NCBI GenBank assembly: GCA_016892645.1 | Contig: JAFEMX010000010.1 | Location: forward strand, 62,001-126,000 | Length of the DNA: 64,000 nt | Direction: 5' to 3' | Source: Micrococcaceae bacterium RIT 802 | GTDB lineage: Bacteria; Actinomycetota; Actinomycetes; Actinomycetales; Micrococcaceae | Shown here: positions 1 to 64,000 of the stretch, piece by piece | Layout of the letters: each line of letters opens with the position of its first letter | Position numbering within the stretch: the stretch's first letter is position 1 | Notes under the pieces: generated by a model | What the model was told of the DNA's origin: nothing | Database searches by the model: none | What the model saw: only the letters and a program-made list of their open reading frames with translations | Made by a program: the position numbers and the translations under genes

Positions 1-178
1 CGTCATCGATACCGGGCAACACCCGATCGTCATCGCCGGTGACACGGCCGTCTGGTTTGGCGAGCTCGACGACCCCCGGACCGAGGGCCAGCACCTGATC
101 CGTTCCCTCGACCCCGCGCAAGTGTGGCTCGCGCATGCGCACGAGCCGTGGAGACCCGGCACGCGCGACGCCGGCTAG
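1..178 (+). CDS. C-terminal end of an MBL-fold metallohydrolase (partial)
   Basis: The open frame runs in from the left edge, with its first complete codon at base 2, and stops with TAG at 176-178. The 58 visible residues contain the strand-turn-strand pattern TGQHPIVIAGDT, followed by a short tail with an AHAHEPW segment. That pattern resembles the last metal-ligand (GDT) region of N-acyl-homoserine-lactonase-like metallo-beta-lactamase-fold hydrolases. Only the C-terminus is present, so the upstream HxHxDH motif cannot be checked and the substrate is unknown. A hairpin follows 22 bases after the stop. The family call is moderately secure; lactonase activity is only a possibility. Confidence 0.55.
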   Translation, partial: VIDTGQHPIVIAGDTAVWFGELDDPRTEGQHLIRSLDPAQVWLAHAHEPWRPGTRDAG

Positions 179-200
179 GACCGCAGGACCGATGGGAACG

Positions 201-231
201 ACGGCGGCACCCGGCTTCGCGCCGCCGCCGT
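201..231. terminator. Hairpin terminator after the MBL-fold gene
   Basis: ACGGCGGC at 201-208 pairs with GCCGCCGT at 224-231 across a 15-base loop that can itself pair in part. It belongs to the recurrent ACGACGGCGGCGC-type hairpins of this window (also at 4332, 11993 and 37307). No T-run follows, as is common for high-GC actinobacterial terminators. Confidence 0.5.
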
Positions 232-381
232 GATCTCCGCAGGGCGCCCCCGACCCGCTCTTGACCTTCCCGTGAGGCTCGCCTAGATTGAGGTCCAGAT
301 CACGTTTTTACAAAGATTTTCAGACGATCTGTGTCAATGCTCGCCCACCTCGCCTAGGTCTTCCTACGGAGCGTGATAGTC

Positions 382-1014
382 GTGACAAACGTCGGCCTGC
401 TATATGTCGGGGCGGTGCTGTTCATCAACGGGTTGATGCTCATCGGCCTCGTGCCGGGCAAGTCAGCCGCCATCCTGAACTTCTTCGTGGGGGCCATGCA
501 GGTCGTCTTCCCGACCATCGTCATCCTCCAGGCGGCCGGGGACATCCCCACCATCCTCGGCGCCTCCGGCCTTTACCTCTTCGGGTTCACCTACCTCTAC
601 GTCGGCTTCAACCAGGTCTTCGGCCTACCCGGGGAAGGCCTGGGCTGGTTCTCGCTCTTCGTCGCCATCTGCGCCGTCGTTTTCGCCGTCCTGCAATTCA
701 CCACCGTCGGCGACCCGGTGTTCGGCGTGCTATGGCTGTTGTGGGCCATCCTCTGGTTCTTCTTCTTCCTCCTCCTGGGCCTGAACATGGAGCACCTGAC
801 GATCTTCACCGGCTGGTTCACAGCCATCGTCGCCCACGTGACGGGCACCATTCCCGCACTTTTCCTGCTGACCGGAAAGTTCGAGCCCACGGCGGGGGCC
901 GCCTGGGCGGCAGCCGCGGGAGGCGTGGTCTCGGTGCTGGTCGCCGTCGTCATGGCCCGGCGCGCACGCCGGACCACCGGTGCCACGGCCACCCCGGCGG
1001 AGGTGGTCGCCTGA
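382..1014 (+). CDS. AmiS/UreI-family amide or urea channel
   Basis: This 210-residue, highly hydrophobic protein begins MTNVGLLYVGAVLFINGL and has about six membrane helices. It matches the AmiS/UreI family of proton-gated urea and short-chain amide channels in length and N-terminus. I place the start at the GTG at 382, because GGAG at 368-371 lies 10 bases upstream of it. The in-frame GTG at 373 would be only one base from that site. It is followed by an FmdB-like gene and a formamidase on the same strand, so its likely job is uptake of formamide or another small amide for hydrolysis in the cytoplasm. The substrate is inferred from context. Confidence in the family is high. Confidence 0.85.
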   Translation: MTNVGLLYVGAVLFINGLMLIGLVPGKSAAILNFFVGAMQVVFPTIVILQAAGDIPTILGASGLYLFGFTYLYVGFNQVFGLPGEGLGWFSLFVAICAVVFAVLQFTTVGDPVFGVLWLLWAILWFFFFLLLGLNMEHLTIFTGWFTAIVAHVTGTIPALFLLTGKFEPTAGAAWAAAAGGVVSVLVAVVMARRARRTTGATATPAEVVA

Positions 1015-1113
1015 GGAGCGCAGCAGCCACCGGGCCGCCCGCCACCCAGGCTCCCTGACCCGCGGCCCGCTCTCGTCCCGTGGGAGCCGTACCGTGAGGA
1101 ACCAGGAGCAATC

Positions 1114-1401
1114 GTGCCCCTCTATGAATTCCGCTGCCCCGAAGGCGACGTCTTCGAGCAGTCCCACCCCATGGACCAGCGGCCCGATGAGGCCTCCTGC
1201 CCCGTCTGCGGGAAGTCCTCCCGCCGACGCATGCCCAGCCCCCGTCTCTCGATCGCCGGCGGTTCGGCCTACGGGCTGGTCGACGCCACGCGCCGCAGCG
1301 CGCACGAACCCGAAGTGGTTTCCGCCCTGCCGACCGGCCCACGCCGTCCCGGCTCCGGTTACACCACCAATCCGCTGCACCAGAAACTTCCGCGCTCCTG
1401 A
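1114..1401 (+). CDS. fmdB: FmdB-family zinc-ribbon protein
   Basis: This 95-residue protein starts at GTG 1114 behind an AGGAG site. It opens MPLYEFRCPEG and carries a CPVC knuckle at residues 29-32, the hallmark of the FmdB putative regulatory family found beside amidase genes. The first knuckle has only C8: the expected second cysteine (CxxC) is replaced by the PEGD run, so a complete four-cysteine zinc site is not visible. The C-terminal half is rich in Arg, Ser and Pro and looks disordered. It lies between amiS and the formamidase gene, 53 bases before the latter. Its biochemical role is not established; control of the amide operon is the usual proposal. Confidence 0.75.
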   Translation: MPLYEFRCPEGDVFEQSHPMDQRPDEASCPVCGKSSRRRMPSPRLSIAGGSAYGLVDATRRSAHEPEVVSALPTGPRRPGSGYTTNPLHQKLPRS

Positions 1402-1454
1402 ATCGGCGCGGACCGCCCGGTCCACGGACCGGAATCACAGTTAGGGAAGATGAC

Positions 1455-2714
1455 ATGCCTGAAGTGCTCTTTTCGCTCGATTCGAACAAGAAGTTCAAGG
1501 ACCAGGAGAAACTGGGGCACAACCGGTGGCACCCCGAGATCCCACCGGTGGCCACCGTCAAGCCCGGCGACGTGTTCCGTGTCGACTGCCGGGAATGGTT
1601 CGACGGAGCCATCGTCAACGACGACTCGGCCCAGGACATCCTCGATGCACCGCTCCTGACCGTGCACACGCTCAGTGGCCCGTTCGCGGTCGAGGGCGCC
1701 AAGCCAGGCGACCTGCTGATCGTGGACATCCTCGATGTCGGCCCGATCCCGCAGGAGGACTCCGGTCCCCTGGCCGGGCAGGGCTGGGGCTACACGGGGA
1801 TCTTCTCCAAGAACAATGGCGGCAGCTTCCTGGTGGATCAGTTCCCCGACGCCTACAAGGCCGTCTGGGACTTCCAGGGCCAGGTCGCGACCTCGCGGCA
1901 CGTCCCGGAGGTCTCCTTCGAGGGGCTCATCCACCCGGGCCTGATGGGCACGGCACCGTCGGCGGACCTGCTCGCCAAGTGGAACAAGCGCGAGGGCGAC
2001 CTCATCGCCACGGACCCGAACCGCGTCCCGCCACTGGCACTACCGCCGGAGGCAGAACACGCGGTGCTGGGCGGCCTGCCCCGCGACCAATGGGGCAGGG
2101 TCGGCGGCGAGGCGGCGCGCACCGCTCCCCCGCGCGAGAACGGTGGCAACCAGGACATCAAGAACCTGTCCAAGGGAACCCGCGTCTTCTACCCGGTGTT
2201 CGTCGACGGGGCCAACCTCTCGGTGGGCGACCTCCACTTCTCCCAGGGCGATGGCGAGATCACCTTCTGTGGCGGCATCGAAATGGGCGGCTTCATCGAT
2301 CTGCGGGTCGACCTGATCCGCGGTGGCATGGAAACCTACGGCGTCAGCGAGAACGCCATCTTCATGCCCGGCCGGGTCGAACCCCAGTTCAGTGAATGGC
2401 TGGCCTTCTCGGGCACCTCGGTGACCCTCGACGGCGAGCAGCGCTACCTGGATTCGCATCTGTCCTACCAGCGCGCGTGCCTGCACGCCATCGACTACCT
2501 GGCCAAGTTCGGCTACGCCCCGGAGCAGGCCTACCTGCTCCTCGGTGCGGCGCCCGTGGAAGGACGGCTCTCCGGGGTGGTCGACATCCCGAACTCGTGT
2601 TCGACGATCTACCTGCCCACCGCGATGTTCAACTTCGACATCCGGCCATCGGCGGATGGGCCGCACCAGATCGACGCCGGGATCGGAGCACCCCGGGCGG
2701 CCAACAACGGCTGA
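1455..2714 (+). CDS. fmdA: Formamidase (acetamidase/formamidase family)
   Basis: This 419-residue protein hydrolyses formamide (possibly also acetamide) to the acid and ammonia in the cytoplasm. It is full length for the FmdA_AmdA family. It begins MPEVLFSLDSNKKFKDQ and keeps the family segments HNRWHPEIPPVATV (about 22-35), GDLLIVDILDVGP (about 85-97), HPGLMGTAPS (about 160-169) and FCGGIEMGGFIDLR (about 272-285). The ATG at 1455 follows a GGGAAG site. The gene is last in the amiS-fmdB-fmdA operon and is followed at 2754 by a strong hairpin. Together the three genes supply nitrogen from small amides. Acetamidase is the only serious alternative and cannot be excluded by sequence alone. Confidence 0.9.
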   Translation: MPEVLFSLDSNKKFKDQEKLGHNRWHPEIPPVATVKPGDVFRVDCREWFDGAIVNDDSAQDILDAPLLTVHTLSGPFAVEGAKPGDLLIVDILDVGPIPQEDSGPLAGQGWGYTGIFSKNNGGSFLVDQFPDAYKAVWDFQGQVATSRHVPEVSFEGLIHPGLMGTAPSADLLAKWNKREGDLIATDPNRVPPLALPPEAEHAVLGGLPRDQWGRVGGEAARTAPPRENGGNQDIKNLSKGTRVFYPVFVDGANLSVGDLHFSQGDGEITFCGGIEMGGFIDLRVDLIRGGMETYGVSENAIFMPGRVEPQFSEWLAFSGTSVTLDGEQRYLDSHLSYQRACLHAIDYLAKFGYAPEQAYLLLGAAPVEGRLSGVVDIPNSCSTIYLPTAMFNFDIRPSADGPHQIDAGIGAPRAANNG

Positions 2715-2753
2715 CCCGGGACACACGCCGGGCGTCCTGGGAAACGCCCACCG

Positions 2754-2783
2754 GCCGGACGGCGCAGCCTTGCGCCGTCCGGC
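2754..2783. terminator. Strong terminator hairpin of the formamide operon
   Basis: GCCGGACGGCGCA (2754-2766) and TGCGCCGTCCGGC (2771-2783) form a perfect 13-bp stem with the 4-base loop GCCT, 39 bases after the fmdA stop and just before the convergent ArsR gene. It could serve both strands. Confidence 0.8.
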
Positions 2784-2847
2784 TGTACGTGCGGAGGAAC
2801 CGGTCGCGCACCTGGCGAAACAAGCCGTTTCGCGGCGACACCCTACA

Positions 2848-3174
2848 TCACGAACTGGACGGCGCCTCGGCCCCGACGATCGCGGCCAGCAGGCCGGGGA
2901 AGCGCTCCTCCAGGCATGAGCTCCGCAGGGTGTTCAGGATCGCGGTGCCCTGGTAGCGCTGTTCGATGATTCCTGCCAGGCGCAGCACGCGGAAATGGTG
3001 GGTGGCCGTGGATCGGCTGACGGGCAGCTCGAAGGCGATGCAGGCCTGGTCGTGGCAGCCGTTCGCCAGCTGCACCACGATCCGCCGGCGCATCGGATCG
3101 GCCAGCGCCGACAGCACGGCGTCCAGGGACAGCTCCACGACGTCGGGGTGCTCCAGGGTGCGGGGGGTGCTCAT
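2848..3174 (-). CDS. ArsR-family winged-helix regulator
   Basis: This 108-residue protein has a typical ArsR/SmtB winged helix: ALADPMRRRIVVQL (about 22-35), a recognition helix region VSRSTATHHFRVLRLAGII (about 51-69) and a wing. Cysteines are present (CHDQAC), but no classical metal-binding CxC motif is seen in the recognition helix, so metal sensing is not indicated. It is divergent from the alcohol dehydrogenase at 3268. The 93-base gap between them holds a perfect 14-bp palindrome and a repeated half-site, so repression of itself and of the dehydrogenase is likely. The inducer, perhaps an aldehyde or alcohol, is unknown. Confidence 0.85.
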   Translation of the reverse strand: MSTPRTLEHPDVVELSLDAVLSALADPMRRRIVVQLANGCHDQACIAFELPVSRSTATHHFRVLRLAGIIEQRYQGTAILNTLRSSCLEERFPGLLAAIVGAEAPSSS

Positions 3175-3209
3175 CAGTCCATCTTCGGTACGGGGCGGGA
3201 TTCGCTACG

Positions 3210-3242
3210 ACGATGATCATCGTACTACGCTGTTCATCGTAC
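3210..3242. promoter_or_regulatory. Candidate ArsR operator
   Basis: ACGATGATCATCGT at 3210-3223 is a perfect 14-bp palindrome. TCATCGTACT occurs twice, at 3217-3226 and 3233-3242. The sites lie in the divergent promoter between the ArsR gene and adh, 26 bases or more before the adh start, where a repressor would block both genes. Confidence 0.65.
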
Positions 3243-3267
3243 TTTAGTCCCCCACCCGAAGGACACC

Positions 3268-4311
3268 ATGCTGACCGTCAACGCCTATGCAGCACCCGCG
3301 GCCGGGGAACCCCTGGTCCCCACCACCATCGAACGCCGCGACGTCGGCCCGAACGACGTGTTGATCGACATCAAGTACGCCGGTATCTGCCACTCCGACA
3401 TCCACACCGTCCAGGGCGACTGGGGTCCCCAGCAGTACCCGCTGGTCCCCGGCCACGAGATCGTCGGCTTCGTGACCGAGGTCGGTTCCGACGTCACCAC
3501 CCACCAGGTCGGTGACCGTGTCGGCGTCGGCTGCATGGTCAATTCCTGTGGTGAGTGCGCGCAGTGCCGCCGCGGCGAGGAGCAGTTCTGCGTCCAGGGC
3601 AACATCGGCACCTACGGGGCGGTGGACCGCGACGGCACCATCACCCAGGGCGGCTACTCCACCCATGTGGTCGTCGACGCCGGCTTCGTGCTGCGCGTCC
3701 CCGAGGCCCTGGACTTCGCCTCCGCCGCCCCGCTGCTGTGCGCGGGCATCACGACCTATTCCCCGCTGCGCCACTGGAAGGTGGGTGCGCGCTCCCGCGT
3801 CGCCGTCGTGGGCATGGGCGGGCTGGGGCACATGGGCGTGCAGATCGCCCACGCGATGGGCGCCGAGGTCACGGTCCTGTCGCAGACGCTCTCGAAGCAG
3901 GAGGACGGCAAGCGCTTCGGCGCCGACCACTACTTCGCGACCAGCGACCCGGAGACCTTCACCCAGCTGGCCAGCTCGTTCGACTTCATCCTGAACACGG
4001 TCAGTGCCGAGATCGACCTCAACGCCTACCTGTCCCTGTTGGACGTGGACGGCACCATGGTCAACGTCGGCGCCCCGCCGGCGGCCCTGCCCGTCACCCC
4101 GTTCACCCTGATCGGCGCCCGCCGCTCCTTCGCCGGTTCGCTGATCGGCGGCATCCGGGAGACCCAGGAGATGCTCGACTTCTGCGCCGAGCACGGCATC
4201 AACGCGGCCACCGAGCTCATCGGGGCCGACCAGATCAACGAGGCGTACGAGCGCGTCATGACCTCCAAGGTCCGCTACCGCGCCGTCATCGACACCTCGA
4301 CGCTCGGCTGA
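3268..4311 (+). CDS. Zinc-dependent NAD(P)-alcohol dehydrogenase (YahK/cinnamyl-alcohol type)
   Basis: This 347-residue medium-chain dehydrogenase oxidises or reduces alcohol/aldehyde pairs. It shows the catalytic zinc region GICHSDIH (C and H ligands near residue 38), the GHEIVGFV glycine/histidine signature (about 60-67), a structural zinc cluster with four cysteines between residues 91 and 111 and a Rossmann motif [13 protein letters not shown]. The HSD residues place it with the cinnamyl-alcohol/YahK subgroup, which usually reduces aldehydes with NADPH. It is divergent from an ArsR regulator and ends in a terminator at 4332. Its last 192 bases plus the terminator are duplicated at 11781-12066, where the rest of the gene is missing. 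Confidence 0.88.
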
Positions 4312-4404
4312 CCCCGCAAGACCCCTGAGAACGACGGCGGCGCACACGTTGCGCCGCCGTCGGCGGGTTAGGGGGCTATGGCCCCGGCGGACGGGCGTCC
4401 CGGG
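4120..4404 (+). repeat. Left copy of an imperfect direct repeat (adh 3' end plus terminator)
   Basis: This stretch of about 285 bp covers the last 64 codons of adh, the terminator and the following GC-rich spacer. It recurs at 11781-12066 in the same orientation. By hand alignment I count about 14 substitutions and one single-base indel, so roughly 95 percent identity. The two copies bracket the polyol cassette. Confidence 0.85.
4332..4362. terminator. Terminator of the alcohol dehydrogenase
   Basis: CGACGGCGGCGCA (4332-4344) and TGCGCCGCCGTCG (4350-4362) make a perfect 13-bp stem with the loop CACGT. It lies 20 bases after the adh stop and faces the AraC-type gene that ends at 4417. The same hairpin is duplicated at 11993-12023. 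Confidence 0.85.
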
Positions 4405-4416
4405 GCGGGCCGCCTG

Positions 4417-5337
4417 TCAGAAGACCCGATCCCGCTTCGATTTCCGGTATTCAGACGGTGTGCACCCGTGTTCCCGCAGGAACTGCCGATTGAAATTCGA
4501 GAGATTCTGATAGCCCACGGTGCCCGCGATCTCTGCCACCGAGTCCGCACCGAGCTCGAGCAGCTTGCACGCCTGCGCGAGTCGGAGCCGTCGGACAATG
4601 GCACTGAAGGTGTGTCCGCTGGCCTGCTTGAAAAAGCGCGAGAAGGTGGATTCGGACATGCCGCTCAATGCGGCCGCTGTGGAGAGCCGGACATCCCCGG
4701 TGAGGTTCTCGAACACGTACTCGATGGCACGACTGATGATTCTTTGCGCTTCGGGGTTGTCCAACGTGGGAATCCATTCGTTGGAGAGGTAACGCCGCTC
4801 GGCCTCCGGGGCACTGGACAGCAGATGGAGGAGCTCGAAGACGACGGCGATGCGCCCAGCCCCCGTAGTGCCTCCCATGTCGCGCAGTAGATGCGCGGCC
4901 TGCGCCGCGGTTTCCCCCTGGAACTCTATGCCCCGCGTGGCGTTGGCCAGCAGGGGGTCCAGGGCGTCGAGCTCGGGCATGACAGACTGGCAACTCCTGA
5001 TCCACCGATCGTGGAACTGGAGGACGACATCACGATCGTGGATGCTCTCGCCCCGCACCAGATCACTGATCCAGTCATGGGGTAGTTGCGGGCCCGTGAA
5101 CACGACCTGTCCTGCAGCAAAGCGACCCACCGCATCTCCAACGATGTACCGCCCCACGCCCTTCTGGATCAAATGCACCTCGTACTCCGGGTGGAAATGC
5201 CACCGTGCGAAGGGCGACGGGTATCCGTGTTTGTGCCAACGCGTGGAGAACCGCGGATCCTGCGGAACCACTTCCAGCGCGGCAGGTATCCGGGCATAGT
5301 CCGGGTACTCCGGATCTGCCGGGTTGCTGTGCGGCAA
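4417..5337 (-). CDS. AraC-family transcriptional regulator of the polyol cassette
   Basis: This 306-residue protein has an N-terminal cupin-like sensor domain, with WHFHPEYEVHLIQKGVGRYIVGD at about residues 46-68, and a C-terminal pair of AraC helix-turn-helix motifs (ALSGMSESTFSRFFKQASG and VAEIAGTVGYQNLSNFNRQF). It is complete and starts at 5337. It is divergent from the SDR, transporter, dehydrogenase and kinase genes at 5518-11663, with a 180-base promoter region between. It is therefore the likely activator of that operon in response to its sugar alcohol. The gene ends 12 bases beyond the left direct repeat. Confidence 0.88.
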   Translation of the reverse strand: MPHSNPADPEYPDYARIPAALEVVPQDPRFSTRWHKHGYPSPFARWHFHPEYEVHLIQKGVGRYIVGDAVGRFAAGQVVFTGPQLPHDWISDLVRGESIHDRDVVLQFHDRWIRSCQSVMPELDALDPLLANATRGIEFQGETAAQAAHLLRDMGGTTGAGRIAVVFELLHLLSSAPEAERRYLSNEWIPTLDNPEAQRIISRAIEYVFENLTGDVRLSTAAALSGMSESTFSRFFKQASGHTFSAIVRRLRLAQACKLLELGADSVAEIAGTVGYQNLSNFNRQFLREHGCTPSEYRKSKRDRVF

Positions 5338-5517
5338 TGCTGGCTCCCACCGCTCGAAGGGTCATGGCAGTGCGCAAAATAGTATCAGAAATTGCGGTTT
5401 GGTCCGCTAGCTGCATCCCTTGGGCGCCGATAGCGTGAATGGCGTGGATCACACATCCACCCTCGACGCGGAGCAGGGATCGCCCGGCCCGCGCATCACG
5501 GAGTCAGGAGCCCCACC

Positions 5518-6300
5518 ATGTCCCTTGCGTCAACGGAATTCGCCGAGCGCTTCAGCCTTGCCGGCAAGGTAGCCGTCGTCACCGGTGCCAGCCGTGGACT
5601 CGGCGTCGGCTTCGCCCGGGCCCTCGCAGCCGCCGGCGCCGCCGTCGTCCTGGTGGGCCGGAACGCCGAGGCTGGCCACATGGTCGTGGAGGATCTGCAG
5701 GCCAGCGGTGCCCGCGCCGTGTTCGTCACCGCCGACGTCACCAGCCGCAACGACGTGGAGGGATTGCTGGCCGAAAGCATCGCCGCATTCGGCCAGGTGG
5801 ACGTCCTGGTCAACAACGCCGGAGCCTGCATCCACGCGGACTCCCTCGACGTCACCGACGACGACTGGCGTGCGGTGATGGACGTCAACCTGGATGCCGT
5901 CTGGAGGTGCAGCCAGGTTTTCGGCCGCTATTTCATTGATCGTGGAGCCGGCAACATCGTCAACATCGGTTCGATGTCCGGAATCATCGTCAACCGCCCG
6001 CAATGGCAGCCCGCCTACAACGCCTCCAAGGCCGCCGTCCACCATCTGACCCGCAGCCTGGCCGCAGAGTGGGCACCTTCGGGAGTCCGCGTCAACGCCC
6101 TGGCCCCCGGCTACATCAGAACCGACATGTCACCTGTCGACGAGCCGCGATTCCATCGGCACTGGATCGAAGACAACCCCATGCAACGGGTGGGAAACGT
6201 CGACGAACTGGCGCCCGCCGTGGTGTTCCTCGCCAGCGATGCTTCAACCTTCATCACCGGTACCGTCCTGGTCGCCGATGGCGGCTACACGGCCTTCTAG
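5518..6300 (+). CDS. SDR-family oxidoreductase (probable polyol or sugar dehydrogenase)
   Basis: This 260-residue classical short-chain dehydrogenase has TGASRGLGVGFA (about 21-32), NNAGA (about 100-104), a catalytic Ser in NIGSMSG and the YNASK motif near residue 163. It also carries the common C-terminal pattern LASDASTFITGTVLVADGGYTAF. It starts at ATG 5518 behind CAGGAG. As first gene of the operon with a sugar ABC importer, a zinc polyol dehydrogenase and a PfkB kinase, it probably oxidises a hexitol or pentitol (mannitol, sorbitol or arabitol) or a derived keto sugar. The exact substrate cannot be read from the sequence. Confidence 0.85.
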   Translation: MSLASTEFAERFSLAGKVAVVTGASRGLGVGFARALAAAGAAVVLVGRNAEAGHMVVEDLQASGARAVFVTADVTSRNDVEGLLAESIAAFGQVDVLVNNAGACIHADSLDVTDDDWRAVMDVNLDAVWRCSQVFGRYFIDRGAGNIVNIGSMSGIIVNRPQWQPAYNASKAAVHHLTRSLAAEWAPSGVRVNALAPGYIRTDMSPVDEPRFHRHWIEDNPMQRVGNVDELAPAVVFLASDASTFITGTVLVADGGYTAF

Positions 6301-6336
6301 TCGCTATACACCGGACCAAGCAGAGAGATCCCGTCC

Positions 6337-7809
6337 ATGACATCATCTACTCCTCCCCCACCACTGTCGCGCCGTGGATTCCTCCAATTCGGCGGTCTCG
6401 GTGCCGGTGCCCTGCTGGGGGCCTCCGCGCTCGGCGGCTGCACCTCGAACACCGCCAGCACGGCTGTTGCCTCAGCGACCGGCGACGCGTGGAGGCAATT
6501 TGCGGGGACGACCATCAACTTCATCTCGGAGAACACGGCGCCGACGGCAGCCATTGCCGCCGACCTGCGTCCCTTCTTCGAACTCACCGGAATCACCGTC
6601 AACGTCGTCAGCCTGGAGTTGCAGGCACTGGTCCAGCGGGTGGCCCTCGATCTCGCGGGCGGCCAATCACAGTACGACGTCATCTATGCCGACCCGTACC
6701 AGGTGCTGGCGCCCTACAGTGCGGGCCTGGCCGATCTCCGCGAGCTCAATGCCGGCTCCTCCTTGCCGTCACTCGAGCAGGGCTTCGCTGATTTTATCCC
6801 CACCCAGCTCAAGGCCACCGGACAGTTCGGCGCGGGAGGGGAGATCTTTGCCCTGCCCTACGATGCACCGACCATGATCTGGCAGTACCGGGCGGACATC
6901 TTCGACAAGTATGGGGACCGCATGGCCTCCGATCTGGGATTTGATCCGACACCCGGGTCGGACCGGACCTGGGAGGAATACTGGCGGATCGCCGACTGGA
7001 TCAATAAGTACGTCAATGAGATTCCGTTCGGGACCGGCCAGCAGGCCAAGCAACACGACTCACTGATGTGCGACTTCTCCAACGTCCTGTGGTCCTATGG
7101 TGGCGACTACTTCGAGAATGGGCAGGACGTCGGTCTGTACGGGACCCGCGAACCGGGGCCTTGCCTGCTGCGCCAGCCCGAAGCCGTCGAAGCGGCGCAG
7201 TTCTACAACCGGCTCGTTTCCATCGCCCACCCGGGATCCCGCGGTTGGGACTGGGACGGCGTTGCGAACGCATTGCGGGCCGGGCAGATCGCCATGACGC
7301 CCAACTGGCACGAGAACGCCGCCTCCAATGAGATGGCCCAGCCGGGCCGCATCGACTACGCGCCCCTGCCCCGGGGACCGAAACGATCAGCCAACATCTT
7401 CGGGGGCACCGGCATCGCCATCAGCGGCAACAGCACGGGCGCCCGTCGCGGAGCCGCCTGGCTTTTCGCCAACTGGGCCACCTCTCCCAAGACGCAGCTA
7501 TCCAACCTGAAATCGCGCGTGGGCGGGGGCACCCCGACACGGGAGTCCGTCTACGATCTGGCCGAGGTCGAGAAGGCAGCGCACCGGCCGTCGAAATTGC
7601 CCAACATGCTCACGACGGCCGCCGTCACCACTGCGTGGGAGCCCGAATACATCGGGCTGCGGCCCAAGATTCCCATGTGGAACGAATGTGACACAGCACT
7701 ATTCACCGAACTGTCCCGCATGTTGGCAGGACAACAGAGCCCGGAGAGCGCCATGAACGCAGCAGCCGACAAAATCGACAAGATCGTCGCCCGGGGATGG
7801 GTCGCATGA
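6337..7809 (+). CDS. Extracellular solute-binding lipoprotein of a sugar/polyol ABC importer
   Basis: This 490-residue family-1 binding protein has a twin-arginine type leader, SRRGFLQFGGLG, followed by a lipobox (LGGC near residue 34). It is thus probably exported folded by Tat and anchored to the membrane as a lipoprotein. The mature part shows the usual two-lobed pattern, with YDVIYADPYQVL and WEEYWRIADWI segments and aromatic residues for sugar stacking. It is followed without a gap by two permeases. No ATPase gene is present in the cassette. It resembles polyol-binding (SmoE-like) proteins in context, but ligand specificity is inferred only from the neighbouring dehydrogenases and kinase. 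Confidence 0.88.
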   Translation: MTSSTPPPPLSRRGFLQFGGLGAGALLGASALGGCTSNTASTAVASATGDAWRQFAGTTINFISENTAPTAAIAADLRPFFELTGITVNVVSLELQALVQRVALDLAGGQSQYDVIYADPYQVLAPYSAGLADLRELNAGSSLPSLEQGFADFIPTQLKATGQFGAGGEIFALPYDAPTMIWQYRADIFDKYGDRMASDLGFDPTPGSDRTWEEYWRIADWINKYVNEIPFGTGQQAKQHDSLMCDFSNVLWSYGGDYFENGQDVGLYGTREPGPCLLRQPEAVEAAQFYNRLVSIAHPGSRGWDWDGVANALRAGQIAMTPNWHENAASNEMAQPGRIDYAPLPRGPKRSANIFGGTGIAISGNSTGARRGAAWLFANWATSPKTQLSNLKSRVGGGTPTRESVYDLAEVEKAAHRPSKLPNMLTTAAVTTAWEPEYIGLRPKIPMWNECDTALFTELSRMLAGQQSPESAMNAAADKIDKIVARGWVA

Positions 7810-8738
7810 GTACAACGGAGCTGACCCGAACCCAGCCAGTCACGACCCAGCCTCGGTCGGCAGCCCGGAGCAGGTGGCGGTTGACCTTCAACGGAGCCCT
7901 CCTGGCCCCCGGCGTCATCCTGCTCGGTGTGCTCTCCATCGTGCCGCTGGTGACGTTGATCGTCATGAGCTTCAGCCGCGTGCACCTGCTCGGTGGCATC
8001 CGCTTGGAATGGGCTGGCTTGGACAACTGGACGCGCGCCCTCACCGACCCCGACCTGTGGCAGAGCTGGGCACTGACCCTGCTGTACTTCGTGGCCACCC
8101 TCGGCATCGAAATGGTGCTCGGCCTGGCCATCGCGATCCTGCTGTCCAAGGTCGTCCGCGGGCAAGGTCCGCTCATGGTGCTGATCCTCCTGCCGATGTT
8201 CGCCGCCCCGGCCATCGTGGGTCTGGTCGGCCGCTACCTCACCGATCCGACGTTCGGCCTCTACGCCTGGTTCATGCAGCAAGTCGGGTTTTCCCAGGAC
8301 ATCCTCGGCAACCCCGTCAGCGCCTTCGTCGCGGTCACGCTGATGGACGTCTGGGAATGGACACCGCTGATCGTGCTGATCAGCCTGGCCGGCCTGAGCT
8401 CGGTGAACCCATCGATCATCGAAGCGGCGTCCTTGGACGGTGCCAACCAGTGGCGGATGCTCCGACACATCATCCTGCCCTCCATCACCAACATCCTGCT
8501 GGTGGCCCTGCTCATCCGTTCCATGGACGCAGTGCGCTACTTCGACATCATCACCGTCACCACCAATGGTGGCCCGGCGGATGCCACGAAAATCGTGCCA
8601 TTGCGACTCTACGAAGCCGGCTTCCGGTTCTTCGACCTCGGGTATGCCGCCGTCATCGGTCTGATGATGCTCGTACTCACCATTGTCATCGCCCGCTTGT
8701 TCGTTCGCCTGCTGACCGGAAAAGGACAACGCCCATGA
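7806..8738 (+). CDS. Sugar ABC transporter permease (MalF-type)
   Basis: This roughly 310-residue integral membrane protein has six predicted helices and the permease EAA loop, EAASLDGANQWRMLRHIILPSI. That loop contacts the ATPase. I choose the ATG at 7806, which overlaps the stop of the binding-protein gene as ATGA, over the in-frame ATG at 7797; translational coupling is likely. Its own stop overlaps the next permease start in the same way. Together with the second permease it forms the channel of a carbohydrate-uptake-1 type importer. Confidence 0.9.
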   Translation: MSTTELTRTQPVTTQPRSAARSRWRLTFNGALLAPGVILLGVLSIVPLVTLIVMSFSRVHLLGGIRLEWAGLDNWTRALTDPDLWQSWALTLLYFVATLGIEMVLGLAIAILLSKVVRGQGPLMVLILLPMFAAPAIVGLVGRYLTDPTFGLYAWFMQQVGFSQDILGNPVSAFVAVTLMDVWEWTPLIVLISLAGLSSVNPSIIEAASLDGANQWRMLRHIILPSITNILLVALLIRSMDAVRYFDIITVTTNGGPADATKIVPLRLYEAGFRFFDLGYAAVIGLMMLVLTIVIARLFVRLLTGKGQRP

Positions 8739-9637
8739 AACCCGTCGCCGAAACGAGCAGCACCTTTCCCACCGGCCACAGGAACACCCCCGCCCCGCGC
8801 GGCATCCGGTCCGGCCGCAGGATCGCCAAAATCGGCGCGGTATTCGCCGGCCTGTTGATCGTGGTGTGGACGGTCGTGCCCCTGGTCTGGATGCTCCTGG
8901 GATCGATCAAGTCATCCGCGGACGTCACGGCGGCGACTCCCCGGCTGTTCTTCACCCCCACACTGGACAACTACATCGGCTTGTTCTCCGGCGCAAACAA
9001 CCTCACGCCCTATCTCGTGCACTCCGTCATCGCGGCCGTCGGTTCGGCGGTCATCGCCACGGTTCTGGGGGCGCTCGGTGGCTACGCGCTCTCCCGAACA
9101 AAGATCAAGGGCAAGGACGCGCTTTCCTTCTGGTTCATCTCCACGCGCATGGCCCCCATCGCCGCCGTCGTCCTGCCGTTGTTCCTGATGTTCCGCCTGG
9201 CGGGCCTGATCGACACGCTGCCGGGGCTCATCCTGGCCTACCTGTCCTTCAACCTTCCGTTCGCGATCTGGATCATGAGCGCCTTCTTCGACGGCATCCC
9301 GCCTTCACTGGAGGAGTCCGCCAAGGTGGCCGGCTGCAGCCAGTGGCAGGCCTTCTGGTACGTGGCCTTGCCGTTGACGAAGGCCGGGCTCGTCACCACC
9401 GCGGTGTTGTGCCTGGTCTTCGCCTGGAACGACTATGCCTTTGCCACGGTGATTTCGGGGCCGAATTCCCAGACGCTCCCCATCGCCGCTACACAACTCG
9501 TCACCCAAACCGGGGTCGACTGGGGCCAGCTCACCGCGATTGGCACCATCGTCGTGCTGCCCATGATCCTCGCGGGCGTCGCGGTACGCCGGTGGTTGGT
9601 CAGCGGCCTCACCCTGGGCGCTGTCACCGGGGAATAA
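8735..9637 (+). CDS. Sugar ABC transporter permease (MalG-type)
   Basis: This 300-residue permease has six membrane helices and the EAA loop EESAKVAGCSQWQAFWYVALPL at about residues 191-212. It starts at ATG 8735 within the ATGA overlap with the previous gene, and AAAAGGA lies just upstream. It pairs with the MalF-type permease and the lipoprotein. Because no ATP-binding subunit is encoded nearby, the importer presumably uses a shared MsmK/MalK-like ATPase from elsewhere in the genome, which is common in actinobacteria. Confidence 0.9.
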   Translation: MKPVAETSSTFPTGHRNTPAPRGIRSGRRIAKIGAVFAGLLIVVWTVVPLVWMLLGSIKSSADVTAATPRLFFTPTLDNYIGLFSGANNLTPYLVHSVIAAVGSAVIATVLGALGGYALSRTKIKGKDALSFWFISTRMAPIAAVVLPLFLMFRLAGLIDTLPGLILAYLSFNLPFAIWIMSAFFDGIPPSLEESAKVAGCSQWQAFWYVALPLTKAGLVTTAVLCLVFAWNDYAFATVISGPNSQTLPIAATQLVTQTGVDWGQLTAIGTIVVLPMILAGVAVRRWLVSGLTLGAVTGE

Positions 9638-9697
9638 CCCGGGCGTCAGCGCCGACCATCTGCGTCCCTTGCCAACTACGCCTACTTGGAGCAACCC

Positions 9698-10711
9698 ATG
9701 AACAACCCCAGTGCCGTGCTACGCGGCATCCGCGACGTGGCCATCGAGGATCGGCCACTCCCCGTACCTGAACGCCATCAAGTCGTCGTCGCCGTGAAGG
9801 CCACCGGGATCTGCGGCTCGGACGTGCACTACTACGAGCACGGGCGCATCGGCGACTTCGTCGTCGACGCTCCGATGGTCATCGGCCATGAGTCCGCAGG
9901 CGTCATCACCGCCGTGGGTTCCGCAGTGGATCCGGAGCGGATTGGGCAGACGGTGGCCCTGGAACCGGGCGTTCCCTGCCGGCGCTGCGAACAGTGCCTG
10001 CTGGGTCGCTACAACCTCTGCCCCGACGTCGTCTTCTTTGCGACTCCACCGGTCGATGGCTCGATCGCCGGTTTCGTGGCCACCGATGCGGACTTCGCTC
10101 ATCCTGCCCCCGCTGGCCTCTCGTTCGAGCAGGCGGCCATGGCCGAACCGGTCTCCGTGGGACTCTGGGCGGCGTGGAAGGCCGGCATCACGGCGGGAGA
10201 CCGGGTGCTCGTGACCGGGGCCGGCCCCATCGGCCTGTTTGCCGCGCAGGTTGCCCGGGCCCTCGGCGCCACCGAGGTCATGGTCACCGATCTGAGCGAC
10301 TACCGGCTGTCGGTCGCCCGCGACCTGGGCTTCGCCGTCGCCGGGCCCGACGACGGCGTCGGTACCGGGTATGCCGTCTTGCTCGAATGCTCCGGTTCCG
10401 CAGCTGCACTGGATTCCGGCTTGCAGGCCCTGGCACCGGCCGGACGAGCCGTGCTGGTGGGAATGGGTGCGGATCGCGTGTCCTTCAGCGTCCCGCTCGT
10501 CCAAAACCGCGAGCTGACCATCTCGGGGATCTTCCGCTACGCCAACACCTATCCCACGGCTCTCCGGCTGATCGCCGACGGTGCCGTCGCCACCGGGCCG
10601 GTCATCACGCATCGTTTCGATCTCGAGGACACCGAAGCTGCCCTCACGCTGGCCCGGCATGAACAGCAGTCGTTGAAGGCCGTCGTCGTCCCGGGAGACG
10701 GCAATGACTGA
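9698..10711 (+). CDS. Zinc-dependent polyol dehydrogenase (sorbitol/L-iditol 2-dehydrogenase type)
   Basis: This 337-residue medium-chain dehydrogenase has the polyol subgroup signature ICGSDVHYYEHGRIGDF near residue 35, GHESAGVI, a structural zinc lobe with PCRRCEQCLLGRYNLC and the Rossmann motif GAGPIGLFAAQVARALGA. The real start is the ATG at 9698, 6 bases after GGAG; the upstream TTG lies inside that site. It probably oxidises a sugar alcohol such as sorbitol to the ketose with NAD. The kinase that follows overlaps it by 8 bases, fitting oxidation to fructose followed by phosphorylation. Confidence 0.88.
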   Translation: MNNPSAVLRGIRDVAIEDRPLPVPERHQVVVAVKATGICGSDVHYYEHGRIGDFVVDAPMVIGHESAGVITAVGSAVDPERIGQTVALEPGVPCRRCEQCLLGRYNLCPDVVFFATPPVDGSIAGFVATDADFAHPAPAGLSFEQAAMAEPVSVGLWAAWKAGITAGDRVLVTGAGPIGLFAAQVARALGATEVMVTDLSDYRLSVARDLGFAVAGPDDGVGTGYAVLLECSGSAAALDSGLQALAPAGRAVLVGMGADRVSFSVPLVQNRELTISGIFRYANTYPTALRLIADGAVATGPVITHRFDLEDTEAALTLARHEQQSLKAVVVPGDGND

Positions 10712-11663
10712 ACACGGCAACCCATACACTGACCACGCGTCAACAGCCGGCGTCCTGGTGGTCGGGGAATCACTGATCGACATCATCCCGGGCAATGACG
10801 GCCGGCAGCATCGGCTCCCCGGCGGCTCGACGCTCAACGTCGCGGTCGGCCTGGGTCGTCTGGCCGAGGACGTCTCGTTGCTGACGGAAATCGGGACCGA
10901 CGAAGATTCTCGTTTGATAGAGGAGCACCTGCACGCCTCCCGGGTGGGTCTGCATCCGGCAACGAACCGTTCCGGCCGGACCTCGACGGCCCGTGCGGAA
11001 CTCGGGGAGGACGGCGCGGCCCACTACGACTTCGACCTCCGGTGGACCTTGACGAGCCACGGCGTGCTCCAGTCCACGCCCCCACCCGCGGTCCTCCATG
11101 TGGGTTCCATCGGCGCGGTGCTCGAACCCGGGTACGCGGGTGTGGCCGAGCTGTGCCGTTCCCTGCCCACGGCTCTGGTGACCTTCGACCCGAATATCCG
11201 GGTCGGGCTCGTACCGGAACGGGACATGAAGGAGCGCATCGAACGGCTCATGTCCGAGAGCGACGTGGTGAAGCTCAGCGACGCCGACGCCGAGGTCCTT
11301 TTTCCCGGGCTCGACGAAGGGGCGATCATCGACAAGATCCTGGGCATCGGTCCCTCCCTCGTCGCGGTGACCCGCGGTGGTGACGGCGCCACGCTGGCAA
11401 CGACACGGCAGCGCGTCGCGTCCCCGGCCGCCACCGCTGCGGTGGTCGATACGATCGGCGCCGGTGATTCCTTCATGGCCGGGCTGATCCACCGGTTGCT
11501 GCACAGACGCCCGAAGGGCCTGCCCCGCGATGCGGGCACCGGCCTCGTGGAGGAAAACGACCTGGTTGAGGTCCTGGACTTCGCCGTCCGCTGCGCAGGA
11601 ATCACCGTGACGCGACCCGGCGCAGACCTGCCGTGGCTGCACGAGGTGGACGAGGACAGGTAG
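10704..11663 (+). CDS. PfkB-family carbohydrate kinase (probable fructokinase)
   Basis: This 319-residue ribokinase/PfkB-fold sugar kinase has VVGESLIDIIPG at about 18-29, the substrate region GGSTLNVAVGLGRL and the anion-hole/catalytic motif DTIGAGDSFMAG at about 249-260. The start codon lies inside the dehydrogenase gene, so translation is coupled. As last gene of the cassette it likely phosphorylates the ketose made by the upstream dehydrogenases, giving a sugar phosphate for central metabolism. Fructose is the most probable substrate; xylulose kinases usually belong to another family. The following 117 bases show no gene and lead into the right-hand direct repeat. Confidence 0.85.
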   Translation: MTEHGNPYTDHASTAGVLVVGESLIDIIPGNDGRQHRLPGGSTLNVAVGLGRLAEDVSLLTEIGTDEDSRLIEEHLHASRVGLHPATNRSGRTSTARAELGEDGAAHYDFDLRWTLTSHGVLQSTPPPAVLHVGSIGAVLEPGYAGVAELCRSLPTALVTFDPNIRVGLVPERDMKERIERLMSESDVVKLSDADAEVLFPGLDEGAIIDKILGIGPSLVAVTRGGDGATLATTRQRVASPAATAAVVDTIGAGDSFMAGLIHRLLHRRPKGLPRDAGTGLVEENDLVEVLDFAVRCAGITVTRPGADLPWLHEVDEDR

Positions 11664-11780
11664 CGGCTGCGAGCGCGTCCTATCAGGGGATGCTGGCGTG
11701 TCCGGCGGATGCGAAGCCGAATCGCCGGTGCGGCTCACCCACGGCAAGTGAGGATCCAAGTATCACTTCGAGGCCCACGG

Positions 11781-11972
11781 CGCCGCTCCTTCGCCGGTTC
11801 GCTCATCGGCGGCATCCGCGAGACCCAGGAGATGCTCGACTTCTGCGCCGAGCACGGCCTCGCCCCGGCCACCGAGCTCATCGGCGCCGAGCAGATCAAC
11901 GAGGCGTACGAGCGCGTGATGACCTCCAAGGTCCGCTACCGCGCCGTCATCGACACCTCGACGCTCGGCTAA
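11781..11972 (+). pseudogene. 3' remnant of a second alcohol dehydrogenase gene
   Basis: The reading frame [21 protein letters not shown] up to TSTLG matches the C-terminal 63 residues of the alcohol dehydrogenase at 3268-4311. Three or four amino acids differ around GLAPATE (GINAATE in the complete copy). The rest of the gene is missing: the frame upstream of 11781 is unrelated. It is a truncated xenolog or paralog left at the right boundary of the polyol cassette and cannot fold as an enzyme. Confidence 0.85.
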
Positions 11973-11992
11973 CCACGCTGGATCCCTGAGAA

Positions 11993-12023
11993 CGACGGCG
12001 GCGCACACGTTGCGCCGCCGTCG
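11993..12023. terminator. Duplicate copy of the adh terminator
   Basis: The 13-bp stem CGACGGCGGCGCA (11993-12005) and TGCGCCGCCGTCG (12011-12023) with loop CACGT is identical to the one at 4332-4362. It now separates the adh remnant from the convergent ABC1 kinase gene. Confidence 0.85.
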
Positions 12024-12078
12024 GCGGGTTAGGGGGGCTATGGCCCCGGCGGACGGGCGTCCCGGGCACAAGGCGCCC

Positions 12079-13791
12079 TCAAAGCCTGCGGCGGCCGGCC
12101 AGCAGGCCGTGCAGCAGGGGCAGCACCGACACGCCCATCAGCACGGTACCCAGCACCTGGTCATCCGGCCGGACCAGCGCTCCGGCAATGAGCAGTGCCG
12201 CGAAGACCAGCGCCGAAATGGCCCGTCGCGCCGTGCGCTCCAGGCGGGCCACCTGGCGTTCGAGGCGCGGCGTGGCGACCGCGAGCGACCCGTCCTCCAG
12301 ACGGGTGACCACCCCGTCCAATCGCCCGGGCAGACGCACCGCCGTCGTCACCGCGTCGAGTGCATGTTGGGCCACGTCCTGGACGAGGTTTCCGCGCTCC
12401 TCGCGTAGCAGTTGCGCCGCGTAGGGCTCCACGGTGTCCCAGAGGTTGAACTTCGGATCCAGGGAACTGCACACCCCGGAGGTCAGCGACATCGCCCGGA
12501 TAATGAGCAGGAAGTTCTCCGGCAGCTGGAACGGCAGGGACCGGACCACATCACCGAACTCGGCGGCGAAATCCCGGAATTCGCGTGGATCCACCTCGCG
12601 CAGTTCGGCAAATCCCATCCCGCCGAACCGGGCGAAGAGGTGCGTCATGGCCCGTTCGAGTTCAGCGGTATCGGCGGTGGGCAGCAGCACCCCCACCTCG
12701 CCGATGGCGGCGACCAACCCCTTGCCGTCGCGCGACGCGGCGGCGATCAGCAGTTTGCGCAACCCGCGGCGGGTGCCCGGGGGCACGTCGCCCATCATGC
12801 CGAAGTCGATGAACGTCAGCTTCCACGGGCGCCCGGCCACCGGTTGGGCGGTGGGCGTGACGAAGATGTTGCCCGGGTGCGGATCTGCGTGGAAGAAGCC
12901 GCTGCCGAACAGCTGGTCGAACATGACCGCGCCGAAGGCGGGGGCGACCTCCGCCGGGTCGATGCCCGCCGCGCGCAGCCCCTCCAGGTCGGAGATTTTG
13001 ATGGCCGTGACGTCCTCGAGCGCCAGCACGCGTCGGCTGGTCCGTTCCCAGACGATCCGGGGCACGGCAACGGCGTCGTTGTCGGCGAATTCGTCGGCGA
13101 AGCGTTCTGCTTGCGCGGCCTCGTGCAGGTAGTCGATCTCCTCCAGGCTGGTGTGGGCGAACTCCTCGACCAGCGCCGGCATGTCGGCGCGACGAGACAC
13201 CAACCGGATGTGGCTGAGCCAGCCGCCGACCTTGCGCAGCGCGGCGAGGTCCACGTCGACGATCGCCTCGATGCCCGGGCGTTGGATCTTCACGATGACG
13301 CCCGCGAACCCGACGTCGGCGGCGGCTTCGGGCAGCAGCTGCGCCCGGTGCGCCTGGCCCAGGGATGCCGCCGCGACGGGCGTCTCATCCACCCATGCGA
13401 AGACTCGATCCAGCGGCGCGCCCAGTTCGGCCTCGGCCAGGGCCCGCACGTCGGCAAACGGGACCGCTGGCACTTCGTCCTGCAGCCCCTCCAGTTCCGC
13501 GGTGATCTCGGGCGGGAGCACGTCGAGCCGGGAGGAGAGGAATTGCCCGACCTTGATCATCAGCCCACCGAGTTCCACCGCCAGGGCGTGGAAGCGTTGC
13601 GCGAAGCGGCGCATCCGCCGAGCCCGCGAGCGTTCGGCGAGCCTGGCCAGGCCGATGCGGGGCAGGAACAGCTCGAACCACCAGATGACCGCCAGATGCC
13701 AGGCGGCGAACCGCAGGATCCGGCGGTAGCGGGCGCGGGTGCTTCCGGCCCCCGATGCCGGGCGTGCCGGGCCCCGGCCACGTGATGTCAC
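12079..13791 (-). CDS. ABC1/AarF/UbiB-family atypical kinase
   Basis: This 570-residue protein starts at GTG 13791. It has the family KxGQ region (GLMIKVGQFLSSRLDVLP, about 77-94), an Ala-rich nucleotide loop AAASLGQAHRA and ADPHPGNIF with the metal-binding DFG-like FIDFGMMG. Two C-terminal hydrophobic helices (about 520-560) anchor it to the membrane. UbiB/ADCK proteins support quinone or lipid metabolism by an ATPase activity; the substrate here is unknown. It is cotranscribed with the PadR regulator, whose stop lies 5 bases upstream, so its expression is probably under PadR control. Confidence 0.88.
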   Translation of the reverse strand: MTSRGRGPARPASGAGSTRARYRRILRFAAWHLAVIWWFELFLPRIGLARLAERSRARRMRRFAQRFHALAVELGGLMIKVGQFLSSRLDVLPPEITAELEGLQDEVPAVPFADVRALAEAELGAPLDRVFAWVDETPVAAASLGQAHRAQLLPEAAADVGFAGVIVKIQRPGIEAIVDVDLAALRKVGGWLSHIRLVSRRADMPALVEEFAHTSLEEIDYLHEAAQAERFADEFADNDAVAVPRIVWERTSRRVLALEDVTAIKISDLEGLRAAGIDPAEVAPAFGAVMFDQLFGSGFFHADPHPGNIFVTPTAQPVAGRPWKLTFIDFGMMGDVPPGTRRGLRKLLIAAASRDGKGLVAAIGEVGVLLPTADTAELERAMTHLFARFGGMGFAELREVDPREFRDFAAEFGDVVRSLPFQLPENFLLIIRAMSLTSGVCSSLDPKFNLWDTVEPYAAQLLREERGNLVQDVAQHALDAVTTAVRLPGRLDGVVTRLEDGSLAVATPRLERQVARLERTARRAISALVFAALLIAGALVRPDDQVLGTVLMGVSVLPLLHGLLAGRRRL

Positions 13792-13796
13792 CCAGG

Positions 13797-14339
13797 TCAG
13801 CCCTGGGCGAGGATCGAGTACAACCGCCGGCGCGCTTCATCGAGCACCGCGACGGCTTCCTGCACTTGTTCCGGTGAGCCGGTGCGGCCCACCTGGGAGG
13901 CTGCCTGGGCGAGTTCGAAACCTGCCTTGGGCAGGGCCGCAAATGTGCCGCCTCGCTCCGATTCCGCCGGCTCCCAGGGGGCCGGGCCCTCCGAGGCGTC
14001 CAGGTCCTCGCGGCCGGCTTCGGTCAGCGAGTAGATTTTTCGCCCGCTGGATTCCTCGGCGCTAATGAACCCCTCGTCGGCGAGCAGTTGCAGAGTCGGG
14101 TAGACGGAGCCGGCGCTGGGTTTCCAGTTGCCACCGCTGCGCTCCTCGATTTCGCGGATGATCTGGTAGCCGTACATCGGGCGTTCCCCGAGCAGCGCCA
14201 GTACCGCCGAACGCACCTCACCGCGTCCCGCGCGGGTGCCCGTGCGCTTCTCGAACCGTGAGCGCAGGTCCTCGAGGGCCTGCCAAACGCCATCGAAGCC
14301 GGCTCCGCCGAACCCTCCGGCCGAATGTGAAGTGTTCAT
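13797..14339 (-). CDS. PadR-family transcriptional regulator
   Basis: This 180-residue protein has a PadR winged helix (VRSAVLALLGERPMYGYQIIREI at about 42-64, then GSVYPTLQLLADEGFI) and a C-terminal helical dimerisation region. The start at 14339 follows a GGAGGAG site. It precedes the ABC1 kinase by 5 bases in one operon. A GATA-rich inverted repeat lies just upstream (14374-14397) and is the natural autoregulatory operator. PadR proteins usually repress their own operon until a small molecule or membrane stress relieves them; the signal is unknown here. Confidence 0.88.
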   Translation of the reverse strand: MNTSHSAGGFGGAGFDGVWQALEDLRSRFEKRTGTRAGRGEVRSAVLALLGERPMYGYQIIREIEERSGGNWKPSAGSVYPTLQLLADEGFISAEESSGRKIYSLTEAGREDLDASEGPAPWEPAESERGGTFAALPKAGFELAQAASQVGRTGSPEQVQEAVAVLDEARRRLYSILAQG

Positions 14340-14373
14340 CGTGGTCTCCTCCGTGGTTCGCCACCGATCGGGT

Positions 14374-14397
14374 AGCGATACTCAACGATATATCGCT
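14374..14397. promoter_or_regulatory. Candidate PadR operator
   Basis: AGCGATA (14374-14380) and TATCGCT (14391-14397) are inverted repeats around a second, overlapping palindrome CGATATATCG (14386-14395). They lie 35-58 bases upstream of the padR start in an otherwise GC-rich gap. Confidence 0.55.
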
Positions 14398-14678
14398 GAC
14401 GCGGTCGCGCCTAGGGTTGGAAGCTGGCCAAAACGTCCTGCCGAAAACGTTCCCTGGCATCGCTGACCACACCCTGGAGTGTCGGTTCCCCGCTACCGGC
14501 TGTGCCGCTGAGTTGCCAACCACTACTGCTGTCTGCCTATGCTGTTACCGGTTCAGCAGAGGGCCGCCAGTTCTGCACAGGAGCCAACGTGATCCCCCTG
14601 AACCTTTTCCTCCCCCCGCACCAACGCCATGTCGCTCCTTGGGCCGTTTCCAGTGTCGTGACGGAGGTGGCGTAGCGC
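14398..14678. other. Intergenic region with no visible gene
   Basis: The gap between the divergent padR and GNAT genes (14340-14678) holds the PadR operator and presumably both promoters. The rest has short broken frames only. GGAGG at 14663-14667 is the ribosome binding site of the following gene. Confidence 0.5.
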
Positions 14679-15200
14679 ATGCCGATTGCGATCGAAAACA
14701 ACCGCGAACAGTTCCAGTACCAGATCTTCAAGGCGGGCGAACTGGCGGGATTCGTGCAGTACAGCATGGACGGTGCCGACATGTGGGTCCTGCATACCTC
14801 CATGAAGCGCCAGTTCAAGTCGGCGCTGCTGATCGACATGCTCATCCACCACGTCCTGACGGACGCGCACACCAGCCGATTGGCGCTCCTGCCGTTCTGC
14901 CCGGCCGTACGCGCCTTCATCGCGGAGCATCGGGAGTACGCCTTCCTCGTCACCGCGGAATGGCAAGAGCGCATCCCCTCCCCCGCCCACCACAAGGCCG
15001 ATGCGGACGCCAACATCCCGCTCGACTTCGTCCGGCTGACCGGCTCGCGCCGGGCACAGCATCTGGACACGACGTTGGGTTCGCCCGACGTCGACCAGTA
15101 CATCAACGGCAACACCGGCCCGCTCTCCCTGACCCACCTGCAGGACCCCGCGGCCCTGGCCCAGCTGCAAGATCCCGAACAGCAATCGGTGGACAGCTAG
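14679..15200 (+). CDS. YjdJ-like GNAT N-acetyltransferase domain protein
   Basis: The first 90 or so residues of this 173-residue protein follow the short GCN5-related acetyltransferase pattern (Acetyltransf_CG type): an opening IENNREQFQYQIF, strand AGFVQYSMDG, then a helix that binds acetyl-CoA, SALLIDMLIHHVL. A final LALLPFCPAVRAFIAEHREYAFL matches the family core P(x)CPxVxxFIxxHxEY. The remaining 80 residues are polar and have no recognisable domain. The start at 14679 follows GGAGG at 14663-14667. It is a single gene closed by the terminator at 15259. The acetyl acceptor is unknown. Confidence 0.6.
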   Translation: MPIAIENNREQFQYQIFKAGELAGFVQYSMDGADMWVLHTSMKRQFKSALLIDMLIHHVLTDAHTSRLALLPFCPAVRAFIAEHREYAFLVTAEWQERIPSPAHHKADADANIPLDFVRLTGSRRAQHLDTTLGSPDVDQYINGNTGPLSLTHLQDPAALAQLQDPEQQSVDS

Positions 15201-15227
15201 CCACCGCTTCACGGCAACACCAGAGCA

Positions 15228-15239
15228 CGACGGCGGCGC
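15228..15239. other. Orphan half of the recurrent terminator hairpin
   Basis: CGACGGCGGCGC at 15228-15239 is the left arm of the hairpin found complete at 4332, 11993 and 37307, but the right arm is absent. It lies next to a truncated gene and is probably a recombination scar. Confidence 0.45.
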
Positions 15240-15258
15240 GAAAGTCATGCTGCGCAAG

Positions 15259-15286
15259 CGACCCCGGCCCCCACGGGCCGGGGTCG
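15259..15286. terminator. Perfect 12-bp terminator hairpin
   Basis: CGACCCCGGCCC (15259-15270) and GGGCCGGGGTCG (15275-15286) pair fully around the loop CCAC. It lies between the convergent GNAT gene and the 3' end of a gene remnant and can act on both strands. Confidence 0.8.
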
Positions 15287-15288
15287 AC

Positions 15289-15459
15289 CTACGTTCGCGG
15301 CAACGCCGCTTCCATCGTGGAGAGCAGGGCCTCCACCTGCCCGCGGAAGACGTCGAAGTCGTCCTTTTCGCGCAATGAATCGCCCAGGGCGGTCACATCC
15401 GGGAAGTCCTCCGGCCGCGCCGGACGGAAGCATGCCCATCCCTTGTAGCGTATGAAATT
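15289..15459 (-). pseudogene. 3' remnant of an unrecognised gene
   Basis: Read on the minus strand, a frame ending in TAG at 15289-15291 encodes about 56 residues, including RYKGWACFRPARPEDFPDV and DDFDVFRGQVEALLSTMEA, with amino-acid use and GC typical of real genes. It ends 3 bases from the strong terminator at 15259. No start codon or ribosome binding site lies in frame upstream and the sequence becomes AT-rich beyond about 15460. It therefore looks like the C-terminus of a gene whose 5' part was lost. I do not recognise the family. Confidence 0.45.
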
Positions 15460-15509
15460 CCAGCCGCATGTTGGCCCTCGCCCAGGCTGGGATTGATTAG
15501 AGTGACGTC

Positions 15510-16025
15510 ATGTTCGCGACATTCCCGTCGGATCTAATTGTCGGCGCAATCGTGGCCGTCGCCACAGCTGCTATTGCTGTGTTTCTTGGCCGTCGGAGTT
15601 ATCGCAAAGAACGAATGAAGCGAGAGATCTCGGGCCTCCGCCGACTGATCGGCGAATTGGCTCGGAAGCGAGCGCTCGTAGAACCGAAGTCACTCACTCG
15701 AGTCTGGAAAGCTCGTGACGGTCATGCAGATTTTGACGGTGTTTCTAGTTCCGTTTTAGACGTACGTCGGGCCATTGACGAGGCGCGATTAGCCGCTCGA
15801 GACGATGTTGATTCAGAGGTGCACACGCTCCTCGACCAGATGTCCATGCACTGCAACGAGTACCTCCACAACAGTCGTCATGATTCCCGGAACTATCGCG
15901 CCCTCATTCATGACCTCAGACTTTCCCTCAAGGTGGAACTCCACGAATTGTGCCGTATTCATCCGGAATTGCCGAAGGACGAGCCCGGCAGCAAGGCATA
16001 CGCACAACGGACTGACAAAGGCTAG
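15510..16025 (+). CDS. Membrane-anchored hypothetical protein
   Basis: This 171-residue protein has a single N-terminal membrane helix (LIVGAIVAVATAAIAVFLG, residues 9-27), a basic stop-transfer RRSYRKERMKRE, then a helical, charged cytoplasmic part. No known domain is recognised. Base composition is clearly lower in GC than the neighbours (for example TTTTGACGGTGTTTCTAG near 15730) and codon use differs, which hints at horizontal origin. It stands alone between a gene remnant and the 3' end of the sugar operon. The start at ATG 15510 lacks a strong ribosome binding site. Confidence 0.65.
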   Translation: MFATFPSDLIVGAIVAVATAAIAVFLGRRSYRKERMKREISGLRRLIGELARKRALVEPKSLTRVWKARDGHADFDGVSSSVLDVRRAIDEARLAARDDVDSEVHTLLDQMSMHCNEYLHNSRHDSRNYRALIHDLRLSLKVELHELCRIHPELPKDEPGSKAYAQRTDKG

Positions 16026-16051
16026 TTCAGGGAAGAATCGGCCCCATGCGG

Positions 16052-17065
16052 CTACTGGTTCGAGAACGCCGCGTCGAACGATGCCTCCGGCCGCTTCCAC
16101 AGCAGCTCGCGGATCTTCCCGACGGCCTCGGCCGCACCATGCAGGCGGTCCATGCCGGCGTCTTCCCACTCGACCGAGATGGGGCCGTCGTAGCCGATAT
16201 GCGCCAGGGCGCGGAAGGCGTCCTCCCACGGGATGTCGCCGTGGCCGGTGGACACGAAATCCCAGCGGCGGCGAGGGTCTCCCCACGGCAGATGGGACCC
16301 CAGGATGCCGTTGCGGCCCAGGGGCGGGCGTAGCCGGGTGTCCTTGCAGTCCACGTGGTAGATCCGGTCGGCGAAGTCGGTGATGAAGCCGACGGTGTCG
16401 ATCCCCTGCCAGAACATGTGGCTGGGGTCCCAGTTCAGCCCGAACGATTCCCGGTGGTCGATGGCCTCCAGGGTGCGCACGGTGGTCCAGTAGTCGTAGG
16501 CAATTTCCGACGGATGCACCTCGAGAGCAAACTTGACCCCTTCGTCGTCGAACACGTCCATGATGGGGTTCCAGCGGTCGGCGAAGTCCTGGTAGCCGGC
16601 GTCGATCACGGAACCGGGCACGGGCGGGAACATGGCCACGTACTGCCAGATCTTGGAGCCGGTGAAACCCACGACGGTCTCGGCACCGAGCTTGCGGGCA
16701 ACGCGCGCCGAGCGCTTCATGTCCTCGGAGGCGCGTTGGCGCACACCCTCGGGTTCCCCGTCGCCCCAGACGTAGGGGCGCAGGATGCCCTGGTGGCGGA
16801 AGTCGATGGGGTCATCGCACACCGCTTGGCCGCCGAGGTGGTTGGAAATGGCCCAGACCTTGAGACCGTACTTGTCCAGGATCTCCAGGCGGGAGGCCAG
16901 GTAGGCGTCGTCCTCGTCGGCGCGCTGCAGGTCCAGGTGGTCGCCGGATGCGGCGATCTCCAGACCGTCATAGCCCCAGTCGGCGGCACGGCGGGCCAGT
17001 TCCTCGAACGGCATGTCGGCCCACTGGCCGGTGAACAGGGTGACGGGCTGCGGGGTCTGGGTCAT
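16052..17065 (-). CDS. Sugar phosphate isomerase/epimerase-family TIM-barrel protein 1
   Basis: This 337-residue xylose-isomerase-like TIM barrel has FTGQWADMPFEELARRAADWGYDG at the N-terminus and the metal-site strands FALEVHPSEIAYD, GLNWDPSHMFWQ, HVDCKD and GHGDIPWEDAF. Those supply the E/D/H ligands of the divalent metal. I set the start at ATG 17065 behind a GAGGAGG site. It is last in the ROK-regulated operon, 38 bases after a Gfo/Idh/MocA gene. Members act on oxidised or phosphorylated sugars. In a levoglucosan-type route such enzymes perform beta-elimination or hydration of a 3-keto sugar, which is my inference here. Confidence 0.85.
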   Translation of the reverse strand: MTQTPQPVTLFTGQWADMPFEELARRAADWGYDGLEIAASGDHLDLQRADEDDAYLASRLEILDKYGLKVWAISNHLGGQAVCDDPIDFRHQGILRPYVWGDGEPEGVRQRASEDMKRSARVARKLGAETVVGFTGSKIWQYVAMFPPVPGSVIDAGYQDFADRWNPIMDVFDDEGVKFALEVHPSEIAYDYWTTVRTLEAIDHRESFGLNWDPSHMFWQGIDTVGFITDFADRIYHVDCKDTRLRPPLGRNGILGSHLPWGDPRRRWDFVSTGHGDIPWEDAFRALAHIGYDGPISVEWEDAGMDRLHGAAEAVGKIRELLWKRPEASFDAAFSNQ

Positions 17066-17103
17066 GGAGGTCCTCCTCGAGGGGACGGTCGGGGGCTCGG
17101 GGT

Positions 17104-18225
17104 TCACTGGATGTGCTGGACGGCTCGGTGGTCGGAGGCCGCGGAGACGTCGACCCAGCTGTTGCTGCGGGAGGAATCCAGCACTGCGGCGGTGAGGATG
17201 CTGGCGCGCAGACCGTCCGCGAAGGTCGGCAACCCGGCAGGTGCTCCCCCGCCGATCGTCGCATAGGTGTCGGCGACGAAGGCGTTGAAGGCATCGAGAT
17301 AGCCCATCGGGTGCCCGGCGGGAACTACCGAGAGCCGGGCGGCGTCGTCGACCAGCGATGGGGCGTCGCGGGCCAGGGTGGTGGATCCCGCACGTCCGCC
17401 GAGCCAGAGTTCGTCGGGGTGCTCCTGGTCGAAGGCGACCGATCCGCTGGTCCCCCCGAGTTCGAGGCTCAACGCGTTCTTCCGTCCGGCGTTGACCTGC
17501 GAGACCATCAGGCTGCCGATGGCGCCGCCTTCCATCTCCACCAGGCACACGGCGGCGTCCTCGGTGTCGACGGGTTGTCCGCGGCGGGTGGGGTGGGCGA
17601 TACCGAGCCGGGCGTTGATGCGCACGATCCGCTCCCCCGCGATGAATTCGAGCAGGTCCACCAGATGGGAGCCGATGTCGGCGAAGGCCCGGGACGGTCC
17701 CCCGGCAGCGGGATCGACGCGCCAATCGGTGTCATCCTCCTGCAGCATCCAATCCTGCAGGTAGTTCCCCCGCACGGTCAGAAGCCGCCCAATACCCCCG
17801 CCTGCGGCCTGGTGGCGGGCTTGGCGGGCCATCGGATGGAAGCGGTAGATGAACGGGACGGTCGCGGTGACTCCGGCCCGGGTCGCGAGTTCGGCCAGTG
17901 CCGAGGCCTCCTCGGGGGCGATGGCCAGCGGCTTTTCGCAGACGACGTGTTTGCCGGCCTCCAACACCGCGCGGGCGTGCCCGGCATGCGTGGCATTCGG
18001 CGAGCAGACGTGCACGACATCGACGCGTGCCAGCAACTCGTCCAGGGTGGCCGCCGCGTGCGGGATCCCCAGGTCGGCGGCGGCCCGGGCGGAGCGCTCG
18101 GGACGGGAGGAGAGCACCGAGACGACATCGGCGCCGGCGGCGCGCGCGGCCTGGGCATGGATCCGGGCCATGAAGCCGCCGCCGATGATGCCGACCTTCA
18201 GCGGTGCAGTGGATGGGTGGCTCAC
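17104..18225 (-). CDS. Gfo/Idh/MocA-family NAD(P)-dependent sugar dehydrogenase 1
   Basis: This 373-residue protein has an N-terminal Rossmann fold (KVGIIGGGFMARIHAQA, about 10-26), the family EKP motif in VCEKPLAIAPEEA (about 98) and the C-terminal alpha/beta substrate domain. The latter includes DIGSHLVDLLEFI, with the conserved D and H, and VDTEDAAVCLVEMEGG. Members oxidise or reduce one hydroxyl of a sugar or inositol. With a second, different member and two TIM-barrel proteins in the same operon, a cycle of oxidation and re-reduction around a keto-sugar intermediate is likely. The exact sugar is unknown. Confidence 0.88.
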   Translation of the reverse strand: MSHPSTAPLKVGIIGGGFMARIHAQAARAAGADVVSVLSSRPERSARAAADLGIPHAAATLDELLARVDVVHVCSPNATHAGHARAVLEAGKHVVCEKPLAIAPEEASALAELATRAGVTATVPFIYRFHPMARQARHQAAGGGIGRLLTVRGNYLQDWMLQEDDTDWRVDPAAGGPSRAFADIGSHLVDLLEFIAGERIVRINARLGIAHPTRRGQPVDTEDAAVCLVEMEGGAIGSLMVSQVNAGRKNALSLELGGTSGSVAFDQEHPDELWLGGRAGSTTLARDAPSLVDDAARLSVVPAGHPMGYLDAFNAFVADTYATIGGGAPAGLPTFADGLRASILTAAVLDSSRSNSWVDVSAASDHRAVQHIQ

Positions 18226-18256
18226 AAGGTCCTCCTTCGGGTGGGTTCGGAGCGGG

Positions 18257-19096
18257 TCATTTCACGGAACCCGCGGACAGGCCGGCCACGAGATGGCGCT
18301 GGACGAACATGAACCCGATGAGCACGGGCAGCGAGACGACCACCGAGGCGGCCATCAGCTGGTTCCAGTACACGTCGGTCTGCGAGGCGTAGGAACGCAG
18401 GCCGATCGCCAGGGTGCGGGTGTCGGAGTTGGTCAGCACCGAGGCGAAGAGGACCTCGCCCCAGGCGGTGATGAAGGAGTAGACGGCCACGGCGATGATC
18501 CCCGGCCTGGCGACCGGCAGCACCACGCGGATCAGGGCGCCCATCCGACCGGTGCCGTCGATCATCGCCGCCTCTTCGAGTTCGCGCGGGATCGATGCCA
18601 GGAAGCCGGTGAGCATCCAGATGGCGAACGGCAACGAGAACGTCAGGTACGTCAGGATCAGCCCGAGGTAGGTTCCCGAGAGCTGCAGTCCGACCGTGCG
18701 TTCGATCTGCGTGAAGATCAGGAACAGCGGCAGCAGGAACAGGATGCCCGGGAACATCTGGGTCGAGAGGACCACCAGGGAGAACGTCCGTGCGCCCTTG
18801 AACTGGAAGCGGGAGAGGGCGTAGGCGGCCATGACGGCCAGCACCACCGAGAAGAAGGTGGCGCTGACGGTGACGATGAGGCTGTTGACGAAGTAGTCGG
18901 CCAGCGGGACGGTCTTCCAGATGTCCAGGTACGGCTGCAGGGTGATGGTGCTCGGCCACCAGGTGAACAGCCCGCGCACGTCCTCGAGCGGCTTGACGCT
19001 GGTGACGAGCACGACATAGAGCGGCAGGATGACGATGATCGACAGGCCCAGCAGCCCGAACGTGCGCAGGATGCGGAATCCACGGGTCTCAAGCAT
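18257..19096 (-). CDS. Carbohydrate ABC permease (MalG-type)
   Basis: This 279-residue protein has six membrane helices and the EAA loop EEAAMIDGTGRMGALIRVVLPVARPGI. It overlaps the upstream permease by 8 bases, so the two are translated together. It forms the importer with the MalF-type permease and the binding protein at 20138. No ATPase lies in the operon. Confidence 0.9.
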   Translation of the reverse strand: MLETRGFRILRTFGLLGLSIIVILPLYVVLVTSVKPLEDVRGLFTWWPSTITLQPYLDIWKTVPLADYFVNSLIVTVSATFFSVVLAVMAAYALSRFQFKGARTFSLVVLSTQMFPGILFLLPLFLIFTQIERTVGLQLSGTYLGLILTYLTFSLPFAIWMLTGFLASIPRELEEAAMIDGTGRMGALIRVVLPVARPGIIAVAVYSFITAWGEVLFASVLTNSDTRTLAIGLRSYASQTDVYWNQLMAASVVVSLPVLIGFMFVQRHLVAGLSAGSVK

Positions 19097-20093
19097 TGGG
19101 TCCCTTTCCCTTGGGCATGACGAGTCGGATGTAGAACGCCGAGGCGATCAGCAGCACGACCAGGAGCAGGACGCTCATGGCGCCACCGACACCGAAGTTC
19201 CAGTTGCTGAAGGACTGCTGGTAGATCAGCGGCGAGATCAGCGTCGCCTCCGGTGGGGAGGCCGGCCCGAACAACACGTACGGGACGTTGAACTGGTTGA
19301 AGATCCACAGCGAGAGCATCAGCAACAGCACCGAGTTGGCCTGCTTGATCATGGGCAGGGTGATGTTGGTGAATTGCTTCCACAGGCTGGCCCCATCCAG
19401 CGCGGCCGCCTCGTACACTTCACCGGGGATGTTCTGCAGTGCCGCCAGCAGCATCAGGAAGGCGAAGGGCCAGAACTGCCACACCGTCACGATGACCATC
19501 ACCCAGAAGGCATTGGACCCCAACAGCCAGAACGGCCGGTGGTCCAGCAACCCGAGGTCGTCGACCAGGAAGCGGTTGATGACGCCGTCGCGCTGGTTGA
19601 ACATGAACGCCCAGGCAATGGTGCCCACGTAGCTGGGCAGGGCATACGGCACCAGGAACAGCGTCCGCAGCAGCCCACGCCCCCGGAAGCTCGAGGAGAG
19701 CAGGACCGCGGCGAACATGCCCAGCGCCCAGGCCAGGGCCACCACGATGACCGTGAACAGCAGGGTCCGCCCCAGCGCCCCGTAGAACTGGGTGCCGATC
19801 GGACTCGACGGACTGAGCCCGGCCACGAAGTTTTCGAACCCGATGAACTTGGCCTTCACCCAGTTCCCGATGCTCAGCTGGGTCAGCGCGATGAACGCGA
19901 TCCAGACCCCGAGGATCATGGGGATGATGTGGATCAGCAGCTCCATGATGGTCGCCGGGGCGATCAGCAGGTACGGGAACAGGTCCTTCTTGCGCTTGCG
20001 TTGCGGGGCCGGGGGTACCGGCCGCCCCTGGGTGGGGGCGGCCGGATCCGGCTCTACACGGCGGCGGTTCCCGGCTTCAAGGGTGGGAGCCAT
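19089..20093 (-). CDS. Carbohydrate ABC permease (MalF-type)
   Basis: This permease of about 334 residues has a basic N-terminal tail (QRKRKKD), six helices and the EAA loop YEAAALDGASLWKQFTNITLPM. Two starts are possible. The ATG at 20093 (or the adjacent one at 20096) has AAAGGA at the right distance. A GTG at 20141 overlaps the stop of the binding-protein gene as GTGA but has no ribosome binding site. I prefer the former. It belongs to the ROK-controlled operon. Confidence 0.88.
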   Translation of the reverse strand: MAPTLEAGNRRRVEPDPAAPTQGRPVPPAPQRKRKKDLFPYLLIAPATIMELLIHIIPMILGVWIAFIALTQLSIGNWVKAKFIGFENFVAGLSPSSPIGTQFYGALGRTLLFTVIVVALAWALGMFAAVLLSSSFRGRGLLRTLFLVPYALPSYVGTIAWAFMFNQRDGVINRFLVDDLGLLDHRPFWLLGSNAFWVMVIVTVWQFWPFAFLMLLAALQNIPGEVYEAAALDGASLWKQFTNITLPMIKQANSVLLLMLSLWIFNQFNVPYVLFGPASPPEATLISPLIYQQSFSNWNFGVGGAMSVLLLVVLLIASAFYIRLVMPKGKGPNA

Positions 20094-20137
20094 CATCTGT
20101 CCTTTCGGCCGTTTCGAGGCGGGTGGGGCGGGCGTGC

Positions 20138-21475
20138 TCACATCTGCGAATTCGCGTTTTCGAGCGCCTTCTTCACGTCGGCCTCGGTGACCTTCTCACC
20201 TTGGGCGATCTGGGCGAAGAGGTTCTTCACCGCGGTGCCGACCAGGGTCTCCATCTGGCTCTCGGAGGGGTAGAGCGGCATCGGCTGGGCGTGGTTGGCC
20301 AGGATGTCCTTCTTCAGCGAGATCTCCTCGGACTTGAAGGCCGGGTCGTCGTAGGCGGCGGTGACCACGGGCAGGGCGGTGAATTCCTTGTTCAGGTACT
20401 TCTGCTCGGAATCGCTGGTCAGGTGCTTGACGAAGTCGACGGCTGCCTCCTTGTTGTCGGAGTTGTCGAAGACGGAGACGTTGATGCCGGCCACGTGGGA
20501 CTGCGTGCCTTCCAGCCCGGTGGCATCGGCGGTCATCATCGGGACCGGCGCGGCCTTCCAATCCTTCATGTCCCGCGCGTTCAGCGTCTTGCCGGGAGCC
20601 TGGTCGAAGAACATGGCCGACTTGCCCGCGGCGAAGTCCTCCACCATGTCCGAGCCGTTCTGGGCCTCGGCCATCGACGGGTTGACCACGCCGTCCTCGC
20701 CCATGAGCTGGACCCACTGGTTCACGCCCTTGACGACGCCGTCGGAGGCGAACTGGGGGTTGCCCTGGTCGTCGTAGAGGGCCGAGCCGTTCTGCAGACC
20801 GCGGATGAAGGCGGCGTGGGCGTTGTTGGTCACCGAGGATCCGGCGAGGGAGACGCCCCACTGGTCGGTCTTGCCGTCCTTGTTGGTGTCCTTGGTCAGC
20901 TTCTTGGCGTCGGCGACGAACTCATCCCAGGTGGCCGGCGGCGCGTCGATCCCGGCCTCCTTGAACATCTTGGTGTTGTAGTACATGGAGTAGCTCAGCC
21001 CGTAGAGCGGGACGGAGGTCGGGGCCTGGCCCTCGGCGCCGCCGGTCGCCCAGCTGGTCTGCACGAAGCGGTCCTGCCCGCCGATCTTCTCCAGCGCGTC
21101 GCCCTCCCACGGCATGAACGCGCCGGAGGCCTGCAGGGACACGGCCCAGGTGTTGCCGATGTTCAGCACGTCGGGTCCGTCGCCGGAGGAGACGGCGGTG
21201 AGGATGCGGTTGTAGAGGTCGCTCCACGGGATGACCTCGAGTTCGACCTTGGTGCCGGTCTCCTCGGTGTAGCGCTCGATCGACTCCTTCAGCACGCGCT
21301 CGTCGTCGGTGACCGACGTGCCCTGGTTCGAGGCCCAGTAGGTGATGGTGCCGCCGGCCTTGGCGTCCCCGGTGTCGGCGGATCCGTTGTTGCCGCAGGC
21401 CGACAGGCCCAGGGACATGGCGCCGATGGAGAGGACGGCAGCCCATTTCATGGTGCGTTTCATGACGGTTCTCAT
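20138..21475 (-). CDS. Sugar-binding lipoprotein of the ROK-controlled ABC importer
   Basis: This family-1 solute-binding protein of about 445 residues has a Sec lipoprotein leader: basic start, hydrophobic core AAVLSIGAMSLG and lipobox LSAC. The mature part begins GNNGSADTGDAKAGGTITYWAS. Later segments DGPDVLNIGNTWAVSL and AAFIRGLQNGS are typical of the family. Start codons at 21475 and 21463 are both possible; neither has a strong ribosome binding site, and the upstream open frame to 21595 is not credible as protein. It binds a sugar or sugar derivative outside the cell and feeds the two permeases downstream. Confidence 0.88.
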   Translation of the reverse strand: MRTVMKRTMKWAAVLSIGAMSLGLSACGNNGSADTGDAKAGGTITYWASNQGTSVTDDERVLKESIERYTEETGTKVELEVIPWSDLYNRILTAVSSGDGPDVLNIGNTWAVSLQASGAFMPWEGDALEKIGGQDRFVQTSWATGGAEGQAPTSVPLYGLSYSMYYNTKMFKEAGIDAPPATWDEFVADAKKLTKDTNKDGKTDQWGVSLAGSSVTNNAHAAFIRGLQNGSALYDDQGNPQFASDGVVKGVNQWVQLMGEDGVVNPSMAEAQNGSDMVEDFAAGKSAMFFDQAPGKTLNARDMKDWKAAPVPMMTADATGLEGTQSHVAGINVSVFDNSDNKEAAVDFVKHLTSDSEQKYLNKEFTALPVVTAAYDDPAFKSEEISLKKDILANHAQPMPLYPSESQMETLVGTAVKNLFAQIAQGEKVTEADVKKALENANSQM

Positions 21476-21558
21476 TTCTCTGCTGTGAGTGAGATGGAGC
21501 GGTGATGGAGGTGGTGCGGTGATGGAAAATGCACGACGGCGGAGCTCCCCGCGGGTGC

Positions 21559-22668
21559 TCAGGAGACCGGGTTGCTGGCCCGGGAGGGATCCCAATCCGC
21601 ATCGAGCGGTGCGGAGATCTGCACGGTGGAGGTGACGTCGACGAAGGTGCCGGTGTCGGCCGCCTCGACGAGGGAGGCCATGGCGTCCAGGACGTGGAAG
21701 GCCAGCTCGCCGGGGACTCGTTCGGGGCGGTCCTCACGGATGGCCTGCGCCAGTTCGGCGACACCGGTGCCCCGGGTGAAGAAGGAGCCGGTGGCCTCGA
21801 CGACGCGCGGATCGCCCTCGCCGGTGTGGATGGTGGTCTCGCCGTCGAACATGTTGGGGTCCGGGAATACCGCGGTGCCCTCGGCTCCGGAGATCTCCAC
21901 GAACCCGGCGCGGGGCAGCTTGGAGTCGAAGCTGAACACGGACTGGGCGCTGGCCCCGGATTCGAAATCGATCAGCGCGCTGACGTGGGTGGGGACCTCG
22001 ACGACGAAGTCGGTGCCGGCCTTGGGGCCGGAGCCGATGGTCCGCGAGCTGCGGGCCTGCGAGGACAGGGCTGCGACGCGGCGGATCGGACCGAAGACCT
22101 GGATCAGCGTGGTCAGGTAGTAGGGGCCGACGTCGAACAGCGGGCCGGCGCCCTTGGCGAAGAGGAACTCCGGACTCGGGTGCCAGGACTCGGGGCCGGG
22201 GACCTGGAAGAGGGTCAGGGCGGTGAGCGGCTGGCCGATGGCCCCGTCGCGGACCTCGCGCAGCGCGGTCTGCAGGCCGGCGCCGAGGAACGTGTCGGGG
22301 GCGACGGCGACCCGGACGCCGGCCTCCTGGGCGGCCTCCATGAGTTGGCGGCCGGATTCGCGGTCCAGTGCATAGGGCTTTTCGCCCCAGACGTGCTTGC
22401 CGGCGGCGACTGCCTGCAGGGCGACCTCGACGTGGACGGCGGGGATGGTCAGGTTCACGACGATTTCGACGTCGTCGGTGGCGAGCAGCTGCTCGTAGGA
22501 GCCCGAGTTCGAGACGCCCCATTTCTCGGCCTGGGATGCGGCGCGCTCCTCGTCGATGTCGGCGATGAAGACGACCTTCAGGTCGGGGAACTGGGTGAGG
22601 TTGCCCAGGTACTGGTCGCTGATGGTTCCGGCGCCGACGATGCCGACGCCAGTCGTCGCGGCGCTCAC
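21559..22668 (-). CDS. Gfo/Idh/MocA-family NAD(P)-dependent sugar dehydrogenase 2
   Basis: This 369-residue protein has a Rossmann N-terminus (VGIVGAGTISDQYL, about 8-21), the motif GEKPYALDRES (about 94) and a C-terminal domain with PLFDVGPYYLTTLIQVFG. That segment places the conserved D and Y where the family has its catalytic residues. It starts with GTG at 22668, overlapping the stop of the TIM-barrel gene by GTGA. It is clearly not a close paralog of the first Gfo/Idh/MocA protein, so the two probably catalyse different steps, for example oxidation at the start and reduction at the end of a pathway. Confidence 0.88.
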   Translation of the reverse strand: MSAATTGVGIVGAGTISDQYLGNLTQFPDLKVVFIADIDEERAASQAEKWGVSNSGSYEQLLATDDVEIVVNLTIPAVHVEVALQAVAAGKHVWGEKPYALDRESGRQLMEAAQEAGVRVAVAPDTFLGAGLQTALREVRDGAIGQPLTALTLFQVPGPESWHPSPEFLFAKGAGPLFDVGPYYLTTLIQVFGPIRRVAALSSQARSSRTIGSGPKAGTDFVVEVPTHVSALIDFESGASAQSVFSFDSKLPRAGFVEISGAEGTAVFPDPNMFDGETTIHTGEGDPRVVEATGSFFTRGTGVAELAQAIREDRPERVPGELAFHVLDAMASLVEAADTGTFVDVTSTVQISAPLDADWDPSRASNPVS

Positions 22669-23468
22669 TTGGTGCCTGCCAGGAAGGCGTAGGAGTCGGC
22701 CACTGCCTGCAGGACGTCGCCGTCGTGGTCATCGAGCTCGACGACGCGCAATGCATTCGGGGCGGCGGCGAGGATCTTGGCCACCGGCATGGAGCCGGTG
22801 CCGACGGCGACCTGTTCCTTGTCGTTCTTGTTCTTGGGGCCGTCCTTGACGTGGAGGGCCTTGACCTTGTCGCCGAGGCGGGCCAGCAGGGCCGGGGCGT
22901 CCTCGCCGCCGACTTCGGCCCAGTAGGTGTCGACCTCGAGGGCGACGGCGGTACCGACCTCGTCGGCGAAGATCTCCAGGGCTGCGGTGCCGTCGATGCG
23001 GTTCTCCAGCTCGAAGGCGTGGTTGTGGTAGCCGACGGCCAGTCCATGGTCGGCTGCCTGGGCGGCGATGTCCTTCAGGTCGCGGGCGATGCCGGCGACG
23101 GAGTCGCGGGTGGTCCAGCGGGACTCGTCGATGTGTGGGTCGATGATGGTGGAGATGCCGAGCTGCTTTGCAGCTGCGAAGATGGCGTCGAGGTCGCCGT
23201 CGATCAGCTTTACGTGGGCGGTCGGGGCGGCGAGGCCGAGCCGGGACAAGTGCTCCTGGTATTCGGCGGCACGCTCAACGAAGGCGTAGGGCTCGACGTT
23301 GGTGAAGCCGATGCCGGCGATCTTCTCGAGCGTTCCGGGGAGGTCTTCGGCGAGGTGGCCGCGAACCGTGTAGAGCTGGACGGAGAGGCCGGGTCTGACC
23401 GAGGCGCCCTGCGCATCGGTGGGTTTCGGCTGCGGTGTGCGCCGAGTGGTGGGGCCGGACGTTGTCAT
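22665..23468 (-). CDS. Sugar phosphate isomerase/epimerase-family TIM-barrel protein 2
   Basis: This 267-residue TIM barrel has LSVQLYTVRGHLAEDLPGTLEKIA at about 27-50 and the metal-ligand strands GYHNHAFELE, ALEVDTYWAEVGG and ALHVKDGPKNK. The start at ATG 23468 follows AGAGGAGC; a longer upstream frame has no site. It is the first gene of the operon, read away from the ROK regulator. It is shorter than TIM-barrel protein 1 and belongs to the IolE/hydroxypyruvate-isomerase-like group. A role in isomerising, eliminating or hydrating a keto-sugar is inferred from the operon. Confidence 0.87.
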   Translation of the reverse strand: MTTSGPTTRRTPQPKPTDAQGASVRPGLSVQLYTVRGHLAEDLPGTLEKIAGIGFTNVEPYAFVERAAEYQEHLSRLGLAAPTAHVKLIDGDLDAIFAAAKQLGISTIIDPHIDESRWTTRDSVAGIARDLKDIAAQAADHGLAVGYHNHAFELENRIDGTAALEIFADEVGTAVALEVDTYWAEVGGEDAPALLARLGDKVKALHVKDGPKNKNDKEQVAVGTGSMPVAKILAAAPNALRVVELDDHDGDVLQAVADSYAFLAGTK

Positions 23469-23572
23469 GGAATGAGCTCCTCTGGAGTGCGCTGTCGGGC
23501 GGTTCATCGGCCGCTGCGGCAATCAGCGTGAGCGCTGTCACATCGGCGTTGAAATTGAGCGTACGAGTACTT

Positions 23573-23586
23573 TTGACGAACGTCAA
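23573..23586. promoter_or_regulatory. Candidate ROK-repressor operator
   Basis: TTGACG-AA-CGTCAA at 23573-23586 is a perfect 6-2-6 inverted repeat, flanked by CTTT before it and AAAAG shortly after. It sits in the 244-base divergent promoter between the sugar operon (start 23468) and the ROK gene (start 23713), so one bound dimer could control both. Confidence 0.65.
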
Positions 23587-23712
23587 GCAAAAGCTGTAGG
23601 AATATACTCAGAAGGTCGATCGGCAATAACTTCCCGCAACAACTCGGGAATGAGGGCGGCCGATGGCATGATCACTGCAAGCACCTGACAACTGGGGACC
23701 ACGAAACGAGGA

Positions 23713-24906
23713 ATGATGGCCATCGAGACGGCCGAGAACGGCACCGCCGACCTGGCCAAGGCCGGGGAGTTCCTCCAACTGCTCCGCGACGGACGGCCCC
23801 GCACGCGCGCCGAGTTGGCGCAGGTGACCGGCATGGCAAGGTCGACCATTGCCTCACGCGTCGAGACGCTTCTGCAGCTGGGTTATGTCTCCCCCGTGGG
23901 TGATTCGACGTCAACCGGTGGACGCCCACCCTCACTCTTCGCCTTAAATCCGAACGCTCGCGTCGTCATCGGCGCAGACCTCGGAGCGACGCACGCGCGG
24001 GCCGTATTGGCGAACCTAGCCGGTGAAGTGAAGGCAGAGTTCTGGGAGCCCCTGCCCATTGCGGACGGACCAGAGAAAGTCGTCGGATGGCTGGCTCAAA
24101 CCATCGGTAGGTTGCTCGAGGAGGCGGAATGCACCGCTTCCGACTTGGCCGCCATCGGCGTCGGCCTTCCTGGCCCCGTCGAATTCCAGACAGGCCGTCC
24201 CGTGAGCCCGCCGATCATGCCGGGGTGGGATGGGTATGACCTGCCAGCACGGCTCCACAGGGAATACGACGTTCCGGTACTCGTCGACAACGACGTGAAC
24301 ATCATGGCCCTTGGCGAGTACAAAGCGAACCTGCCCAACGACCAGGACATACTATTCGTCAAGGTCGCCACCGGCATTGGTGCAGGTCTCGTGGCCCACG
24401 GGCAATTGATGCGCGGCGCCCAAGGTACCGCTGGCGACCTGGGGCACGTTCGTGTTCCCGGCGGGCCAGATACGTTGTGCACTTGCGGCAACGTTGGCTG
24501 CTTGGAGGCCGTTGCCAGTGGCCCGGCCATAGCCAAGAAGCTCGGCCTCGCAGCCGAGCCCGGTCAAAACATCCCCTCGTTGGTCGCGCAACGAGTCCGC
24601 GATGGCGACGCGGAGGTGATCGCAGCAGTCCGCCAGGCCGGGAGGGACCTAGGCAGTGTTCTCGCAACCTGCGTCAGCATGCTGAATCCGTCGGTGATCG
24701 TCGTCGGTGGTTCGCTGGCCCAGGTCGGTGAGCACCTTTTAGCGGGAATACGTGAAGTCGTCTACCAGCGGTCACTGCCACTGGCGACGAAACATCTGCG
24801 GATTATCGCGTCTACGGCTGGCTCGCATGCAGGCGTCCTGGGGGCCGTGGCACTGGCTACCGATTTTGCCCTCTCAGCCAGCGCGATTGAAACGACACGC
24901 TGCTAG
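23713..24906 (+). CDS. ROK-family transcriptional regulator
   Basis: This 397-residue NagC/XylR-type protein has an N-terminal winged helix (RAELAQVTGMARSTIASRVETLLQLGYV, about 32-59) fused to a ROK sugar-kinase-like domain. The DLGATHARAVLANLAG phosphate-like motif opens that domain and VDNDVNIMALGEY follows. The zinc site CTCGNVGCLEAVASG is present near residue 257. The catalytic Asp (VDND) is kept, as in many regulators, but ligand sensing rather than catalysis is expected. It is divergent from the two-dehydrogenase sugar operon and is its likely repressor, released by the imported sugar. GAGGA precedes two tandem ATG codons (23713 and 23716). Confidence 0.88.
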   Translation: MMAIETAENGTADLAKAGEFLQLLRDGRPRTRAELAQVTGMARSTIASRVETLLQLGYVSPVGDSTSTGGRPPSLFALNPNARVVIGADLGATHARAVLANLAGEVKAEFWEPLPIADGPEKVVGWLAQTIGRLLEEAECTASDLAAIGVGLPGPVEFQTGRPVSPPIMPGWDGYDLPARLHREYDVPVLVDNDVNIMALGEYKANLPNDQDILFVKVATGIGAGLVAHGQLMRGAQGTAGDLGHVRVPGGPDTLCTCGNVGCLEAVASGPAIAKKLGLAAEPGQNIPSLVAQRVRDGDAEVIAAVRQAGRDLGSVLATCVSMLNPSVIVVGGSLAQVGEHLLAGIREVVYQRSLPLATKHLRIIASTAGSHAGVLGAVALATDFALSASAIETTRC

Positions 24907-25308
24907 CAACTGAAGGCTGCTCACCAGCATCTTCAGCGATCAGAACCTCGTTTCTACGAGGACCCCTCAACTCGTCGACATGGGGACGTAATCAGGCATG
25001 GTTGCCATTCCGACCGACGATGGACGCAGCAAAACAGGCTCCCGGGCAAGTCCGATTCCATTCAACGCGATGCCCCTGCCCCCCACTAAATACAGGTGCC
25101 GGTCAGCAAATATACGGCCCACATCACCGGACACGGCGAAGCGATGTCCGACGCCGGTCTATCACCAGAACGCATTGTTTCGCGCGCATACGCCACGATG
25201 AGGGGGATTCTCGCGCCAACCGCACGCTGCATTTAGACCACACGAAATTGCGCCATTGATTGCTCGGTGGACGGAAAGTGGTCTCCCGAAATCGTCAATC
25301 CAAAGGCA
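24907..25308. other. Non-coding left border of the defence island
   Basis: About 400 bases after the ROK gene have no convincing gene: two overlapping frames of 60-85 codons lack ribosome binding sites and look random. GC falls steadily toward 25300. TTTCTACGAGGACCCC near 24950 is a possible weak hairpin region. No tRNA, integrase site or repeat was recognised, so how the island entered cannot be read here. Confidence 0.5.
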
Positions 25309-25343
25309 TTGACACCCTTCATTTCCGATATATAGTCAATATA
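25309..25343 (+). promoter_or_regulatory. Near-consensus promoter giving a leaderless transcript
   Basis: TTGACA at 25309-25314, a 16-base spacer and TATAGT at 25331-25336 match a primary-sigma promoter closely. The ATG of the first island gene begins at 25343, only 6 bases after the -10 box, so transcription should start on or next to the A of the start codon. No ribosome binding site is present. Confidence 0.75.
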
Positions 25344-25594
25344 TGTCCGATAAATTCTCCGAACGTAAGTTGTACGAGTCTCGAAACGATAGATTTCGCC
25401 GGTTGGCTTCCACTCGAGGGGATCGACTTATTCGAGAGATTTCCTTACTGGGCAACCTAGCCAACCGAAAGAACTACGAGTACACGTCCGATGAGGTGGA
25501 AGCTCTTTTTCGCCCCATAGAGGTCGAGCTCCAAGAGGTGCGTGCCCTCTTCGATCCCGCATCTCCCTCCGAAAGAAAGGTGTCATTCGAATGA
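25343..25594 (+). CDS. Small conserved protein opening the GHKL defence operon
   Basis: This 83-residue, highly charged, helical protein has a central LLGNLANRKNYEYTSDEVEALF (about 35-56). From memory this type of segment recurs in small proteins next to restriction and GHKL-ATPase genes, but I know no function. No membrane helix, cysteine pair or nuclease motif is seen. It is read from a leaderless promoter at 25309 and its stop overlaps the GHKL ATPase start as ATGA, so the two are translationally coupled and may form a complex. A regulatory or scaffolding subunit is a guess. Confidence 0.7.
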   Translation: MSDKFSERKLYESRNDRFRRLASTRGDRLIREISLLGNLANRKNYEYTSDEVEALFRPIEVELQEVRALFDPASPSERKVSFE

Positions 25595-27474
25595 CCGATC
25601 AGAACTTCGGCTTCTACTTCGAAGCCGCCGGCAAGGCAGCCACCCAAGGCGCAATTTCTCCTGCCGCACAGTTCTTCGAAGGCTCACGGGCTGAAACGTC
25701 CTTGGTCCGCGAGACGGGACAAAACTCCATCGATGCCGGCGCCGGCGCCGTGAAAATAGTTTTCGAATTGGCCGACATGCCCACAGACGACATTCCAGGA
25801 ATCGCTGGTTTGCGAACCCATCTGGCACAGGTGGAAGAGCAGACACGGGGTTCCCAAGGGCACGACAACATGGAGTTGGCGAATGAGACGTCACTGCGAA
25901 CGTCGATTCCGGTGCTGCGCATCAGTGACTATGGCACCAAAGGCCTGGCCGGCACAGAGTCCATCAATGACCCCAAGTCCCCGCTCAGCGCCCTGACGAG
26001 GGGCGCGGGAATCTCCGCTGACGACGGATCCCGCGGCGGTTCCTTCGGAATCGGTTCGGCCGTAGGACCTATGGCCTCGGACATGAGCACCGTCCTCTAC
26101 ACATCCCTCCCCTTGGGCGGCAACGAAGTGGTCTTCGCCGGTTACAGCTGCCTGGCTTCCCACCGTGACACCGAGGGGATCTGGCGAGTGGGGGACGGTT
26201 TCTTCACGGACCGAGCTCACGCAGAAGACTTCCGCTACTTGCGTGACCCCGAACCCATCGGGCCATTCCCAAAACGAACGGACGCCGGGACCGACCTTTA
26301 CATCCTTGGATACCGCAAAGCCGAAGAGGACCCCACCCTTCAGCACATCAAGGTCGCCTTCATGAGGAATTTCCTCATGGCCATCCACAGAGGCGAACTC
26401 GTCGTCGAGGGAAAGACCCCAATAGGAACATGGCGTCTGGATGCCGAAAAGCTCAAGACCCACGTGGCCGAAGACCAGGAAACCGCGGCTTTCTACCGCG
26501 CGATCACGGACCCAAATCCGATCCTCGGAACCCACGATATGCTCGGCCAAATCAGCCTGTACATCAACGTCGACGACTCCCTATCGAAATCGCTGCATAC
26601 CATCGCCGTCCGGAAACCGCTCATGAAAATCGACACCTTCAAACACACCTCGATTCCAGTGAAGTACGCAGCTGTGCTGGAGTGCTCCGATGAGAAGGGC
26701 AACACCCTCTTGCGCAAGCTCGAGCCACCCCAGCACCACAAGTGGGATGCCGGGCGGTCACCTGGGGGCGGGAAAATCATCAGCGACCTCAAGACTTTCG
26801 TCCGCAACGGTCTCAAGAGTCGGGTCAAGGAGCAAATCGGAGAACAGGTCCACGTCAAAGGCCTATCCAAATACCTTCCGGACGAGTTGTTCGAAGAGAG
26901 GACTCTGACCGAAGCCGCGCCCGCAGGCACCCCGGGCACAGGGTCAGGAACCACTAGGGAGTCCAGCACGGTCCAAGGCCGCGCAGGAGAGGACATGCCC
27001 GCCTCCGCCAGCGGTCGAAAGGCCGTCAGCGTCCGGGTGAAGACCTCGGCCGGCGGCGAGGGCTCGTCCCCTGCCGAAAAGGGGAAGGATGCGGGCGGAG
27101 GCAAGAAGCGCAACAACAAGGGTGGGAACATCGCGGGCGGTGGCACGGAAGGTGATGGAACGGGCCGCATCAGCGCCGGTGACATCCGATTCCGGAGCTG
27201 GTCCGATGCCACCACCGGTGACGTCTGCCTCGCACTGACCTCCCCAGAAGACATTTCCGGTGACGTGCAGCTTCTCGCGCTCGGACCGGGCGGGAGCGTC
27301 GAGGAGGACTACGAGCTGCCGATCGACAACGCCTCCATCATTACCGCAGGGGTTACTACCCCGCTCAAGCACAAGGGAAATATTTTGGCCCAACTGGAAC
27401 TCAAGGCCGGGACCACATCTCAGGTCCGACTCAAGCTTTCGTCCAATCACCGCTACCGTCTGGGGATCAAATGA
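25591..27474 (+). CDS. GHKL (MutL/MORC/Hsp90-type) ATPase of a defence module
   Basis: This 627-residue protein has a Bergerat-fold ATP site: N-box RETGQNSIDAG (E41, N45, D48), a second motif DYGTKG (D113, G115, G118) and a glycine-rich lid GGSFGIGS (149-156). Residues about 160-430 resemble the transducer region of such ATPases. A Gly/Lys/Ser-rich, probably disordered linker (about 440-545) leads to a small beta-rich C-terminal domain. ATPases of this class are known from bacterial restriction-linked operons, where they are thought to act as ATP-driven clamps. Here it is coupled to the genes before and after by ATGA overlaps. No helicase is encoded beside it. Confidence 0.8.
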   Translation: MTDQNFGFYFEAAGKAATQGAISPAAQFFEGSRAETSLVRETGQNSIDAGAGAVKIVFELADMPTDDIPGIAGLRTHLAQVEEQTRGSQGHDNMELANETSLRTSIPVLRISDYGTKGLAGTESINDPKSPLSALTRGAGISADDGSRGGSFGIGSAVGPMASDMSTVLYTSLPLGGNEVVFAGYSCLASHRDTEGIWRVGDGFFTDRAHAEDFRYLRDPEPIGPFPKRTDAGTDLYILGYRKAEEDPTLQHIKVAFMRNFLMAIHRGELVVEGKTPIGTWRLDAEKLKTHVAEDQETAAFYRAITDPNPILGTHDMLGQISLYINVDDSLSKSLHTIAVRKPLMKIDTFKHTSIPVKYAAVLECSDEKGNTLLRKLEPPQHHKWDAGRSPGGGKIISDLKTFVRNGLKSRVKEQIGEQVHVKGLSKYLPDELFEERTLTEAAPAGTPGTGSGTTRESSTVQGRAGEDMPASASGRKAVSVRVKTSAGGEGSSPAEKGKDAGGGKKRNNKGGNIAGGGTEGDGTGRISAGDIRFRSWSDATTGDVCLALTSPEDISGDVQLLALGPGGSVEEDYELPIDNASIITAGVTTPLKHKGNILAQLELKAGTTSQVRLKLSSNHRYRLGIK

Positions 27475-28331
27475 GCAGCACCACCCGCGGCTCGTACCCG
27501 CACCCCGTACTCGACGATTCGGACGACGTCGATGCCGAAATCGAGGTCTTCAACGCATCGTTCGCCCCGAGCGTCGATGACGTCGAAATCAAGTTCCAAG
27601 TGCGCATGACCGAGCCGCGGATCCAGGTCCTCATCGACGAGGGGTCGGCTCGTTACAGCTTCCGGTGGTCCTGCACTGCCACCCTTGCCAACGAGGAACT
27701 AGGTGCCGAGATCAACATGTATCATGCCGACAGCACCGGCTACGTCGGATGGATCGACCAGCAATCGATCAGCGGCACGGTCAGAATCGAAATGAGAGTC
27801 ATCGCCACCAAGCCCATCGGGAATTACCGGCCGGAAAACCAGCACCCCGACTACGGCGACGCGGACTTTCACCTCCTGCCCGGCGACATTCTCGCAGATG
27901 CAGGCGTCCTCGAATTCGAGGCTGAGAAGCTCTACGACCCGCTCAACCCGCCCCTCGGGTCGTGCTTCAAATTCGTTGCCGATTCCAACATGAAGCGCGG
28001 CTTGCGGGTCAGGTTCGACGACGACGAGCACATTCTCGTGACCTTCCCCGTAGAAGTTCTGCACGGGTTCGGCATGCTCCGCAACCGTCAAGACCTGCAA
28101 ATCAGTCTCGTCGTCCTCCCCGCCCTGATGGAAACTATCTCCTTCATCAAGGCTAATGAAACGTCCGGCGACGAAGACGAAAATCTGACCGACAGGCATT
28201 GGTACACCGCCATAACCCGGCTAATGCAAGCATCACGTTCCAGCGACATGCGCCCATTCGAGATGGCACAGGAAATCCTCGGTAACCCCTTGGACACATC
28301 TCTCACCACCTTCGACGATTTGGGGGACTAA
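27471..28331 (+). CDS. Beta-rich hypothetical protein coupled to the GHKL ATPase
   Basis: This 286-residue acidic protein begins with a conserved-looking SYPHPVLDDSDDVDAEIEVF, followed by alternating strands to about residue 210. The helical tail contains HWYTAITRLMQ and PFEMAQEILGNPLD. No catalytic motif is evident. I believe similar proteins opening with YPxPVLxxxDDV accompany GHKL ATPases in other defence operons, but this is from memory. The start overlaps the ATPase stop (ATGA). It may recognise phage structure or DNA, or serve as a partner of the ATPase; nothing in the sequence decides this. Confidence 0.65.
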   Translation: MSSTTRGSYPHPVLDDSDDVDAEIEVFNASFAPSVDDVEIKFQVRMTEPRIQVLIDEGSARYSFRWSCTATLANEELGAEINMYHADSTGYVGWIDQQSISGTVRIEMRVIATKPIGNYRPENQHPDYGDADFHLLPGDILADAGVLEFEAEKLYDPLNPPLGSCFKFVADSNMKRGLRVRFDDDEHILVTFPVEVLHGFGMLRNRQDLQISLVVLPALMETISFIKANETSGDEDENLTDRHWYTAITRLMQASRSSDMRPFEMAQEILGNPLDTSLTTFDDLGD

Positions 28332-28334
28332 ACA

Positions 28335-29090
28335 ATGGAAGATAACCGCGCCCGCTCACTCACCCACCAGGCCTTGGTCGAGCTCCAATCCGCGCTCGAC
28401 GCCGCCAATACCTACGAAGACTTCTTGGCCCACGCGGACACGATCGTTCACCGTGAGGAGAACCAGCTGGAATTGCCGGTGGAGCTAGGGGCCCCAGAGC
28501 ATCTGGACGCCACGAAAGTCGCTGGACGCGACGTACAGAATGCCCCCCTCGTGTATGAGTATCTAGGAGCTTTGGACCGCGCCAACGCCTCGGACCGACG
28601 GCTATGGACCTTCCTCGCATTTTCGACGTACCGCGAATACATGGAAAACCGCTGGCCACTGGCCGAAGTACGCAATTGGAAAGGCCGTGTTCGAGACCGC
28701 TGGCTTATGGGCAACTCCACCCGAGGGCGGCTGATCAGGCACGGCATTGCTCGTCTCTGGTGGGTGTCCTCCCTGACCTACGACCCCCAAACGAAGCATC
28801 CCCTAGCACAAGCCGCGGGCGACCCCTTCGCCTATACACGCGAGGCCTTCAAGAATGAGGACCGGCTCAATGCCCTATTCGATCGGGAGGCCGGAGCGCT
28901 GCCCGACCTAGTCCGCAGCGTCCTCGAATACGCAACCCAAGGCGGCCCGCAGGCCACAGACAAGCACCTCCAAGTCATAATGAAGGAAATGACGCTTGTC
29001 TACGGATACCGCGACATCTCCTATTTGGATGCAGATGGCTTGCGTTCCCTCGTCGCCGAATCCGCACCCCCCGTTCCTGCAGGCAAATGA
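28335..29090 (+). CDS. DUF6339-like protein of the GHKL module
   Basis: This 251-residue helical protein has a core ASDRRLWTFLAFSTYREYMENRW (about 85-107), then RDRWLMGNSTRGRLIRHGIARLWW (about 120-143) and YTREAFKNEDRLNALFDRE. These Trp- and Arg-rich blocks match my memory of the DUF6339 family, which is found in operons with GHKL ATPases and Z1 helicases. No enzymatic motif is known for the family. The gene starts 4 bases after the previous stop, and the operon's tight spacing ends with it: 138 bases separate it from the HNH nuclease. Family assignment is tentative; membership of the module is secure. Confidence 0.6.
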   Translation: MEDNRARSLTHQALVELQSALDAANTYEDFLAHADTIVHREENQLELPVELGAPEHLDATKVAGRDVQNAPLVYEYLGALDRANASDRRLWTFLAFSTYREYMENRWPLAEVRNWKGRVRDRWLMGNSTRGRLIRHGIARLWWVSSLTYDPQTKHPLAQAAGDPFAYTREAFKNEDRLNALFDREAGALPDLVRSVLEYATQGGPQATDKHLQVIMKEMTLVYGYRDISYLDADGLRSLVAESAPPVPAGK

Positions 29091-29228
29091 ACATGGCAAG
29101 CCGTTCTAGACGGTGCGGGTACCACTGCGCCATCACAGGCGGACATGGGCCTATGGATTCACAAGAAAAGCAAAATGCCACGCAACACCATGCAGCGAAT
29201 TTTTTGCGCCGAGAGCTGGAGAGACCAC

Positions 29229-30422
29229 ATGGACACCGAAAAGAATGTCGCGCCAAGTGGATTAACTGCCACAGAAGCGGCCGTACGACTTGGGCTTGAT
29301 CCAAAGACGTTGCGCCAGAAACTACGCGACGGAGTCCTTCTTGGCCACCAGATCCACGGCAACCGATGGAATGTTCAGGAAAGCGATCTGGCTGCCTATG
29401 CCCGCAGTGTGGGCAATGGCGGTCGACAATCACCGGTCATCCCCTCCCCTGTCTTTTCCCCGGTTACCGACAATCCGACTGAGGTCGTGGGAACTAGGGC
29501 ATGGTTGTTGCTGGCAGTATCCGGGGGGCGAGCCTTCGGCAGCAACGACGGCTACGACGACAAGCCCACGACCCACTACAGGTGGGATGACACCGTCGGC
29601 AATCACGGCCATATCAACGTGGGGGACGCGGTGGTGCTCTGGGACAAGAAGGCCAGTATTGGGGCTTCAGTCATCGAATCGATCGAAACCCAGCATGGAA
29701 ACAAGCGAGTGTACAGCTGCCCGAACTGTGGCAAGGCCTCCTTCAAGGAACGCAAGACCAAGCAGCCCCGATATCGGTGCTTCAAGTGTGGCAAAGACTT
29801 CGACCAGCCGGTGAGCAAACGCAAGGATGTCCTCGAATATACCGCCCAATACCAGACATCGTGGGTCGGCCTCGAAGGGCTGCTCGACGGTGCCACGCTA
29901 CGGGCATCATGCATACATCCAAGAGCCCAGCTCAGCATACGGAACCTTAATTGGCAGAAGTTCCACGATGCCGTGTCAGCAGCCAGCGGACCGGAACTGA
30001 TGACAGTTTTGGAGGCCTCGAAGCGAACCATTGCCGGCGGACACCGGACCGCCAACGTTCGCGTGCGAGTTGGGCAAGGGTCCTTCCGTCACGATCTGCT
30101 GGCCTCTAGGGGAAACATCTGTGCCTTCACCGGTCCCACGCCGGCCCAGGCCTTGGAAGCTGCCCACCTCTACAGTTTCGCAACGGTCGGTGAACACCAC
30201 GAGCATGGTGGTCTGTTGATGCGTCGTGACCTACACCGCCTTTTCGACCTCGGTCTGATCGCCATCAATCCGGCCAACCAAACTATTAGCGTCTCGAAGA
30301 CCCTCGCCGGGTATCCACACTACGGCGAGATGGAAGGCAAACCGCTGCACGTGGAATTGAGAGGACGACAGCTGAGCTGGCTGACCGAGCACTGGGAGGA
30401 ACACCGCACGGGCAAGAGTTAA
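29229..30422 (+). CDS. HTH / EVE-like / zinc-ribbon / HNH nuclease
   Basis: This multidomain protein of 397 residues starts at ATG 29229 behind GGAGAG. Residues 11-60 form an excisionase/MerR-like helix-turn-helix (LTATEAAVRLGLDPKTLRQ). Residues about 88-155 look like an EVE/PUA-type domain (AWLLLAVSGG to GDAVVLWDKKASIGASVIE), and C164/C167 with C184/C187 make a zinc ribbon. Residues about 285-345 are an HNH_2 nuclease (C298, EAAH with H313, LHRLFD with H336). EVE-HNH fusions are known modification-dependent restriction enzymes that cut phage DNA with altered cytosines. This one has an extra DNA-binding head and zinc ribbon. The EVE call is by pattern only. Confidence 0.72.
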   Translation: MDTEKNVAPSGLTATEAAVRLGLDPKTLRQKLRDGVLLGHQIHGNRWNVQESDLAAYARSVGNGGRQSPVIPSPVFSPVTDNPTEVVGTRAWLLLAVSGGRAFGSNDGYDDKPTTHYRWDDTVGNHGHINVGDAVVLWDKKASIGASVIESIETQHGNKRVYSCPNCGKASFKERKTKQPRYRCFKCGKDFDQPVSKRKDVLEYTAQYQTSWVGLEGLLDGATLRASCIHPRAQLSIRNLNWQKFHDAVSAASGPELMTVLEASKRTIAGGHRTANVRVRVGQGSFRHDLLASRGNICAFTGPTPAQALEAAHLYSFATVGEHHEHGGLLMRRDLHRLFDLGLIAINPANQTISVSKTLAGYPHYGEMEGKPLHVELRGRQLSWLTEHWEEHRTGKS

Positions 30423-30571
30423 GTCGTCCCACGACCCATCACACCACGCCCCCGACTGACGACTTGTCGGTGGCGGCTGCGATGCTAGCCATCCCAACTA
30501 GACATCAAGGGGAAGTTTTCCCCCGGCGGTGTTCCGTACGGCGTGGCATTTACCGATTCGCCTCGAAATGC

Positions 30572-30582
30572 GACATGATGTC
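30572..30582. promoter_or_regulatory. Palindrome before the methyltransferase gene
   Basis: GACAT-G-ATGTC at 30572-30582 lies 25 bases upstream of the methyltransferase GTG. The gap 30423-30607 carries no gene. The methyltransferase has its own N-terminal helix-turn-helix, so this could be an autoregulatory control site of the restriction-modification pair. Confidence 0.45.
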
Positions 30583-30607
30583 ATGTAGTTAACCCAGATA
30601 GGATGCC

Positions 30608-31849
30608 GTGGAAACGTCGACTGAACTTCTTGCCCTCGCCCGTGCACGCTACACACAGCGTCAGCTCTCCGAGCAACTCGGAGTTACCGGCCGAACAATC
30701 GCCCGGTGGGAACACGGCGAGACCCCCTTGCCGACCATGCTGGCGCCTGCCTTGCGTGAGCTACTGGGCATGAAACCGGCCGCAGAGGATGCTGAGTTCC
30801 GGTTTATCGACCTATTCGCCGGCATCGGCGGGATCCGCAAGGGATTTGAGTCCCATGGGGGGCGGTGCGTGTTCACCAGTGAGTGGAACGATTGGGCGAA
30901 GAAGACCTACCTGACCAACTTCCCCGATGAGAATGATCCCGAGCACGTTTTCATCGGCGACATCCAGCCCCTCCCTGCCGCCGAGGTCGCCGACCACGAC
31001 GTGTTGCTTGCGGGGTTCCCCTGCCAGCCCTTCTCCATAGCCGGCGTGAGCAAGAAGAACGCCTTAGGCCGGGCTCACGGCTTCGAGGACGCCACCCAAG
31101 GCACCCTGTTCTTCGACGTGGCCCGGATCATCGATGAAAAACGCCCCGCCGCGTTCATGCTGGAGAACGTGAAGAACCTACGCTCCCACGACAAGGGCCG
31201 CACTTTCGCAGTCATCATGGCCACCCTGGAAGAGGAACTGGGCTACCAGGTCCACACCAAGGTGATCGACGGAATCAGCTTCACCCCGCAGCACCGCGAA
31301 CGCATCATCATTGTCGGTTTCCGCGAGCCGACCGATTTCAGCTGGGACGACTTGGAATTGCCACCAGTTGGTCCGAAGCTAGAAACCATCCTTCACCGCA
31401 CCGACGGCACGGAACCGGTCTTGGAATGGGACGGGGATCGATTCTTCGACCACGACAACGCGTCCGTGCAGCCGAAGTACACTTTGACACCGAAACTGTG
31501 GGCCTACCTGCAGGCCTACGCCGCCAAACACAAGGCCGCCGGCAATGGGTTCGGGTTCGGGTTGGTCCATCCCTCTGGAACCTCCCGCACCCTCTCCGCC
31601 CGCTACTACAAGGATGGTTCCGAGATCCTCGTCGCCCAAGGCGCGGGCCGGCCTCGACGCCTGACCCCTCGTGAGTGCGCTAGGCTGATGGGCTTCGATG
31701 ACAGCTACCGGATCCCCGTCAGCGACACCCAGGCTTACCGGCAATTCGGCAACAGTGTCGTGGCCCCGGTCATGGCAGAGATCGCTCGCATCATGACCCC
31801 CCACGTCCAAACCATCCTGGCCCGGCAGGAGAACCCGCTGGTGGCCTAG
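30608..31849 (+). CDS. Dcm/M.EcoRII-type DNA (cytosine-5) methyltransferase
   Basis: This 413-residue enzyme is complete. It has an N-terminal XRE-like helix-turn-helix (about 15-36), motif I FAGIGG (70-75), motif [10 protein letters not shown] with catalytic C139, motif VI ENV (186-188), motif VIII QHRER (228-232) and C-terminal motif X QFGNSVV. The target-recognition region has [20 protein letters not shown] and [16 protein letters not shown], closely resembling E. coli Dcm and M.EcoRII. It therefore predicts methylation of the inner cytosine of CCWGG. It starts with GTG 30608 behind AGGA, 54 bases before the EcoRII-like nuclease gene. It protects host DNA from that enzyme. The CCWGG specificity is inferred from similarity. 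Confidence 0.9.
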
Positions 31850-31903
31850 GCCGACACCTGACAGGCCTACCCCGTAGATAATGCTCGACACCAAGGAGAA
31901 TTC

Positions 31904-33166
31904 GTGGAACTCGGCCATCTGGCCGACCATTTCGACGGCGTGGCCGCCAAGGTCCTCAGCCGCGTCGAGACGGTCGGGCATGGATCCCACCAACATGAAC
32001 TCGCCGGAACTCGAGCATTCCGGGAGCTATTCGGAGCGCCGGCCGGTAGTGTGCCGCTGTCCACCAGATTCATATGGGCCACAGATGAAACAGATGAGCC
32101 GGTTGTCGAGGAGGGGACTCTCACTTACTACGACGCCCGCGCCGCCAACCCACACCGAGGTGCCGAATTCCGCCTTTACTACCCAGCTCATGTGGAGGCG
32201 ATGAAGAATGCCCAGCCCGGCGACGTCGTTTTCATCGCACGCCAAAAGGACGGGTCGGTGCTTCTCATCGTCGCGCCAAGCGGCTCGAGCGTAGCTGCGC
32301 AACTGGACTGGCTTTTCGGCACCGACGCCCTCGAGCGCCACGAATACTCCGTACGCAGCAACCTGAATGAGAACCGGGACGAGCTTGGGCTTCCGGCCCT
32401 GTATCTGCTGGACATGCTCGGCATCGTCGTAGAGCCCATCATCGAGCCTGCTGGCGAGAGTTGGCTCGAACAACTCATTAATAAGTTCGGTTCAAAGTTT
32501 CCGCCGACTGCCGAATTCGGGGCCTTCGCACGCTCCACCCTCCCAGATCTAGATGCCCGAGAAGACCCTGACGGCGTGCTGATGGCTTGGTTAGAACGCG
32601 AGGAACTCCTTTTCCGCACTCTGGAACACCATTTGGTCACAGACACCCTCAATGCCATCTACATTAGAGGCCAGGTCGACGTGGACCAGTTCGTCGCCGA
32701 ATCCCTGCGCATCCACAACCGACGCAAAAGCCGGGCCGGCAAAAGCTTGGAGCACCATCTCATCGCAATCTTCAATGCCCTTGAAATCCGGCATTCCTTC
32801 GACAAAGCAACCGAAAACGATGTCCGACCCGACTTCATCTTCCCCAGCATCGAGGACTATCATGACCCCGCCGTCCCGGCCTCACAGCTGACGGTCCTGG
32901 GGGCGAAAACCACTTGCAAGGATCGCTGGCGCCAGGTCCTCAGCGAAGCAGAACGCATCGGGCAAAAGCATCTACTCACTCTCGAGAGCCCCATCAGTCT
33001 GGGACAGACAAAGGAAATGCAGACCCAGAAACTGCAACTGGTGATCCCCAAGCCCCTTCATTCCCCTTACAAGCAGGAGCAACAATCGTGGCTGATGGAC
33101 GTCGCCGCGTTCACCGAACTAGCCAAAGCTCGGGATCAGCACGGTCCTTCGTCTAATATCTTCTGA
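31904..33166 (+). CDS. EcoRII-type type IIE restriction endonuclease
   Basis: This 420-residue protein is full length for EcoRII. The N-terminal half (about 1-190) corresponds to the effector-site DNA-binding domain. The C-terminal half carries the PD-(D/E)XK-like catalytic core: RPDFIFPS with D310, then LTVLGAKTTCKDRWRQVL with K335 and R341, and KHLLTLESPIS. The D-x24-K-x5-R spacing is what I recall for EcoRII. Type IIE enzymes need two copies of their site, one as allosteric effector, so phage with sparse sites escape. It starts at GTG 31904 behind AAGGAG, directly after the matching methyltransferase. Cleavage before CCWGG is predicted. Confidence 0.9.
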   Translation: MELGHLADHFDGVAAKVLSRVETVGHGSHQHELAGTRAFRELFGAPAGSVPLSTRFIWATDETDEPVVEEGTLTYYDARAANPHRGAEFRLYYPAHVEAMKNAQPGDVVFIARQKDGSVLLIVAPSGSSVAAQLDWLFGTDALERHEYSVRSNLNENRDELGLPALYLLDMLGIVVEPIIEPAGESWLEQLINKFGSKFPPTAEFGAFARSTLPDLDAREDPDGVLMAWLEREELLFRTLEHHLVTDTLNAIYIRGQVDVDQFVAESLRIHNRRKSRAGKSLEHHLIAIFNALEIRHSFDKATENDVRPDFIFPSIEDYHDPAVPASQLTVLGAKTTCKDRWRQVLSEAERIGQKHLLTLESPISLGQTKEMQTQKLQLVIPKPLHSPYKQEQQSWLMDVAAFTELAKARDQHGPSSNIF

Positions 33167-33247
33167 CCTCGGCTCAAAACCTGCGTCACGCCGATACACA
33201 TTGCACGGATACTCCGATACCGCTCAAAGAGAAGGTAAGTTCAGCCC

Positions 33248-33445
33248 ATGTCACAGAAGAAGATTGCCCTCGAATTCGACATAGACAGTGTCACCGATGC
33301 CCGGGCCTTGGCTAGGGCTCTGAGATCAGTCTTCGAAGCCAGCAGGGTCGGCGACGGGACCATATACATTGAGGGTTTCGCCATGAACCCCAAGGACGGA
33401 TGGAGCCGCGGCGACCACTGGATCGACATAATCAACAAGGCCTAG
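33248..33445 (+). CDS. Small hypothetical protein at the end of the defence island
   Basis: This 65-residue protein, MSQKKIALEFDIDSVTDARALA and on to DHWIDIINKA, is predicted alpha/beta with a helix at about 18-31 and strands around it. No motif is recognised. GAGAAGG at 33229-33235 lies about 12 bases before the ATG, a plausible ribosome binding site. It follows EcoRII by 81 bases on the same strand and shares the island's lower GC. It could be an accessory of the restriction system or an unrelated cargo gene. Confidence 0.5.
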   Translation: MSQKKIALEFDIDSVTDARALARALRSVFEASRVGDGTIYIEGFAMNPKDGWSRGDHWIDIINKA

Positions 33446-33581
33446 AGCACCATGTTTCCTGTTCTCCAAGGAAGTTCCTCATGCCGGATGACCGGAGAAA
33501 TTGCCCGCATTCGACGATGCCCGCCACCCCCAAGGCGCCGTCCTATAGAGTCGATGGAATGAGCGGATCCAAAGAGCGTGC

Positions 33582-34180
33582 ATGACTGCCCCCACGCAAC
33601 GGGCAGCGTCCAAGACTGCCACTCAGCAGCGGATCGTGGACGCCGCCTTCACGCTTTTCCGTGAGCACGGCTATGAGGCCACGACGATGTCCCACATCGC
33701 CCGTCAGGCAGAGACCAGCCGCCCCAATCTGTATCTGCACTTCACGTCCAAGACGCAGATCGTGCTCGACCGGATGAAGTCCATCGAGCCCAGCGCCACG
33801 TCCATGTATAACGAACTTGGTGATCTGGAGGCCTTCACGACGGACAACATGCTGGATTGGCTGCGGTCGACGGGCAAGGACATGTGGCGCAGCCACAGTG
33901 CAGAATTCGATGCGATCAACCGAGCCACGACGACCGATGACGAGGTCCTGGATGAGTGGCTCGGGCTGCATCGACGGATCAGTTCCCGACTCGCAGACCG
34001 GTTGTGCCGGACCTGGACGGTGACGATCGCACGGCGTGGCAAACCTACCTGACAACGCTTTTGGTGGGATTGGAGCGCAACTTCTATTTCATCTACATCA
34101 GGGGCCACGCAGAGCGGGAAGAATTCGCCCTGCGTGGCCTGGCCCACCAATGGGCCGGATTCCTAGGTGCCCAATACTAG
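33582..34180 (+). pseudogene. TetR-family regulator with a frameshift
   Basis: The N-terminal part (33582 to about 34000) is a good TetR protein: QQRIVDAAFTLFREHGYEATTMSHIARQAETSRPNLYLHF is the helix-turn-helix. After SRLADRL the frame changes. The current frame ends in 15 unrelated residues at 34052, while the neighbouring frame continues sensibly as VPDLDGDDRTAWQTYLTTLL to GFLGAQY, with stop at 34180. One inserted or deleted base in the CGGTTGTGCCGG region (about 33998-34010) explains this. It is either a recent mutation or a sequencing error. No clear target gene lies beside it. Confidence 0.75.
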
Positions 34181-34320
34181 AACGGCACCGACAACGCAGA
34201 CTGCCTCACATACGAACACGCCTGATCCTCAAGCCATTCCGCCTTGTCACCCACCCCGACAGATGCCAAGCTGTCTGCACCCACAACGTCGTGGACCCAG
34301 GCCTTTGGAAGGAACCTGTC

Positions 34321-34653
34321 ATGGACGGATACGCCATCGAAGATAGCGGCGACGGCGCTTCACGAGCCATCAGCGCGGCCCACGACCGGCTTGCGGCTTC
34401 GGATGCCATCCGCTCTGCGCTTGAATCGCATGACGAATCAGTGGTCCGGGAAAGTGTCGACCTGGCCTTGAACCTATTCGGCGGCCATCCTCCACATTCA
34501 GTTGGAGCAGTTGTGGCAGGCTATGCCGCAGAGTTGACCGCGGTGGGAGCCATTTGTCGTTCAACTACTGGTGAACCACCGATGGACTCCGCAGACATGT
34601 TGTCGCTCGGCGATGTCTTGCGTCGCATCGTAAACGGCTTGTTCGACAAATAG
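34321..34653 (+). CDS. Hypothetical protein, 110 residues
   Basis: This small, mainly helical protein starts at ATG 34321 after GGAAGGAAC. It includes AISAAHDRLAASDAIRSALESHD and the hydrophobic stretch SVGAVVAGYAAELTAVGAI, which is too polar to be a sure membrane helix. No known domain is recognised. It ends 2 bases before the next gene, a small membrane protein, so the two are probably cotranscribed. GC is intermediate between the defence island and the chromosomal background. Function unknown. Confidence 0.6.
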   Translation: MDGYAIEDSGDGASRAISAAHDRLAASDAIRSALESHDESVVRESVDLALNLFGGHPPHSVGAVVAGYAAELTAVGAICRSTTGEPPMDSADMLSLGDVLRRIVNGLFDK

Positions 34654-34655
34654 CC

Positions 34656-35066
34656 ATGCCCACGGAGGTCAACGACCCCGGCCAGGACACCATCGCCGTC
34701 CGGTTCCTACGCTACGAACGGATCCAGAAGGTCTGCTCCTACATCGGCGGCGGCATCGGCGGCGTTCTGGTCATCGTCGGGCTGAACGGCACCTCCATCG
34801 CCCATGCGCCCCGGTGGCTTCACGCGGTGCTAATCACCGCCGTCGTGCTCTCCGCGGTATGCCTGTGCCGCGCCTACATCGGCTACCTCTCCGCGCAGTT
34901 CCACCTCGCCCGGGAGCAGAAGACCGGCGGCCTGCCCGACGACCGCGGCGTCGCCGACCTGGACGGGTGCGCCTATCCCACCGGCGCGTACCGCAGCTAC
35001 TGCATCGCCATCGCCCTGTTGGCCATCGCGGGGATCGGCTTGCTCGCCGCGGTCTGGTGGCCCTAG
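34656..35066 (+). CDS. Small membrane protein, three helices
   Basis: This 136-residue protein begins just after the previous stop. Hydrophobic segments lie at about residues 28-48 (VCSYIGGGIGGVLVIVG), 54-80 (LHAVLITAVVLSAVCLCRAYIG) and 113-134 (YCIAIALLAIAGIGLLAAVWW), separated by a polar loop GLPDDRGVADLDGCAYPTGAY. No family is recognised. Pairing with the hypothetical gene at 34321 suggests a two-gene unit of unknown purpose. The MFS gene follows 56 bases later. Confidence 0.65.
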   Translation: MPTEVNDPGQDTIAVRFLRYERIQKVCSYIGGGIGGVLVIVGLNGTSIAHAPRWLHAVLITAVVLSAVCLCRAYIGYLSAQFHLAREQKTGGLPDDRGVADLDGCAYPTGAYRSYCIAIALLAIAGIGLLAAVWWP

Positions 35067-35122
35067 CCATCCGACGGCCCGTCGAGGCTGCGCCGGCCGG
35101 TGGGGCCACATACGGTAGGACA

Positions 35123-36388
35123 GTGACGCCCCCACCCTCGAATGCCGCCGCCGAGACCGGCCCCACCCGGACCAACCGCCGCGCCCGCCTGGCCGTGTCC
35201 CTGTTGTTCCTGACCAACGGCGCCCTGTTCGCGAACCTGCTCCCCCGCTATCCGTCGATCAAGGACGGGCTCGACCTGTCCAACGCGGCCTTCGGCGCCG
35301 CCGTCGCCGCATTCCCACTCGGCGCCCTGATCGCCGGGCTCGCCGCCGCGTCGCTGATCCGCCGCTTCCATTCCTCCCGGGTCGCCGTCGCCGGAACGAT
35401 CCTCACCGGCACCGGCGTCCTGCTCGCCGGCCTTGCCCCGAGCTGGGCCATGCTGGCCGCCGCACTCTTCCTCGGCGGCGCCATGGACGCGATCACCGAC
35501 GTCGCCCAGAACGCCCATGGACTGCGCGTCCAACGCGCCTACGGCCGCTCGATCCTGAACTCCTTCCACGCCGTCTGGAGCATCGGCGCCATGCTCGGCG
35601 GCCTGCTCGGCGGCGCCGCCGCCGGGCTCGACATCCCCCGCGGCATCCATCTGGCGATCTCGTTGGTCCTGTTCAGTGCCGTCGCCCTCATCGCCCTGCC
35701 CCTGCTCCTGCCCGGTGCCGAACCACGGCGGAGCACGACGATCGACCCCGAGGACGCCACGCAGCGCGACGCCGGTACCTCCCCGGCACGCATCTCCCGG
35801 CTGCGCCTGGCCTGGCTTCTCGCGGCGCTGGTCCTGGTCGCCATCGGCGGCACCCTGGTCGAGGATGCCGGCAGCTCCTGGGCGGCCATCTACCTCAAGG
35901 GTTCCCTCGGGGCGATTGCCCCCGTGGCCGCAATGGGCTTCGTCGCGCTGGTCGGCTGCCAGTTCGTCGGCCGGATGATCGGCGACCGCCTGGTGGACCG
36001 CTTCGGCCAACGTGCCGTCGCCCAAACCGGCGGCATCCTGATCGCCCTCGCCTTCGGACTGGCACTGGCCTTCCCCAGCATCCCGAGCACCATCATCGGT
36101 TTCGGCCTGGCCGGATTCGGCACGGCCACCCTGGTCCCGGCAGCGATGCACGCCGCCGACGAACTGCCGGGGCTACGTCCCGGCACCGGCCTGACCATCC
36201 TGGGCTGGCTCATGCGCCTGGGCTTCCTGTTCTCCCCGCCGATCGTCGGGGCCGTCGCCGACCGCTCATCCCTGGCCACCGGTCTGCTCGTGGTTCCGCT
36301 GGCGGGGGTTCTGGTCGTCATCTGCTCGGGCGTGCTCCCGAAACGCAATCCGAAAACGCGTCGGACCGCCGGAGCGCCGGAGATGTAG
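35123..36388 (+). CDS. MFS transporter (YbjJ-like)
   Basis: This 421-residue protein has twelve predicted membrane helices and the MFS loop features RRFHSSRVAV after helix 2 and GRMIGDRLVDRFGQRAVAQ after helix 8. The N-terminal LFLTNGALFANLLPRYPSIKD resembles YbjJ/FucP-related exporters with an unknown substrate. The start GTG at 35123 is preceded by AGGA at short distance; a longer frame upstream overlaps the previous gene and is not credible. It may export a drug or sugar. It is monocistronic by spacing. Confidence 0.85.
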   Translation: MTPPPSNAAAETGPTRTNRRARLAVSLLFLTNGALFANLLPRYPSIKDGLDLSNAAFGAAVAAFPLGALIAGLAAASLIRRFHSSRVAVAGTILTGTGVLLAGLAPSWAMLAAALFLGGAMDAITDVAQNAHGLRVQRAYGRSILNSFHAVWSIGAMLGGLLGGAAAGLDIPRGIHLAISLVLFSAVALIALPLLLPGAEPRRSTTIDPEDATQRDAGTSPARISRLRLAWLLAALVLVAIGGTLVEDAGSSWAAIYLKGSLGAIAPVAAMGFVALVGCQFVGRMIGDRLVDRFGQRAVAQTGGILIALAFGLALAFPSIPSTIIGFGLAGFGTATLVPAAMHAADELPGLRPGTGLTILGWLMRLGFLFSPPIVGAVADRSSLATGLLVVPLAGVLVVICSGVLPKRNPKTRRTAGAPEM

Positions 36389-36594
36389 TGGCGCATGTCT
36401 TCTGCCCATCGGAGTACGTCACGACGGCGCGACAGATCACCGTCGGAAACCGCAAAGCGGCTCCTGTCCCCATTGGAGAACACGATTGTGCAACAGTGCG
36501 AACGCGAGCGCCAAACTGACAGCCATTGCCCCTAATATCGCGTTAGTGGCCGGTACCAATGGGGGACGGCAACGTCAGGGGGGGTAACAACCAC

Positions 36595-37290
36595 GTGGAA
36601 AAAACTTCATATGACCCATGGGCCCACGAGTCCATCACGCCGGGTCAAAGTCCCAGCCCGAAAAGGCCACGGGTGAACAAGGCATTGGTTCTCCCGATCG
36701 GCATCGGAGCCGCCGGATTGCTGTTAGGCGGTCTCATGGGTGGACTCATCGGAGCGTCGCCGGTCGCGGGACTCGAACAACAGGTTTCCCAGCAAGCGGC
36801 ATCCATCAGCACACTGAGCGAGAAAAACGCCACGCTCGTCGCCGATGCAGAAGGGCACGCCGCAGCCATCAAGGAACAGGAAGACCTCGCCGCTGACGCG
36901 AAATCAACAGCGGAAACGACCATTGCCGAGTTCCGAGAAACACAGCGGGCCCAGACGACGAAGTTGAAGGAGCGGGAAACCGCAGTCGCGAGCGCCGAAA
37001 AGCAGCTTGCCCGGGATCAGAAGAAGTTCGACGGAGCTGTTGCCGATCGGGAAGCGAACACCATCAGCTCCGGCATGTACGAAGTCGGTGTTGACGTGAA
37101 GGCCGGTAAGTACAAGACGGCTGGCCCAGATGGGAGAAACCCCGTCGGCTGCTACTACGCCTGGTTGTCCTCATCCGAGTCGGATGCCGACATCTTGGAC
37201 AACAACATCGTCAATGGGCAGGCGGTCGTGACGTTGCGCAAGGGGCAGTTCTTCGAGATCAAATCGTGCGAGGACTTTGTCAAGCAGTAA
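36595..37290 (+). CDS. Membrane-anchored coiled-coil protein with C-terminal surface domain
   Basis: This protein of about 231 residues has a short polar tail, one membrane helix (ALVLPIGIGAAGLLLGGLMGGLIGA), a long Ala/Glu/Lys-rich coiled coil (about 60-145) and a C-terminal beta domain. That domain, SSGMYEVGVDVKAGKYKTAGPDG then GCYYAWLSS, resembles small extracellular domains found in actinobacterial and phage surface proteins. Two cysteines may form a disulfide. The GTG at 36595 behind AGGGGGGG is preferred to the ATG at 36559, which has no ribosome binding site. The C-terminus should face outside. Terminator at 37307. Function unknown. Confidence 0.7.
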   Translation: MEKTSYDPWAHESITPGQSPSPKRPRVNKALVLPIGIGAAGLLLGGLMGGLIGASPVAGLEQQVSQQAASISTLSEKNATLVADAEGHAAAIKEQEDLAADAKSTAETTIAEFRETQRAQTTKLKERETAVASAEKQLARDQKKFDGAVADREANTISSGMYEVGVDVKAGKYKTAGPDGRNPVGCYYAWLSSSESDADILDNNIVNGQAVVTLRKGQFFEIKSCEDFVKQ

Positions 37291-37306
37291 CCACCAAGCC
37301 AGCATG

Positions 37307-37332
37307 CGACGGCGGCGCACGCGCCGCCGTCG
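37307..37332. terminator. Recurrent GC-rich terminator hairpin
   Basis: CGACGGCGGCGC (37307-37318) and GCGCCGCCGTCG (37321-37332) are perfect inverted repeats two bases apart, 16 bases after the coiled-coil gene and before the convergent VOC gene. It is the same arm sequence as at 4332 and 11993. Confidence 0.85.
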
Positions 37333-37380
37333 TACTCTGATTCCATCCAGTATCAGTGCTACCTCGAAGGCCGAGGCCTA

Positions 37381-37758
37381 TTACGGCTCGAGCACGGCCT
37401 TCAGCACGCAGAACGCGTTGCCCTCAGGATCCTGGAGGACCACCCAGCCCTCGTCGCCGGACTGCCCGATGTCCAGATCCGTGGCGCCCAGCGCCCGCAA
37501 GCGTTCGATTTCCTCCTCCTGGGTGGAAGCCAGGGCGTTGAGGTCGAAGTGCAGCCGACCCCGGTGCTGGGTGGGCTCGTCGCGTGTGCTCAAGATGATC
37601 GTGGGCTGCGGCCCGCCGAAACCGCTGGAGGGTCCGATCTCCAGGGACCCATCCTCCTCCCGGTCCAGGACGACGTAGTCCAGTGCAGCGCACCAGAACC
37701 GCGCCAGCGCCTCCGGTGACCGGCTTTCCAGGACAATTTCACTCAGTCGAAGTGCCAT
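37381..37758 (-). CDS. VOC-family (glyoxalase-like) protein
   Basis: This 125-residue protein carries the beta-alpha-beta-beta-beta repeats of the vicinal oxygen chelate fold: LRLSEIVLESRSPEALARFWCAALDY at the N-terminus, HFDLNALA near the middle (a metal-type His) and VVLQDPEGNAFCVLKAV at the end. That last segment has the usual DPEGN turn and the glutamate region. It is the glyoxalase/bleomycin-resistance-like subgroup, often annotated without a substrate. It is a single gene, convergent with the coiled-coil protein. Confidence 0.8.
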   Translation of the reverse strand: MALRLSEIVLESRSPEALARFWCAALDYVVLDREEDGSLEIGPSSGFGGPQPTIILSTRDEPTQHRGRLHFDLNALASTQEEEIERLRALGATDLDIGQSGDEGWVVLQDPEGNAFCVLKAVLEP

Positions 37759-37875
37759 GCTCCATGGTAAGCACCATCACATCCCACCCGTCAGGGGCCC
37801 CAGACCGGAACGTGGCGGAGGTCCCATAATGCGCGGCCCCAGGTGAACCGTTGGTAAATTGGGGCGGAAGATTTC

Positions 37876-39807
37876 GTGTGCCGCGCCGTCAGGGCGGTGC
37901 TTCCGGACCAACAACGAACGTGGGACCACGCCATCGACCACCATGGATACACCGAGGATCACCCTGCTGACCAGGGCCCCCTCGTGGCATCCCGGTCCAG
38001 GCGCCGCTGGTCCCTGCGCAACATGTCCACGCTCGCCAGTGTGCTGGTCCTCTGGCAGGGCCTCGCCCTGCTGCTGGTGGTCCCCGTCATGCGGTTCCTG
38101 TTCCACGGTGCGCTGGACGCAGCCGGAACCCCGAACCTGACCGACCAGAGCTTCGCCCTGTTGACGCACCATCCGACGTCGCTCCTCTGGTTGCTGGGCA
38201 TGGGCGTGATCGCCACGGGCGTGCTCTGCCTGCAATACACCTCCGTCATCGCCCTCGCCCACGCCCTGCACACAGGTTCAGCACACCCGGGGCCGACGGC
38301 GTGGCGCTCGGCGCTACGCGCCACCGGCACGGCCATGGGATGGCAGCTGCCTCTGGTCGGGTTGTACCTGTTGCTTCTCCTGCCCCTCAGTGGCCTGGGC
38401 GAGCTCTCACCGCTGACACATCAGATCGGCATCGCCCCCTTCGTCACGGCCGAGTACCTGAAGAAGCCCCTGAGCATCGCCATCTACCTCAGTGCGACCA
38501 GCGCGCTGTTCTACCTGAACCTGCGGCTGCTCGCGACGCTGCCGGCGTTGGTGGTGCAACAGGTGACTCCGCTGCGTGCCATGGCCGCCAGCTGGAAGGC
38601 CACGAACGGCCGGCGCCTCCGCCTTCCGCTCCTGCTGGCCTCCCCCGCAGCTGCCGTGCTGCTGGCCTACCAGGTGCCGGGCCGCGCCATGGCAGCCGTT
38701 GCCGAATTCCCCGGCGTCTTGCTGCAAACTGACTCGCGGCTGGTCGCCGTGTTGGGGCAGGGCTTCAGCCGGGCCCTGACCTTCCTGATCCTCGTCGCCG
38801 TCACCGTCGCCATCATCCACATCCTGCTCGTCCGCCTGGGGCACCGCGGGACCACCTCCACGGAACCGACCGCGCAGCCGAGTACTGCGGCCGCGACTGG
38901 CGTTCGTGACGGACGACGCCTGGCCTTCCGCCTCGGCGCCGCTGCCACGGCACTGGTCATGGCGGTCGTCGGTGCGCCTTCGGTGGCCGCCGCCCCCGTT
39001 CAGACCGCCGACCCTCTGGTGATCGCCCACCGGGGCTACGTCTGGGGCGGTGTGGAGAACACGATCGGCGCCCTGGATGCAGCAGCGGCCCAGCATCCGG
39101 ACGTGGTCGAGGTCGACGTGCAGCAGACGAAGGACGGGCACTTCATCGCCAGCCACGACACGAACCTGCTGGTGCTCTCGGGCCGCAACGTGAACACCTA
39201 CGACCTGACGCTGGCCCAGGCCGAGAAGACGACCGTCAGTGCCCGGGGCTTCTCCGACACGATCCCCTCGATGGTCGACTACGTCCGCCACGCCAAGAAA
39301 CTGGGCATCAAGCTCCTCATCGAGCCCAAGGTCCACGGCCACGAGACTCCCGACTACCTGGAGCGCTTCATCGCCGAGCTTCAGAGCGTGGGCCCCCTCG
39401 AGGACAACATCTACCACTCCCTCGACGCCGATCTGGTGGAGGCGCTGAAGGCCCGCCGCCCCGACTTGTCGGTCGGATACACGATCGCCATGACCGCCGG
39501 CGGTGCGCCGGACGTCAACTGCGACTTCTACGTGGTCGAACAGGCCTCCTACTCCCCGCGGTTCATGGCGGAGGCGAAGGCCGCCGGCAAGCCCGTCTAC
39601 GTATGGACGGTCAACCGCGAGGACCGCATCCGCTCCTACCTGTACGACGGCGTCGCCGGCATCGTGACCGATCACCCCGACGTGGCCCGGGAAGCGCGCG
39701 ATCATGTGGAGAACAGCCACATCGGGGCCCTGCGGTTGCGCGAGGCGCTGGAGCAGCTGGCCCAGGTCGTGCCGTCCCCGGACCCGGTTCCGTCCCGCTC
39801 CTCGTAG
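37876..39807 (+). CDS. Membrane-anchored glycerophosphodiester phosphodiesterase
   Basis: This protein of up to 643 residues has about eight membrane helices (residues about 50-370) like the glycerophosphodiesterase membrane domain, then a GDPD TIM barrel. The catalytic motifs are IAHRGY with VENTIGAL, EVDVQQTKDGHFIASHD and LIEPKVHG, giving the expected H, E, D, H and K. The barrel should lie outside the membrane and release glycerol 3-phosphate from glycerophosphodiesters or lipoteichoic-type polymers. The GTG at 37876 is the longest start; an ATG at 38023 just before the first helix is a good alternative. Monocistronic. Confidence 0.85.
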   Translation: MCRAVRAVLPDQQRTWDHAIDHHGYTEDHPADQGPLVASRSRRRWSLRNMSTLASVLVLWQGLALLLVVPVMRFLFHGALDAAGTPNLTDQSFALLTHHPTSLLWLLGMGVIATGVLCLQYTSVIALAHALHTGSAHPGPTAWRSALRATGTAMGWQLPLVGLYLLLLLPLSGLGELSPLTHQIGIAPFVTAEYLKKPLSIAIYLSATSALFYLNLRLLATLPALVVQQVTPLRAMAASWKATNGRRLRLPLLLASPAAAVLLAYQVPGRAMAAVAEFPGVLLQTDSRLVAVLGQGFSRALTFLILVAVTVAIIHILLVRLGHRGTTSTEPTAQPSTAAATGVRDGRRLAFRLGAAATALVMAVVGAPSVAAAPVQTADPLVIAHRGYVWGGVENTIGALDAAAAQHPDVVEVDVQQTKDGHFIASHDTNLLVLSGRNVNTYDLTLAQAEKTTVSARGFSDTIPSMVDYVRHAKKLGIKLLIEPKVHGHETPDYLERFIAELQSVGPLEDNIYHSLDADLVEALKARRPDLSVGYTIAMTAGGAPDVNCDFYVVEQASYSPRFMAEAKAAGKPVYVWTVNREDRIRSYLYDGVAGIVTDHPDVAREARDHVENSHIGALRLREALEQLAQVVPSPDPVPSRSS

Positions 39808-39846
39808 CGTCGCCGCAGCAGCACACGCGTCGCCTACGCTGCTCGG

Positions 39847-40083
39847 GTGGTCAACTACACCTACCGGCCGTTGCAGTGTGTCGTCGCCGTCGCCGACAGC
39901 GGATCGCTCTCCGGGGCGGCCGCGGCCTGCCATATCTCCCAGGCGGCGATGTTGCAGGCCATCGGGGAATTCGAGCGCATCGTCGGTTCCCAGCTGCTGG
40001 TGTGCCACCGGGCCCGCGGCGTGGTGCTCACCGCCGTCATCGAAGGCGACGGCGGGGAACTGCAGGAGCGCATGCTCGACCGT
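39847..40083 (+). pseudogene. N-terminal remnant of a LysR-family regulator
   Basis: From GTG 39847 about 60 residues match the LysR winged helix: RPLQCVVAVADSGSLSGAAAACHISQAAMLQAIGEFERIVG, with LLVCHRARGVVLTA as the wing. Homology then stops, and the frame runs on without any LysR effector domain into the histidine-kinase gene, which occupies another frame from 40142. The effector-binding domain of about 220 residues is missing, so this is a truncated, probably inactive gene. A short HTH-only protein cannot be fully excluded. Confidence 0.75.
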
Positions 40084-40141
40084 AGGATGTTCAGTGGTCC
40101 GCCTACCGGCCCGTTTTTGCCAGCACCCAGGAGTAGCCGCC

Positions 40142-41809
40142 GTGTCCCACCTGCCCCCGCCGCTCCGCTTTCTCCTGTCCAACCGCCAGTTCGGGGATCT
40201 CCCCCTTCGGCGCCGCGTGCTACTCAGCCAGCTGCCGCTGACCACTGCCACGGCCCTCGTGGTGTTGGTCGATCTCTTGTTCGCCAGTGCGCAGGCCAGC
40301 GAAGACGCCTGGTTCCAGATCGGGTTGGCGATCATTGCCGTGCTGACGGTTGCCGCGGGGGTCGTCCCCTGGCAACGCCTGCCCACGGGCAGCTACTGGG
40401 TGATTCCGCTCCTCGACCTCGCCGGGATCCTCTTCCTCGCCGCGGGGGCCTATCCGATCCTGACCGGCCTGCCCATGCTGGCCATCATCCCGGTCTTCTG
40501 GATGGCCTGGTCAGCGCTGCACCCCCGGGCCACCCTCATCGTCGGCTTCCTGGCCACGCTGGTGATCGCCTGGTCCCAGTACATCCATGCCGGGCAGGAC
40601 ATGACCATGTCGACCTTCGGCCGTCCGCTGGTGATGCCCATCATCGTCGTTGCCCTGGCCGTCACCGCCAACATCGCCGTGGGAAGCATGATGGCCGCCG
40701 ACCACCGGGCGGCCGTGGCCCTGGATGCCTCCCGCACCCAGGAGGCACTGCTCGACGCGGTGCTCAACGCAGCCAGCGTCGGCGTCGTCGCCGTCGACCG
40801 CGACGGCCACGACATCCTGATGAACGACAAACAACGGCTCCACCACTCCACGGGAACGCCCGAGGACAACGACGATCCGAACGAGTCCCAACTGCTGCTC
40901 TTCGGAGCGGGTCGGCGCAGTGAACGACTTGATGCTCCGCTGCCCCCGGAGGAACGCCCCGTCTACCGCGCCGTACGGGGAGCGGAGTTCACCGACGAGT
41001 TGATGTGGATCGGACCGTCCGAGGCCGCCGAGGCCCTGGCCGTTTCCGCACGCCGGCTCAACGGCCCGCACGGCGAGTTCGACGGCTCGGTCATCGTCTT
41101 CAAGGAGGTGACCGAGCTGATCCATGCCAACCAGGCCAAGGACCGCTTCCTCGCCAGCGTCAGCCATGAACTCCGGACACCGCTGACCTCGATCATCGGC
41201 TACCTCGAGGTCGCCCAGGACATTCCCGGCCTGCCTGCCCCCGCCGCGCGTTCCCTCGGCGTGGCCGAACGCAACGCACAACGCCTGCTCCACCTGGTCA
41301 ACGACTTGCTCACCGCGGCAGCGGACCGCATGGAACTGCACCACCGGCCATCGGACCTCGCGGCCATCGTGGGCGAATGCGTCGCCGGGCAGCAGCAGGC
41401 CGCGCAGGCGGCAGGACTGCAGGTGCACCTTGAGGGCCCGGAGAGCCTACCGCTGGTGGCCGACCCCGAACGGCTGGGGCAGGTGGTGGACAACCTCGTC
41501 TCCAACGCCGTGAAGTACACGCACCGCGGAGGCAGCATCGTGGTCACGGTGGGGTACGACGGCGATGCCGCCCTGGTCGCGGTCCGGGACACGGGCACGG
41601 GGCTGGCCCCCGAGGAGGTCGAGCAACTGTTCACCCGCTTCTACCGCACGGACAGCGTCCGCGACTCTGGGATCCCCGGCACCGGCCTCGGGCTGGCCAT
41701 CACCCGCGAACTGGTGGAGGCGCACGGCGGAACCCTCTCCGTCGAGAGCGCACCGGGGCTCGGCAGCACCTTCACCGTGCGCGTGCCCCGGGGAGACCTC
41801 GGGACCTGA
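40142..41809 (+). CDS. PAS-containing sensor histidine kinase (orphan)
   Basis: This 555-residue kinase starts at GTG 40142 behind AGGAG. It has about six N-terminal membrane helices (residues about 30-195), a PAS-like region (AVLNAASVGVVAVDRDGHDILMNDK onward, about 200-325) and a HisKA box with phospho-acceptor H342 in SVSHELRTPLTS. HATPase motifs follow: NLVSNAVKY, DTGTGLAPEE and GTGLGLAI. All are intact. No response regulator gene lies next to it, so its partner is elsewhere. The signal is unknown. It directly follows a LysR remnant, suggesting a rearranged junction upstream. Confidence 0.88.
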   Translation: MSHLPPPLRFLLSNRQFGDLPLRRRVLLSQLPLTTATALVVLVDLLFASAQASEDAWFQIGLAIIAVLTVAAGVVPWQRLPTGSYWVIPLLDLAGILFLAAGAYPILTGLPMLAIIPVFWMAWSALHPRATLIVGFLATLVIAWSQYIHAGQDMTMSTFGRPLVMPIIVVALAVTANIAVGSMMAADHRAAVALDASRTQEALLDAVLNAASVGVVAVDRDGHDILMNDKQRLHHSTGTPEDNDDPNESQLLLFGAGRRSERLDAPLPPEERPVYRAVRGAEFTDELMWIGPSEAAEALAVSARRLNGPHGEFDGSVIVFKEVTELIHANQAKDRFLASVSHELRTPLTSIIGYLEVAQDIPGLPAPAARSLGVAERNAQRLLHLVNDLLTAAADRMELHHRPSDLAAIVGECVAGQQQAAQAAGLQVHLEGPESLPLVADPERLGQVVDNLVSNAVKYTHRGGSIVVTVGYDGDAALVAVRDTGTGLAPEEVEQLFTRFYRTDSVRDSGIPGTGLGLAITRELVEAHGGTLSVESAPGLGSTFTVRVPRGDLGT

Positions 41810-41865
41810 CGCCGGCCGGAAGGTCTCCCGGCCCCGGTGCCACCCGCGCCCACCCCGAACGACAG

Positions 41866-41909
41866 CGGCTGCCGTCGCGCCCCGGAGTTTCAGGGCGCGG
41901 CAGCAGCCG
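41866..41909. terminator. Imperfect terminator hairpin
   Basis: CGGCTGC (41866-41872) and GCAGCCG (41903-41909) form the outer stem and CGCGCC/GGCGCG an inner stem. It lies between the convergent histidine kinase and the small membrane protein and may serve both. Confidence 0.6.
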
Positions 41910-41932
41910 TCGGGCTGTGGTGTGCCGGTGGG

Positions 41933-42088
41933 CTACACGCGGTTTTTCACTCCGCGCAGGATCCACATCACCGCACCAATGATCAGCAAGGCGATGCCGA
42001 TCCACAACAGGAACATCGCTGCCTTCACGGCGACGCCCAGGATGAGCAGAATAACTCCAACAATGATCAACGTCAGTACGATTCCCAT
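41933..42088 (-). CDS. Small hydrophobic membrane protein, 51 residues
   Basis: The minus-strand frame from ATG 42088 to TAG 41933 encodes 51 residues, MGIVLTLIIVGVILLILGVA through a second helix LLWIGIALLIIGAVMWIL to the basic end RGVKNRV. Two membrane helices fill nearly all of it, and a hairpin terminator follows. The upstream bases CAGGGAC are a weak ribosome binding site. Similar tiny two-helix proteins of unknown function are common in Micrococcales genomes; I judge it real from its composition and its flanking terminator. Function unknown. Confidence 0.65.
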   Translation of the reverse strand: MGIVLTLIIVGVILLILGVAVKAAMFLLWIGIALLIIGAVMWILRGVKNRV

Positions 42089-42248
42089 GTCCCTGACCTT
42101 AGCCCCCTAGTGAGGTGCTGTCGACGTTTTGTGTAACCGCTGTTTTCCCCACGGGGTTCCGCGCCGGGGCAGCACCTATCGCCGCGGCCATGCCCACGGT
42201 AAAGTGATCTGGATCACAGTCGGTTTCATGTCCTGCTGAGGAGTCACC

Positions 42249-43748
42249 ATGTCGAACGGGATCTTCCGCACCAAATCCATCGAGCAAACACTCCGGGACA
42301 CCGAGGAACCGGAGCACCAGCTCAAGAAGAACCTCGGGGCCCTGGATCTGATCGTCTTCGGCGTGGGGGTCTGCATCGGCGCCGGCATCTTCGTCCTCAC
42401 CGGCCAGGCTGCCGCGTCGAACGCCGGCCCCGCCATTTCCATCTCGTTCCTGATCGCCGGGCTGGGCTGTGCGCTGGCCGCCCTCTGCTACGCCGAACTG
42501 GCCTCCACCGTCCCGGCGGCCGGCAGCGCCTACACCTACACGTTCGCCACCATGGGCGAGTTGCTGGCGTGGATCATCGGCTGGGACCTGATCCTGGAGT
42601 TCACGGTGGGAGCCGCGGCCCTGGCCACCTCCTTCAGCCAGTATCTCGGCGTCGTGCTCTCCGGCACCCCCTTCGAGATCCCCGAGGCGATCGCAACCGC
42701 GGAGAAGGGCTACCTCAACCTCCCGGCCGGACTGCTCGTGATCGGGCTGACAATCGTCCTGATCACCGGCATCAAGCTCTCCAGCCACATCAACCAGGTC
42801 GTCACAGCCATCAAGGTTCTGGTGGTGCTCGCCGTCATCGTTGTGGGCGTCTTCTTCATCAACGTCGCCAACTGGTCACCGTTCGTCCCACCCGCCGAGG
42901 CCCCGGCCGAGGCCAGTGGCGGCGCCCTGCACCTGCCCCTGGTCCAGTCCCTGTTCAATCTGGACCCCAGCGTCTACGGCGTCGGGGGCATCTTCGCCGC
43001 CGCCGCCATGGTGTTCTTCGCCTTCATCGGATTCGACGTCGTGGCCACCACCGCCGAGGAAACGCGGAACCCGCAGCGCAACATGCCCATCGGCATCTTC
43101 GGCTCGCTGGCCATCGTGACCGTGTTGTACATCGCGGTGTCGCTGGTGATCACCGGCATGCAGAGCTATGAGGACATCGACCCGGCCGACGGTGCACCGC
43201 TGGCCACCGCGTTCGACGCCGTCGGACTGCCGGTCATGGGCAACCTGATCGCCATCGGCGCCTGCATCGGCCTGATCGTGGTCTGCATGATCCTCTTCCT
43301 GGGGCAGACCCGCGTCGGATTCGCCATGGCCCGCGACCACCTGCTGCCCATCGGCCTGGCCAAGACGCATCCGCGCTTTGGCACGCCCTACAGGTTCACG
43401 CTCCTGGCCGCCGTTCCCATCACGATCCTGGCGACTTTCGTCCCCCTGTCGACCCTGGCCGAACTGGTCAACATCGGCACCCTGGCCGCGTTCATCCTCG
43501 TCTCCATCGGTGTCATGGTCCTACGCCGCACGCGACCGGACCTGGAACGCTCCTTCAGGGTTCCGTGGGTCCCGGTCATCCCGATCGCCGCGGTTGTCGT
43601 GTGCTTCTACCTGATGCTCAACCTCGCGTTGGAAACCTGGATCCGGTTCATCATCTGGCTAGCCATCGGCTTCATCGTCTACTTCGCCTACTCGCGCCAG
43701 CACAGCCGGCTGAACACGCCCGCAACACCGGAGCCGACCATCAAGTAA
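42249..43748 (+). CDS. APC-family amino acid permease (cationic amino acid type)
   Basis: This 499-residue transporter has twelve or more membrane helices and the APC signature GVGVCIGAGIFVLTG (helix 1, about 37-51). Other family segments are AELASTVPAAGSAYTYTFATMGEL and FFAFIGFDVVATTAEETRNPQRNMPIGI near residue 255. These match the CAT/YfnA subgroup that takes up basic or branched amino acids. The ATG at 42249 follows GAGGAG. It stands alone between the small membrane protein and two small acidic proteins. The precise substrate is not determined by sequence. Confidence 0.9.
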   Translation: MSNGIFRTKSIEQTLRDTEEPEHQLKKNLGALDLIVFGVGVCIGAGIFVLTGQAAASNAGPAISISFLIAGLGCALAALCYAELASTVPAAGSAYTYTFATMGELLAWIIGWDLILEFTVGAAALATSFSQYLGVVLSGTPFEIPEAIATAEKGYLNLPAGLLVIGLTIVLITGIKLSSHINQVVTAIKVLVVLAVIVVGVFFINVANWSPFVPPAEAPAEASGGALHLPLVQSLFNLDPSVYGVGGIFAAAAMVFFAFIGFDVVATTAEETRNPQRNMPIGIFGSLAIVTVLYIAVSLVITGMQSYEDIDPADGAPLATAFDAVGLPVMGNLIAIGACIGLIVVCMILFLGQTRVGFAMARDHLLPIGLAKTHPRFGTPYRFTLLAAVPITILATFVPLSTLAELVNIGTLAAFILVSIGVMVLRRTRPDLERSFRVPWVPVIPIAAVVVCFYLMLNLALETWIRFIIWLAIGFIVYFAYSRQHSRLNTPATPEPTIK

Positions 43749-43880
43749 ATCCGCCCGCGCCCCGAGGGCCGCGTGTCCGGTGCCCAGGTGGCGGGGCCGA
43801 TTCCGACAGTCCCCTTGCACCCTGCCCACGACGGCGGACAATGGTGGCAGGACCCACTGCCAGCCCGACCGGAGGACATC

Positions 43881-44129
43881 ATGGACCAGCCACCACCAGC
43901 GGACCGTGAAGCCCGAGGACAGGGCCCGGGCGATTCGTTCCCGCCATCCCTGGAAGCCAACGAAGCCGACGTCCAAGACCCGGATTCCTGGACCGAGACC
44001 GACGACACGGCCGAGGGCCCGCTCTCCGCGGATGGCTTGGAGGCGGACGAGGCGGACCTCGCCGAACAGGCCCGGGCGGTTCCCGACGACGAGGACGGAC
44101 ATGACCGTGACCGCGAATCGGGGTACTAG
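43881..44129 (+). CDS. Small acidic repeat protein
   Basis: This 82-residue protein, very rich in Asp and Glu, starts at ATG 43881 behind GGAGG. It contains two related blocks, SLEANEADVQDPDSW (about 22-36) and GLEADEADLAEQAR (about 51-64). Such LEANEAD/LEADEAD repeats occur in short acidic proteins of Arthrobacter relatives, with no known function. It is probably disordered. A second small gene follows 63 bases later. Confidence 0.65.
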   Translation: MDQPPPADREARGQGPGDSFPPSLEANEADVQDPDSWTETDDTAEGPLSADGLEADEADLAEQARAVPDDEDGHDRDRESGY

Positions 44130-44192
44130 TCCGCCGACCACCACCAGACACACCGGTTGGCGCTCGACAGCGGACCGGGAGGCACTCGCCAC

Positions 44193-44432
44193 ATGACCGA
44201 GAGGTATTCCGTCACCGTTGCCGCCTCGAGCGAACAGGCGAAGGACTGGGGCCGAGCCCTGGCCGATGCCGTTTCTTACATGGCCGAACACCTTGCCGCC
44301 GATGACGAGACTCGGCATGAGAGCGTTTTCGACAAGGACTTCCACCTGCGGATCCTTCCGAACCCCCGGGCAGACGGCGTGGAGATCACCGTGTCCTGGG
44401 ATCCGCCTGACGGAGAGGATGTCCAGGCCTAG
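44193..44432 (+). CDS. Small hypothetical alpha/beta protein
   Basis: This 79-residue protein begins MTERYSVTVAASSEQAKDWG, with a strand, a long helix (QAKDWGRALADAVSYMAEHL) and two strands ending in VEITVSWDPPDG. GGAGG lies 11 bases upstream of the ATG at 44193. It follows the acidic protein and is convergent with the lipid-kinase-like gene. No family is recognised. Confidence 0.6.
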   Translation: MTERYSVTVAASSEQAKDWGRALADAVSYMAEHLAADDETRHESVFDKDFHLRILPNPRADGVEITVSWDPPDGEDVQA

Positions 44433-44460
44433 CCGACGACACGGTCGGGGCTGCCACCCG

Positions 44461-45384
44461 CTATCCGATGACCCTGATGGCCCGGTGCGCACTTTCGACG
44501 ACGATGGAGGCCCCGGCCGGGATCTTCAGCAATTCGCCGTCGAGCTGCACGGGCAGCGGCGACGTCGTCGTGAAGGCGTAGCGTTCCACGCTGTCCTGCG
44601 GTCCGAGGCCGATGGTGACCGCCCGCAGGGTCATCAGGGCCAGGGCCCATCGGCTGGAGTGCGGCAGGGCGATGACCTCGAACCGGCCGTCGGAGGGGAC
44701 GACGGCGTCGCTGACGGTTCCGTACTTGGCCATCCTGGCGACGTTGGCCAGGATCAGGCTGTCGAACCGCGCCCGCGCCCCATCGGCCCGCTCGATCTCG
44801 AACGGCCGCAGCCGCGGCAGCGTCCGGACCACGCCGAGGAGTTCGCGCACCCCGCCCTTTCCTGCACGTTCGATGCCGCGGCCCATCTCGGCCGTCAGCC
44901 CGAAGCCGATGTAGGAGTGGGCATACCGGATGTTTGTCGAATCCCCCGGGGCTCCGATGCACAGGCGCAGCAGATCCATGCGACGGACCCCACCGGCCGC
45001 GATGGCGTCGATGACCGGGAGCGATTCGACGCTGCGGCGATGGTCGTTGGCGTTGCCCGCCGGCAGGACGGCACACACCGCGGTGCTACCCGGAACATCC
45101 ATAACCCCGTTGACGACGTCGTTGTATCCGCCGTCACCGCTGACGGAGACGATCAGCACCGATGGGCCGCCGTCCCCCTCGGCCCCTGCGGCGGCCAGCC
45201 TGGCCAGCTCCCGCCCATGTCCCGCGTGGTCGGTGGGACTGAGCTCGACGGGAACACCGGGCAGGCGTTCGGCGATTTCGTCCCGTAGCAGGCGGGCCAG
45301 GTGGGGGGCCTTCTTCTCCGGGTCCGGGTTGAAGACGAGGAAAATCCGCGAGTAGCGGGGCTGCTGCGCCGTCAGGTCCTCCAT
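44461..45384 (-). CDS. Diacylglycerol/sphingosine kinase-family lipid kinase
   Basis: This 307-residue protein has the DAGK catalytic fold: FLVFNPDPEKKAP (phosphate-binding strand), SVSGDGGYNDVVNGVM (80-95, the GGDGT-type loop), LPAGNANDHRRS (108-118) and a C-terminal QLDGELLKIPAG. The usual GGDGT reads SGDGGYND and the usual LGTxND reads AGNAND, so the family is clear but the motifs are slightly divergent. The substrate may be diacylglycerol or a polyprenol-type lipid at the membrane. The gene is followed by the convergent small gene at 44193. Confidence 0.82.
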   Translation of the reverse strand: MEDLTAQQPRYSRIFLVFNPDPEKKAPHLARLLRDEIAERLPGVPVELSPTDHAGHGRELARLAAAGAEGDGGPSVLIVSVSGDGGYNDVVNGVMDVPGSTAVCAVLPAGNANDHRRSVESLPVIDAIAAGGVRRMDLLRLCIGAPGDSTNIRYAHSYIGFGLTAEMGRGIERAGKGGVRELLGVVRTLPRLRPFEIERADGARARFDSLILANVARMAKYGTVSDAVVPSDGRFEVIALPHSSRWALALMTLRAVTIGLGPQDSVERYAFTTTSPLPVQLDGELLKIPAGASIVVESAHRAIRVIG

Positions 45385-45491
45385 GTGGTCCTTTCCTCCT
45401 GCCGAATCACCCGTGGTCCCCGCGCTGCGTTGGGGGGCACGTCAGGGGTTCGGTCCCCGGCTCTTTGCCTGGCAGTTGATCGCCGGTGGCG

Positions 45492-46154
45492 TCAGCCGGT
45501 GACCAGCACGTTCGCCGCGGTGTCCATGTGGGTGCGGATGACCTGACCCACCAGCTCCGCGTCGGCGGACTCGATGGCGTCGACGATGTCGGCGTGGCGC
45601 CCGGCATCCATGTTCTTCATGCCCCTGTCCCTGCCGGCCCACATGATCGACATGCGGATACTGCCCTCCAGCTGTTCCCAAGCGAGCAGCAACGATTCGT
45701 TGCCGCTGAGGCGGCACATCGCGCGGTGGAATTCCAGGTCCGCTTCGATCCCCTCCTCGAGCCCGCGTTTGGCTGCCGCTTCCATGGCGTCGAGACAGGA
45801 GCGTAGTGAATCCAGGGCCTCGCTGCGGTCTTCCACCCGGCACAGCGTCTGCGCCGCCAGCACCTCCAGTGCCGCACGCACGGCAAAGATGTCACGGATT
45901 TCCCGGGTGTCGAGGCTTCGCACGGCAAGGCGTCCGCGCGCCCCGCTGGCCACCAGGCCCTCCTGTTGGAGTTGACGTAACGCTTCGCGCAGCGTGCCGC
46001 GGCTGATCTGGAGCATTTCCGACAGATCCGTCTCGACCAGGTGCTTGCCCGGCGGGAGCTCGCCGGTCGTGATGGCCTTGCGCAGCGCGGACAGTGCCTG
46101 CTGTCGCAGACTCGTCTTCTGCAGACCACCCAGTGACATCATTTCCGTTGTCAT
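45492..46154 (-). CDS. GntR-family (FCD) transcriptional regulator
   Basis: This 220-residue protein has an N-terminal winged helix (LVETDLSEMLQISRGTLREALRQLQQEGLV, about 41-70) and an FCD effector domain. The domain's metal-type residues lie in DLEFHRAMCRLSGNESLL and RHADIVDAIESAD. It is last in the minus-strand run MHS transporter, transketolase halves, gntR. It is the likely regulator of that operon and of the divergent SDR through the three TGTTGACAGT repeats at 49557-49661. FCD regulators respond to organic acids or sugar acids, which fits an MHS-type transporter. Confidence 0.87.
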   Translation of the reverse strand: MTTEMMSLGGLQKTSLRQQALSALRKAITTGELPPGKHLVETDLSEMLQISRGTLREALRQLQQEGLVASGARGRLAVRSLDTREIRDIFAVRAALEVLAAQTLCRVEDRSEALDSLRSCLDAMEAAAKRGLEEGIEADLEFHRAMCRLSGNESLLLAWEQLEGSIRMSIMWAGRDRGMKNMDAGRHADIVDAIESADAELVGQVIRTHMDTAANVLVTG

Positions 46155-46263
46155 TGCCGCCCAGCTCCCTTTGTCATTCGTCGACCGTTAACCTTTGTGC
46201 ATTGGCGTCCAGCATACGCGCAGCCCGGACCCACCCGTGAGGGGCCCGGGCCAACGCAGCAAC

Positions 46264-47256
46264 CTAGAGTTCGGCAAGGACCTTGGCGACAACGGCCTTG
46301 ATGGACAAGCCATAGCGGTCGTGGAGCGTCGGCAAGGCTCCGGCGTCGAGGAATTCGTCAGGCAGCGCCACGGGCACGATCCGCTGGCCCAACCCGGCAC
46401 GCACGACGGCCGATGCCACGGTCTCGAACAGCCCACCGACCACCGAATGGTTCTCCAGGGTCAGCACCAGCCGGTCGCCGTCGATCTCGCGCAGCACGGT
46501 TTCCGCGTCGAACGGCTTGATCGTGGGTGCATGGACGACGGCCACGTCGACATGGTGCTTCGCCAGTTCCTGGGCGGCAGCCAGGGCACGCATGGTCATC
46601 AGACCGCTGGAGACCATGACGACGTCCGCTCCCCCGCGCAGCACCTTCGCCTTGCCCAGTTCGAAGGTGTAGTCGTATTCGTCCAGAACCGTGGGGACCT
46701 TGCCGCGCAGCAGGCGCAGGTAGGTCGGCCCCTCGCTGTCCGCCAGCTGCGGGACGGCCTGCTCGATGTCCACCGAATCGCAGGGATCCACGATGGTCAG
46801 GTTCGGCATGCCGCGGAAGATCGCCATGTCCTCGGTGGCCTGGTGGCTGGGACCATAGCCGGTGGTGAGACCCGGCAGCCCGCCCACGACGTTGACGTTC
46901 AGGTTGGGTTCGGCGATGTCGAGGCAGAGGAAGTCGTAGGCCCGCCGGGCCGCGAACACGGAGTAGGTGGAGGCGAACGGGACCAGCCCGGTTTGCGCCA
47001 TGCCGGCCGCGGCCCCGAGCAGCAGCTGCTCGGCCATCCCCATCTGGAAGAAGCGGTCGGGGTGGGCCTGGGCGAACACGTGCATGTCGGTGTATTTGCC
47101 CAGATCCGCCGTCAGTCCGACGATGGCCGGATTCTGCTCGGCGGCCCGGGCCAGCGCATGGCCGAACGGAGCAGGCGTGGTCTTCTGGCCCTCTTCGGCG
47201 ATGGAGGCGATCATGGCCGAGGTCTTCAGCCGCTTCGTGGTCGGTGTGGTGGTCAT
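46264..47256 (-). CDS. Transketolase C-terminal subunit (split transketolase)
   Basis: This 330-residue protein holds the pyrimidine-binding and C-terminal domains of transketolase: GLTADLGKYTDMHVFAQAHPDRFFQMGMAEQLLLGAAAG (catalytic Glu in GMAEQ), then TYSVFAARRAYDFLCLD and YGPSHQATEDMAIFR. The ATG at 47256 overlaps the stop of the N-terminal subunit gene (ATGA). Such two-gene transketolases form a heterotetramer with thiamine diphosphate between subunits. They often serve a special substrate rather than the pentose phosphate pathway. Context with an MHS transporter and an SDR suggests a dedicated sugar-acid or ketose route, substrate unknown. Confidence 0.9.
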   Translation of the reverse strand: MTTTPTTKRLKTSAMIASIAEEGQKTTPAPFGHALARAAEQNPAIVGLTADLGKYTDMHVFAQAHPDRFFQMGMAEQLLLGAAAGMAQTGLVPFASTYSVFAARRAYDFLCLDIAEPNLNVNVVGGLPGLTTGYGPSHQATEDMAIFRGMPNLTIVDPCDSVDIEQAVPQLADSEGPTYLRLLRGKVPTVLDEYDYTFELGKAKVLRGGADVVMVSSGLMTMRALAAAQELAKHHVDVAVVHAPTIKPFDAETVLREIDGDRLVLTLENHSVVGGLFETVASAVVRAGLGQRIVPVALPDEFLDAGALPTLHDRYGLSIKAVVAKVLAEL

Positions 47257-48146
47257 CGGTTTTGCCCTTCGCTTCCGGCGGTGAGTTCTTCTCGGCAGAG
47301 CTGCCATTCGTGTTCCTCGATGCGCATGAAGTGCGCCTTCTCCCGTGTTTCCAGCATCGGCACACCGCGTCCGATGCGCGTATCGCACAGGATCACCACG
47401 GGACGGCCCTGCCGCTGGCCGGGATCGGCGGCATGGTCGAACGCTGTCACGAGGGCGGCGGCGTCGTTGCCGTCGACGCGTTGGGTGAACCAGCCCGAGG
47501 CGGCCCACTTGTCGGCCACCGGCTCGGTGCGCAGGACGGTGTCGGTCTTGCCGTCGGCCTGCAGGGCGTTGATGTCGACCAGGACGGTGAGGTTGTCGAG
47601 CCCGTGGTGGTGGGCGCCCATCGCAGCCTCCCAGGTCGAGCCCTCGTCGAGCTCGCCGTCGGACATGAAGTTGATGACCCGCGAGCCGGAACCCTGGTGG
47701 CGCAGGCCCAGTGCAGTGCCCACGGCCACTCCGAGCCCATGGCCCAGGGAGCCGCCGGAGATCTCCATCCCCGGGGTGTAGGTGGCCATGCCGGACATCG
47801 GCAACCGGGAGTCGTCCGATCCGTAGGTTTCCAGTTCGGCGACGGGAACAATGCCCGCCTCGGCCAGCGCGGCATAATGACCGATCGCGTAGTGGCCGGT
47901 GGACAGCAGGAACCGGTCCCGGGAGGTCCAGTCGGGGTCCTCGGCACGGAAGTTCAGCTGGTCGGCATAGACGACGGCGAACATCTCCGAGGCACCCAGT
48001 GCCTGGCCGACGTAGCCCTGGCCCTGGACTTCGCCCATGTCCAGGATGTGATGGCGCATCCGGTACGCGAATTCCTGGACAAGACGTGTCCGCTCGGCGG
48101 GGGAAGCCGCGGGGGTCGTGGTGGTTGCTGTGGAAAGCGTGTTCAT
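47253..48146 (-). CDS. Transketolase N-terminal subunit (split transketolase)
   Basis: This 297-residue protein carries the thiamine-diphosphate domain: HILDMGEVQGQGYVGQALGASEMFAVVYADQL, LSTGHYAIGHYAALAEAG, GGSLGHGLGVAVGTALG and the cofactor motif SDGELDEGSTWEAAMGAHHHGLDNL (GDGE-type start, N near the end). It begins 9 bases after the MHS transporter stop and couples to the C-terminal subunit. The pair is a complete split enzyme. It would transfer a two-carbon ketol group between sugars; the specific acceptor cannot be told from the sequence. Confidence 0.9.
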   Translation of the reverse strand: MNTLSTATTTTPAASPAERTRLVQEFAYRMRHHILDMGEVQGQGYVGQALGASEMFAVVYADQLNFRAEDPDWTSRDRFLLSTGHYAIGHYAALAEAGIVPVAELETYGSDDSRLPMSGMATYTPGMEISGGSLGHGLGVAVGTALGLRHQGSGSRVINFMSDGELDEGSTWEAAMGAHHHGLDNLTVLVDINALQADGKTDTVLRTEPVADKWAASGWFTQRVDGNDAAALVTAFDHAADPGQRQGRPVVILCDTRIGRGVPMLETREKAHFMRIEEHEWQLCREELTAGSEGQNR

Positions 48147-48155
48147 GATGGTCCT

Positions 48156-49511
48156 CTATTTCGTCAGGGCGGTGGGATGGGAGCACGGCGCCGGAGCCGA
48201 GGCTTCCGCCTCGGCGGCGAGCCGTCGTTCGGTCGCGCCCCAGGTCTCACGGGTCGCCAGCGCAGCCCACAGGCCGATGGCACCGTAGAAGCTGAAGAGC
48301 AGGGCGGGGCCCATCCACCCGAGCCAGATGAACAACAAGGTGGTGATGAAGGGCGTGAAGCCCGAGACCATGGCCGAGATCTGGTAGGCCAGCGACGCCC
48401 CGGACGAGCGGGTGCGCGCCTGGAACAGCTCGGGGAACCATGCCCCCTGGGCGCCGGCCAGTGAGTTCTGGCAGACAGCGTAGGAGATGACGATCGTCGC
48501 GATGACCAACAAGGCGGCTCCGGTGTTGACCATCAGGAACATCGGGATCCCGAAGAGGACGGCGAAGGCGGTGGAGGCGATGTACAGCGGACGGCGGCCC
48601 ACCTTGTCGGTCAGCGAAGCCCACGCCATCGTGGCGAAGATGCCGATGGCGGAGGCGATGCAGAGCGCGACGAGCGTCTCGGACTTCTCCGCGAATCCGG
48701 TGGTGTGCAGGTAGGAGATCATGTAGGTGATAGAGACGGCGTAGCCGGCGGTCTCGGCGATGCGCAGGCCGATGCCCCGCACGATGTTGCGCCAATCGGA
48801 TCGGATGACGTCGGCGATGGGGTTCTTGGCGATGTCGCCGGATGACTTCACGTCCTCGAAGACGGGCGACTCCGGGACCTTGGAGCGGATGATCAGGCCG
48901 ACGGCGACCAGCAGGATGCTGGCCAGGAACGGAAGGCGCCAGGCCCACGAGCCCGGCAGGTGAACGCTGTAGAGGAAGACGATGTTCGCCAGCAGCAGCC
49001 CCACGGGGAATCCGGCCTGGACGATGCCCGTGAACTTTCCCTTCCGGCGCCAGGGTGCGTGTTCGTAGCTCATGAGGATGGCCCCGCCCCATTCGGCTCC
49101 AAAGGCCAGCCCCTGGACGATGCGGACGAAGACGAGCAGTGCCGGGGCCACGACGCCGACCTGGGCGTACGTGGGCAGCAGGCCGATGACGAAGGTCGCC
49201 AACCCCATCAGCACCAGCGAGCCGACCAGTACCGGCTTGCGGCCGAGTCGATCACCCAGGTGTCCGCCCAGGATCCCTCCCAGCGGTCGGGCGGCGAAGC
49301 CGACGCCCAGGGTGGCAAAGGCAGCCAGCGTCCCGGTCACCGGGTCTGCACCCGGGAAGAACGCGTGGCCGAAATACAGCGCGGCAGCGGTTCCGAAGCC
49401 GATGAAGTCATAGGTTTCAATGACGGCACCGACACTGGAGCCCACGGCCACACGGCGTGCGTCCTTGGTGCCATGTATGGGTCCGCGCATCTCGAGGCGT
49501 TGAGCGCTCAT
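48156..49511 (-). CDS. MHS-family MFS metabolite:proton symporter
   Basis: This 451-residue transporter has twelve helices and the MHS subfamily features: SSVGAVIETYDFIGFGTAAALYF at helix 1, GGILGGHLGDRLGRKPVL in the loop after helix 2 and RIVQGLAFGAEWGGAILMSYEHAP in helix 4. Members such as KgtP, ProP and ShiA import organic acids, betaines or aromatic acids with protons. It is the first gene of the operon with the split transketolase. The divergent promoter upstream has three operator-like repeats. It presumably imports the compound that the SDR and transketolase process. Confidence 0.88.
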   Translation of the reverse strand: MSAQRLEMRGPIHGTKDARRVAVGSSVGAVIETYDFIGFGTAAALYFGHAFFPGADPVTGTLAAFATLGVGFAARPLGGILGGHLGDRLGRKPVLVGSLVLMGLATFVIGLLPTYAQVGVVAPALLVFVRIVQGLAFGAEWGGAILMSYEHAPWRRKGKFTGIVQAGFPVGLLLANIVFLYSVHLPGSWAWRLPFLASILLVAVGLIIRSKVPESPVFEDVKSSGDIAKNPIADVIRSDWRNIVRGIGLRIAETAGYAVSITYMISYLHTTGFAEKSETLVALCIASAIGIFATMAWASLTDKVGRRPLYIASTAFAVLFGIPMFLMVNTGAALLVIATIVISYAVCQNSLAGAQGAWFPELFQARTRSSGASLAYQISAMVSGFTPFITTLLFIWLGWMGPALLFSFYGAIGLWAALATRETWGATERRLAAEAEASAPAPCSHPTALTK

Positions 49512-49556
49512 GGTGTCCTTCCAATCTCCCGCCGGGCGACTTCGACGTCGTGGCAG

Positions 49557-49571
49557 TGTTGACAGTCAACA
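49557..49571. promoter_or_regulatory. GntR operator candidate A
   Basis: TGTTGAC-A-GTCAACA at 49557-49571 is a perfect 7-1-7 inverted repeat in the divergent MHS/SDR promoter, 46 bases from the MHS start. It shares TGTTGACAGT with sites B and C. Confidence 0.7.
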
Positions 49572-49606
49572 GGGTATGCCCATCAGTGTGAGCCGCGCCA
49601 CCCGTC

Positions 49607-49622
49607 ACTGTCAACAGTCAAC
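49607..49622. promoter_or_regulatory. GntR operator candidate B
   Basis: ACTGTCAACAGTCAAC at 49607-49622 is the reverse complement of the first 16 bases of site C, so it is the same site in the other orientation. Its centre is about 50 bases from site A and 37 from site C. Confidence 0.7.
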
Positions 49623-49641
49623 CTTGAATGATTTTTAATCG

Positions 49642-49661
49642 GTTGACTGTTGACAGTCAAC
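49642..49661. promoter_or_regulatory. GntR operator candidate C
   Basis: GTTGACTGTTGACAGTCAAC at 49642-49661 is a perfect 9-2-9 inverted repeat, 73 bases before the SDR start. It is the strongest of the three sites and lies where it could control the SDR promoter. Confidence 0.75.
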
Positions 49662-49733
49662 GCTCGTAGGGTGGTGGTCATCACATACCCGTATGGCGCT
49701 ACCGGCGTCGTCCCGTTCGGAGGAACAACCCAG

Positions 49734-50507
49734 ATGAATTCAATCCAACGCACCGCGGTCGTCACCGGCGCCACCTCCGACAAGGGCATCGGCAAGGCCA
49801 TCGCCACCCGCTTTGCCCGCGATGGCTGGGGCGTCGTCGTCCTCGACCTGAACGGCGCAGTGGCGTCCGATGTCGCCGCCGACATCTCCGGCGAACATGG
49901 TGTGCCGGCGCTCGGCCATGCCGTCGATGTGGCCGATGAACAGTCCGTCGACGCCGCCCTCGCAGCGGTCCGCAACGCCGTCGCCGCGGGCGAGCTGCCG
50001 GTGGTGGGCGCCGTGGCGAACATCGCCGGCATCACCTCACCCGTGCCCTTCCTGGAGACCACCCGCGAATTGTGGGACCGGATCATGGCGGTCAACGCCA
50101 CCGGCACCTACCTGATGACGAAGGCCTTCCTGCCGGACATGCTGGACAACGGGTGGGGACGCATCGTGACCATGTCCTCGGTGTCCGCCCAGCGCGGCGG
50201 CGGCGTCTTCGGGAAGGTCCCCTATTCCTCGGCCAAGGCCGCGATCCTTGGCTTCACCAAGGCCCTCGCCCGGGAGCTGGAGGACAGCGGCGTCACCATC
50301 AACGCCGTGGCACCCGGCGCCGTCGATACGAACATCCGGGTCGGATCCACCCCGGAAAGCGAAGCGGCCATCACCGCTGGCATCCCGCTGGGCCGTACCG
50401 CGACCACCGATGAGATCGCCGCCGTCGTGTCCTTCCTCGCCAGCGAGGACGCCTCCTACCTCACCGGTGGGACCATCGACATCAACGGCGGCAGCCACCT
50501 GCACTAG
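49734..50507 (+). CDS. SDR-family oxidoreductase divergent from the transketolase operon
   Basis: This 257-residue classical short-chain dehydrogenase has VVTGATSDKGIGKAIA (about 9-24), ANIAGI replacing the usual NNAG, a catalytic Ser in MSSVSAQRGG, the YSSAK motif near residue 162 and a C-terminal SYLTGGTIDINGG. The ATG at 49734 has GGAGGA 9 bases upstream. It is divergent from the MHS transporter and shares its operator region, so it belongs to the same regulon. It probably oxidises a hydroxyl of the imported compound to a ketone that the split transketolase can use. It ends overlapping the convergent histidine-kinase stop. Confidence 0.87.
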   Translation: MNSIQRTAVVTGATSDKGIGKAIATRFARDGWGVVVLDLNGAVASDVAADISGEHGVPALGHAVDVADEQSVDAALAAVRNAVAAGELPVVGAVANIAGITSPVPFLETTRELWDRIMAVNATGTYLMTKAFLPDMLDNGWGRIVTMSSVSAQRGGGVFGKVPYSSAKAAILGFTKALARELEDSGVTINAVAPGAVDTNIRVGSTPESEAAITAGIPLGRTATTDEIAAVVSFLASEDASYLTGGTIDINGGSHLH

Positions 50508-51502
50508 GCCTGCGGGTTCACCGGCAACTCCACGCGCAGGCTCGTCCCGCCCGCACCGGTGGCCAGCACGCCGATCGTCCCGCCGGCACGCACCACCATC
50601 TCGCGGGCGAGGGACAGTCCGATGCCCGTGCTGCGCGGGGTGCCCGATTCGCCTGCCGCACCGTGTGCGTGGCGGTCGAAGATGCGCTGCGGTTCGATCC
50701 CGGAGATCCCGCTGCCGGTGTCGGTGACCGTCAGGCGGGCCGTGCCCCCGTGGCGCTCCGTGGTGACCGTGACCGTTCCGCCGGACGGCGTGTACTTGGT
50801 GGCGTTGTCGATGAGCCCGGTGAGGATCCGCCGGACGGCGACCTCGCCCAGCGGCACCGGCAGCGGCCCCTCCGCCGGGACATGGCGCAGCTCGACCCCG
50901 CGCGGTGCGGCGAGCACGCCGAGCTCGCGGACCGCCTTCGCGGCGAGGTCGTCCAGGTCCGCCGGCCGGTCCGTCTCCGCCCGGGCGCCGCCGTCGACCG
51001 TGGAGAGCAGGTCGTCGATCACGCGCGCGAGCCGGGCGGAGTCGCGGCGCAGGGTGTCCAGTTCCGCGGCGAACTCGTGCCCGGCGCCGGCGCGGCGCTG
51101 GAGCAGCTGCAGCCGGGCGTCGAGCACAGTCAGCGGGGTGCGCAGTTCGTGGCTGACATCCTGGGCGAAGCGGCGCTGGACCTCCAGCGTGGCGCCCAAC
51201 GGCCTGACCGCGCGGCGGGCGCTGAGCATTCCGACGATTCCGGAGAGCACGATGCCGGCGACCCCGCCCAGGATGAGCAGCTGGAGCAGGTCGACCACTT
51301 CCAGGGAGATGCGCACCTGCGGCTCGCCGTCCCCGCCCGGGGACGTGCCGGCGTGCAGGGCGATGTAGGTCCCGCCGATCGCCAGCACCACCAGCACGAC
51401 GGCGGCGGTGACGGCGGCCAGCTGCCACCCCACCCGCAGTGCGGCGTGGCGCATGGCGCTGGCCTCCCAGGCCCCGGGGCCCCCGGTGCTGGTCCTGCTC
51501 AT
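50504..51502 (-). CDS. Sensor histidine kinase of the DedA/PAP2 operon
   Basis: This 332-residue kinase has two membrane helices (about 26-50 and 71-94) with a short extracellular loop of about 20 residues. It then has a HisKA box DVSHELRTPLTVLDARLQ (H118) and HATPase motifs LIDNATKYTPSG, DTGSGISGIEP and STGIGLSLA. The very short external loop resembles intramembrane-sensing kinases of cell-envelope stress, although this one has the common HisKA type. Its start overlaps the response regulator stop, so they are translated together. Its stop overlaps that of the convergent SDR. Confidence 0.9.
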   Translation of the reverse strand: MSRTSTGGPGAWEASAMRHAALRVGWQLAAVTAAVVLVVLAIGGTYIALHAGTSPGGDGEPQVRISLEVVDLLQLLILGGVAGIVLSGIVGMLSARRAVRPLGATLEVQRRFAQDVSHELRTPLTVLDARLQLLQRRAGAGHEFAAELDTLRRDSARLARVIDDLLSTVDGGARAETDRPADLDDLAAKAVRELGVLAAPRGVELRHVPAEGPLPVPLGEVAVRRILTGLIDNATKYTPSGGTVTVTTERHGGTARLTVTDTGSGISGIEPQRIFDRHAHGAAGESGTPRSTGIGLSLAREMVVRAGGTIGVLATGAGGTSLRVELPVNPQA

Positions 51503-52185
51503 TCGAGTCCTCCGAGGTGGTAGCCGGTGCCGTGGACGGTGCGGATGATCGATCGTGCGGTCTTCTTGCGCAGGTGGTGGACGTAGGTGTCGACGATGCC
51601 CGGCCCGTCCTCGGCGGCGAACGCCAGCTCCAGGAGTTCGGCCCGGGTGAAGACCCGCTCGGGTTCGGCGGCGAGGATCGCCAGCAGCCGGGTCTCCGTC
51701 GGGGAGAGTTCGACGCGGTCCCCGTAGGGGGAGGTCAGCAGGCGTGATGCCTCCGCGAGTTCCCAGGAGCCGACCGCCAGCCGGGCCGCCGGTCCGCGCG
51801 ATGCCTCCGGCTTCCCGTTGCGGGTCATCGCGCGCAGCCGGGCGGCGAGCTCGTCGATGTCGAAGGGTTTGACCAGGTAGTCGTTGGCCCCGGCGTCGAG
51901 CCCCTCCACCTTGTCGGCCACGGCCCCGAGGGCGGTGAGGATGAGGATCGGGGTGTCGATGCCGTGTCCGCGCAGGGCGGAGATCAGCCGGATGCCGTCG
52001 ATCCCGGGCAGGCCGCGGTCGATGACCATCGCGTCCCACTGCCCGGTCAGTCCCCGCTGCAGTCCGGCCGGCCCGTCCACCGCGAGTTCGGCGGCGAATC
52101 CGTCGGCCAACAGCTCCACGAGCAGCGGTCCCAGCGCGGGGTCGTCCTCGACCAGCAGCAGGCGCGGGGCGGTGGCGAAGCTCAT
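51499..52185 (-). CDS. OmpR/PhoB-type response regulator
   Basis: This 228-residue protein has a receiver domain with acidic pocket LVEDD (14-15), phosphorylation site D56 in MVIDRGLPG, the conserved Thr in LILTALGA and Lys in LVKPFD. The C-terminal winged helix (VELSPTETRLLAILAAEP, then VDTYVHHLRKKT) binds DNA. It sits between the DedA gene and the histidine kinase with overlaps on both sides. It forms a two-component system with the kinase and probably controls its own operon, including the PAP2 and DedA genes. Confidence 0.92.
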   Translation of the reverse strand: MSFATAPRLLLVEDDPALGPLLVELLADGFAAELAVDGPAGLQRGLTGQWDAMVIDRGLPGIDGIRLISALRGHGIDTPILILTALGAVADKVEGLDAGANDYLVKPFDIDELAARLRAMTRNGKPEASRGPAARLAVGSWELAEASRLLTSPYGDRVELSPTETRLLAILAAEPERVFTRAELLELAFAAEDGPGIVDTYVHHLRKKTARSIIRTVHGTGYHLGGLE

Positions 52186-52823
52186 GGGATCTTATTGTTC
52201 CAGAGCCGCGTCCCCCGATCCCGGGAACCCATCGCGGAGCGCCTGCGGTGGCGCAGGAACATGATGACCGGGAGCAGCACCGAGACCAGGACGACCGCCA
52301 CCATCCACGCATCGATGTGGTTGGCGACCACGTCAAGACCGCCGAGCCAGATGCCCAGCAGCACCACCCCCACGGACCAGAGGATGCCGCCGGAGGTGTT
52401 CCAGGCCAGGAACCTGCGGTACCGGTAGTGTCCGGCACCCGCGGCCAGCGGGGTGAACGTGCGCACGATCGGCACGAACCGTGCCAGCACCAGCGCCGCT
52501 CCCCCGCGCCGGGCGAAGAAGTCCTCGGTCTGCTCGAGGTAGCTCGTCTTCAGGATCCTGGCGTCCGGGGTGAACCAGCGCCGCCCGGCCGTGCTGCCGA
52601 TCAGGTAGCCGACGCTGTCCCCGCCGATCGCCGCCACCGCGGCCACCATGATGAGCACCGGCAACGGCAGCCCGAGATGGTGGTGGACCATGCCGACGGC
52701 GAAGAGCAGCGAGTCCCCGGGCAGGAACGGGAACAGGCAGCCGGACTCGATGAAGACGACGACGAAGACCACGGCCGCCAACCACGGCCCGGCCGCCACC
52801 AGCAAGGCCGAGGCATCAAACAT
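52182..52823 (-). CDS. DedA-family membrane protein
   Basis: This 213-residue protein has the DedA (SNARE-associated) motifs: FIESGCLFPFLPGDSLLFAVG (about 25-45), a re-entrant-loop glycine-rich region IGGDSVGYLIGSTAGRRWF and the conserved FVPIVRTFTPLAAGAGHYRYRRFLAWN. Five or so membrane segments are expected. Some DedA proteins have recently been shown to return undecaprenyl phosphate across the membrane. Next to a PAP2 phosphatase that role is attractive. Its stop overlaps the response-regulator start. Confidence 0.9.
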   Translation of the reverse strand: MFDASALLVAAGPWLAAVVFVVVFIESGCLFPFLPGDSLLFAVGMVHHHLGLPLPVLIMVAAVAAIGGDSVGYLIGSTAGRRWFTPDARILKTSYLEQTEDFFARRGGAALVLARFVPIVRTFTPLAAGAGHYRYRRFLAWNTSGGILWSVGVVLLGIWLGGLDVVANHIDAWMVAVVLVSVLLPVIMFLRHRRRSAMGSRDRGTRLWNNKIP

Positions 52824-53559
52824 GGCGGCCTGGCGTCGTCGTGCCCCGCGTCCCGGCCAGGAGCGGGAACCGGCCCTCCAGCCACGGCTCGATCCACCCG
52901 CGCCACAGCCACGTCCACAGCAGCGCCCCGGCCGTGGCGGCCAGCAGCGAGCCGAGCACGTCGCTGGGATAGTGCACGCCCAGATAGAGCCGCGAGGTGG
53001 CCACCACCAGGGTGAACACGCCGCCGATGATCCCGACCAGCCGGCGGATCCGGCGGGTGACGGCGATGACCAGCACCGCGGCCAGCACCAGTGCGGCGGC
53101 CAGTTCGGTGTGGCCGCTGGGGAAGCTGTCGGTCCCCAGCTCGGGCATCAGCGCGTGGGTCGCGGTCAGCGGCGGCCGCGCCCGATCGACCAGGACCTTG
53201 CCCAGCGCCGCGGGCAGCCAACCCGCGCACACGGTGCTCCCGAACGCCAGGGCCGTCGGCAGGCCGCGGCGCGACCACAGCAGCAGGCAGGCCGCCGCCA
53301 GGATCACCACCCCGCCCAGTGGCTGCAGGACCGTGTTGATCCACAACGCCACGGCGGAGAACACGCCGACCCGATCGTGGCTCAGCGCGATGTCCCACCC
53401 GAGTTCGGGGCTGAAGCGGCCCGCGCCCTTGGCCCACAGGCCGAGCAACAGCGCCAGGACATAGAGCACGACGGCGGCCACCGGCCACCAGCGCCGGGTC
53501 ACGCCGGCGACGGGGCCGGGAGGGGAGGCGGTGGACGTGCTGCGGGCTAGGTCGGCCAT
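52816..53559 (-). CDS. PAP2-family membrane phosphatase
   Basis: This 247-residue protein has the three phosphatase motifs: KVLVDRARPPLT (KxxxxxRP), SFPSGHTELAAA (PSGH) and SRLYLGVHYPSDVLGS (SRxxxxxHxxxD), between about six membrane helices. It is the first gene of a tight operon with DedA, a response regulator and a histidine kinase. Members dephosphorylate lipid phosphates such as undecaprenyl pyrophosphate or phosphatidic acid outside the membrane. With DedA this would recycle the cell-wall lipid carrier. The lipid specificity is inferred. Confidence 0.9.
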   Translation of the reverse strand: MADLARSTSTASPPGPVAGVTRRWWPVAAVVLYVLALLLGLWAKGAGRFSPELGWDIALSHDRVGVFSAVALWINTVLQPLGGVVILAAACLLLWSRRGLPTALAFGSTVCAGWLPAALGKVLVDRARPPLTATHALMPELGTDSFPSGHTELAAALVLAAVLVIAVTRRIRRLVGIIGGVFTLVVATSRLYLGVHYPSDVLGSLLAATAGALLWTWLWRGWIEPWLEGRFPLLAGTRGTTTPGRHV

Positions 53560-53620
53560 GGGTCTCCGATTCGTCGGGGGTGATCGGGAACCAGTGTGCG
53601 CCCTGCCCTGTCAGAATCCG

Positions 53621-53938
53621 TTAAGAATCGTCGGCGTCGAGGGCCCGGCGTGCCGTCGACCGGTCGACGCGGCTACCGCGGAACCGGACACCCTCCCGGC
53701 GCAGCAGCTCCGGGGCCGTTCCGCCGTGGCAGGTGGCCGGGGTTCCGTCGGCATACACCACCCGCCACCACGGCACGCCGTCGTCCAGGGCGGCGACGAG
53801 GCGTCCGGCCTGGCGCGGACCGACCCCGACGATCGCGGCGATGTCCCCGTAGGCCATCACCTGGCCGGCGGGAATGGCGGCCACCACCGAACGCACTTGC
53901 GCCAACCGGTCCACGCCGGCGGCTGCTGCTCCCGACAC
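53621..53938 (-). CDS. Alkyltransferase-like (ATL) DNA repair protein
   Basis: This 105-residue protein is similar to the DNA-binding domain of O6-alkylguanine transferases: VRSVVAAIPAGQVMAYGDIAAIVGVGPRQAGRLVAAL, then VPWWRVVYADG. The active-site PCHR is replaced by PWWRV, so it cannot transfer alkyl groups. ATL proteins instead flip and mark O6-alkylguanine for nucleotide excision repair. The GTG at 53938 gives the natural length; the longer upstream frame is not credible. It follows a small hypothetical gene by 5 bases and is probably cotranscribed with it. Confidence 0.85.
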   Translation of the reverse strand: MSGAAAAGVDRLAQVRSVVAAIPAGQVMAYGDIAAIVGVGPRQAGRLVAALDDGVPWWRVVYADGTPATCHGGTAPELLRREGVRFRGSRVDRSTARRALDADDS

Positions 53939-53943
53939 GGGAT

Positions 53944-54138
53944 TCAGTCGCCGTCGCCGTCGTCGGGCACCGCCGTGTAGCACTGCCAGCTGGTCTGCGT
54001 GCCGAATAGCAGCGCTGCGGCGGTCCCCGCCCGCAGCACCGGTGGTTCCTCGCGCGGGCGTGCCGCCGCGAAGGGGCCGGATCCGGCCGTGACAGCGGTG
54101 ATGGCGGGGGGCTCCATGGCCCGTGGGGTGTCTCCCAT
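53944..54138 (-). CDS. Small hypothetical protein, 64 residues
   Basis: Its start at 54138 has the excellent ribosome binding site AGGAGG five bases upstream, which is the main reason to accept this gene. The protein MGDTPRAMEPPAITAVTAGS through TSWQCYTAVPDDGDGD is polar with a mild hydrophobic patch (AGTAAALLFG). It ends 5 bases before the ATL repair gene. No family is recognised. Confidence 0.6.
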   Translation of the reverse strand: MGDTPRAMEPPAITAVTAGSGPFAAARPREEPPVLRAGTAAALLFGTQTSWQCYTAVPDDGDGD

Positions 54139-54262
54139 GCCTGCCTCCTGTATGGGTGGTCCCCCGATCATCCCCCCGACACCCGGCGATGGCCAGCGCG
54201 GCGGGCAAGTGCCCCGGCAACAAGTGGGTGCACGATGCACCCACTCGACGTACATTCGGATC

Positions 54263-54505
54263 ATGGCAAAAGTCATCCACATTCGAGATGTTCCCGATGC
54301 GGTCCACGCCGCATTGACCCATGCCGCCCAGTCGCAAGGAGTCTCGCTCACACGGTATGTGCAACGCGAGCTGAAGCGGCCTGCCGAGCGTGAGCACCTG
54401 GTGCGGCACAATGTCGAGGTCATCCGCCGCACGCAAGAGCAGGTGAGGGGAGGCCTGGACCGGGAAGCCATCCTGAAGGAACTGCACGACGGCCGTACGG
54501 AATGA
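54263..54505 (+). CDS. FitA/VapB-type ribbon-helix-helix antitoxin
   Basis: This 80-residue protein has an N-terminal ribbon-helix-helix: IHIRDVPDAVHAALTHAAQSQGVSLTRYVQREL. The C-terminal tail (HDGRTE at its end) should wrap the toxin. The stop overlaps the next start as ATGA, the usual antitoxin-toxin arrangement. The partner toxin gene is frameshifted (see 54502), so this antitoxin may be an orphan that still binds its own promoter. Start ATG 54263. Confidence 0.85.
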   Translation: MAKVIHIRDVPDAVHAALTHAAQSQGVSLTRYVQRELKRPAEREHLVRHNVEVIRRTQEQVRGGLDREAILKELHDGRTE

Positions 54506-54881
54506 GGGTCGTGGACGCCGGGGTGGTGGTGGAATTGCTCTGCGGCCACCTGGACCCCGAGCGGCTCGGCGATGAGGAGCTCGCGGTGCCGCATCTGCTC
54601 GACAGCGAGGACCCCAACGTGCTGCGGAGATTGGTCCGACGCGGAGCGTTGAGTCAGCAACAAGGCGAGCTGCCATGGACGGCTTCGGCCAGCTGGCGTT
54701 GACCCGGTATCCGGCCGATTGGTTGAGGGATCGTCTGTGGGAACTCCGCGACCACCTCACCGCGTACGACGCCACCTACGTCACGCTCGCGGAGATGGCC
54801 GGTGCCACGGAATTGTTGACCACGGATCGCCGGCTCGCCCCTGCCGCGGGAGTCTCGTGCCCGGTGGTGGTTCTGGCCTAG
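54502..54881 (+). pseudogene. VapC-type PIN-domain toxin with a frameshift
   Basis: The first frame (from ATG 54502) reads MRVVDAGVVVELLCGH then LAVPHLLDSEDPNVLRRLVRRGAL, the start of a PIN domain with catalytic D5 and D/E near residue 35. After about 54660 homology continues in another frame: MDGFGQLALTRYPADWLRDR then LTAYDATYVTLAEMAGATELLTTDRRLA, with the remaining acidic residues (YDAT, TTDR). A one-base change near 54665-54675 breaks the gene. The intact version would be about 126 residues. It is either inactivated or a sequencing error. Confidence 0.8.
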
Positions 54882-54903
54882 CTCGCGCGGCGTCGGGATT
54901 CCA

Positions 54904-56040
54904 TCATCGTTCCGCCAGGTCGACGCTGTAGATCATGTCGTCGTCCGGCCCGGGGCTGCCGCGGCCGTCGGTGTTGTTGGTCAGGAACCACAGGTCGCCG
55001 TCCGGGGCGATCACCGCGTCGCGCAACCGGCCGAACTCGCCCACATAGTGCTCGGTGGAGGCGGAGGTGTCGGCGAGCGGGATCGTGCGCAGGGAGGCCC
55101 CGCGCAGGTTGGCCAGGAAGATCGTCCCGTCTACCAGGGCCATGCCGCTGGGGCTGGCCTCCCCGGGGTCCCATTGCTGGACCGGGTCGGTGAAGTCGTC
55201 CTGCCCGGCGACGCCCTCGACCCTCGGCCAGCCGTAGTTCGCCCCTGCGGTGATGATGTTGAGTTCATCCCAGGTGTTCTGTCCGAATTCGGAGGCATAC
55301 ATCGTCCCGTCCTCCGCCCAGGCCAGCCCTTGCGGATTCCGGTGCCCGTAACTGTAGACATACGAACCGGGGAACGGGTTGTCCTGCGGGACCCTGCCGT
55401 CCGGGGCCAGGCGCAGGATCTTGCCACCGAGGCTGTCCAGATCCTGGGCGTGTGCACCCTGCCCGCCGTCACCGGTGGTCGCGTAGAGCATGCCGTCGGG
55501 ACCGAACGCCAGCCGACCGCCATTGTGGTTGGGCCCGGCGGGGATGCCGTCCAGCAGCGCCGTCGCCTTCCCCAAGGACAGCGACCCCGGCTTTCCGGCC
55601 AGCTCGAAGCGCTGGATGCGGTTGCCCTCCTCCCCCGTCGAGTACGCATACAGGCGGCGCTTGCCCTCCAGCGCCAACCCCAGCAATCCGCCCTCGCCGC
55701 CATGGACGACTCCGGGAACGACGCCGATTTCCCGGGTCCCGCCGTCCGCGCCAAGTTCGAGGATGCGTCCACTGTCGCGCTCGCTGACCAGCGCCGTCGC
55801 GCCCCGGAAGACGATCGACCAGGGCGCGTCCAACCCATCGACGACTATTTGGGGTTCCCCGCGCAGCGGTTCATGCGTGGGGCCCGCCGCCGGCACCGGG
55901 GAGGACGACGACGGGGCCTTGGCCGATGCGGGTGCAGGCATCGTCCCCGTGGGGTCCTTGTCGCCGGAGGCGCAGGCGGACAGCACGACGGCAGCGACCA
56001 TCCCGACCGCGACAAGCCCCCTGCGGCGCGTGGGCTGCAT
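54904..56040 (-). CDS. PQQ-dependent sugar dehydrogenase-like lipoprotein
   Basis: This 378-residue secreted protein starts at ATG 56040 behind AGGAG. It has a lipoprotein leader (VGMVAAVVLSAC), then a Thr/Ser/Pro-rich linker and a six-bladed propeller. Visible family features are LDAPWSIVFRG, VVHGGEGGLLGLAL, NGGRLAFGPDGMLYATTGDGGQG and YVYSYGHRNPQGLAW with the conserved His and Arg. It matches soluble aldose sugar dehydrogenases that use PQQ and calcium. Whether this organism makes PQQ is unknown. It may oxidise sugars outside the cell. Monocistronic. Confidence 0.85.
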   Translation of the reverse strand: MQPTRRRGLVAVGMVAAVVLSACASGDKDPTGTMPAPASAKAPSSSSPVPAAGPTHEPLRGEPQIVVDGLDAPWSIVFRGATALVSERDSGRILELGADGGTREIGVVPGVVHGGEGGLLGLALEGKRRLYAYSTGEEGNRIQRFELAGKPGSLSLGKATALLDGIPAGPNHNGGRLAFGPDGMLYATTGDGGQGAHAQDLDSLGGKILRLAPDGRVPQDNPFPGSYVYSYGHRNPQGLAWAEDGTMYASEFGQNTWDELNIITAGANYGWPRVEGVAGQDDFTDPVQQWDPGEASPSGMALVDGTIFLANLRGASLRTIPLADTSASTEHYVGEFGRLRDAVIAPDGDLWFLTNNTDGRGSPGPDDDMIYSVDLAER

Positions 56041-56191
56041 CGATGCACTCCTGGCTGGCAGGTCCATGGCCACGGCTGGGCGCGGCCATGTTCGACGGGT
56101 CCGCCACTGCCAGCCCCTCCGGCGGCGGTCCTTCCGTCAAGTATGGGCCGAGACCGGTGAAAGTGCACCGGTTACACCTGCCGGAAATCGC

Positions 56192-56809
56192 TCAGCCGGG
56201 GGGCGCGACCTCCGCAGCCGCCGGAGCCGGCGCGTCGTGGCCCTCATGCAGGTGGGCGCGCTGGCCATCGCGGTCCAGGATCACCAGCAGTTCCACGGGG
56301 CCGTCGGCGGCGGAGATCAGGTGCGGGACCATGGTCGAGAACTCGGCGGCCTCACCCTCCTTGACCACCAGCAGCCGCTCGCCCAGATGCAGGTGCGCGG
56401 TGCCGGAGAGGACCGTGAACCACTCGCGCCCCGGGTGCACCCCCTGGTGGGCGGGCCCCGCGGGGCGGTCGGCGGTGATGCGCATCTTCGCCACGCCCAC
56501 CCCCGGGGTCGTGCCCTCGCGTGAGAGTTGCCAGATCGTCAGGCCCGGCGTGTGTTCCGGTTCCGGGCGGATCACCACATCCGAGTCGTCGGCGGATTCC
56601 ACGAGCTGATCCAGCGTCGTGTCCAGGCAGCGGGCAATGACCACCAGCTGGTCCACCGCGATCCGGCGCTGCCCGGTTTCGATCCGGCTCAGGGTCGAGG
56701 GACTGAGGTGGCAGCGCGCGGCCAGTGCATCCAACGACCATCCGCGGGCTTGCCGCAGGCCACGGATGCGCAACCGGATGAGGGTGTCCACGTCGAGTTC
56801 TTGCGTCAT
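56192..56809 (-). CDS. XRE-cupin transcriptional regulator
   Basis: This 205-residue protein has an N-terminal XRE helix-turn-helix (LRQARGWSLDALAARCHLSPSTLSRIETGQRRI) and a C-terminal cupin domain (HPGREWFTVLSGTAHLHLGERLLVV, then GEAAEFSTMVPHLISA). Such regulators often control one neighbouring enzyme gene, here perhaps the divergent methyltransferase at 56857, 47 bases away. The ATG at 56809 gives the normal length; a GTG at 56836 would add nine residues. The ligand is unknown. Confidence 0.87.
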   Translation of the reverse strand: MTQELDVDTLIRLRIRGLRQARGWSLDALAARCHLSPSTLSRIETGQRRIAVDQLVVIARCLDTTLDQLVESADDSDVVIRPEPEHTPGLTIWQLSREGTTPGVGVAKMRITADRPAGPAHQGVHPGREWFTVLSGTAHLHLGERLLVVKEGEAAEFSTMVPHLISAADGPVELLVILDRDGQRAHLHEGHDAPAPAAAEVAPPG

Positions 56810-56856
56810 AGGCAAAATGGTATGCGTCAGCGGCACGATCGGCCTAACCTTGGATC

Positions 56857-57744
56857 ATGACACCAGACGGAACGGGACACCACGACCACGGCCACCACCA
56901 TGCAGCACACCCGGGACACGACCATCCCGGCCACCATGGCCACGACCATGACGAGGACCTCGCCGCGCTGTTGGACCTGGACGCCGAGATCCTGAAGGAC
57001 TACCTGGTGACACTGACCGGCTGGGTGGCGGAGAACGCTCCCGAGGACACCGGGACCATCATCGACGTCGGCGCAGGCACCGGAACCGGAAGCCTCGCCC
57101 TGGCCCGCCGCTTCCCCACCTCCACGGTCCACGCCGTCGACCAGTCCCCCGCCATGCTCGAGCGCATCGCGGCCACGGCGAGCGCCCACGACCTCGACTC
57201 CCGCATCCGCCCGGTCCACGCCAACCTGGACGAGGCGTGGCCGGAGCTGCCCGCCGCCGACCTGGTCTGGGCCGCGTCGTCGCTGCATGAATTCGCCGAT
57301 CCGGACCGGACACTGCGCGAGATCCGCGACGCGCTGGCCCCGGGCGGCCTGCTGGCCGTCGTCGAAATGGATGCGCTCCCCCGCTACCTGCCAGAGGACC
57401 TCGGGATCGGACGGCCCGGGCTGGAGAACCGCTGCCACGAGGTCATCGCCGCCCTGGGCTGGAACCACCACCCGGACTGGGCCGGACCGCTGCGCGATGC
57501 CGGGTACGACGTCGTGGCGCAGCGCCAGTTCGACACCGCCCAGGACCCGGCTCCGGAAGGCACCGGGGACTATGCGGCCGCCTACCTGTCACGGATCCGC
57601 ACGTCCCTCAAGGACCACCTCGATGCCGAGGACCTGGCCACGCTGGACCGCCTCCTGGACCCGCGGGACGAAGCCGGCCTGAGGCACCGGAGCGACCTGA
57701 AGCTGGTCGGCACCCGCACCGCCTGGTTGGCGCGGAAGGCCTAG
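56857..57744 (+). CDS. Class I SAM-dependent methyltransferase with His-rich N-terminus
   Basis: This 295-residue protein has a Rossmann methyltransferase fold with motif I IIDVGAGTGTGSLALA (about 68-83), DQSPAMLERI and a C-terminal core SSLHEFADPDRTLREIRDALAPGGLLAVVEM. Its first 35 residues are mostly His, Gly and Asp (for example HHDHGHHHAAHPGHDH), with about 14 histidines, and are likely to bind nickel, zinc or cobalt. Such metal-binding tails are known on metal chaperones and transporters but are uncommon on methyltransferases. The acceptor is unknown. It is divergent from the XRE-cupin regulator. Confidence 0.8.
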   Translation: MTPDGTGHHDHGHHHAAHPGHDHPGHHGHDHDEDLAALLDLDAEILKDYLVTLTGWVAENAPEDTGTIIDVGAGTGTGSLALARRFPTSTVHAVDQSPAMLERIAATASAHDLDSRIRPVHANLDEAWPELPAADLVWAASSLHEFADPDRTLREIRDALAPGGLLAVVEMDALPRYLPEDLGIGRPGLENRCHEVIAALGWNHHPDWAGPLRDAGYDVVAQRQFDTAQDPAPEGTGDYAAAYLSRIRTSLKDHLDAEDLATLDRLLDPRDEAGLRHRSDLKLVGTRTAWLARKA

Positions 57745-57776
57745 GCGCCGTACTCGCCGACGGGCGGGAAATCGCC

Positions 57777-58214
57777 TTACCCGGAATGCTCCGCCCGGGT
57801 CGGCCAAGCGCCCTGCGCGGTGAACTGCTGCGCCCAGTAGTGGGGATTCAGCTCGGCCAGCGTCATGAGCGTCCAGCCATCCGGCGCGTTCGCCTCGGGG
57901 ACGACGGCCTCCACGTCGGGACCCCAGAGGGCCAACCGTTCCCGGCACACCCCGCAGGGAGCGAGGATCATGATGTCCTTTCCCTGCCGGGACACACACG
58001 CTGTCGCGGTGACGGCCCGGTCCAGGGTGAAGGCCTGGCATATGGCGCCCGTCTCCGCGCACAGGTTCACCGCCGCGTTGAAATTGTCCAGGCCGATGCT
58101 GGTCACGATGGTGCCATCGTCGAGGCCAAGCGCGGCGGCAACGCCATCGGCCCCGGGCCAGCGGCGGTCGAGTTGGGCGAAGGCGGCGTCGATGAGCGTT
58201 TGTCCCGGGTGCAT
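57777..58214 (-). CDS. Cytidine deaminase-family protein
   Basis: This 145-residue deaminase has the zinc-site motifs C-A-E (NLCAETGAI, C52 and E54) and PCGVCRE (C87, C90), as in tetrameric cytidine deaminases with three cysteine ligands. It converts cytidine or deoxycytidine to uridine for salvage. The C-terminal extension after residue 110 is longer than the shortest family members. The ATG at 58214 lacks a strong ribosome binding site, but homology begins just after it. Blasticidin-S deaminase is a related alternative. Confidence 0.82.
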   Translation of the reverse strand: MHPGQTLIDAAFAQLDRRWPGADGVAAALGLDDGTIVTSIGLDNFNAAVNLCAETGAICQAFTLDRAVTATACVSRQGKDIMILAPCGVCRERLALWGPDVEAVVPEANAPDGWTLMTLAELNPHYWAQQFTAQGAWPTRAEHSG

Positions 58215-58328
58215 GGAGCCAGTTTGCCACGCGGAAACCGCCGAATTGTCGGTGTGCATGGGTAGGGTCGAGACCACGTGCAATGACGGCCAGATTCCAC
58301 TGCCTACAACCGAAGGAGGCTCCCGACG

Positions 58329-59081
58329 ATGACAAAGACAAGCACGATGCGACTCGATCTGACCGGCGAAATGGACGCAGCGTCAACCGGAGTCCTCGGA
58401 GCCAGCGACGCGGACCTCTACAGCCTCTTCGCGTCCCGGGCCTCGGCCCTAGGATGGTCGGTTAACCCTTTCGCACCCACGAACGACAACGTCCGGTGGT
58501 GGATGAATGACGCCGCTTTCGGCCGAACGGACACGAACCTCCTCGCCGACCCCTGGGTCCAGGTCGACGCACGGGCGGAGTTCGATAGGTGTCTCCCGAT
58601 CCAGGAGCTCTTGACGTGCCTGGACATGGTCCTCCACCGAATCGGGGCGTTCAAACTTAAACGTCTGGATCTCCTCGCGCCGCTGCAGACTGAAGTACCC
58701 GACCACGGAGCGCTTTTCGAGGGGCTGGGTTGGTTCGATCCACATTTCGCCGGCAACGCCGTTCCGGTATCGGTTGCCGTACGCCTGCCGAGCTGGACAC
58801 AGAACCGGCCAGATCAAATCCTCGATGCCATCGCCCGCTTGACGTCCATGCAGAACGTTCCGTTCGCCCTCGACCTCCTCCAAGCCCGGGACGGAGGCCC
58901 ACCGTCCGGATTATCCCGGTTCACGGCGAACCAGCTCGGTGCGACTCGGGCCCTCAGGTTCCCTGCGGTGCTTCCTGAATGGACCACGCCGGCTATCGCA
59001 TGGTTCTGTTCATATCTCGCGCACTCGCTGTCGGCTCTGGACCAAACTTCGGACGTGCTGCTGAGCATCGAACGGACCTGA
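58329..59081 (+). CDS. Hypothetical protein, 250 residues
   Basis: The ATG at 58329 has AAGGAGG at a good distance, so the gene is well supported. The 250-residue product is a mixed alpha/beta protein (for example DLYSLFASRASALGWSVNPF and CLDMVLHRIGAFKLKRLDLL) with no membrane helix, signal peptide or known catalytic motif. GC appears slightly below that of the neighbours. It stands alone and divergent from the cytidine deaminase. I recognise no family. The 111 bases to the next gene are empty. Confidence 0.7.
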   Translation: MTKTSTMRLDLTGEMDAASTGVLGASDADLYSLFASRASALGWSVNPFAPTNDNVRWWMNDAAFGRTDTNLLADPWVQVDARAEFDRCLPIQELLTCLDMVLHRIGAFKLKRLDLLAPLQTEVPDHGALFEGLGWFDPHFAGNAVPVSVAVRLPSWTQNRPDQILDAIARLTSMQNVPFALDLLQARDGGPPSGLSRFTANQLGATRALRFPAVLPEWTTPAIAWFCSYLAHSLSALDQTSDVLLSIERT

Positions 59082-59192
59082 TCCTCGGTGCCGACAACCA
59101 GGCCGAATGGCAGGGTGCGGAGACGCTCCAAGAAGCCCGGATTCCATCCGTAACCACGGCCTATACGTCCATGGCTCCGAAAGTATCGCGGG

Positions 59193-59885
59193 TCAGAACC
59201 CGCGGTCGGTGCGCCTGTCTGCTGCGTCCTCGATGGCGTCGTCGACGGATTCGCCCGTCGGGCCGGCGTCCTCTTCCGGGGAGACGACGGGTTCGCCGAT
59301 CCACGTGTCCGCCAGCCATCCCGCCTCCGGGTCGCCGTCGACCACGATGACCCCGGTGTTGGTCAGCGGATTGCGCATCACAAAATCCACGTCCAGGTTC
59401 GAGCAGTGGTACCCGGACCAGGTACGCAGCATGGCTCCGTGGCTGACGATGGCAGCGGCCTCGACTCCGCTGGAGCAGATCTCGTCGACGACCGCGTCGA
59501 ACCGGCCCAACACGTCGGCGCCCGTTTCACCTCCGGGCATGCCGGCCGCCAGGTCACCGCCGGCGAAGGCACCGAATCCCATGAAGTAGGAGCGGACCGC
59601 GTCCTCGTCGTTGCGCATTTCCAGCTCGCCTGCCGAGATTTCCCGCAAGCCGCTCCGCACGACGACGTCGAGACGGCGGTGGGCGGCCAGCGGGGCTGCG
59701 GTCTGCTGGGCCCGCTGCTGGGTGGATGCGTAGATCGCCTCGAGGGGCAGCCCGTCCAGGGAGTCGACGAGCAGCCGGGCCTGCTCGAGGCCGAGGTCGT
59801 TCAGCGGCGCTCCGGGAACCGTGGTGTCGAGGTAGCCGCCGACGTTTGATGCCGTCTGCCCGTGCCGCACCAGGTACAACCGCAT
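59193..59885 (-). CDS. Histidine phosphatase-family protein
   Basis: This 230-residue protein has the phosphoglycerate-mutase-like motif LVRHGQT at residues 5-11 (H8), the second catalytic region IVSHGAMLRTW and the conserved Glu region GLREISAGELEM. Extra residues at the C-terminus (GPTGESVDDAIEDAADRR) are acidic and probably disordered. Members remove phosphate from sugar phosphates, nucleotides or other small molecules. The gene is divergent from the frameshifted membrane gene at 59955. The substrate is unknown. Confidence 0.87.
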   Translation of the reverse strand: MRLYLVRHGQTASNVGGYLDTTVPGAPLNDLGLEQARLLVDSLDGLPLEAIYASTQQRAQQTAAPLAAHRRLDVVVRSGLREISAGELEMRNDEDAVRSYFMGFGAFAGGDLAAGMPGGETGADVLGRFDAVVDEICSSGVEAAAIVSHGAMLRTWSGYHCSNLDVDFVMRNPLTNTGVIVVDGDPEAGWLADTWIGEPVVSPEEDAGPTGESVDDAIEDAADRRTDRGF

Positions 59886-59954
59886 CGAACCGCTCCTGCC
59901 TCGAAATGGAATACGTTGGTCGTAACGCTACCCACGACCGAGGGAACCGACGAA

Positions 59955-60904
59955 TTGAAAGTCCTGACGTACCTGGCCGCCCTGCTGGCCGGCCTCGCCT
60001 ACACGGTCTGCCTGCTGGGCTGGCTGCTCTCCGGGGTGCCCACGCTGTCCCCGGCTGCCATCGTTGCGGCGGCCCAGGCGCCGACGGCCTTCGTCGCCGC
60101 CGCGTGGCTGATGGGTGCCGGACGGATCCTGGCCAGCGGAAACCGCGCGGGCCACGGCGCACCGTCTGGCCTCTGGTGGCGCCTCGCCGGGCTGGCGGTC
60201 GCCGTCTACGCAGCGATCACGGCGTTCCTCCCTCCCCTGGTGATCGGGGCACCGTGGTTCCCCTCCGCCGTCGTGCTGGTGACTGGCTTCCTCATGGTCT
60301 CCGGGAGTTCGCCGGTGGGCCGGTGGATCCTGCATCGGCGCGACGTCGACGAGCTGCCGACCGCGCGGATGCCGACCGCCGAGCGGCAACTGGCCGTCGG
60401 AGGCGCCCTGGTCGGAGCCTGCTCACAGGCCATCTTCTGGGTCTCCTTGTGGCAGTCCGGCAGCGCGGCAGATCCGACGACGGCCCTGTGGGACGCCACC
60501 CAGTTGTCCTTGTTTGGCAGCGGCATCGCCGCCATGATCGCCGGCGTCGTGCTGCGCGACCGGATCCTGAACGATGCCCGCGTGAACCCCGACCACGTGC
60601 GCGTGCTGCATCGGGTCGTCCACCGGGGCGAGCAGCCACCGGGGACGAGGAACTCAGCAACCAGGCGGCCCGCTACGCCGTCGCCGTTCCCTACCTGTTG
60701 TTCTTCCGGCTGCTGTTCCTCCCGCTGCTCTTCGGCTCGCAGGCACTGCAGACCTTCGCGTCCGCCGGCCGGGGCGAGGTCTCGATGTTCTCGCAAATCA
60801 CGGGGCTTGCACTGGCAGTTGCCCTGATCCTGGTGACCGTGCACTACCTCCGGCAGGCACGGGCGGCACGGCGCTTCGCACTGGAACACATGGTCACACC
60901 CTAA
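59955..60904 (+). pseudogene. Multi-helix membrane protein with a frameshift
   Basis: The first frame encodes VLTYLAALLAGLAYTVCLL and further helices (LAGLAVAVYAAITAFLPPLV, ALVGACSQAIFWVSLWQSG, SLFGSGIAAMIAGVVL) up to HRGEQPPG near 60640. From there the neighbouring frame continues as DEELSNQAARYAVAVPYLLFF to FALEHMVTP, stop at 60904. A one-base change near 60640-60650 separates them. The repaired protein would have about seven membrane helices and 315 residues. The start (TTG 59955) is tentative; GAGGGAA precedes it. Family unknown. It may be a real mutation or a sequencing error. Confidence 0.7.
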
Positions 60905-61048
60905 TCCCCATACCCGGCGGCAGTCCGGCGCCCCTCGGCCCACCGGAAAGTAGTTGGCCGGGCAGGCGCTCCGGTTCCCGGAAGCGCTTCGAGACTGGCA
61001 CGGATCCGTTATCGGGAATGCGGAGTGCCCGATGAAGGTTGCGCCTTC

Positions 61049-61531
61049 ATGGACCTTCGAAGCATTCCCATCACCACCATGGACGGAACGACGACGACGC
61101 TCGCAGAGCACGCCCAACAGGTCGTGCTGGTCGTCAATGTCGCCTCGCGCTGCGGCTTGGCTCCGCAATATGCCAAGCTCGAGGCCTTGCAACGAACCTA
61201 CGGCGACCGGGGCTTCACGGTGCTGGCATTCCCCAGCAACCAGTTCCTGCAGGAGCTGGGCAGCAACGACGCCGTCCAGCAGTTCTGCTCGACGACCTAC
61301 GGGGTAACGTTCCCGGTTTTCGACCGGGTCCGCCTCAATGGTCGACGCGAACATCCCCTGTATACCGCGTTGAAGAAGACCCCGGATTCGTCGGGCAAGG
61401 CCGGCCGGGTGACCTGGAATTTCGAGAAGTTCCTCGTCCTCCCCTCCAACGAGACGCTGCGTTTCCGGCCGAGGACGGAACCGGATGACCCAGCCATCAT
61501 CGGGGCCATCGAGGCGCACCTCCCCGCCTGA
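61049..61531 (+). CDS. Glutathione peroxidase-family (thioredoxin-dependent) peroxidase
   Basis: This 160-residue protein has the peroxidatic site NVASRCGLAPQY (C35), the tetrad residues Q65 in FPSNQF and W123/N124 in WNFEKFL, and a likely resolving cysteine C80 in QQFCSTTYGVTFP. It therefore fits two-cysteine GPx-like enzymes that reduce peroxides with thioredoxin (actinobacteria usually lack glutathione). The ATG at 61049 follows GAAGG. It is a single gene, convergent with the DUF2316 gene. Confidence 0.9.
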   Translation: MDLRSIPITTMDGTTTTLAEHAQQVVLVVNVASRCGLAPQYAKLEALQRTYGDRGFTVLAFPSNQFLQELGSNDAVQQFCSTTYGVTFPVFDRVRLNGRREHPLYTALKKTPDSSGKAGRVTWNFEKFLVLPSNETLRFRPRTEPDDPAIIGAIEAHLPA

Positions 61532-61563
61532 CTCGTCCGGACAGGGCCCAGGCGCGGAAGATA

Positions 61564-61908
61564 TCAGTCGACGTCGGCGCTTTCGGGGGTATCCGCAGCC
61601 GAGCCGGTACCGGGTTGCGGTGCATCGCGCAGGATGTACCACTTGTAGGCCTCGGTCCGGGCCTCCTCGGTCAGCACGGTGAACTCCACCGGCTCGGCGC
61701 TGGCCTGGCGCACTGCCAGCTGGAGGTAGTCGCGCAGCACCCACACGTCGACCGGGTCCACCAGTTCTCGCAGTTCCAGGGCGGCATCGAGTTCGTCGTC
61801 GCTGAACTCGAGGTCCTCGCAGACCTGCTCGCGGGTGAGCCCCGAGCGCTCGAAGTTGGCGGCGAGCTGCTCGCTGGTGGCCTGGCGTTCTGCTGGTTTC
61901 AACGTCAT
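61564..61908 (-). CDS. DUF2316 family protein
   Basis: This 114-residue protein shows the DUF2316 pattern closely: MTLKPAERQATSEQLAANFE, then LTREQVCEDLEFSDDELDAALEL and PVDVWVLRDYLQLAVRQAS followed by EFTVLTEEAR. The ATG at 61908 has AAGGAGCC five bases upstream. The C-terminus (GTGSAADTPESADVD) is acidic and disordered. The family is cytoplasmic, common in Actinobacteria and Firmicutes, and of unknown function; the helix-turn-helix-like first half suggests nucleic-acid binding, which is only a guess. Confidence 0.85.
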   Translation of the reverse strand: MTLKPAERQATSEQLAANFERSGLTREQVCEDLEFSDDELDAALELRELVDPVDVWVLRDYLQLAVRQASAEPVEFTVLTEEARTEAYKWYILRDAPQPGTGSAADTPESADVD

Positions 61909-62077
61909 GGTGGCTCCTTCGCTGGTGGCGTCCGGTGCTCCGCTGGCCACGCCCGCGGTCGGCCCGGATGTCGCTGGTGTCCGTCCCCTAGCACCCTACG
62001 CCAGACCGCGATATGGCACGACCGCTCTTCGGAGGAAGATCGCGGGCCCCTTTGGAACTGCATCGGGTGCAGGTCCA

Positions 62078-62317
62078 TTACGGCAGCAGGTCAAGCATCT
62101 GCGGTTGAGCCTTCATTGCGTGGATGACCAATTCATTTCCACTGTCGAACACCAGAACCACTGTCTCCAATAGGCGTCCCCGCTTGTCGAACCCCAGTCG
62201 AAGCTGCCGGGAGGGACTTTCATCGTCGAGATCTTCGATCCACAGCGCCCACGCCGCCGCATAGACGGCATCCTCCTCGGAAATCCCGTGTTTCAGGGCC
62301 GAATGATGGACGTTCAT
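62078..62317 (-). CDS. Toxin of a type II toxin-antitoxin pair (BrnT-like)
   Basis: This 79-residue basic/neutral protein reads MNVHHSALKHGISEEDAVYAA then RQLRLGFDKRGRLLETVVLV. The helix, four-stranded sheet and xHxxKHGI pattern resemble actinobacterial BrnT/RelE-like RNase toxins. The ATG at 62317 overlaps the antitoxin stop (ATGA), giving the order antitoxin then toxin. It would inhibit translation when the antitoxin is degraded. Family assignment is by pattern and context. Confidence 0.65.
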   Translation of the reverse strand: MNVHHSALKHGISEEDAVYAAAWALWIEDLDDESPSRQLRLGFDKRGRLLETVVLVFDSGNELVIHAMKAQPQMLDLLP

Positions 62318-62577
62318 GCTGCAGAAGCAGTCAGGGCTTCCCGGATGATGTCAGAGCGCGTCTTGCCCTCCCGCTTGGCCCGGTCATCAATCACGGCGAG
62401 TTCTTCCAGCGTGAACCGCACGGCAACCACTTGAGACGGCTCGCCCCCTCGTCCCGGTCGTCCCCGCCCCCGCTTCTTCAGTTTCTCCACGTCATAACCC
62501 GCTTCGGCTTCCGCAACCCATGCCGCGATTTGCTCCTCCGTGACGGGCTTCCCGTTGATTGACTCTTGCGTTCCCAT
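62314..62577 (-). CDS. Ribbon-helix-helix antitoxin partner
   Basis: The 87-residue form begins MGTQESINGKPVTEEQIAAW. A basic linker KKRGRGRPGRGGEP leads to a C-terminal ribbon-helix-helix (QVVAVRFTLEELAVIDDRAKREGKTRSDIIREAL). The ATG at 62577 has no ribosome binding site, but the bases before it (TATTACATTAATAAT) are strikingly AT-rich and -10-like, so a leaderless transcript is possible. A GTG at 62607 would add ten residues. It should neutralise the downstream toxin and repress the pair. Confidence 0.75.
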   Translation of the reverse strand: MGTQESINGKPVTEEQIAAWVAEAEAGYDVEKLKKRGRGRPGRGGEPSQVVAVRFTLEELAVIDDRAKREGKTRSDIIREALTASAA

Positions 62578-62699
62578 ATTATTAATGTAATACGAAAAGA
62601 TGGCCACGTCGACGTTTGTTCTACCCGGATCGCGGCGCCAGGCGGCTTGTCCCTGCCCCGTGTTGACCGTCTCCTGTGAGCCGTGCCATAGTACTGTCC

Positions 62700-63407
62700 A
62701 TGAACCTGTCAGACAGCTGGACAGCAGAACAGCCGCGGATCGAGCGCACCAGCGCCTCCGAGGCGGTCTTCCGCTCCCTGCGTTCGGCCATCGAGTCCGG
62801 GGACCTGGCCGTCGGCACCAAGCTCAGCTCGGAAGCCACGCTCGGCGCCCAGTTCGGCGTCAGCCGCTCCGTGGTGCGCGAGGCGCTGCGCTCCTGTGCC
62901 GCCTTGGGCCTGACCCGCACCGAAACCGGCCGCGGCACGTTCGTCCTCGCCGACCAGCCGAAACAGGACCTGGTCCTCGGCACGTTCTCCTCCACCGACC
63001 TGCTCGAGGCCCGACCCCACATCGAAGCACCGGCGGCGCGGCTGGCCGCCGAGCGCCGCAGCGCCGCGGACCTCGAACGCCTCAAGTCGCTCATGGACGC
63101 CATGCGCACCGAGGACGATGCCGGCGCCTGGGTCGAGCTCGATGCCACCTTCCACCTCGCGATCGCCGCCGCCAGCGGCAATGGCGTGTTCATCAAGGTC
63201 GTCAGCGACATCCGCGACGCCATGGCCACCCAATCCGAGACGCTGAACCTCGTCGCCGGACGCCGCCAGCCCTCCGATGCCGAGCACCAGGACATCGTCG
63301 CCGCCATCGAGGCCGGGGATCCGGACGCCGCCGAGCGCGCCATGCACCACCACCTCGGGGCCGTCCGCGGTGCCGTGGACCATCTCGTCAGGAACGGACA
63401 GCAGTGA
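62700..63407 (+). CDS. FadR/GntR-family regulator coupled to asparaginase
   Basis: This 235-residue protein has a winged helix (LSSEATLGAQFGVSRSVVREALRSCAALGL) and an FCD effector domain with metal-type residues in ELDATFHLAIAAASGN and EHQDIVAAIEAGD. The stop overlaps the asparaginase start (GTGA at 63404-63407), so they form one operon. It probably senses an amino acid or organic acid and controls asparagine use. Start ATG 62700; an in-frame GTG lies 24 bases upstream. Confidence 0.87.
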   Translation: MNLSDSWTAEQPRIERTSASEAVFRSLRSAIESGDLAVGTKLSSEATLGAQFGVSRSVVREALRSCAALGLTRTETGRGTFVLADQPKQDLVLGTFSSTDLLEARPHIEAPAARLAAERRSAADLERLKSLMDAMRTEDDAGAWVELDATFHLAIAAASGNGVFIKVVSDIRDAMATQSETLNLVAGRRQPSDAEHQDIVAAIEAGDPDAAERAMHHHLGAVRGAVDHLVRNGQQ

Positions 63408-64000
63408 ACCTTCCCACCCACGTACCCCTCGCCGCCCAGACCCGCGGCGACACCGTCGAATCCATCCACTACGGTTCGCTGGTCGCCACCGCGCCAGACG
63501 GTTCGATCCTGGACTCGATCGGCGACGCGGAGGCCGGGTTCTACCCCCGCTCGGCCCTCAAGCCGCTCTTCGCGGTCGGCATGCTCCGTGCCGGGCTGGA
63601 GCTGACCGGCGAACAGCTCGCCCTGGCCTCCGCCAGCCACAACGGCTCGGACCGCCACCAGCAGGTCGCCGCCTCCACCCTGGCCGATGCAGGACTGGAC
63701 GAATCAGCGCTGGCCAACAGCACCGACCTGCCCTACGGCCCGGCCGAGCGCGAGGGATGGCTGCGCGCCGGACACGGCCCCACCCGGCTGGCCCAGAACT
63801 GCTCCGGCAAGCACGCCGCCCTCGTGGCCCTGTGCGTGCAGCGCGGATGGCCGGTCGCCGGCTACCTCGACACCAGCCAGCCGGTGAACGAATTGCTGCG
63901 CACCACCGTCGAGGAACTCACCGGCGAGGCGGTCGGTGCCACCAGCACCGATGGCTGCGGCACCCCGGTCTACACGATCACCCTGGCCGGCATGGCGCGC
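63404..64000 (+). CDS. Asparaginase (AnsA/II-like, PF06089 type), truncated by the window edge
   Basis: From GTG 63404, 199 residues are visible and the frame is open to the end. GSLVATAPDGSILDSIGD, FYPRSALKPLFAVGML, ASASHNGSDRHQQVAA and RLAQNCSGKHAALVALC match the bacterial asparaginase family related to Rhizobium etli type enzymes. The Ser-Lys and Cys-Lys pairs (RSALKP, NCSGKH) are its active-site features. It hydrolyses asparagine to aspartate and ammonia in the cytoplasm. It is coupled to the FadR-type regulator before it. Confidence 0.88.
   Translation, partial: MNLPTHVPLAAQTRGDTVESIHYGSLVATAPDGSILDSIGDAEAGFYPRSALKPLFAVGMLRAGLELTGEQLALASASHNGSDRHQQVAASTLADAGLDESALANSTDLPYGPAEREGWLRAGHGPTRLAQNCSGKHAALVALCVQRGWPVAGYLDTSQPVNELLRTTVEELTGEAVGATSTDGCGTPVYTITLAGMAR

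Follow-up and report, generated by a model that had tools for sequence, protein, structure and literature searches.

What does a GHKL ATPase do beside restriction genes when the helicase expected of such operons is missing? The window analysed here, a 64,000-nucleotide stretch of the Micrococcaceae bacterium RIT 802 genome, carries a module of four genes, S, A, B and C, followed by restriction-modification genes (Table 1). Each of the four, described as a coupled unit in the first-pass annotation, is indeed an open reading frame placed exactly as proposed; S/A and A/B are joined by ATGA overlaps, and B and C are separated by a 3-base gap.

Table 1. Genes of the module and of the adjoining restriction-modification locus, in window positions.
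Feature	Position	Strand	Basis or remark
S, small protein of 83 aa, module gene 1	25343..25594	+	Open reading frame and HMM matches upstream of A
A, GHKL ATPase of 627 aa, PADLOC PDC-M33A, paraMORC2-like	25591..27474	+	PADLOC match, motifs
B, PDC-M33B, 286 aa, N-terminal beta-sandwich and C-terminal helical part	27471..28331	+	PADLOC match, AF2
C, DUF6339 (PF19866), PDC-M33C, 251 aa	28335..29090	+	Pfam, PADLOC, AF2
HTH_17, zinc ribbon and HNH_2 nuclease gene	29145..30422	+	Longest open reading frame; start near 29229 likely
Dcm-type C5 cytosine methyltransferase with N-terminal HTH	30608..31849	+	Domain matches
EcoRII-C type II restriction endonuclease	31904..33166	+	Domain matches

Could this arrangement be a chance neighbourhood? 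The order A-B-C was kept in nearly all of 73 related loci from many phyla; hence it recurs far more than chance would allow. In these loci the A-B and B-C pairs mostly overlap or nearly touch, and distance correlations were 0.83 for A versus B and 0.81 for A versus C (0 of 500 permutations). S was found by HMM match directly upstream of A in about half of the non-redundant loci (33 of 68), and within the bacterial family it occurred only in genomes with A, adjoining it (4/245). We conclude that the four genes are one co-evolving unit. The genome scan yielded 57 loci, which are biased toward members bearing the motif GGSFG(I/V/F)G because a narrow alignment of A served as the query. Homology with a same-genus relative ends behind a ROK gene, a possible empty site whose right junction is unreadable, since the relative's contig stops 1.6 kb on.

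The first-pass annotation had singled out the module as the window's best candidate for an undescribed system. However, A, B and C match PADLOC PDC-M33A, PDC-M33B and PDC-M33C (E 6.8e-83, 4.7e-33 and 7.2e-31), contiguously and in order, the matches spanning almost all of A and B and the final three quarters of C. GHKL ATPases of this sort, located in restriction operons and in a minority of cases lacking a helicase, had moreover been described by Iyer, Abhiman and Aravind (2008; PMC2292703). Hence, the word undescribed does not hold. PDC-M33 is a candidate system in the PADLOC catalogue with a putative defence role, and our literature search for PDC-M33 and DUF6339 found no paper naming either. 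The PADLOC set differs from the module in comprising three genes, without S, which is thus a fourth conserved gene outside the trio. Besides S, the present data give PDC-M33 a relative in a Z1 operon, predicted folds for two proteins, and a partner rule: a 5-methylcytosine (m5C) methyltransferase, often with Vsr.

The GHKL motifs named in the first-pass annotation are present in protein A: an N-box (E41-Q44-N45-D48), a DxGxxG-type segment (D113-Y-G-T-K-G118, or D113xxxxG118), the GGSFGIG stretch at 149-155, and G233-T234. Residues E41, N45, D48, D113, G118, G150, G153 and G155 were invariant in 62 of 62 homologues, and the residues of motifs I to IV as a whole were invariant or nearly so. Profile comparisons of A with HATPase_c_3 proteins and with the sequences of solved structures in the PDB found nothing significant, so the GHKL identity of A rests on these motifs; one of the 62 family members had a weak HATPase_c_3 match (0.0016).

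Which GHKL family does A resemble? PMC2292703 gives as the signature of paraMORC2 an ExxxH motif located C-terminally within the S5 domain. In A the GHKL motifs are followed by an invariant R341, which at sequence level fits the basic residue of the S5 region, and by E378xxxH382, found in all 62 homologues. Judged by its motifs, A keeps every catalytic GHKL residue together with the published paraMORC2 signature. The company is alike as well, with C5 methyltransferases, Vsr and endonucleases. The same source stresses SFII helicases as partners, in about 70% of MORC operons, whereas Z1 lay near the present module in 1 of 50 genomes or records; its paraMORC2 passages do not name B, C or S.

Other GHKL families fit less well. 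The S5 motif of MORC proper, GhXhhpXXRhl, was present in none of the 62 sequences. Shedu-like GHKL-nucleases (paraMORC3, VcSduA) carry a C-terminal PD-(D/E)XK nuclease domain, for which A has no Pfam or PADLOC match. The MzaABCDE system likewise places a GHKL gene in a defence operon, but that operon includes Z1, DUF4420-like and AIPR genes, all three of which the window locus lacks; as a close relative of A, MzaB was rejected (hhalign probability 0.3, E 0.22, with a shallow profile).

S has a conserved core (RFxRLAexR...LLGNxxNrxNYxYt...vxxxFxxIExEL), matched nothing in Pfam, NCBIfam or the PADLOC set, and found no relative among solved structures. B begins with a YPhPVL..DD motif; its predicted structure (AF2 pLDDT 89.7, pTM 0.63) gave weak beta-sandwich matches only. 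C, called DUF6339-like in the first-pass annotation, matches Pfam DUF6339 at 1e-37 and has a conserved WW at 142-143. Its model is a confident all-helical fold (AF2 pLDDT 93.2, pTM 0.90) with no PDB relative and no viral match, which we take as a predicted new all-alpha fold. B and C were considered as nucleases and rejected, the predicted structure of neither matching a nuclease fold, and in none of the four proteins could a nuclease domain, or a killing domain of another kind, be recognised.

The missing helicase was a central claim of the first-pass annotation, and it stands. Domain searches found neither Z1 nor any other helicase inside S, A, B or C, the window's own genome has no Z1 match (E <= 1e-10), and the neighbourhood survey gave the single Z1-bearing case cited above. 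Its comparison with Z1-linked GHKL operons was also sound. Operons encoding Z1, DUF4420, GHKL and DUF6339 proteins (L096-L098) carry a GHKL protein homologous to A (hhalign 99.6%, E 7e-25) and a DUF6339 protein homologous to C (96.2%, E 2.7e-9); B has no detectable relation to their middle protein. Unlike the window locus, these operons encode a Z1 helicase as well as a DUF4420 nuclease. They too are linked to a C5 methyltransferase, which in L096 is fused to DUF6339, and they probably correspond to the putative system designated 'type I' in PMC9523054.

We turned to the partners of the module. A C5 methyltransferase was present in 35 of 44 genome loci, where the expectation was 0.5, and among genomes with a single such enzyme it lay in the module locus in 21 of 22. 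Vsr was near the methyltransferase in 22 of 47 module loci compared with 2 of 30 other C5-methyltransferase loci in the same genomes (Fisher p 1.5e-4). A linked methyltransferase is not obligatory, since 14 of 68 loci, some on short contigs, show none. The cutters vary: EcoRII, Sau3AI/MutH-like, HpaII, HNH_2, Mrr, AAA_5 with PDDEXK_7/DUF2357, type I, and MmeI- and AlwI-annotated enzymes. In L103 a homologue of the window's HNH_2 gene follows C at a distance of a few bases; L012 and L105 have one in the vicinity of the module. We conclude that S-A-B-C moves between bacteria as a portable unit, re-settling beside cytosine-methylating restriction systems.

Perhaps, then, the module serves restriction-modification loci, chiefly those of the m5C kind, as a portable accessory built around a MutL-like ATPase? 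We give this reading about an even chance. A would dimerise and close on ATP as MutL does, with B and C, and S where present, acting as obligate subunits that load A on DNA or couple it to its partners. Once closed, the complex may direct or license the nucleases encoded alongside it (in the window, the HNH and EcoRII-type enzymes) to act on DNA recognised as foreign from its methylation state, and phage restriction would thereby be strengthened. The parallel is MutL of E. coli and Neisseria, a GHKL ATPase that cooperates with Vsr and with a nuclease of the MutH family; enzymes of both types are found repeatedly next to the module, and MutL binds and stimulates Vsr (PMC6116569). This is a working analogy: A has no detectable sequence relation to MutL, and no MutS partner was seen. 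The accessory reading draws on the co-evolution of A, B and C, the invariant catalytic residues, the methyltransferase and Vsr enrichment, the swappable cutters, the fusion in the sister Z1 operon and the MutL precedent. Against it stand the loci without a methyltransferase, the motif-based identity of A, and the fact that A co-evolves weakly with the methyltransferase (0.29) and not with Vsr (0.06).

The first-pass annotation had offered two functions, an anti-phage system in its own right and a sensor for the adjacent nuclease genes. The second is the better half, because the module repeatedly re-associates with C5-methyltransferase restriction loci. The first is possible, though we hold it the less likely: S-A-B-C would sense phage DNA or takeover and then clamp DNA or abort infection, with restriction genes nearby simply because both live in defence islands. 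The PADLOC entry, in which A-B-C by themselves make up a candidate system, fits this, as do the methyltransferase-free loci, the freely swapped partners, and plasmid-borne copies near AbiG, Shedu-annotated genes and AIPR. However, none of the four proteins has a recognisable killing domain, and plain island sharing predicts neither the placing of single C5 methyltransferases in the module locus, nor Vsr enrichment above that of other C5 methyltransferases, nor the DUF6339-methyltransferase fusion.

Rather unlikely, in our estimate, is a broader role as a general ATP-driven restriction adaptor, a conserved four-protein clamp that would plug into unrelated nucleases (EcoRII, Sau3AI, HpaII, HNH, McrBC-like, type I) and alter their target choice. 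Ordinary type II systems would become ATP-dependent and regulated, and Z1 with DUF4420 would be one interchangeable cutter among others. In the usual view, type II restriction enzymes do without an ATPase partner. Should a single portable module truly serve many unrelated restriction enzymes, some type II restriction would be under the control of an energy-driven adaptor, and one could test directly how MutL-like repair ATPases, m5C methylation and defence are connected.

Might the module instead protect its host? As a MutL substitute working with Vsr, it would guard the m5C-methylated genome, finding deamination mismatches or hemimethylated sites and holding back or repairing self-cutting. 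The Vsr enrichment, the stimulation of Vsr by MutL, and the GHKL architecture with ExxxH in A are in its favour, but over half of the loci, among them that of the window, lack Vsr beside the module, A shows no co-evolution with Vsr, and the module also sits beside type I, Mrr-like or McrBC-like genes; we consider this role improbable.

Lastly, a decayed Z1 system that lost its helicase and nuclease and is carried passively, as the homologous genes in the Z1-DUF4420 operons might suggest, is largely refuted, because a remnant would not show catalytic residues of A invariant across phyla and intact, coupled reading frames.

Another GHKL-bearing pair, HEF_HK / Response_reg_2 (PMC8011034), likewise occurs beside C5 methyltransferase, Vsr, HNH_2 and EcoRII-C genes, but consists of other proteins with another architecture; its genes adjoin the module in three loci (L042, L047 and L071).

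The four genes lie as the first-pass annotation had placed them: S (a small protein of 83 residues) overlaps A (a GHKL ATPase, 627 residues) by ATGA, A overlaps B (286 residues) in the same way, and three bases separate B from C (a DUF6339 protein, 251 residues). That annotation had also put the set forward as the best candidate for an undescribed system. Here it must be corrected, since A, B and C match the candidate trio PDC-M33 of PADLOC (PDC-M33A, 7e-83; PDC-M33B, 5e-33; PDC-M33C, 7e-31), and A-B-C is therefore a catalogued defence candidate already. C alone has a Pfam name (DUF6339, 1e-37), NCBIfam names none of the four, and S is without a match in Pfam, NCBIfam or PADLOC. No nuclease or helicase was found in S, A, B or C. 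We conclude that the module is real and conserved, and is a new PDC-M33 representative inside the paraMORC theme. Added to PDC-M33 here are a fourth gene (S), an m5C/Vsr rule, a Z1 sister and two predicted folds.

Coordinates of the module, its downstream neighbours and features of compared loci
Sequence	Feature	Position	Strand
Window	low-G+C island	~24900-34600	
Window	S	25343-25594	+
Window	A	25591-27474	+
Window	B	27471-28331	+
Window	C	28335-29090	+
Window	HTH/zinc-ribbon/HNH_2 nuclease	29145-30422	+
Window	Dcm-type C5 methyltransferase	30608-31849	+
Window	EcoRII-C endonuclease	31904-33166	+
Window	TetR gene	33582	
L096	DUF6339-C5 methyltransferase fusion	11847-13691	
L059	second S copy	13364-13657	
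L105	Swt1-like HEPN + DUF3320 protein	11514-12698	
L011	DUF3320 protein	6489-7619	

Relatives came from 57 genome loci, 23 plasmid records, 4 viral contigs and one metagenomic phage record. Of 73 loci analysed with HMMs, every one has A, 72 have B and 71 have C, arranged A-B-C on a single strand; the two incomplete loci are L015, which the record end truncates, and L083, where neither B nor C was detected. Pairwise distances of A correlate with those of B (0.83) and C (0.81), both exceeding all 500 permutations. A-B-C is a stable, complex-like gene set. By record titles, it occurs in Actinomycetota, Bacillota, Bacteroidota, Pseudomonadota, Deinococcota, candidate phyla and one haloarchaeon. 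S lies immediately 5' of A in 33 of 68 non-redundant loci; within the bacterial family it is found in 4 of 245 genomes, solely those having A, and adjoins A. Its slot holds an AIPR protein on an Enterococcus plasmid (L019) and a ribbon-helix-helix protein on a haloarchaeal plasmid (L017), and an Omnitrophota locus (L059) has a further S copy 3' of C. Upstream of S, two Arthrobacter-like loci (L105, L011) carry divergent DUF3320 proteins, a possible further partner of the module.

Across 62 homologues of A, E41-Q44-N45-D48 of the N-box, D113, G118, G150/S151/G153/G155 and G233 are invariant, as are R341, M345 and E378xxxH382 farther downstream. These residues are the GHKL ATP-binding motifs and two downstream landmarks. 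Iyer et al. 2008 (PMC2292703) treat an ExxxH motif, located in the S5 domain, as the paraMORC2 hallmark; 62 of 62 homologues have ExxxH, and none of the 62 has the MORC motif. The GHKL assignment is motif-based, since the A profile matched neither HATPase_c_3 proteins nor solved structures. The B model (pLDDT 89.7) combines a beta-sandwich with a helical tail, its domain arrangement being uncertain because pTM is 0.63; compared with known structures, it gave weak matches to sandwich domains and nothing stronger. C is predicted with high confidence to be nearly all-helical (pLDDT 93.2, pTM 0.90), a fold with no counterpart in the PDB or among viral models.

As first proposed, no Z1 helicase accompanies the module: Z1 was not found in the window genome. 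It occurs in 2 of 50 module-bearing genomes or records and near the module in L023 alone, as a separate operon on the opposite strand. Three actinobacterial operons found independently (L096-L098) read Z1 (MzaC-like), DUF4420, GHKL, middle gene, DUF6339; Z1 is a search match in all three, and Z1 and DUF4420 were domain-scanned in L097. Their GHKL and DUF6339 proteins are homologous to A and C, so the earlier comparison with Z1 operons was sound. For the middle gene, the products from L097 and L098 were compared with B, and no relation was detectable. The operons resemble, and may be the same as, a putative "type I" system associated with DNA repair endonucleases, comprising a Z1 protein, a PD-(D/E)XK protein (domain printed DUF4220), a cytosine methyltransferase and three more genes (PMC9523054). 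We conclude that the helicase-free module and the Z1 operons are sister forms.

The module keeps restriction company. HMMs place a C5 methyltransferase in 47 of 68 loci, and seven others have N6/N4 methyltransferases by domain or motif. Among genome loci, 35 of 44 have a C5 methyltransferase at the module (0.5 expected from the number per genome); where a genome has just one, it is there in 21 of 22 cases. Vsr lies near the C5 methyltransferase in 22 of 47 module loci versus 2 of 30 other C5-methyltransferase loci of the same genomes (Fisher p 1.5e-4, indicative only, the loci being partly related by descent). Two observations speak for repeated re-association with such loci: the module is scattered across phyla, and the tree of A agrees poorly with that of the methyltransferase (0.29) and with that of Vsr (0.06, not significant). 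Cutters vary by locus: EcoRII, Sau3AI/MutH, HpaII, HNH_2, Mrr, McrBC-like pairs, type I systems and enzymes annotated MmeI and AlwI. L103, L105 and L012 carry relatives of the window's HNH protein close to the module, in L103 a few bases 3' of C. HEF_HK double-GHKL proteins (the PMC8011034 system) adjoin the module and a C5 methyltransferase in L042, where the domain was scanned, and in L047 and L071, assigned by the same cluster; two different GHKL systems thus share one restriction locus.

A-B-C stays together with catalytic residues intact, is tied to m5C restriction loci and Vsr, and has exchangeable cutters. It could be an ATP-driven, MutL-like clamp coupling recognition to the linked nucleases. 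The precedent is MutL, an activator of MutH. MutL also binds and stimulates Vsr (PMC6116569). A natural fusion of DUF6339 to a C5 cytosine methyltransferase, within the Z1/GHKL operon of L096, suggests that C contacts the methyltransferase side. The chief argument against a strict subunit role is that no methyltransferase was seen in about 14 of 68 loci, some of them on short contigs. The module might instead act as an independent defence system.

The low-G+C island lies behind a ROK regulator gene. G+C is about 0.56-0.62 at 25-34 kb versus 0.62-0.70 around, homology with a same-genus relative stops behind the ROK gene, where other genes occupy the place, and A is present in 5 of 295 genomes of the family sample; the island is therefore sporadic and probably acquired. 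The TetR gene has no close match among 28 relatives. In the HNH_2 nuclease, the stretch GDAVVLWDKKASIGASVIESIE between the HTH_17 and HNH_2 parts resembles, by eye, an EVE/PUA-like modified-base reader, and a zinc ribbon follows it. The protein may be a modification-dependent (type IV) restriction enzyme.

Follow-up and report, generated by a model that had tools for sequence, protein, structure and literature searches.

The 397-amino-acid protein encoded in the middle of the window (the whole stretch of 64,000 nucleotides that was analyzed) is predicted to be an EVE-HNH, type IV-like enzyme, in a variant that carries a helix-turn-helix (HTH) head and a zinc ribbon within its EVE fold. The gene adjoins a complete type II restriction-modification (R-M) system and is linked to the candidate defence module PDC-M33. 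We estimate at roughly 60% the probability that this nuclease is a modified-cytosine-dependent type IV enzyme which forms a second layer of protection beside the R-M system and is blind to CmCWGG. The open reading frame is real and intact; a start at the alternative in-frame ATG, at 29145, would lengthen the protein by 28 residues. Its features are as follows.

29229..30422, plus strand: nuclease gene; HTH, EVE-like domain with inserted zinc ribbon, HNH nuclease (Pfam, alignments, AlphaFold2, VIA)
29262..29405, plus strand: HTH_17 or Xis/BldC-like head, residues 12-59 (Pfam HTH_17, E = 5e-7)
29484..29999, plus strand: EVE/PUA-fold domain, residues about 86-257 (AlphaFold2 and VIA)
29718..29789, plus strand: zinc ribbon C164-x2-C167...C184-x2-C187, inside the EVE fold (alignments, AlphaFold2)
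30069..30419, plus strand: HNH nuclease domain (Pfam HNH_2; HMMER alignment to 6yex)

The original prediction, made from the sequence, placed an EVE/PUA fold at residues 88-195 and proposed structure prediction as the check. Structure prediction bears it out, with a PUA-type fold at about residues 86-257. The AlphaFold2 model of the whole protein, built on 21 sequences, had a mean pLDDT of 79.9 with a confident core, and segment 86-264 predicted alone had a mean pLDDT of 88.7 and a pTM of 0.81. When the whole model was searched with Foldseek, the only significant match was VcaM4I (PDB 6yex; E = 2e-7), for which 5mC/5hmC-dependent EVE-HNH activity has been demonstrated experimentally (PMC7897488). 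VIA aligned 241 residues of the two proteins with a Z score of 12.9 and an rmsd of 6.8, the latter probably because the orientation of the domains differs. The expected resemblance of the HNH nuclease to a proven modification-dependent enzyme was therefore recovered at the level of structure, VcaM4I being the best match.

For the isolated domain, ranks 1-29 of the VIA list were essentially all PUA-superfamily folds, with Z scores (5.4-8.8) near the noise range, below 8, in which a match can reflect a common arrangement. The EVE domain of VcaM4I scored 8.8, other EVE domains 7-8.4, ASCH 7.7, YTH 7.6, THYN1 7.2, and the N-domains of archaeal McrB 6-7. Beyond rank 29, Z was at most 4.9 and unrelated folds were mixed in. 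Two readers of modified cytosine fell below this drop, the 5hmC-specific PD-T4-3 (Z = 4.9) and MspJI (Z = 4.1). Foldseek returned no significant match for the isolated domain, the uniform PUA list coming from VIA re-alignment only, and a ribbon-free profile found nothing relevant in the PDB. Thus, the EVE/PUA assignment rests on the uniformity of that list together with the full-length match to VcaM4I.

Profile comparisons gave a fainter signal. Pfam EVE (PF01878) had no match in the protein or in the genome. The hhalign comparison with seven real EVE proteins was weak (probability 14.5%) yet colinear, and the global alignment exceeded 30 of 30 column shuffles, whereas the local score did not beat the shuffles. 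This alignment placed WDGVRN over W119-DDTVGN and RLSV over QLSI. The EVE domain of VcaM4I has itself been described as distant from other EVE domains (PMC7897488). The ribbon, which gave sub-threshold zinc-ribbon matches in Pfam at about residues 160-191, lies in the AlphaFold2 model between strands 151-163 and 195-207. It is therefore an insertion in the EVE fold and not a domain after it, which settles a choice (inside or after) that the original prediction had left open.

The likeness to VcaM4I extends over residues 89-391 of the window protein, with an EVE-like domain followed by an HNH domain. Pfam HNH_2 matches residues 298-347 (E = 1e-9). In the HMMER alignment to 6yex, H313, H336, and D340 correspond to H224, D250, and D254 of VcaM4I (residue roles from PMC7897488), and all three are invariant in divergent homologues in both alignments. 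Neither protein has a metal ligand before the first histidine (A312 in the window protein and S223 in VcaM4I). The two differ in that D250 is replaced by His336 and the structural Asn241 by Gly327, but exchange of N241 in VcaM4I had very mild effects only (PMC7897488). The HNH fold also matched that of TagI (PDB 6ghs; VIA Z = 11.5 over residues 281-396), an SRA-HNH enzyme with an SRA reader in place of EVE and neither ribbon nor HTH.

The modified base is held in VcaM4I by a pocket of P24, W82, and Y130, and among these residues only Y130, when lost, impaired the results of all three assays (PMC7897488). Read from the same weak profile alignment, the nearly invariant Q234 of the QLSI motif (RLSV in EVE proteins) probably corresponds to the wedge Gln, Q128 of VcaM4I, and the position of Y130 appears to be occupied by S236. 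Hence, the ligand may differ, or the pocket may be differently built. VcaM4I further differs from the window protein in having no HTH head and no ribbon inside its EVE fold, and the window gene differs in having M33 and a type II R-M system as neighbors.

Homologues were collected from plasmids, phages, and viral contigs and from genomes in the family, order, and phylum to which the window belongs. One genome scan for related loci yielded two Bacteroidota loci only. The conserved core spans residues 90-393, with W92, Y109, D111, Y117, G132-D133, the ribbon cysteines, and the HNH residues invariant; C164, C167, and C184 never vary, and C187 is nearly invariant or replaced by His. A survey for the same domain order, as originally proposed, counted 43 full-length proteins with EVE-ribbon-HNH in the scanned loci, that of the window among them. 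The proposed order held only without its first element, because the HTH head is limited to three members of one clade (the window, L016, and L021); L049 has an HTH of another kind, and L022 and most others have none. In the window protein the head is indeed excisionase-like, matching BldC (Z = 7.5) and Pukovnik Xis (Z = 7.2) in VIA.

Given this patchy distribution, the head appears to be an accessory, and the EVE-ribbon-HNH core the functional unit. Two Rhodococcus plasmids carry the same core joined to ScoMcrA's N-terminal head (PDB 5zmm, E = 3e-16; L017 8704-8994 and L018). This reuse supports a type IV role, since ScoMcrA (head-SBD-SRA-HNH) is an HNH type IV enzyme, although its readers are SBD and SRA domains, whereas the window protein lacks an SBD and has an HTH as its head. 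The contexts of homologues are those of defence: Mza, DndH-like, and R-M systems, and prophage cargo beside the portal gene in SEN8. Possibly another composite defence cluster is seen at L025 (8296-17272) and L026, where EVE-Zn-HNH stands in a row with Vsr, a C5 methylase, and a protein of 1888 aa whose C-terminal part is DndH/HerA-like.

Copies of the gene differ in their state of preservation. Salmonella phage SEN8 carries an intact copy between the portal gene and cos. Near relatives of the SEN8 gene were found in 12 of 5426 E. coli genomes, and annotation splits the gene in two in all 12 (for example, L070 4994-5967 in the E. coli C21 prophage). Actinobacterial copies that are split or have an in-frame stop were found at L019 (9001-9850), L160, L161, and L162. 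These actinobacterial copies suggest that the EVE-Zn-HNH gene decays frequently.

The two genes downstream of the nuclease, the first of which starts 185 bp from it, form the neighboring R-M system.

30608..31849, plus strand: Dcm-type C5-cytosine methyltransferase with an N-terminal HTH (PF00145, E = 7e-79)
31904..33166, plus strand: EcoRII-type restriction endonuclease (PF09019 EcoRII-C, E = 2e-59)

The methyltransferase had been taken for a host enzyme that methylates cytosine. Its product is very probably CmCWGG, judging from 52% identity to E. coli Dcm over the catalytic and target-recognition regions. But it is not alone: the endonuclease next to it, which the original prediction missed, as it did the PDC-M33 module directly upstream of the nuclease, matches EcoRII in the PDB (E = 2e-39) and has the segments NRRKSRAGKSLE and KTTCKDRWRQ in common with it. 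Dcm is therefore one half of a complete R-M system, and the sequence likenesses indicate that this system is probably CCWGG-specific.

A reader of CmCWGG would attack its own host, and so the nuclease must ignore this mark. This inference, already drawn in the original prediction, is sound and gains strength from the intact EVE-HNH genes that stand beside or near 82-84% identical Dcm enzymes in L016 and L023. Most simply, the reader would be unresponsive to 5mC in the CCWGG context. Since VcaM4I digests 5hmC DNA faster than 5mC DNA (PMC7897488), a modest change could give blindness to CmCWGG.

Conversely, the nuclease might depend on 5mC and read CmCWGG after all, as a type IV enzyme that the host suppresses or tolerates by other means such as low expression or HTH autorepression. 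VcaM4I reads 5mC as well as 5hmC, and in PcaRCI/PcaRCII, a Dcm-like R-M system with an antagonistic HNH enzyme, PcaRCII targets the mark of the co-resident system and survives silenced by promoter methylation (PMC8989522). That pair resembles the present one in combining a Dcm-type C5 methylase and a type IV-kind HNH enzyme in one genome; PcaRCII differs in standing apart from the methylase and in its N-terminal three-helix DNA-binding bundle. Frequent breakage of the gene, in 12 of 12 prophage copies from E. coli and in several copies from actinobacteria, would also fit. However, the E. coli copies belong to one prophage lineage and are thus weak evidence on conflict with the host Dcm, the SEN8 copy is intact, and so is the gene beside or near Dcm in the window, L016, and L023. 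No CCWGG site was found between 28372 and 30145, so silencing of the PcaRCII type would have no such site to use upstream of the nuclease. We consider a tolerated CmCWGG reader improbable.

As to control by the HTH head, a search for operator repeats found no direct or inverted repeats of at least 9 nt in 29060-29240; 30415-30640 had a single imperfect inverted repeat of 9 nt. The idea that the island avoids CCWGG was considered and set aside: 15 sites were present versus 21.9 +/- 4.3 in shuffles (23 of 500 shuffles had as few) and a Markov expectation of 21.2, a deficit that is unconvincing once base composition is allowed for.

The suggested pairing of the nuclease with a cytosine methyltransferase describes the window, where the two are adjacent, but does not extend to the family. 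C5 methylases were present at 15 of 54 EVE-Zn-HNH loci and 6 of 35 matched HNH_2 controls (Fisher P = 0.31), counts that are rough because related loci are included and the detector is a regular expression. The link is confined to some lineages, and no C5 methylase was detected within about 8 kb at 39 of the 54 loci. These counts bear on a reading in which the nuclease is an HTH-directed, sequence-specific restriction enzyme for unmodified DNA against which the adjacent Dcm would protect the host. Although C5 methylases do adjoin the nuclease throughout the M33 clade and in some other lineages, protection of this kind would be impossible at those 39 loci, most of the family has no HTH to direct cleavage, and Dcm already has its cognate EcoRII-type endonuclease. 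Such a role is very improbable.

Repair of deaminated 5mC (T:G mismatches) by the nuclease, in replacement of Vsr, would account for the presence of Vsr in the EVE-HNH-free M33 loci L203, L205, and L206 and its absence from the window, L016, L021, and L022. These loci are few, Vsr and EVE-HNH occur together in L025, L026, and L049, and most family members have no C5 methylase neighbor; we give this idea hardly any credence.

Directly upstream of the nuclease are, in order and as consecutive genes, all three components named for PDC-M33, a PADLOC candidate defence system, preceded by a small conserved gene.

25309..25336, plus strand: sigma-70-like promoter TTGACA-16-TATAGT (11 of 12 consensus matches; consensus match only)
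25343..25594, plus strand: 83-aa ORF that opens the M33 cluster (conserved upstream of M33A)
25591..27474, plus strand: PDC-M33A, GHKL-like ATPase (PADLOC E = 7e-83; motifs ETGQNSIDA and DYGTKGL)
27471..28331, plus strand: PDC-M33B (PADLOC E = 5e-33; 4-bp overlap with M33A)
28335..29090, plus strand: PDC-M33C/DUF6339 (Pfam DUF6339 E = 1e-37; PADLOC E = 7e-31)

The promoter-like site was the only one found in 24900-33600, and its -10 element ends 7 bp before the ATG at 25343, so that a leaderless transcript is possible. The 83-aa ORF recurs directly upstream of M33A, with 48-85% identity, in L016, L021, L022, and L203-L206, and it may be a fourth PDC-M33 component; EVE-HNH matched none of the M33 components. 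M33A had no match in Pfam and none in a PDB profile search for its fold, and it is called GHKL-like on the strength of its motifs, of which E41, N45, D48, D113, and G118 are invariant in 9 homologues. A search of a limited set of papers found nothing on PDC-M33 or DUF6339. The block of 25.3-33.2 kb has a G+C content of 59.4%, against 67.1% elsewhere in the window, a drop that an imported island would be expected to show.

Among 390 genomes of the family, M33A was present in five and a full-length EVE-Zn-HNH gene in eleven; three had both, side by side (hypergeometric P = 1.6e-4, or 3.5e-3 without the window genome). EVE-HNH was present in four of seven actinobacterial M33 loci. It adjoins DUF6339 in three of them (the window, L021, and L022); in L016, a Paenarthrobacter plasmid, the M33 genes are inverted and lie on the other side of the Dcm-endonuclease pair from the nuclease. 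The four nucleases form one clade (97/94, protein tree), but their partners are Dcm and EcoRII in the window and L016 and Mza-type in L021 and L022 (Z1, AIPR, DUF4420 or HATPase, and a divergent C5 methylase). As M33 is kept while the R-M partner changes across the clade, the nuclease tracks M33 more closely than it does any particular methylase.

Each of the 10 PDC-M33 loci examined had a restriction or restriction-like system next to the module, with a C5 methylase in 9 and N6-methylases in L208. Among those with no EVE-HNH, L203 and L205 keep Dcm, Vsr, and an EcoRII-type endonuclease, L206 has Dcm and Vsr, L207 has Dcm and a Sau3AI-like enzyme, and L208 has N6-methylase systems. L204 (6016-8891) has an 82% identical Dcm with an MvaI/BcnI-family endonuclease and no EcoRII type, which by sequence is an endonuclease swap behind a conserved methylase. 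In L205, a Shedu nuclease (12736-13881) directly follows DUF6339, in the slot of EVE-HNH in the window.

Linkage of this strength, and the persistence of one nuclease clade across R-M partners, are what might be seen if the nuclease were the PDC-M33 effector, licensed or recruited by the GHKL-like ATPase, M33B, and DUF6339, with other nucleases filling the slot elsewhere (Shedu in L205 and a MutH/Sau3AI nuclease in L207). Against this, M33 occurs without EVE-HNH in L203, L204, L205, L207, and L208, most EVE-Zn-HNH genes have no M33, Dcm and the endonuclease intervene in L016, and a shared defence island explains the linkage without partnership. We regard an effector role as unlikely, if worth keeping in mind.

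Under the preferred reading, of a type IV second layer blind to CmCWGG, the EVE-like domain would scan DNA and flip a modified base into its pocket. This base would most likely be a cytosine bearing more than the plain methyl group at CCWGG, and by analogy 5hmC or glucosyl-C (a larger adduct) is a plausible target. Binding may then release or position dimeric HNH domains, autoinhibited as in VcaM4I, for a cut near the modified site. The zinc ribbon may brace or extend the DNA-binding face, and the HTH head may provide an extra DNA contact or autoregulation. The EcoRII-type enzyme would cut phages whose cytosine is plain, and the EVE-HNH nuclease would cut those that evade the R-M system by modifying their cytosine.

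MDREs are usually described as orphan enzymes. The window nuclease sits in a methylase cluster, which counts against reading it as an MDRE, though the methylase has its own EcoRII-type endonuclease. Layered, complementary protection has been demonstrated for BREX and the type IV enzyme BrxU (PMC8565348), and Bell et al. predicted such layering for EVE with type I R-M systems (PMC7641849). More speculatively, and with rather long odds against it, EVE-Zn-HNH and PDC-M33 could make up a single mobile unit able to dock onto various C5-methylase systems (EcoRII-type R-M or Mza). Through the GHKL-like ATPase module, cytosine methylation in the host would then be coupled to a nuclease that destroys hypermodified cytosine but leaves methylcytosine alone, in a single two-layer system.

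The family defined here is a subfamily of EVE-HNH proteins, widespread in actinobacteria, prophages, and Bacteroidota, whose zinc ribbon is built in and whose heads are interchangeable. The window locus provides a natural test case of a putative cytosine-modification reader living with a 5mC methylase, and a reader of modified cytosine that passes over CmCWGG could become a 5hmC-selective tool. The uncharacterised M33 module, in turn, turns out to accompany C5-methylase restriction systems repeatedly.
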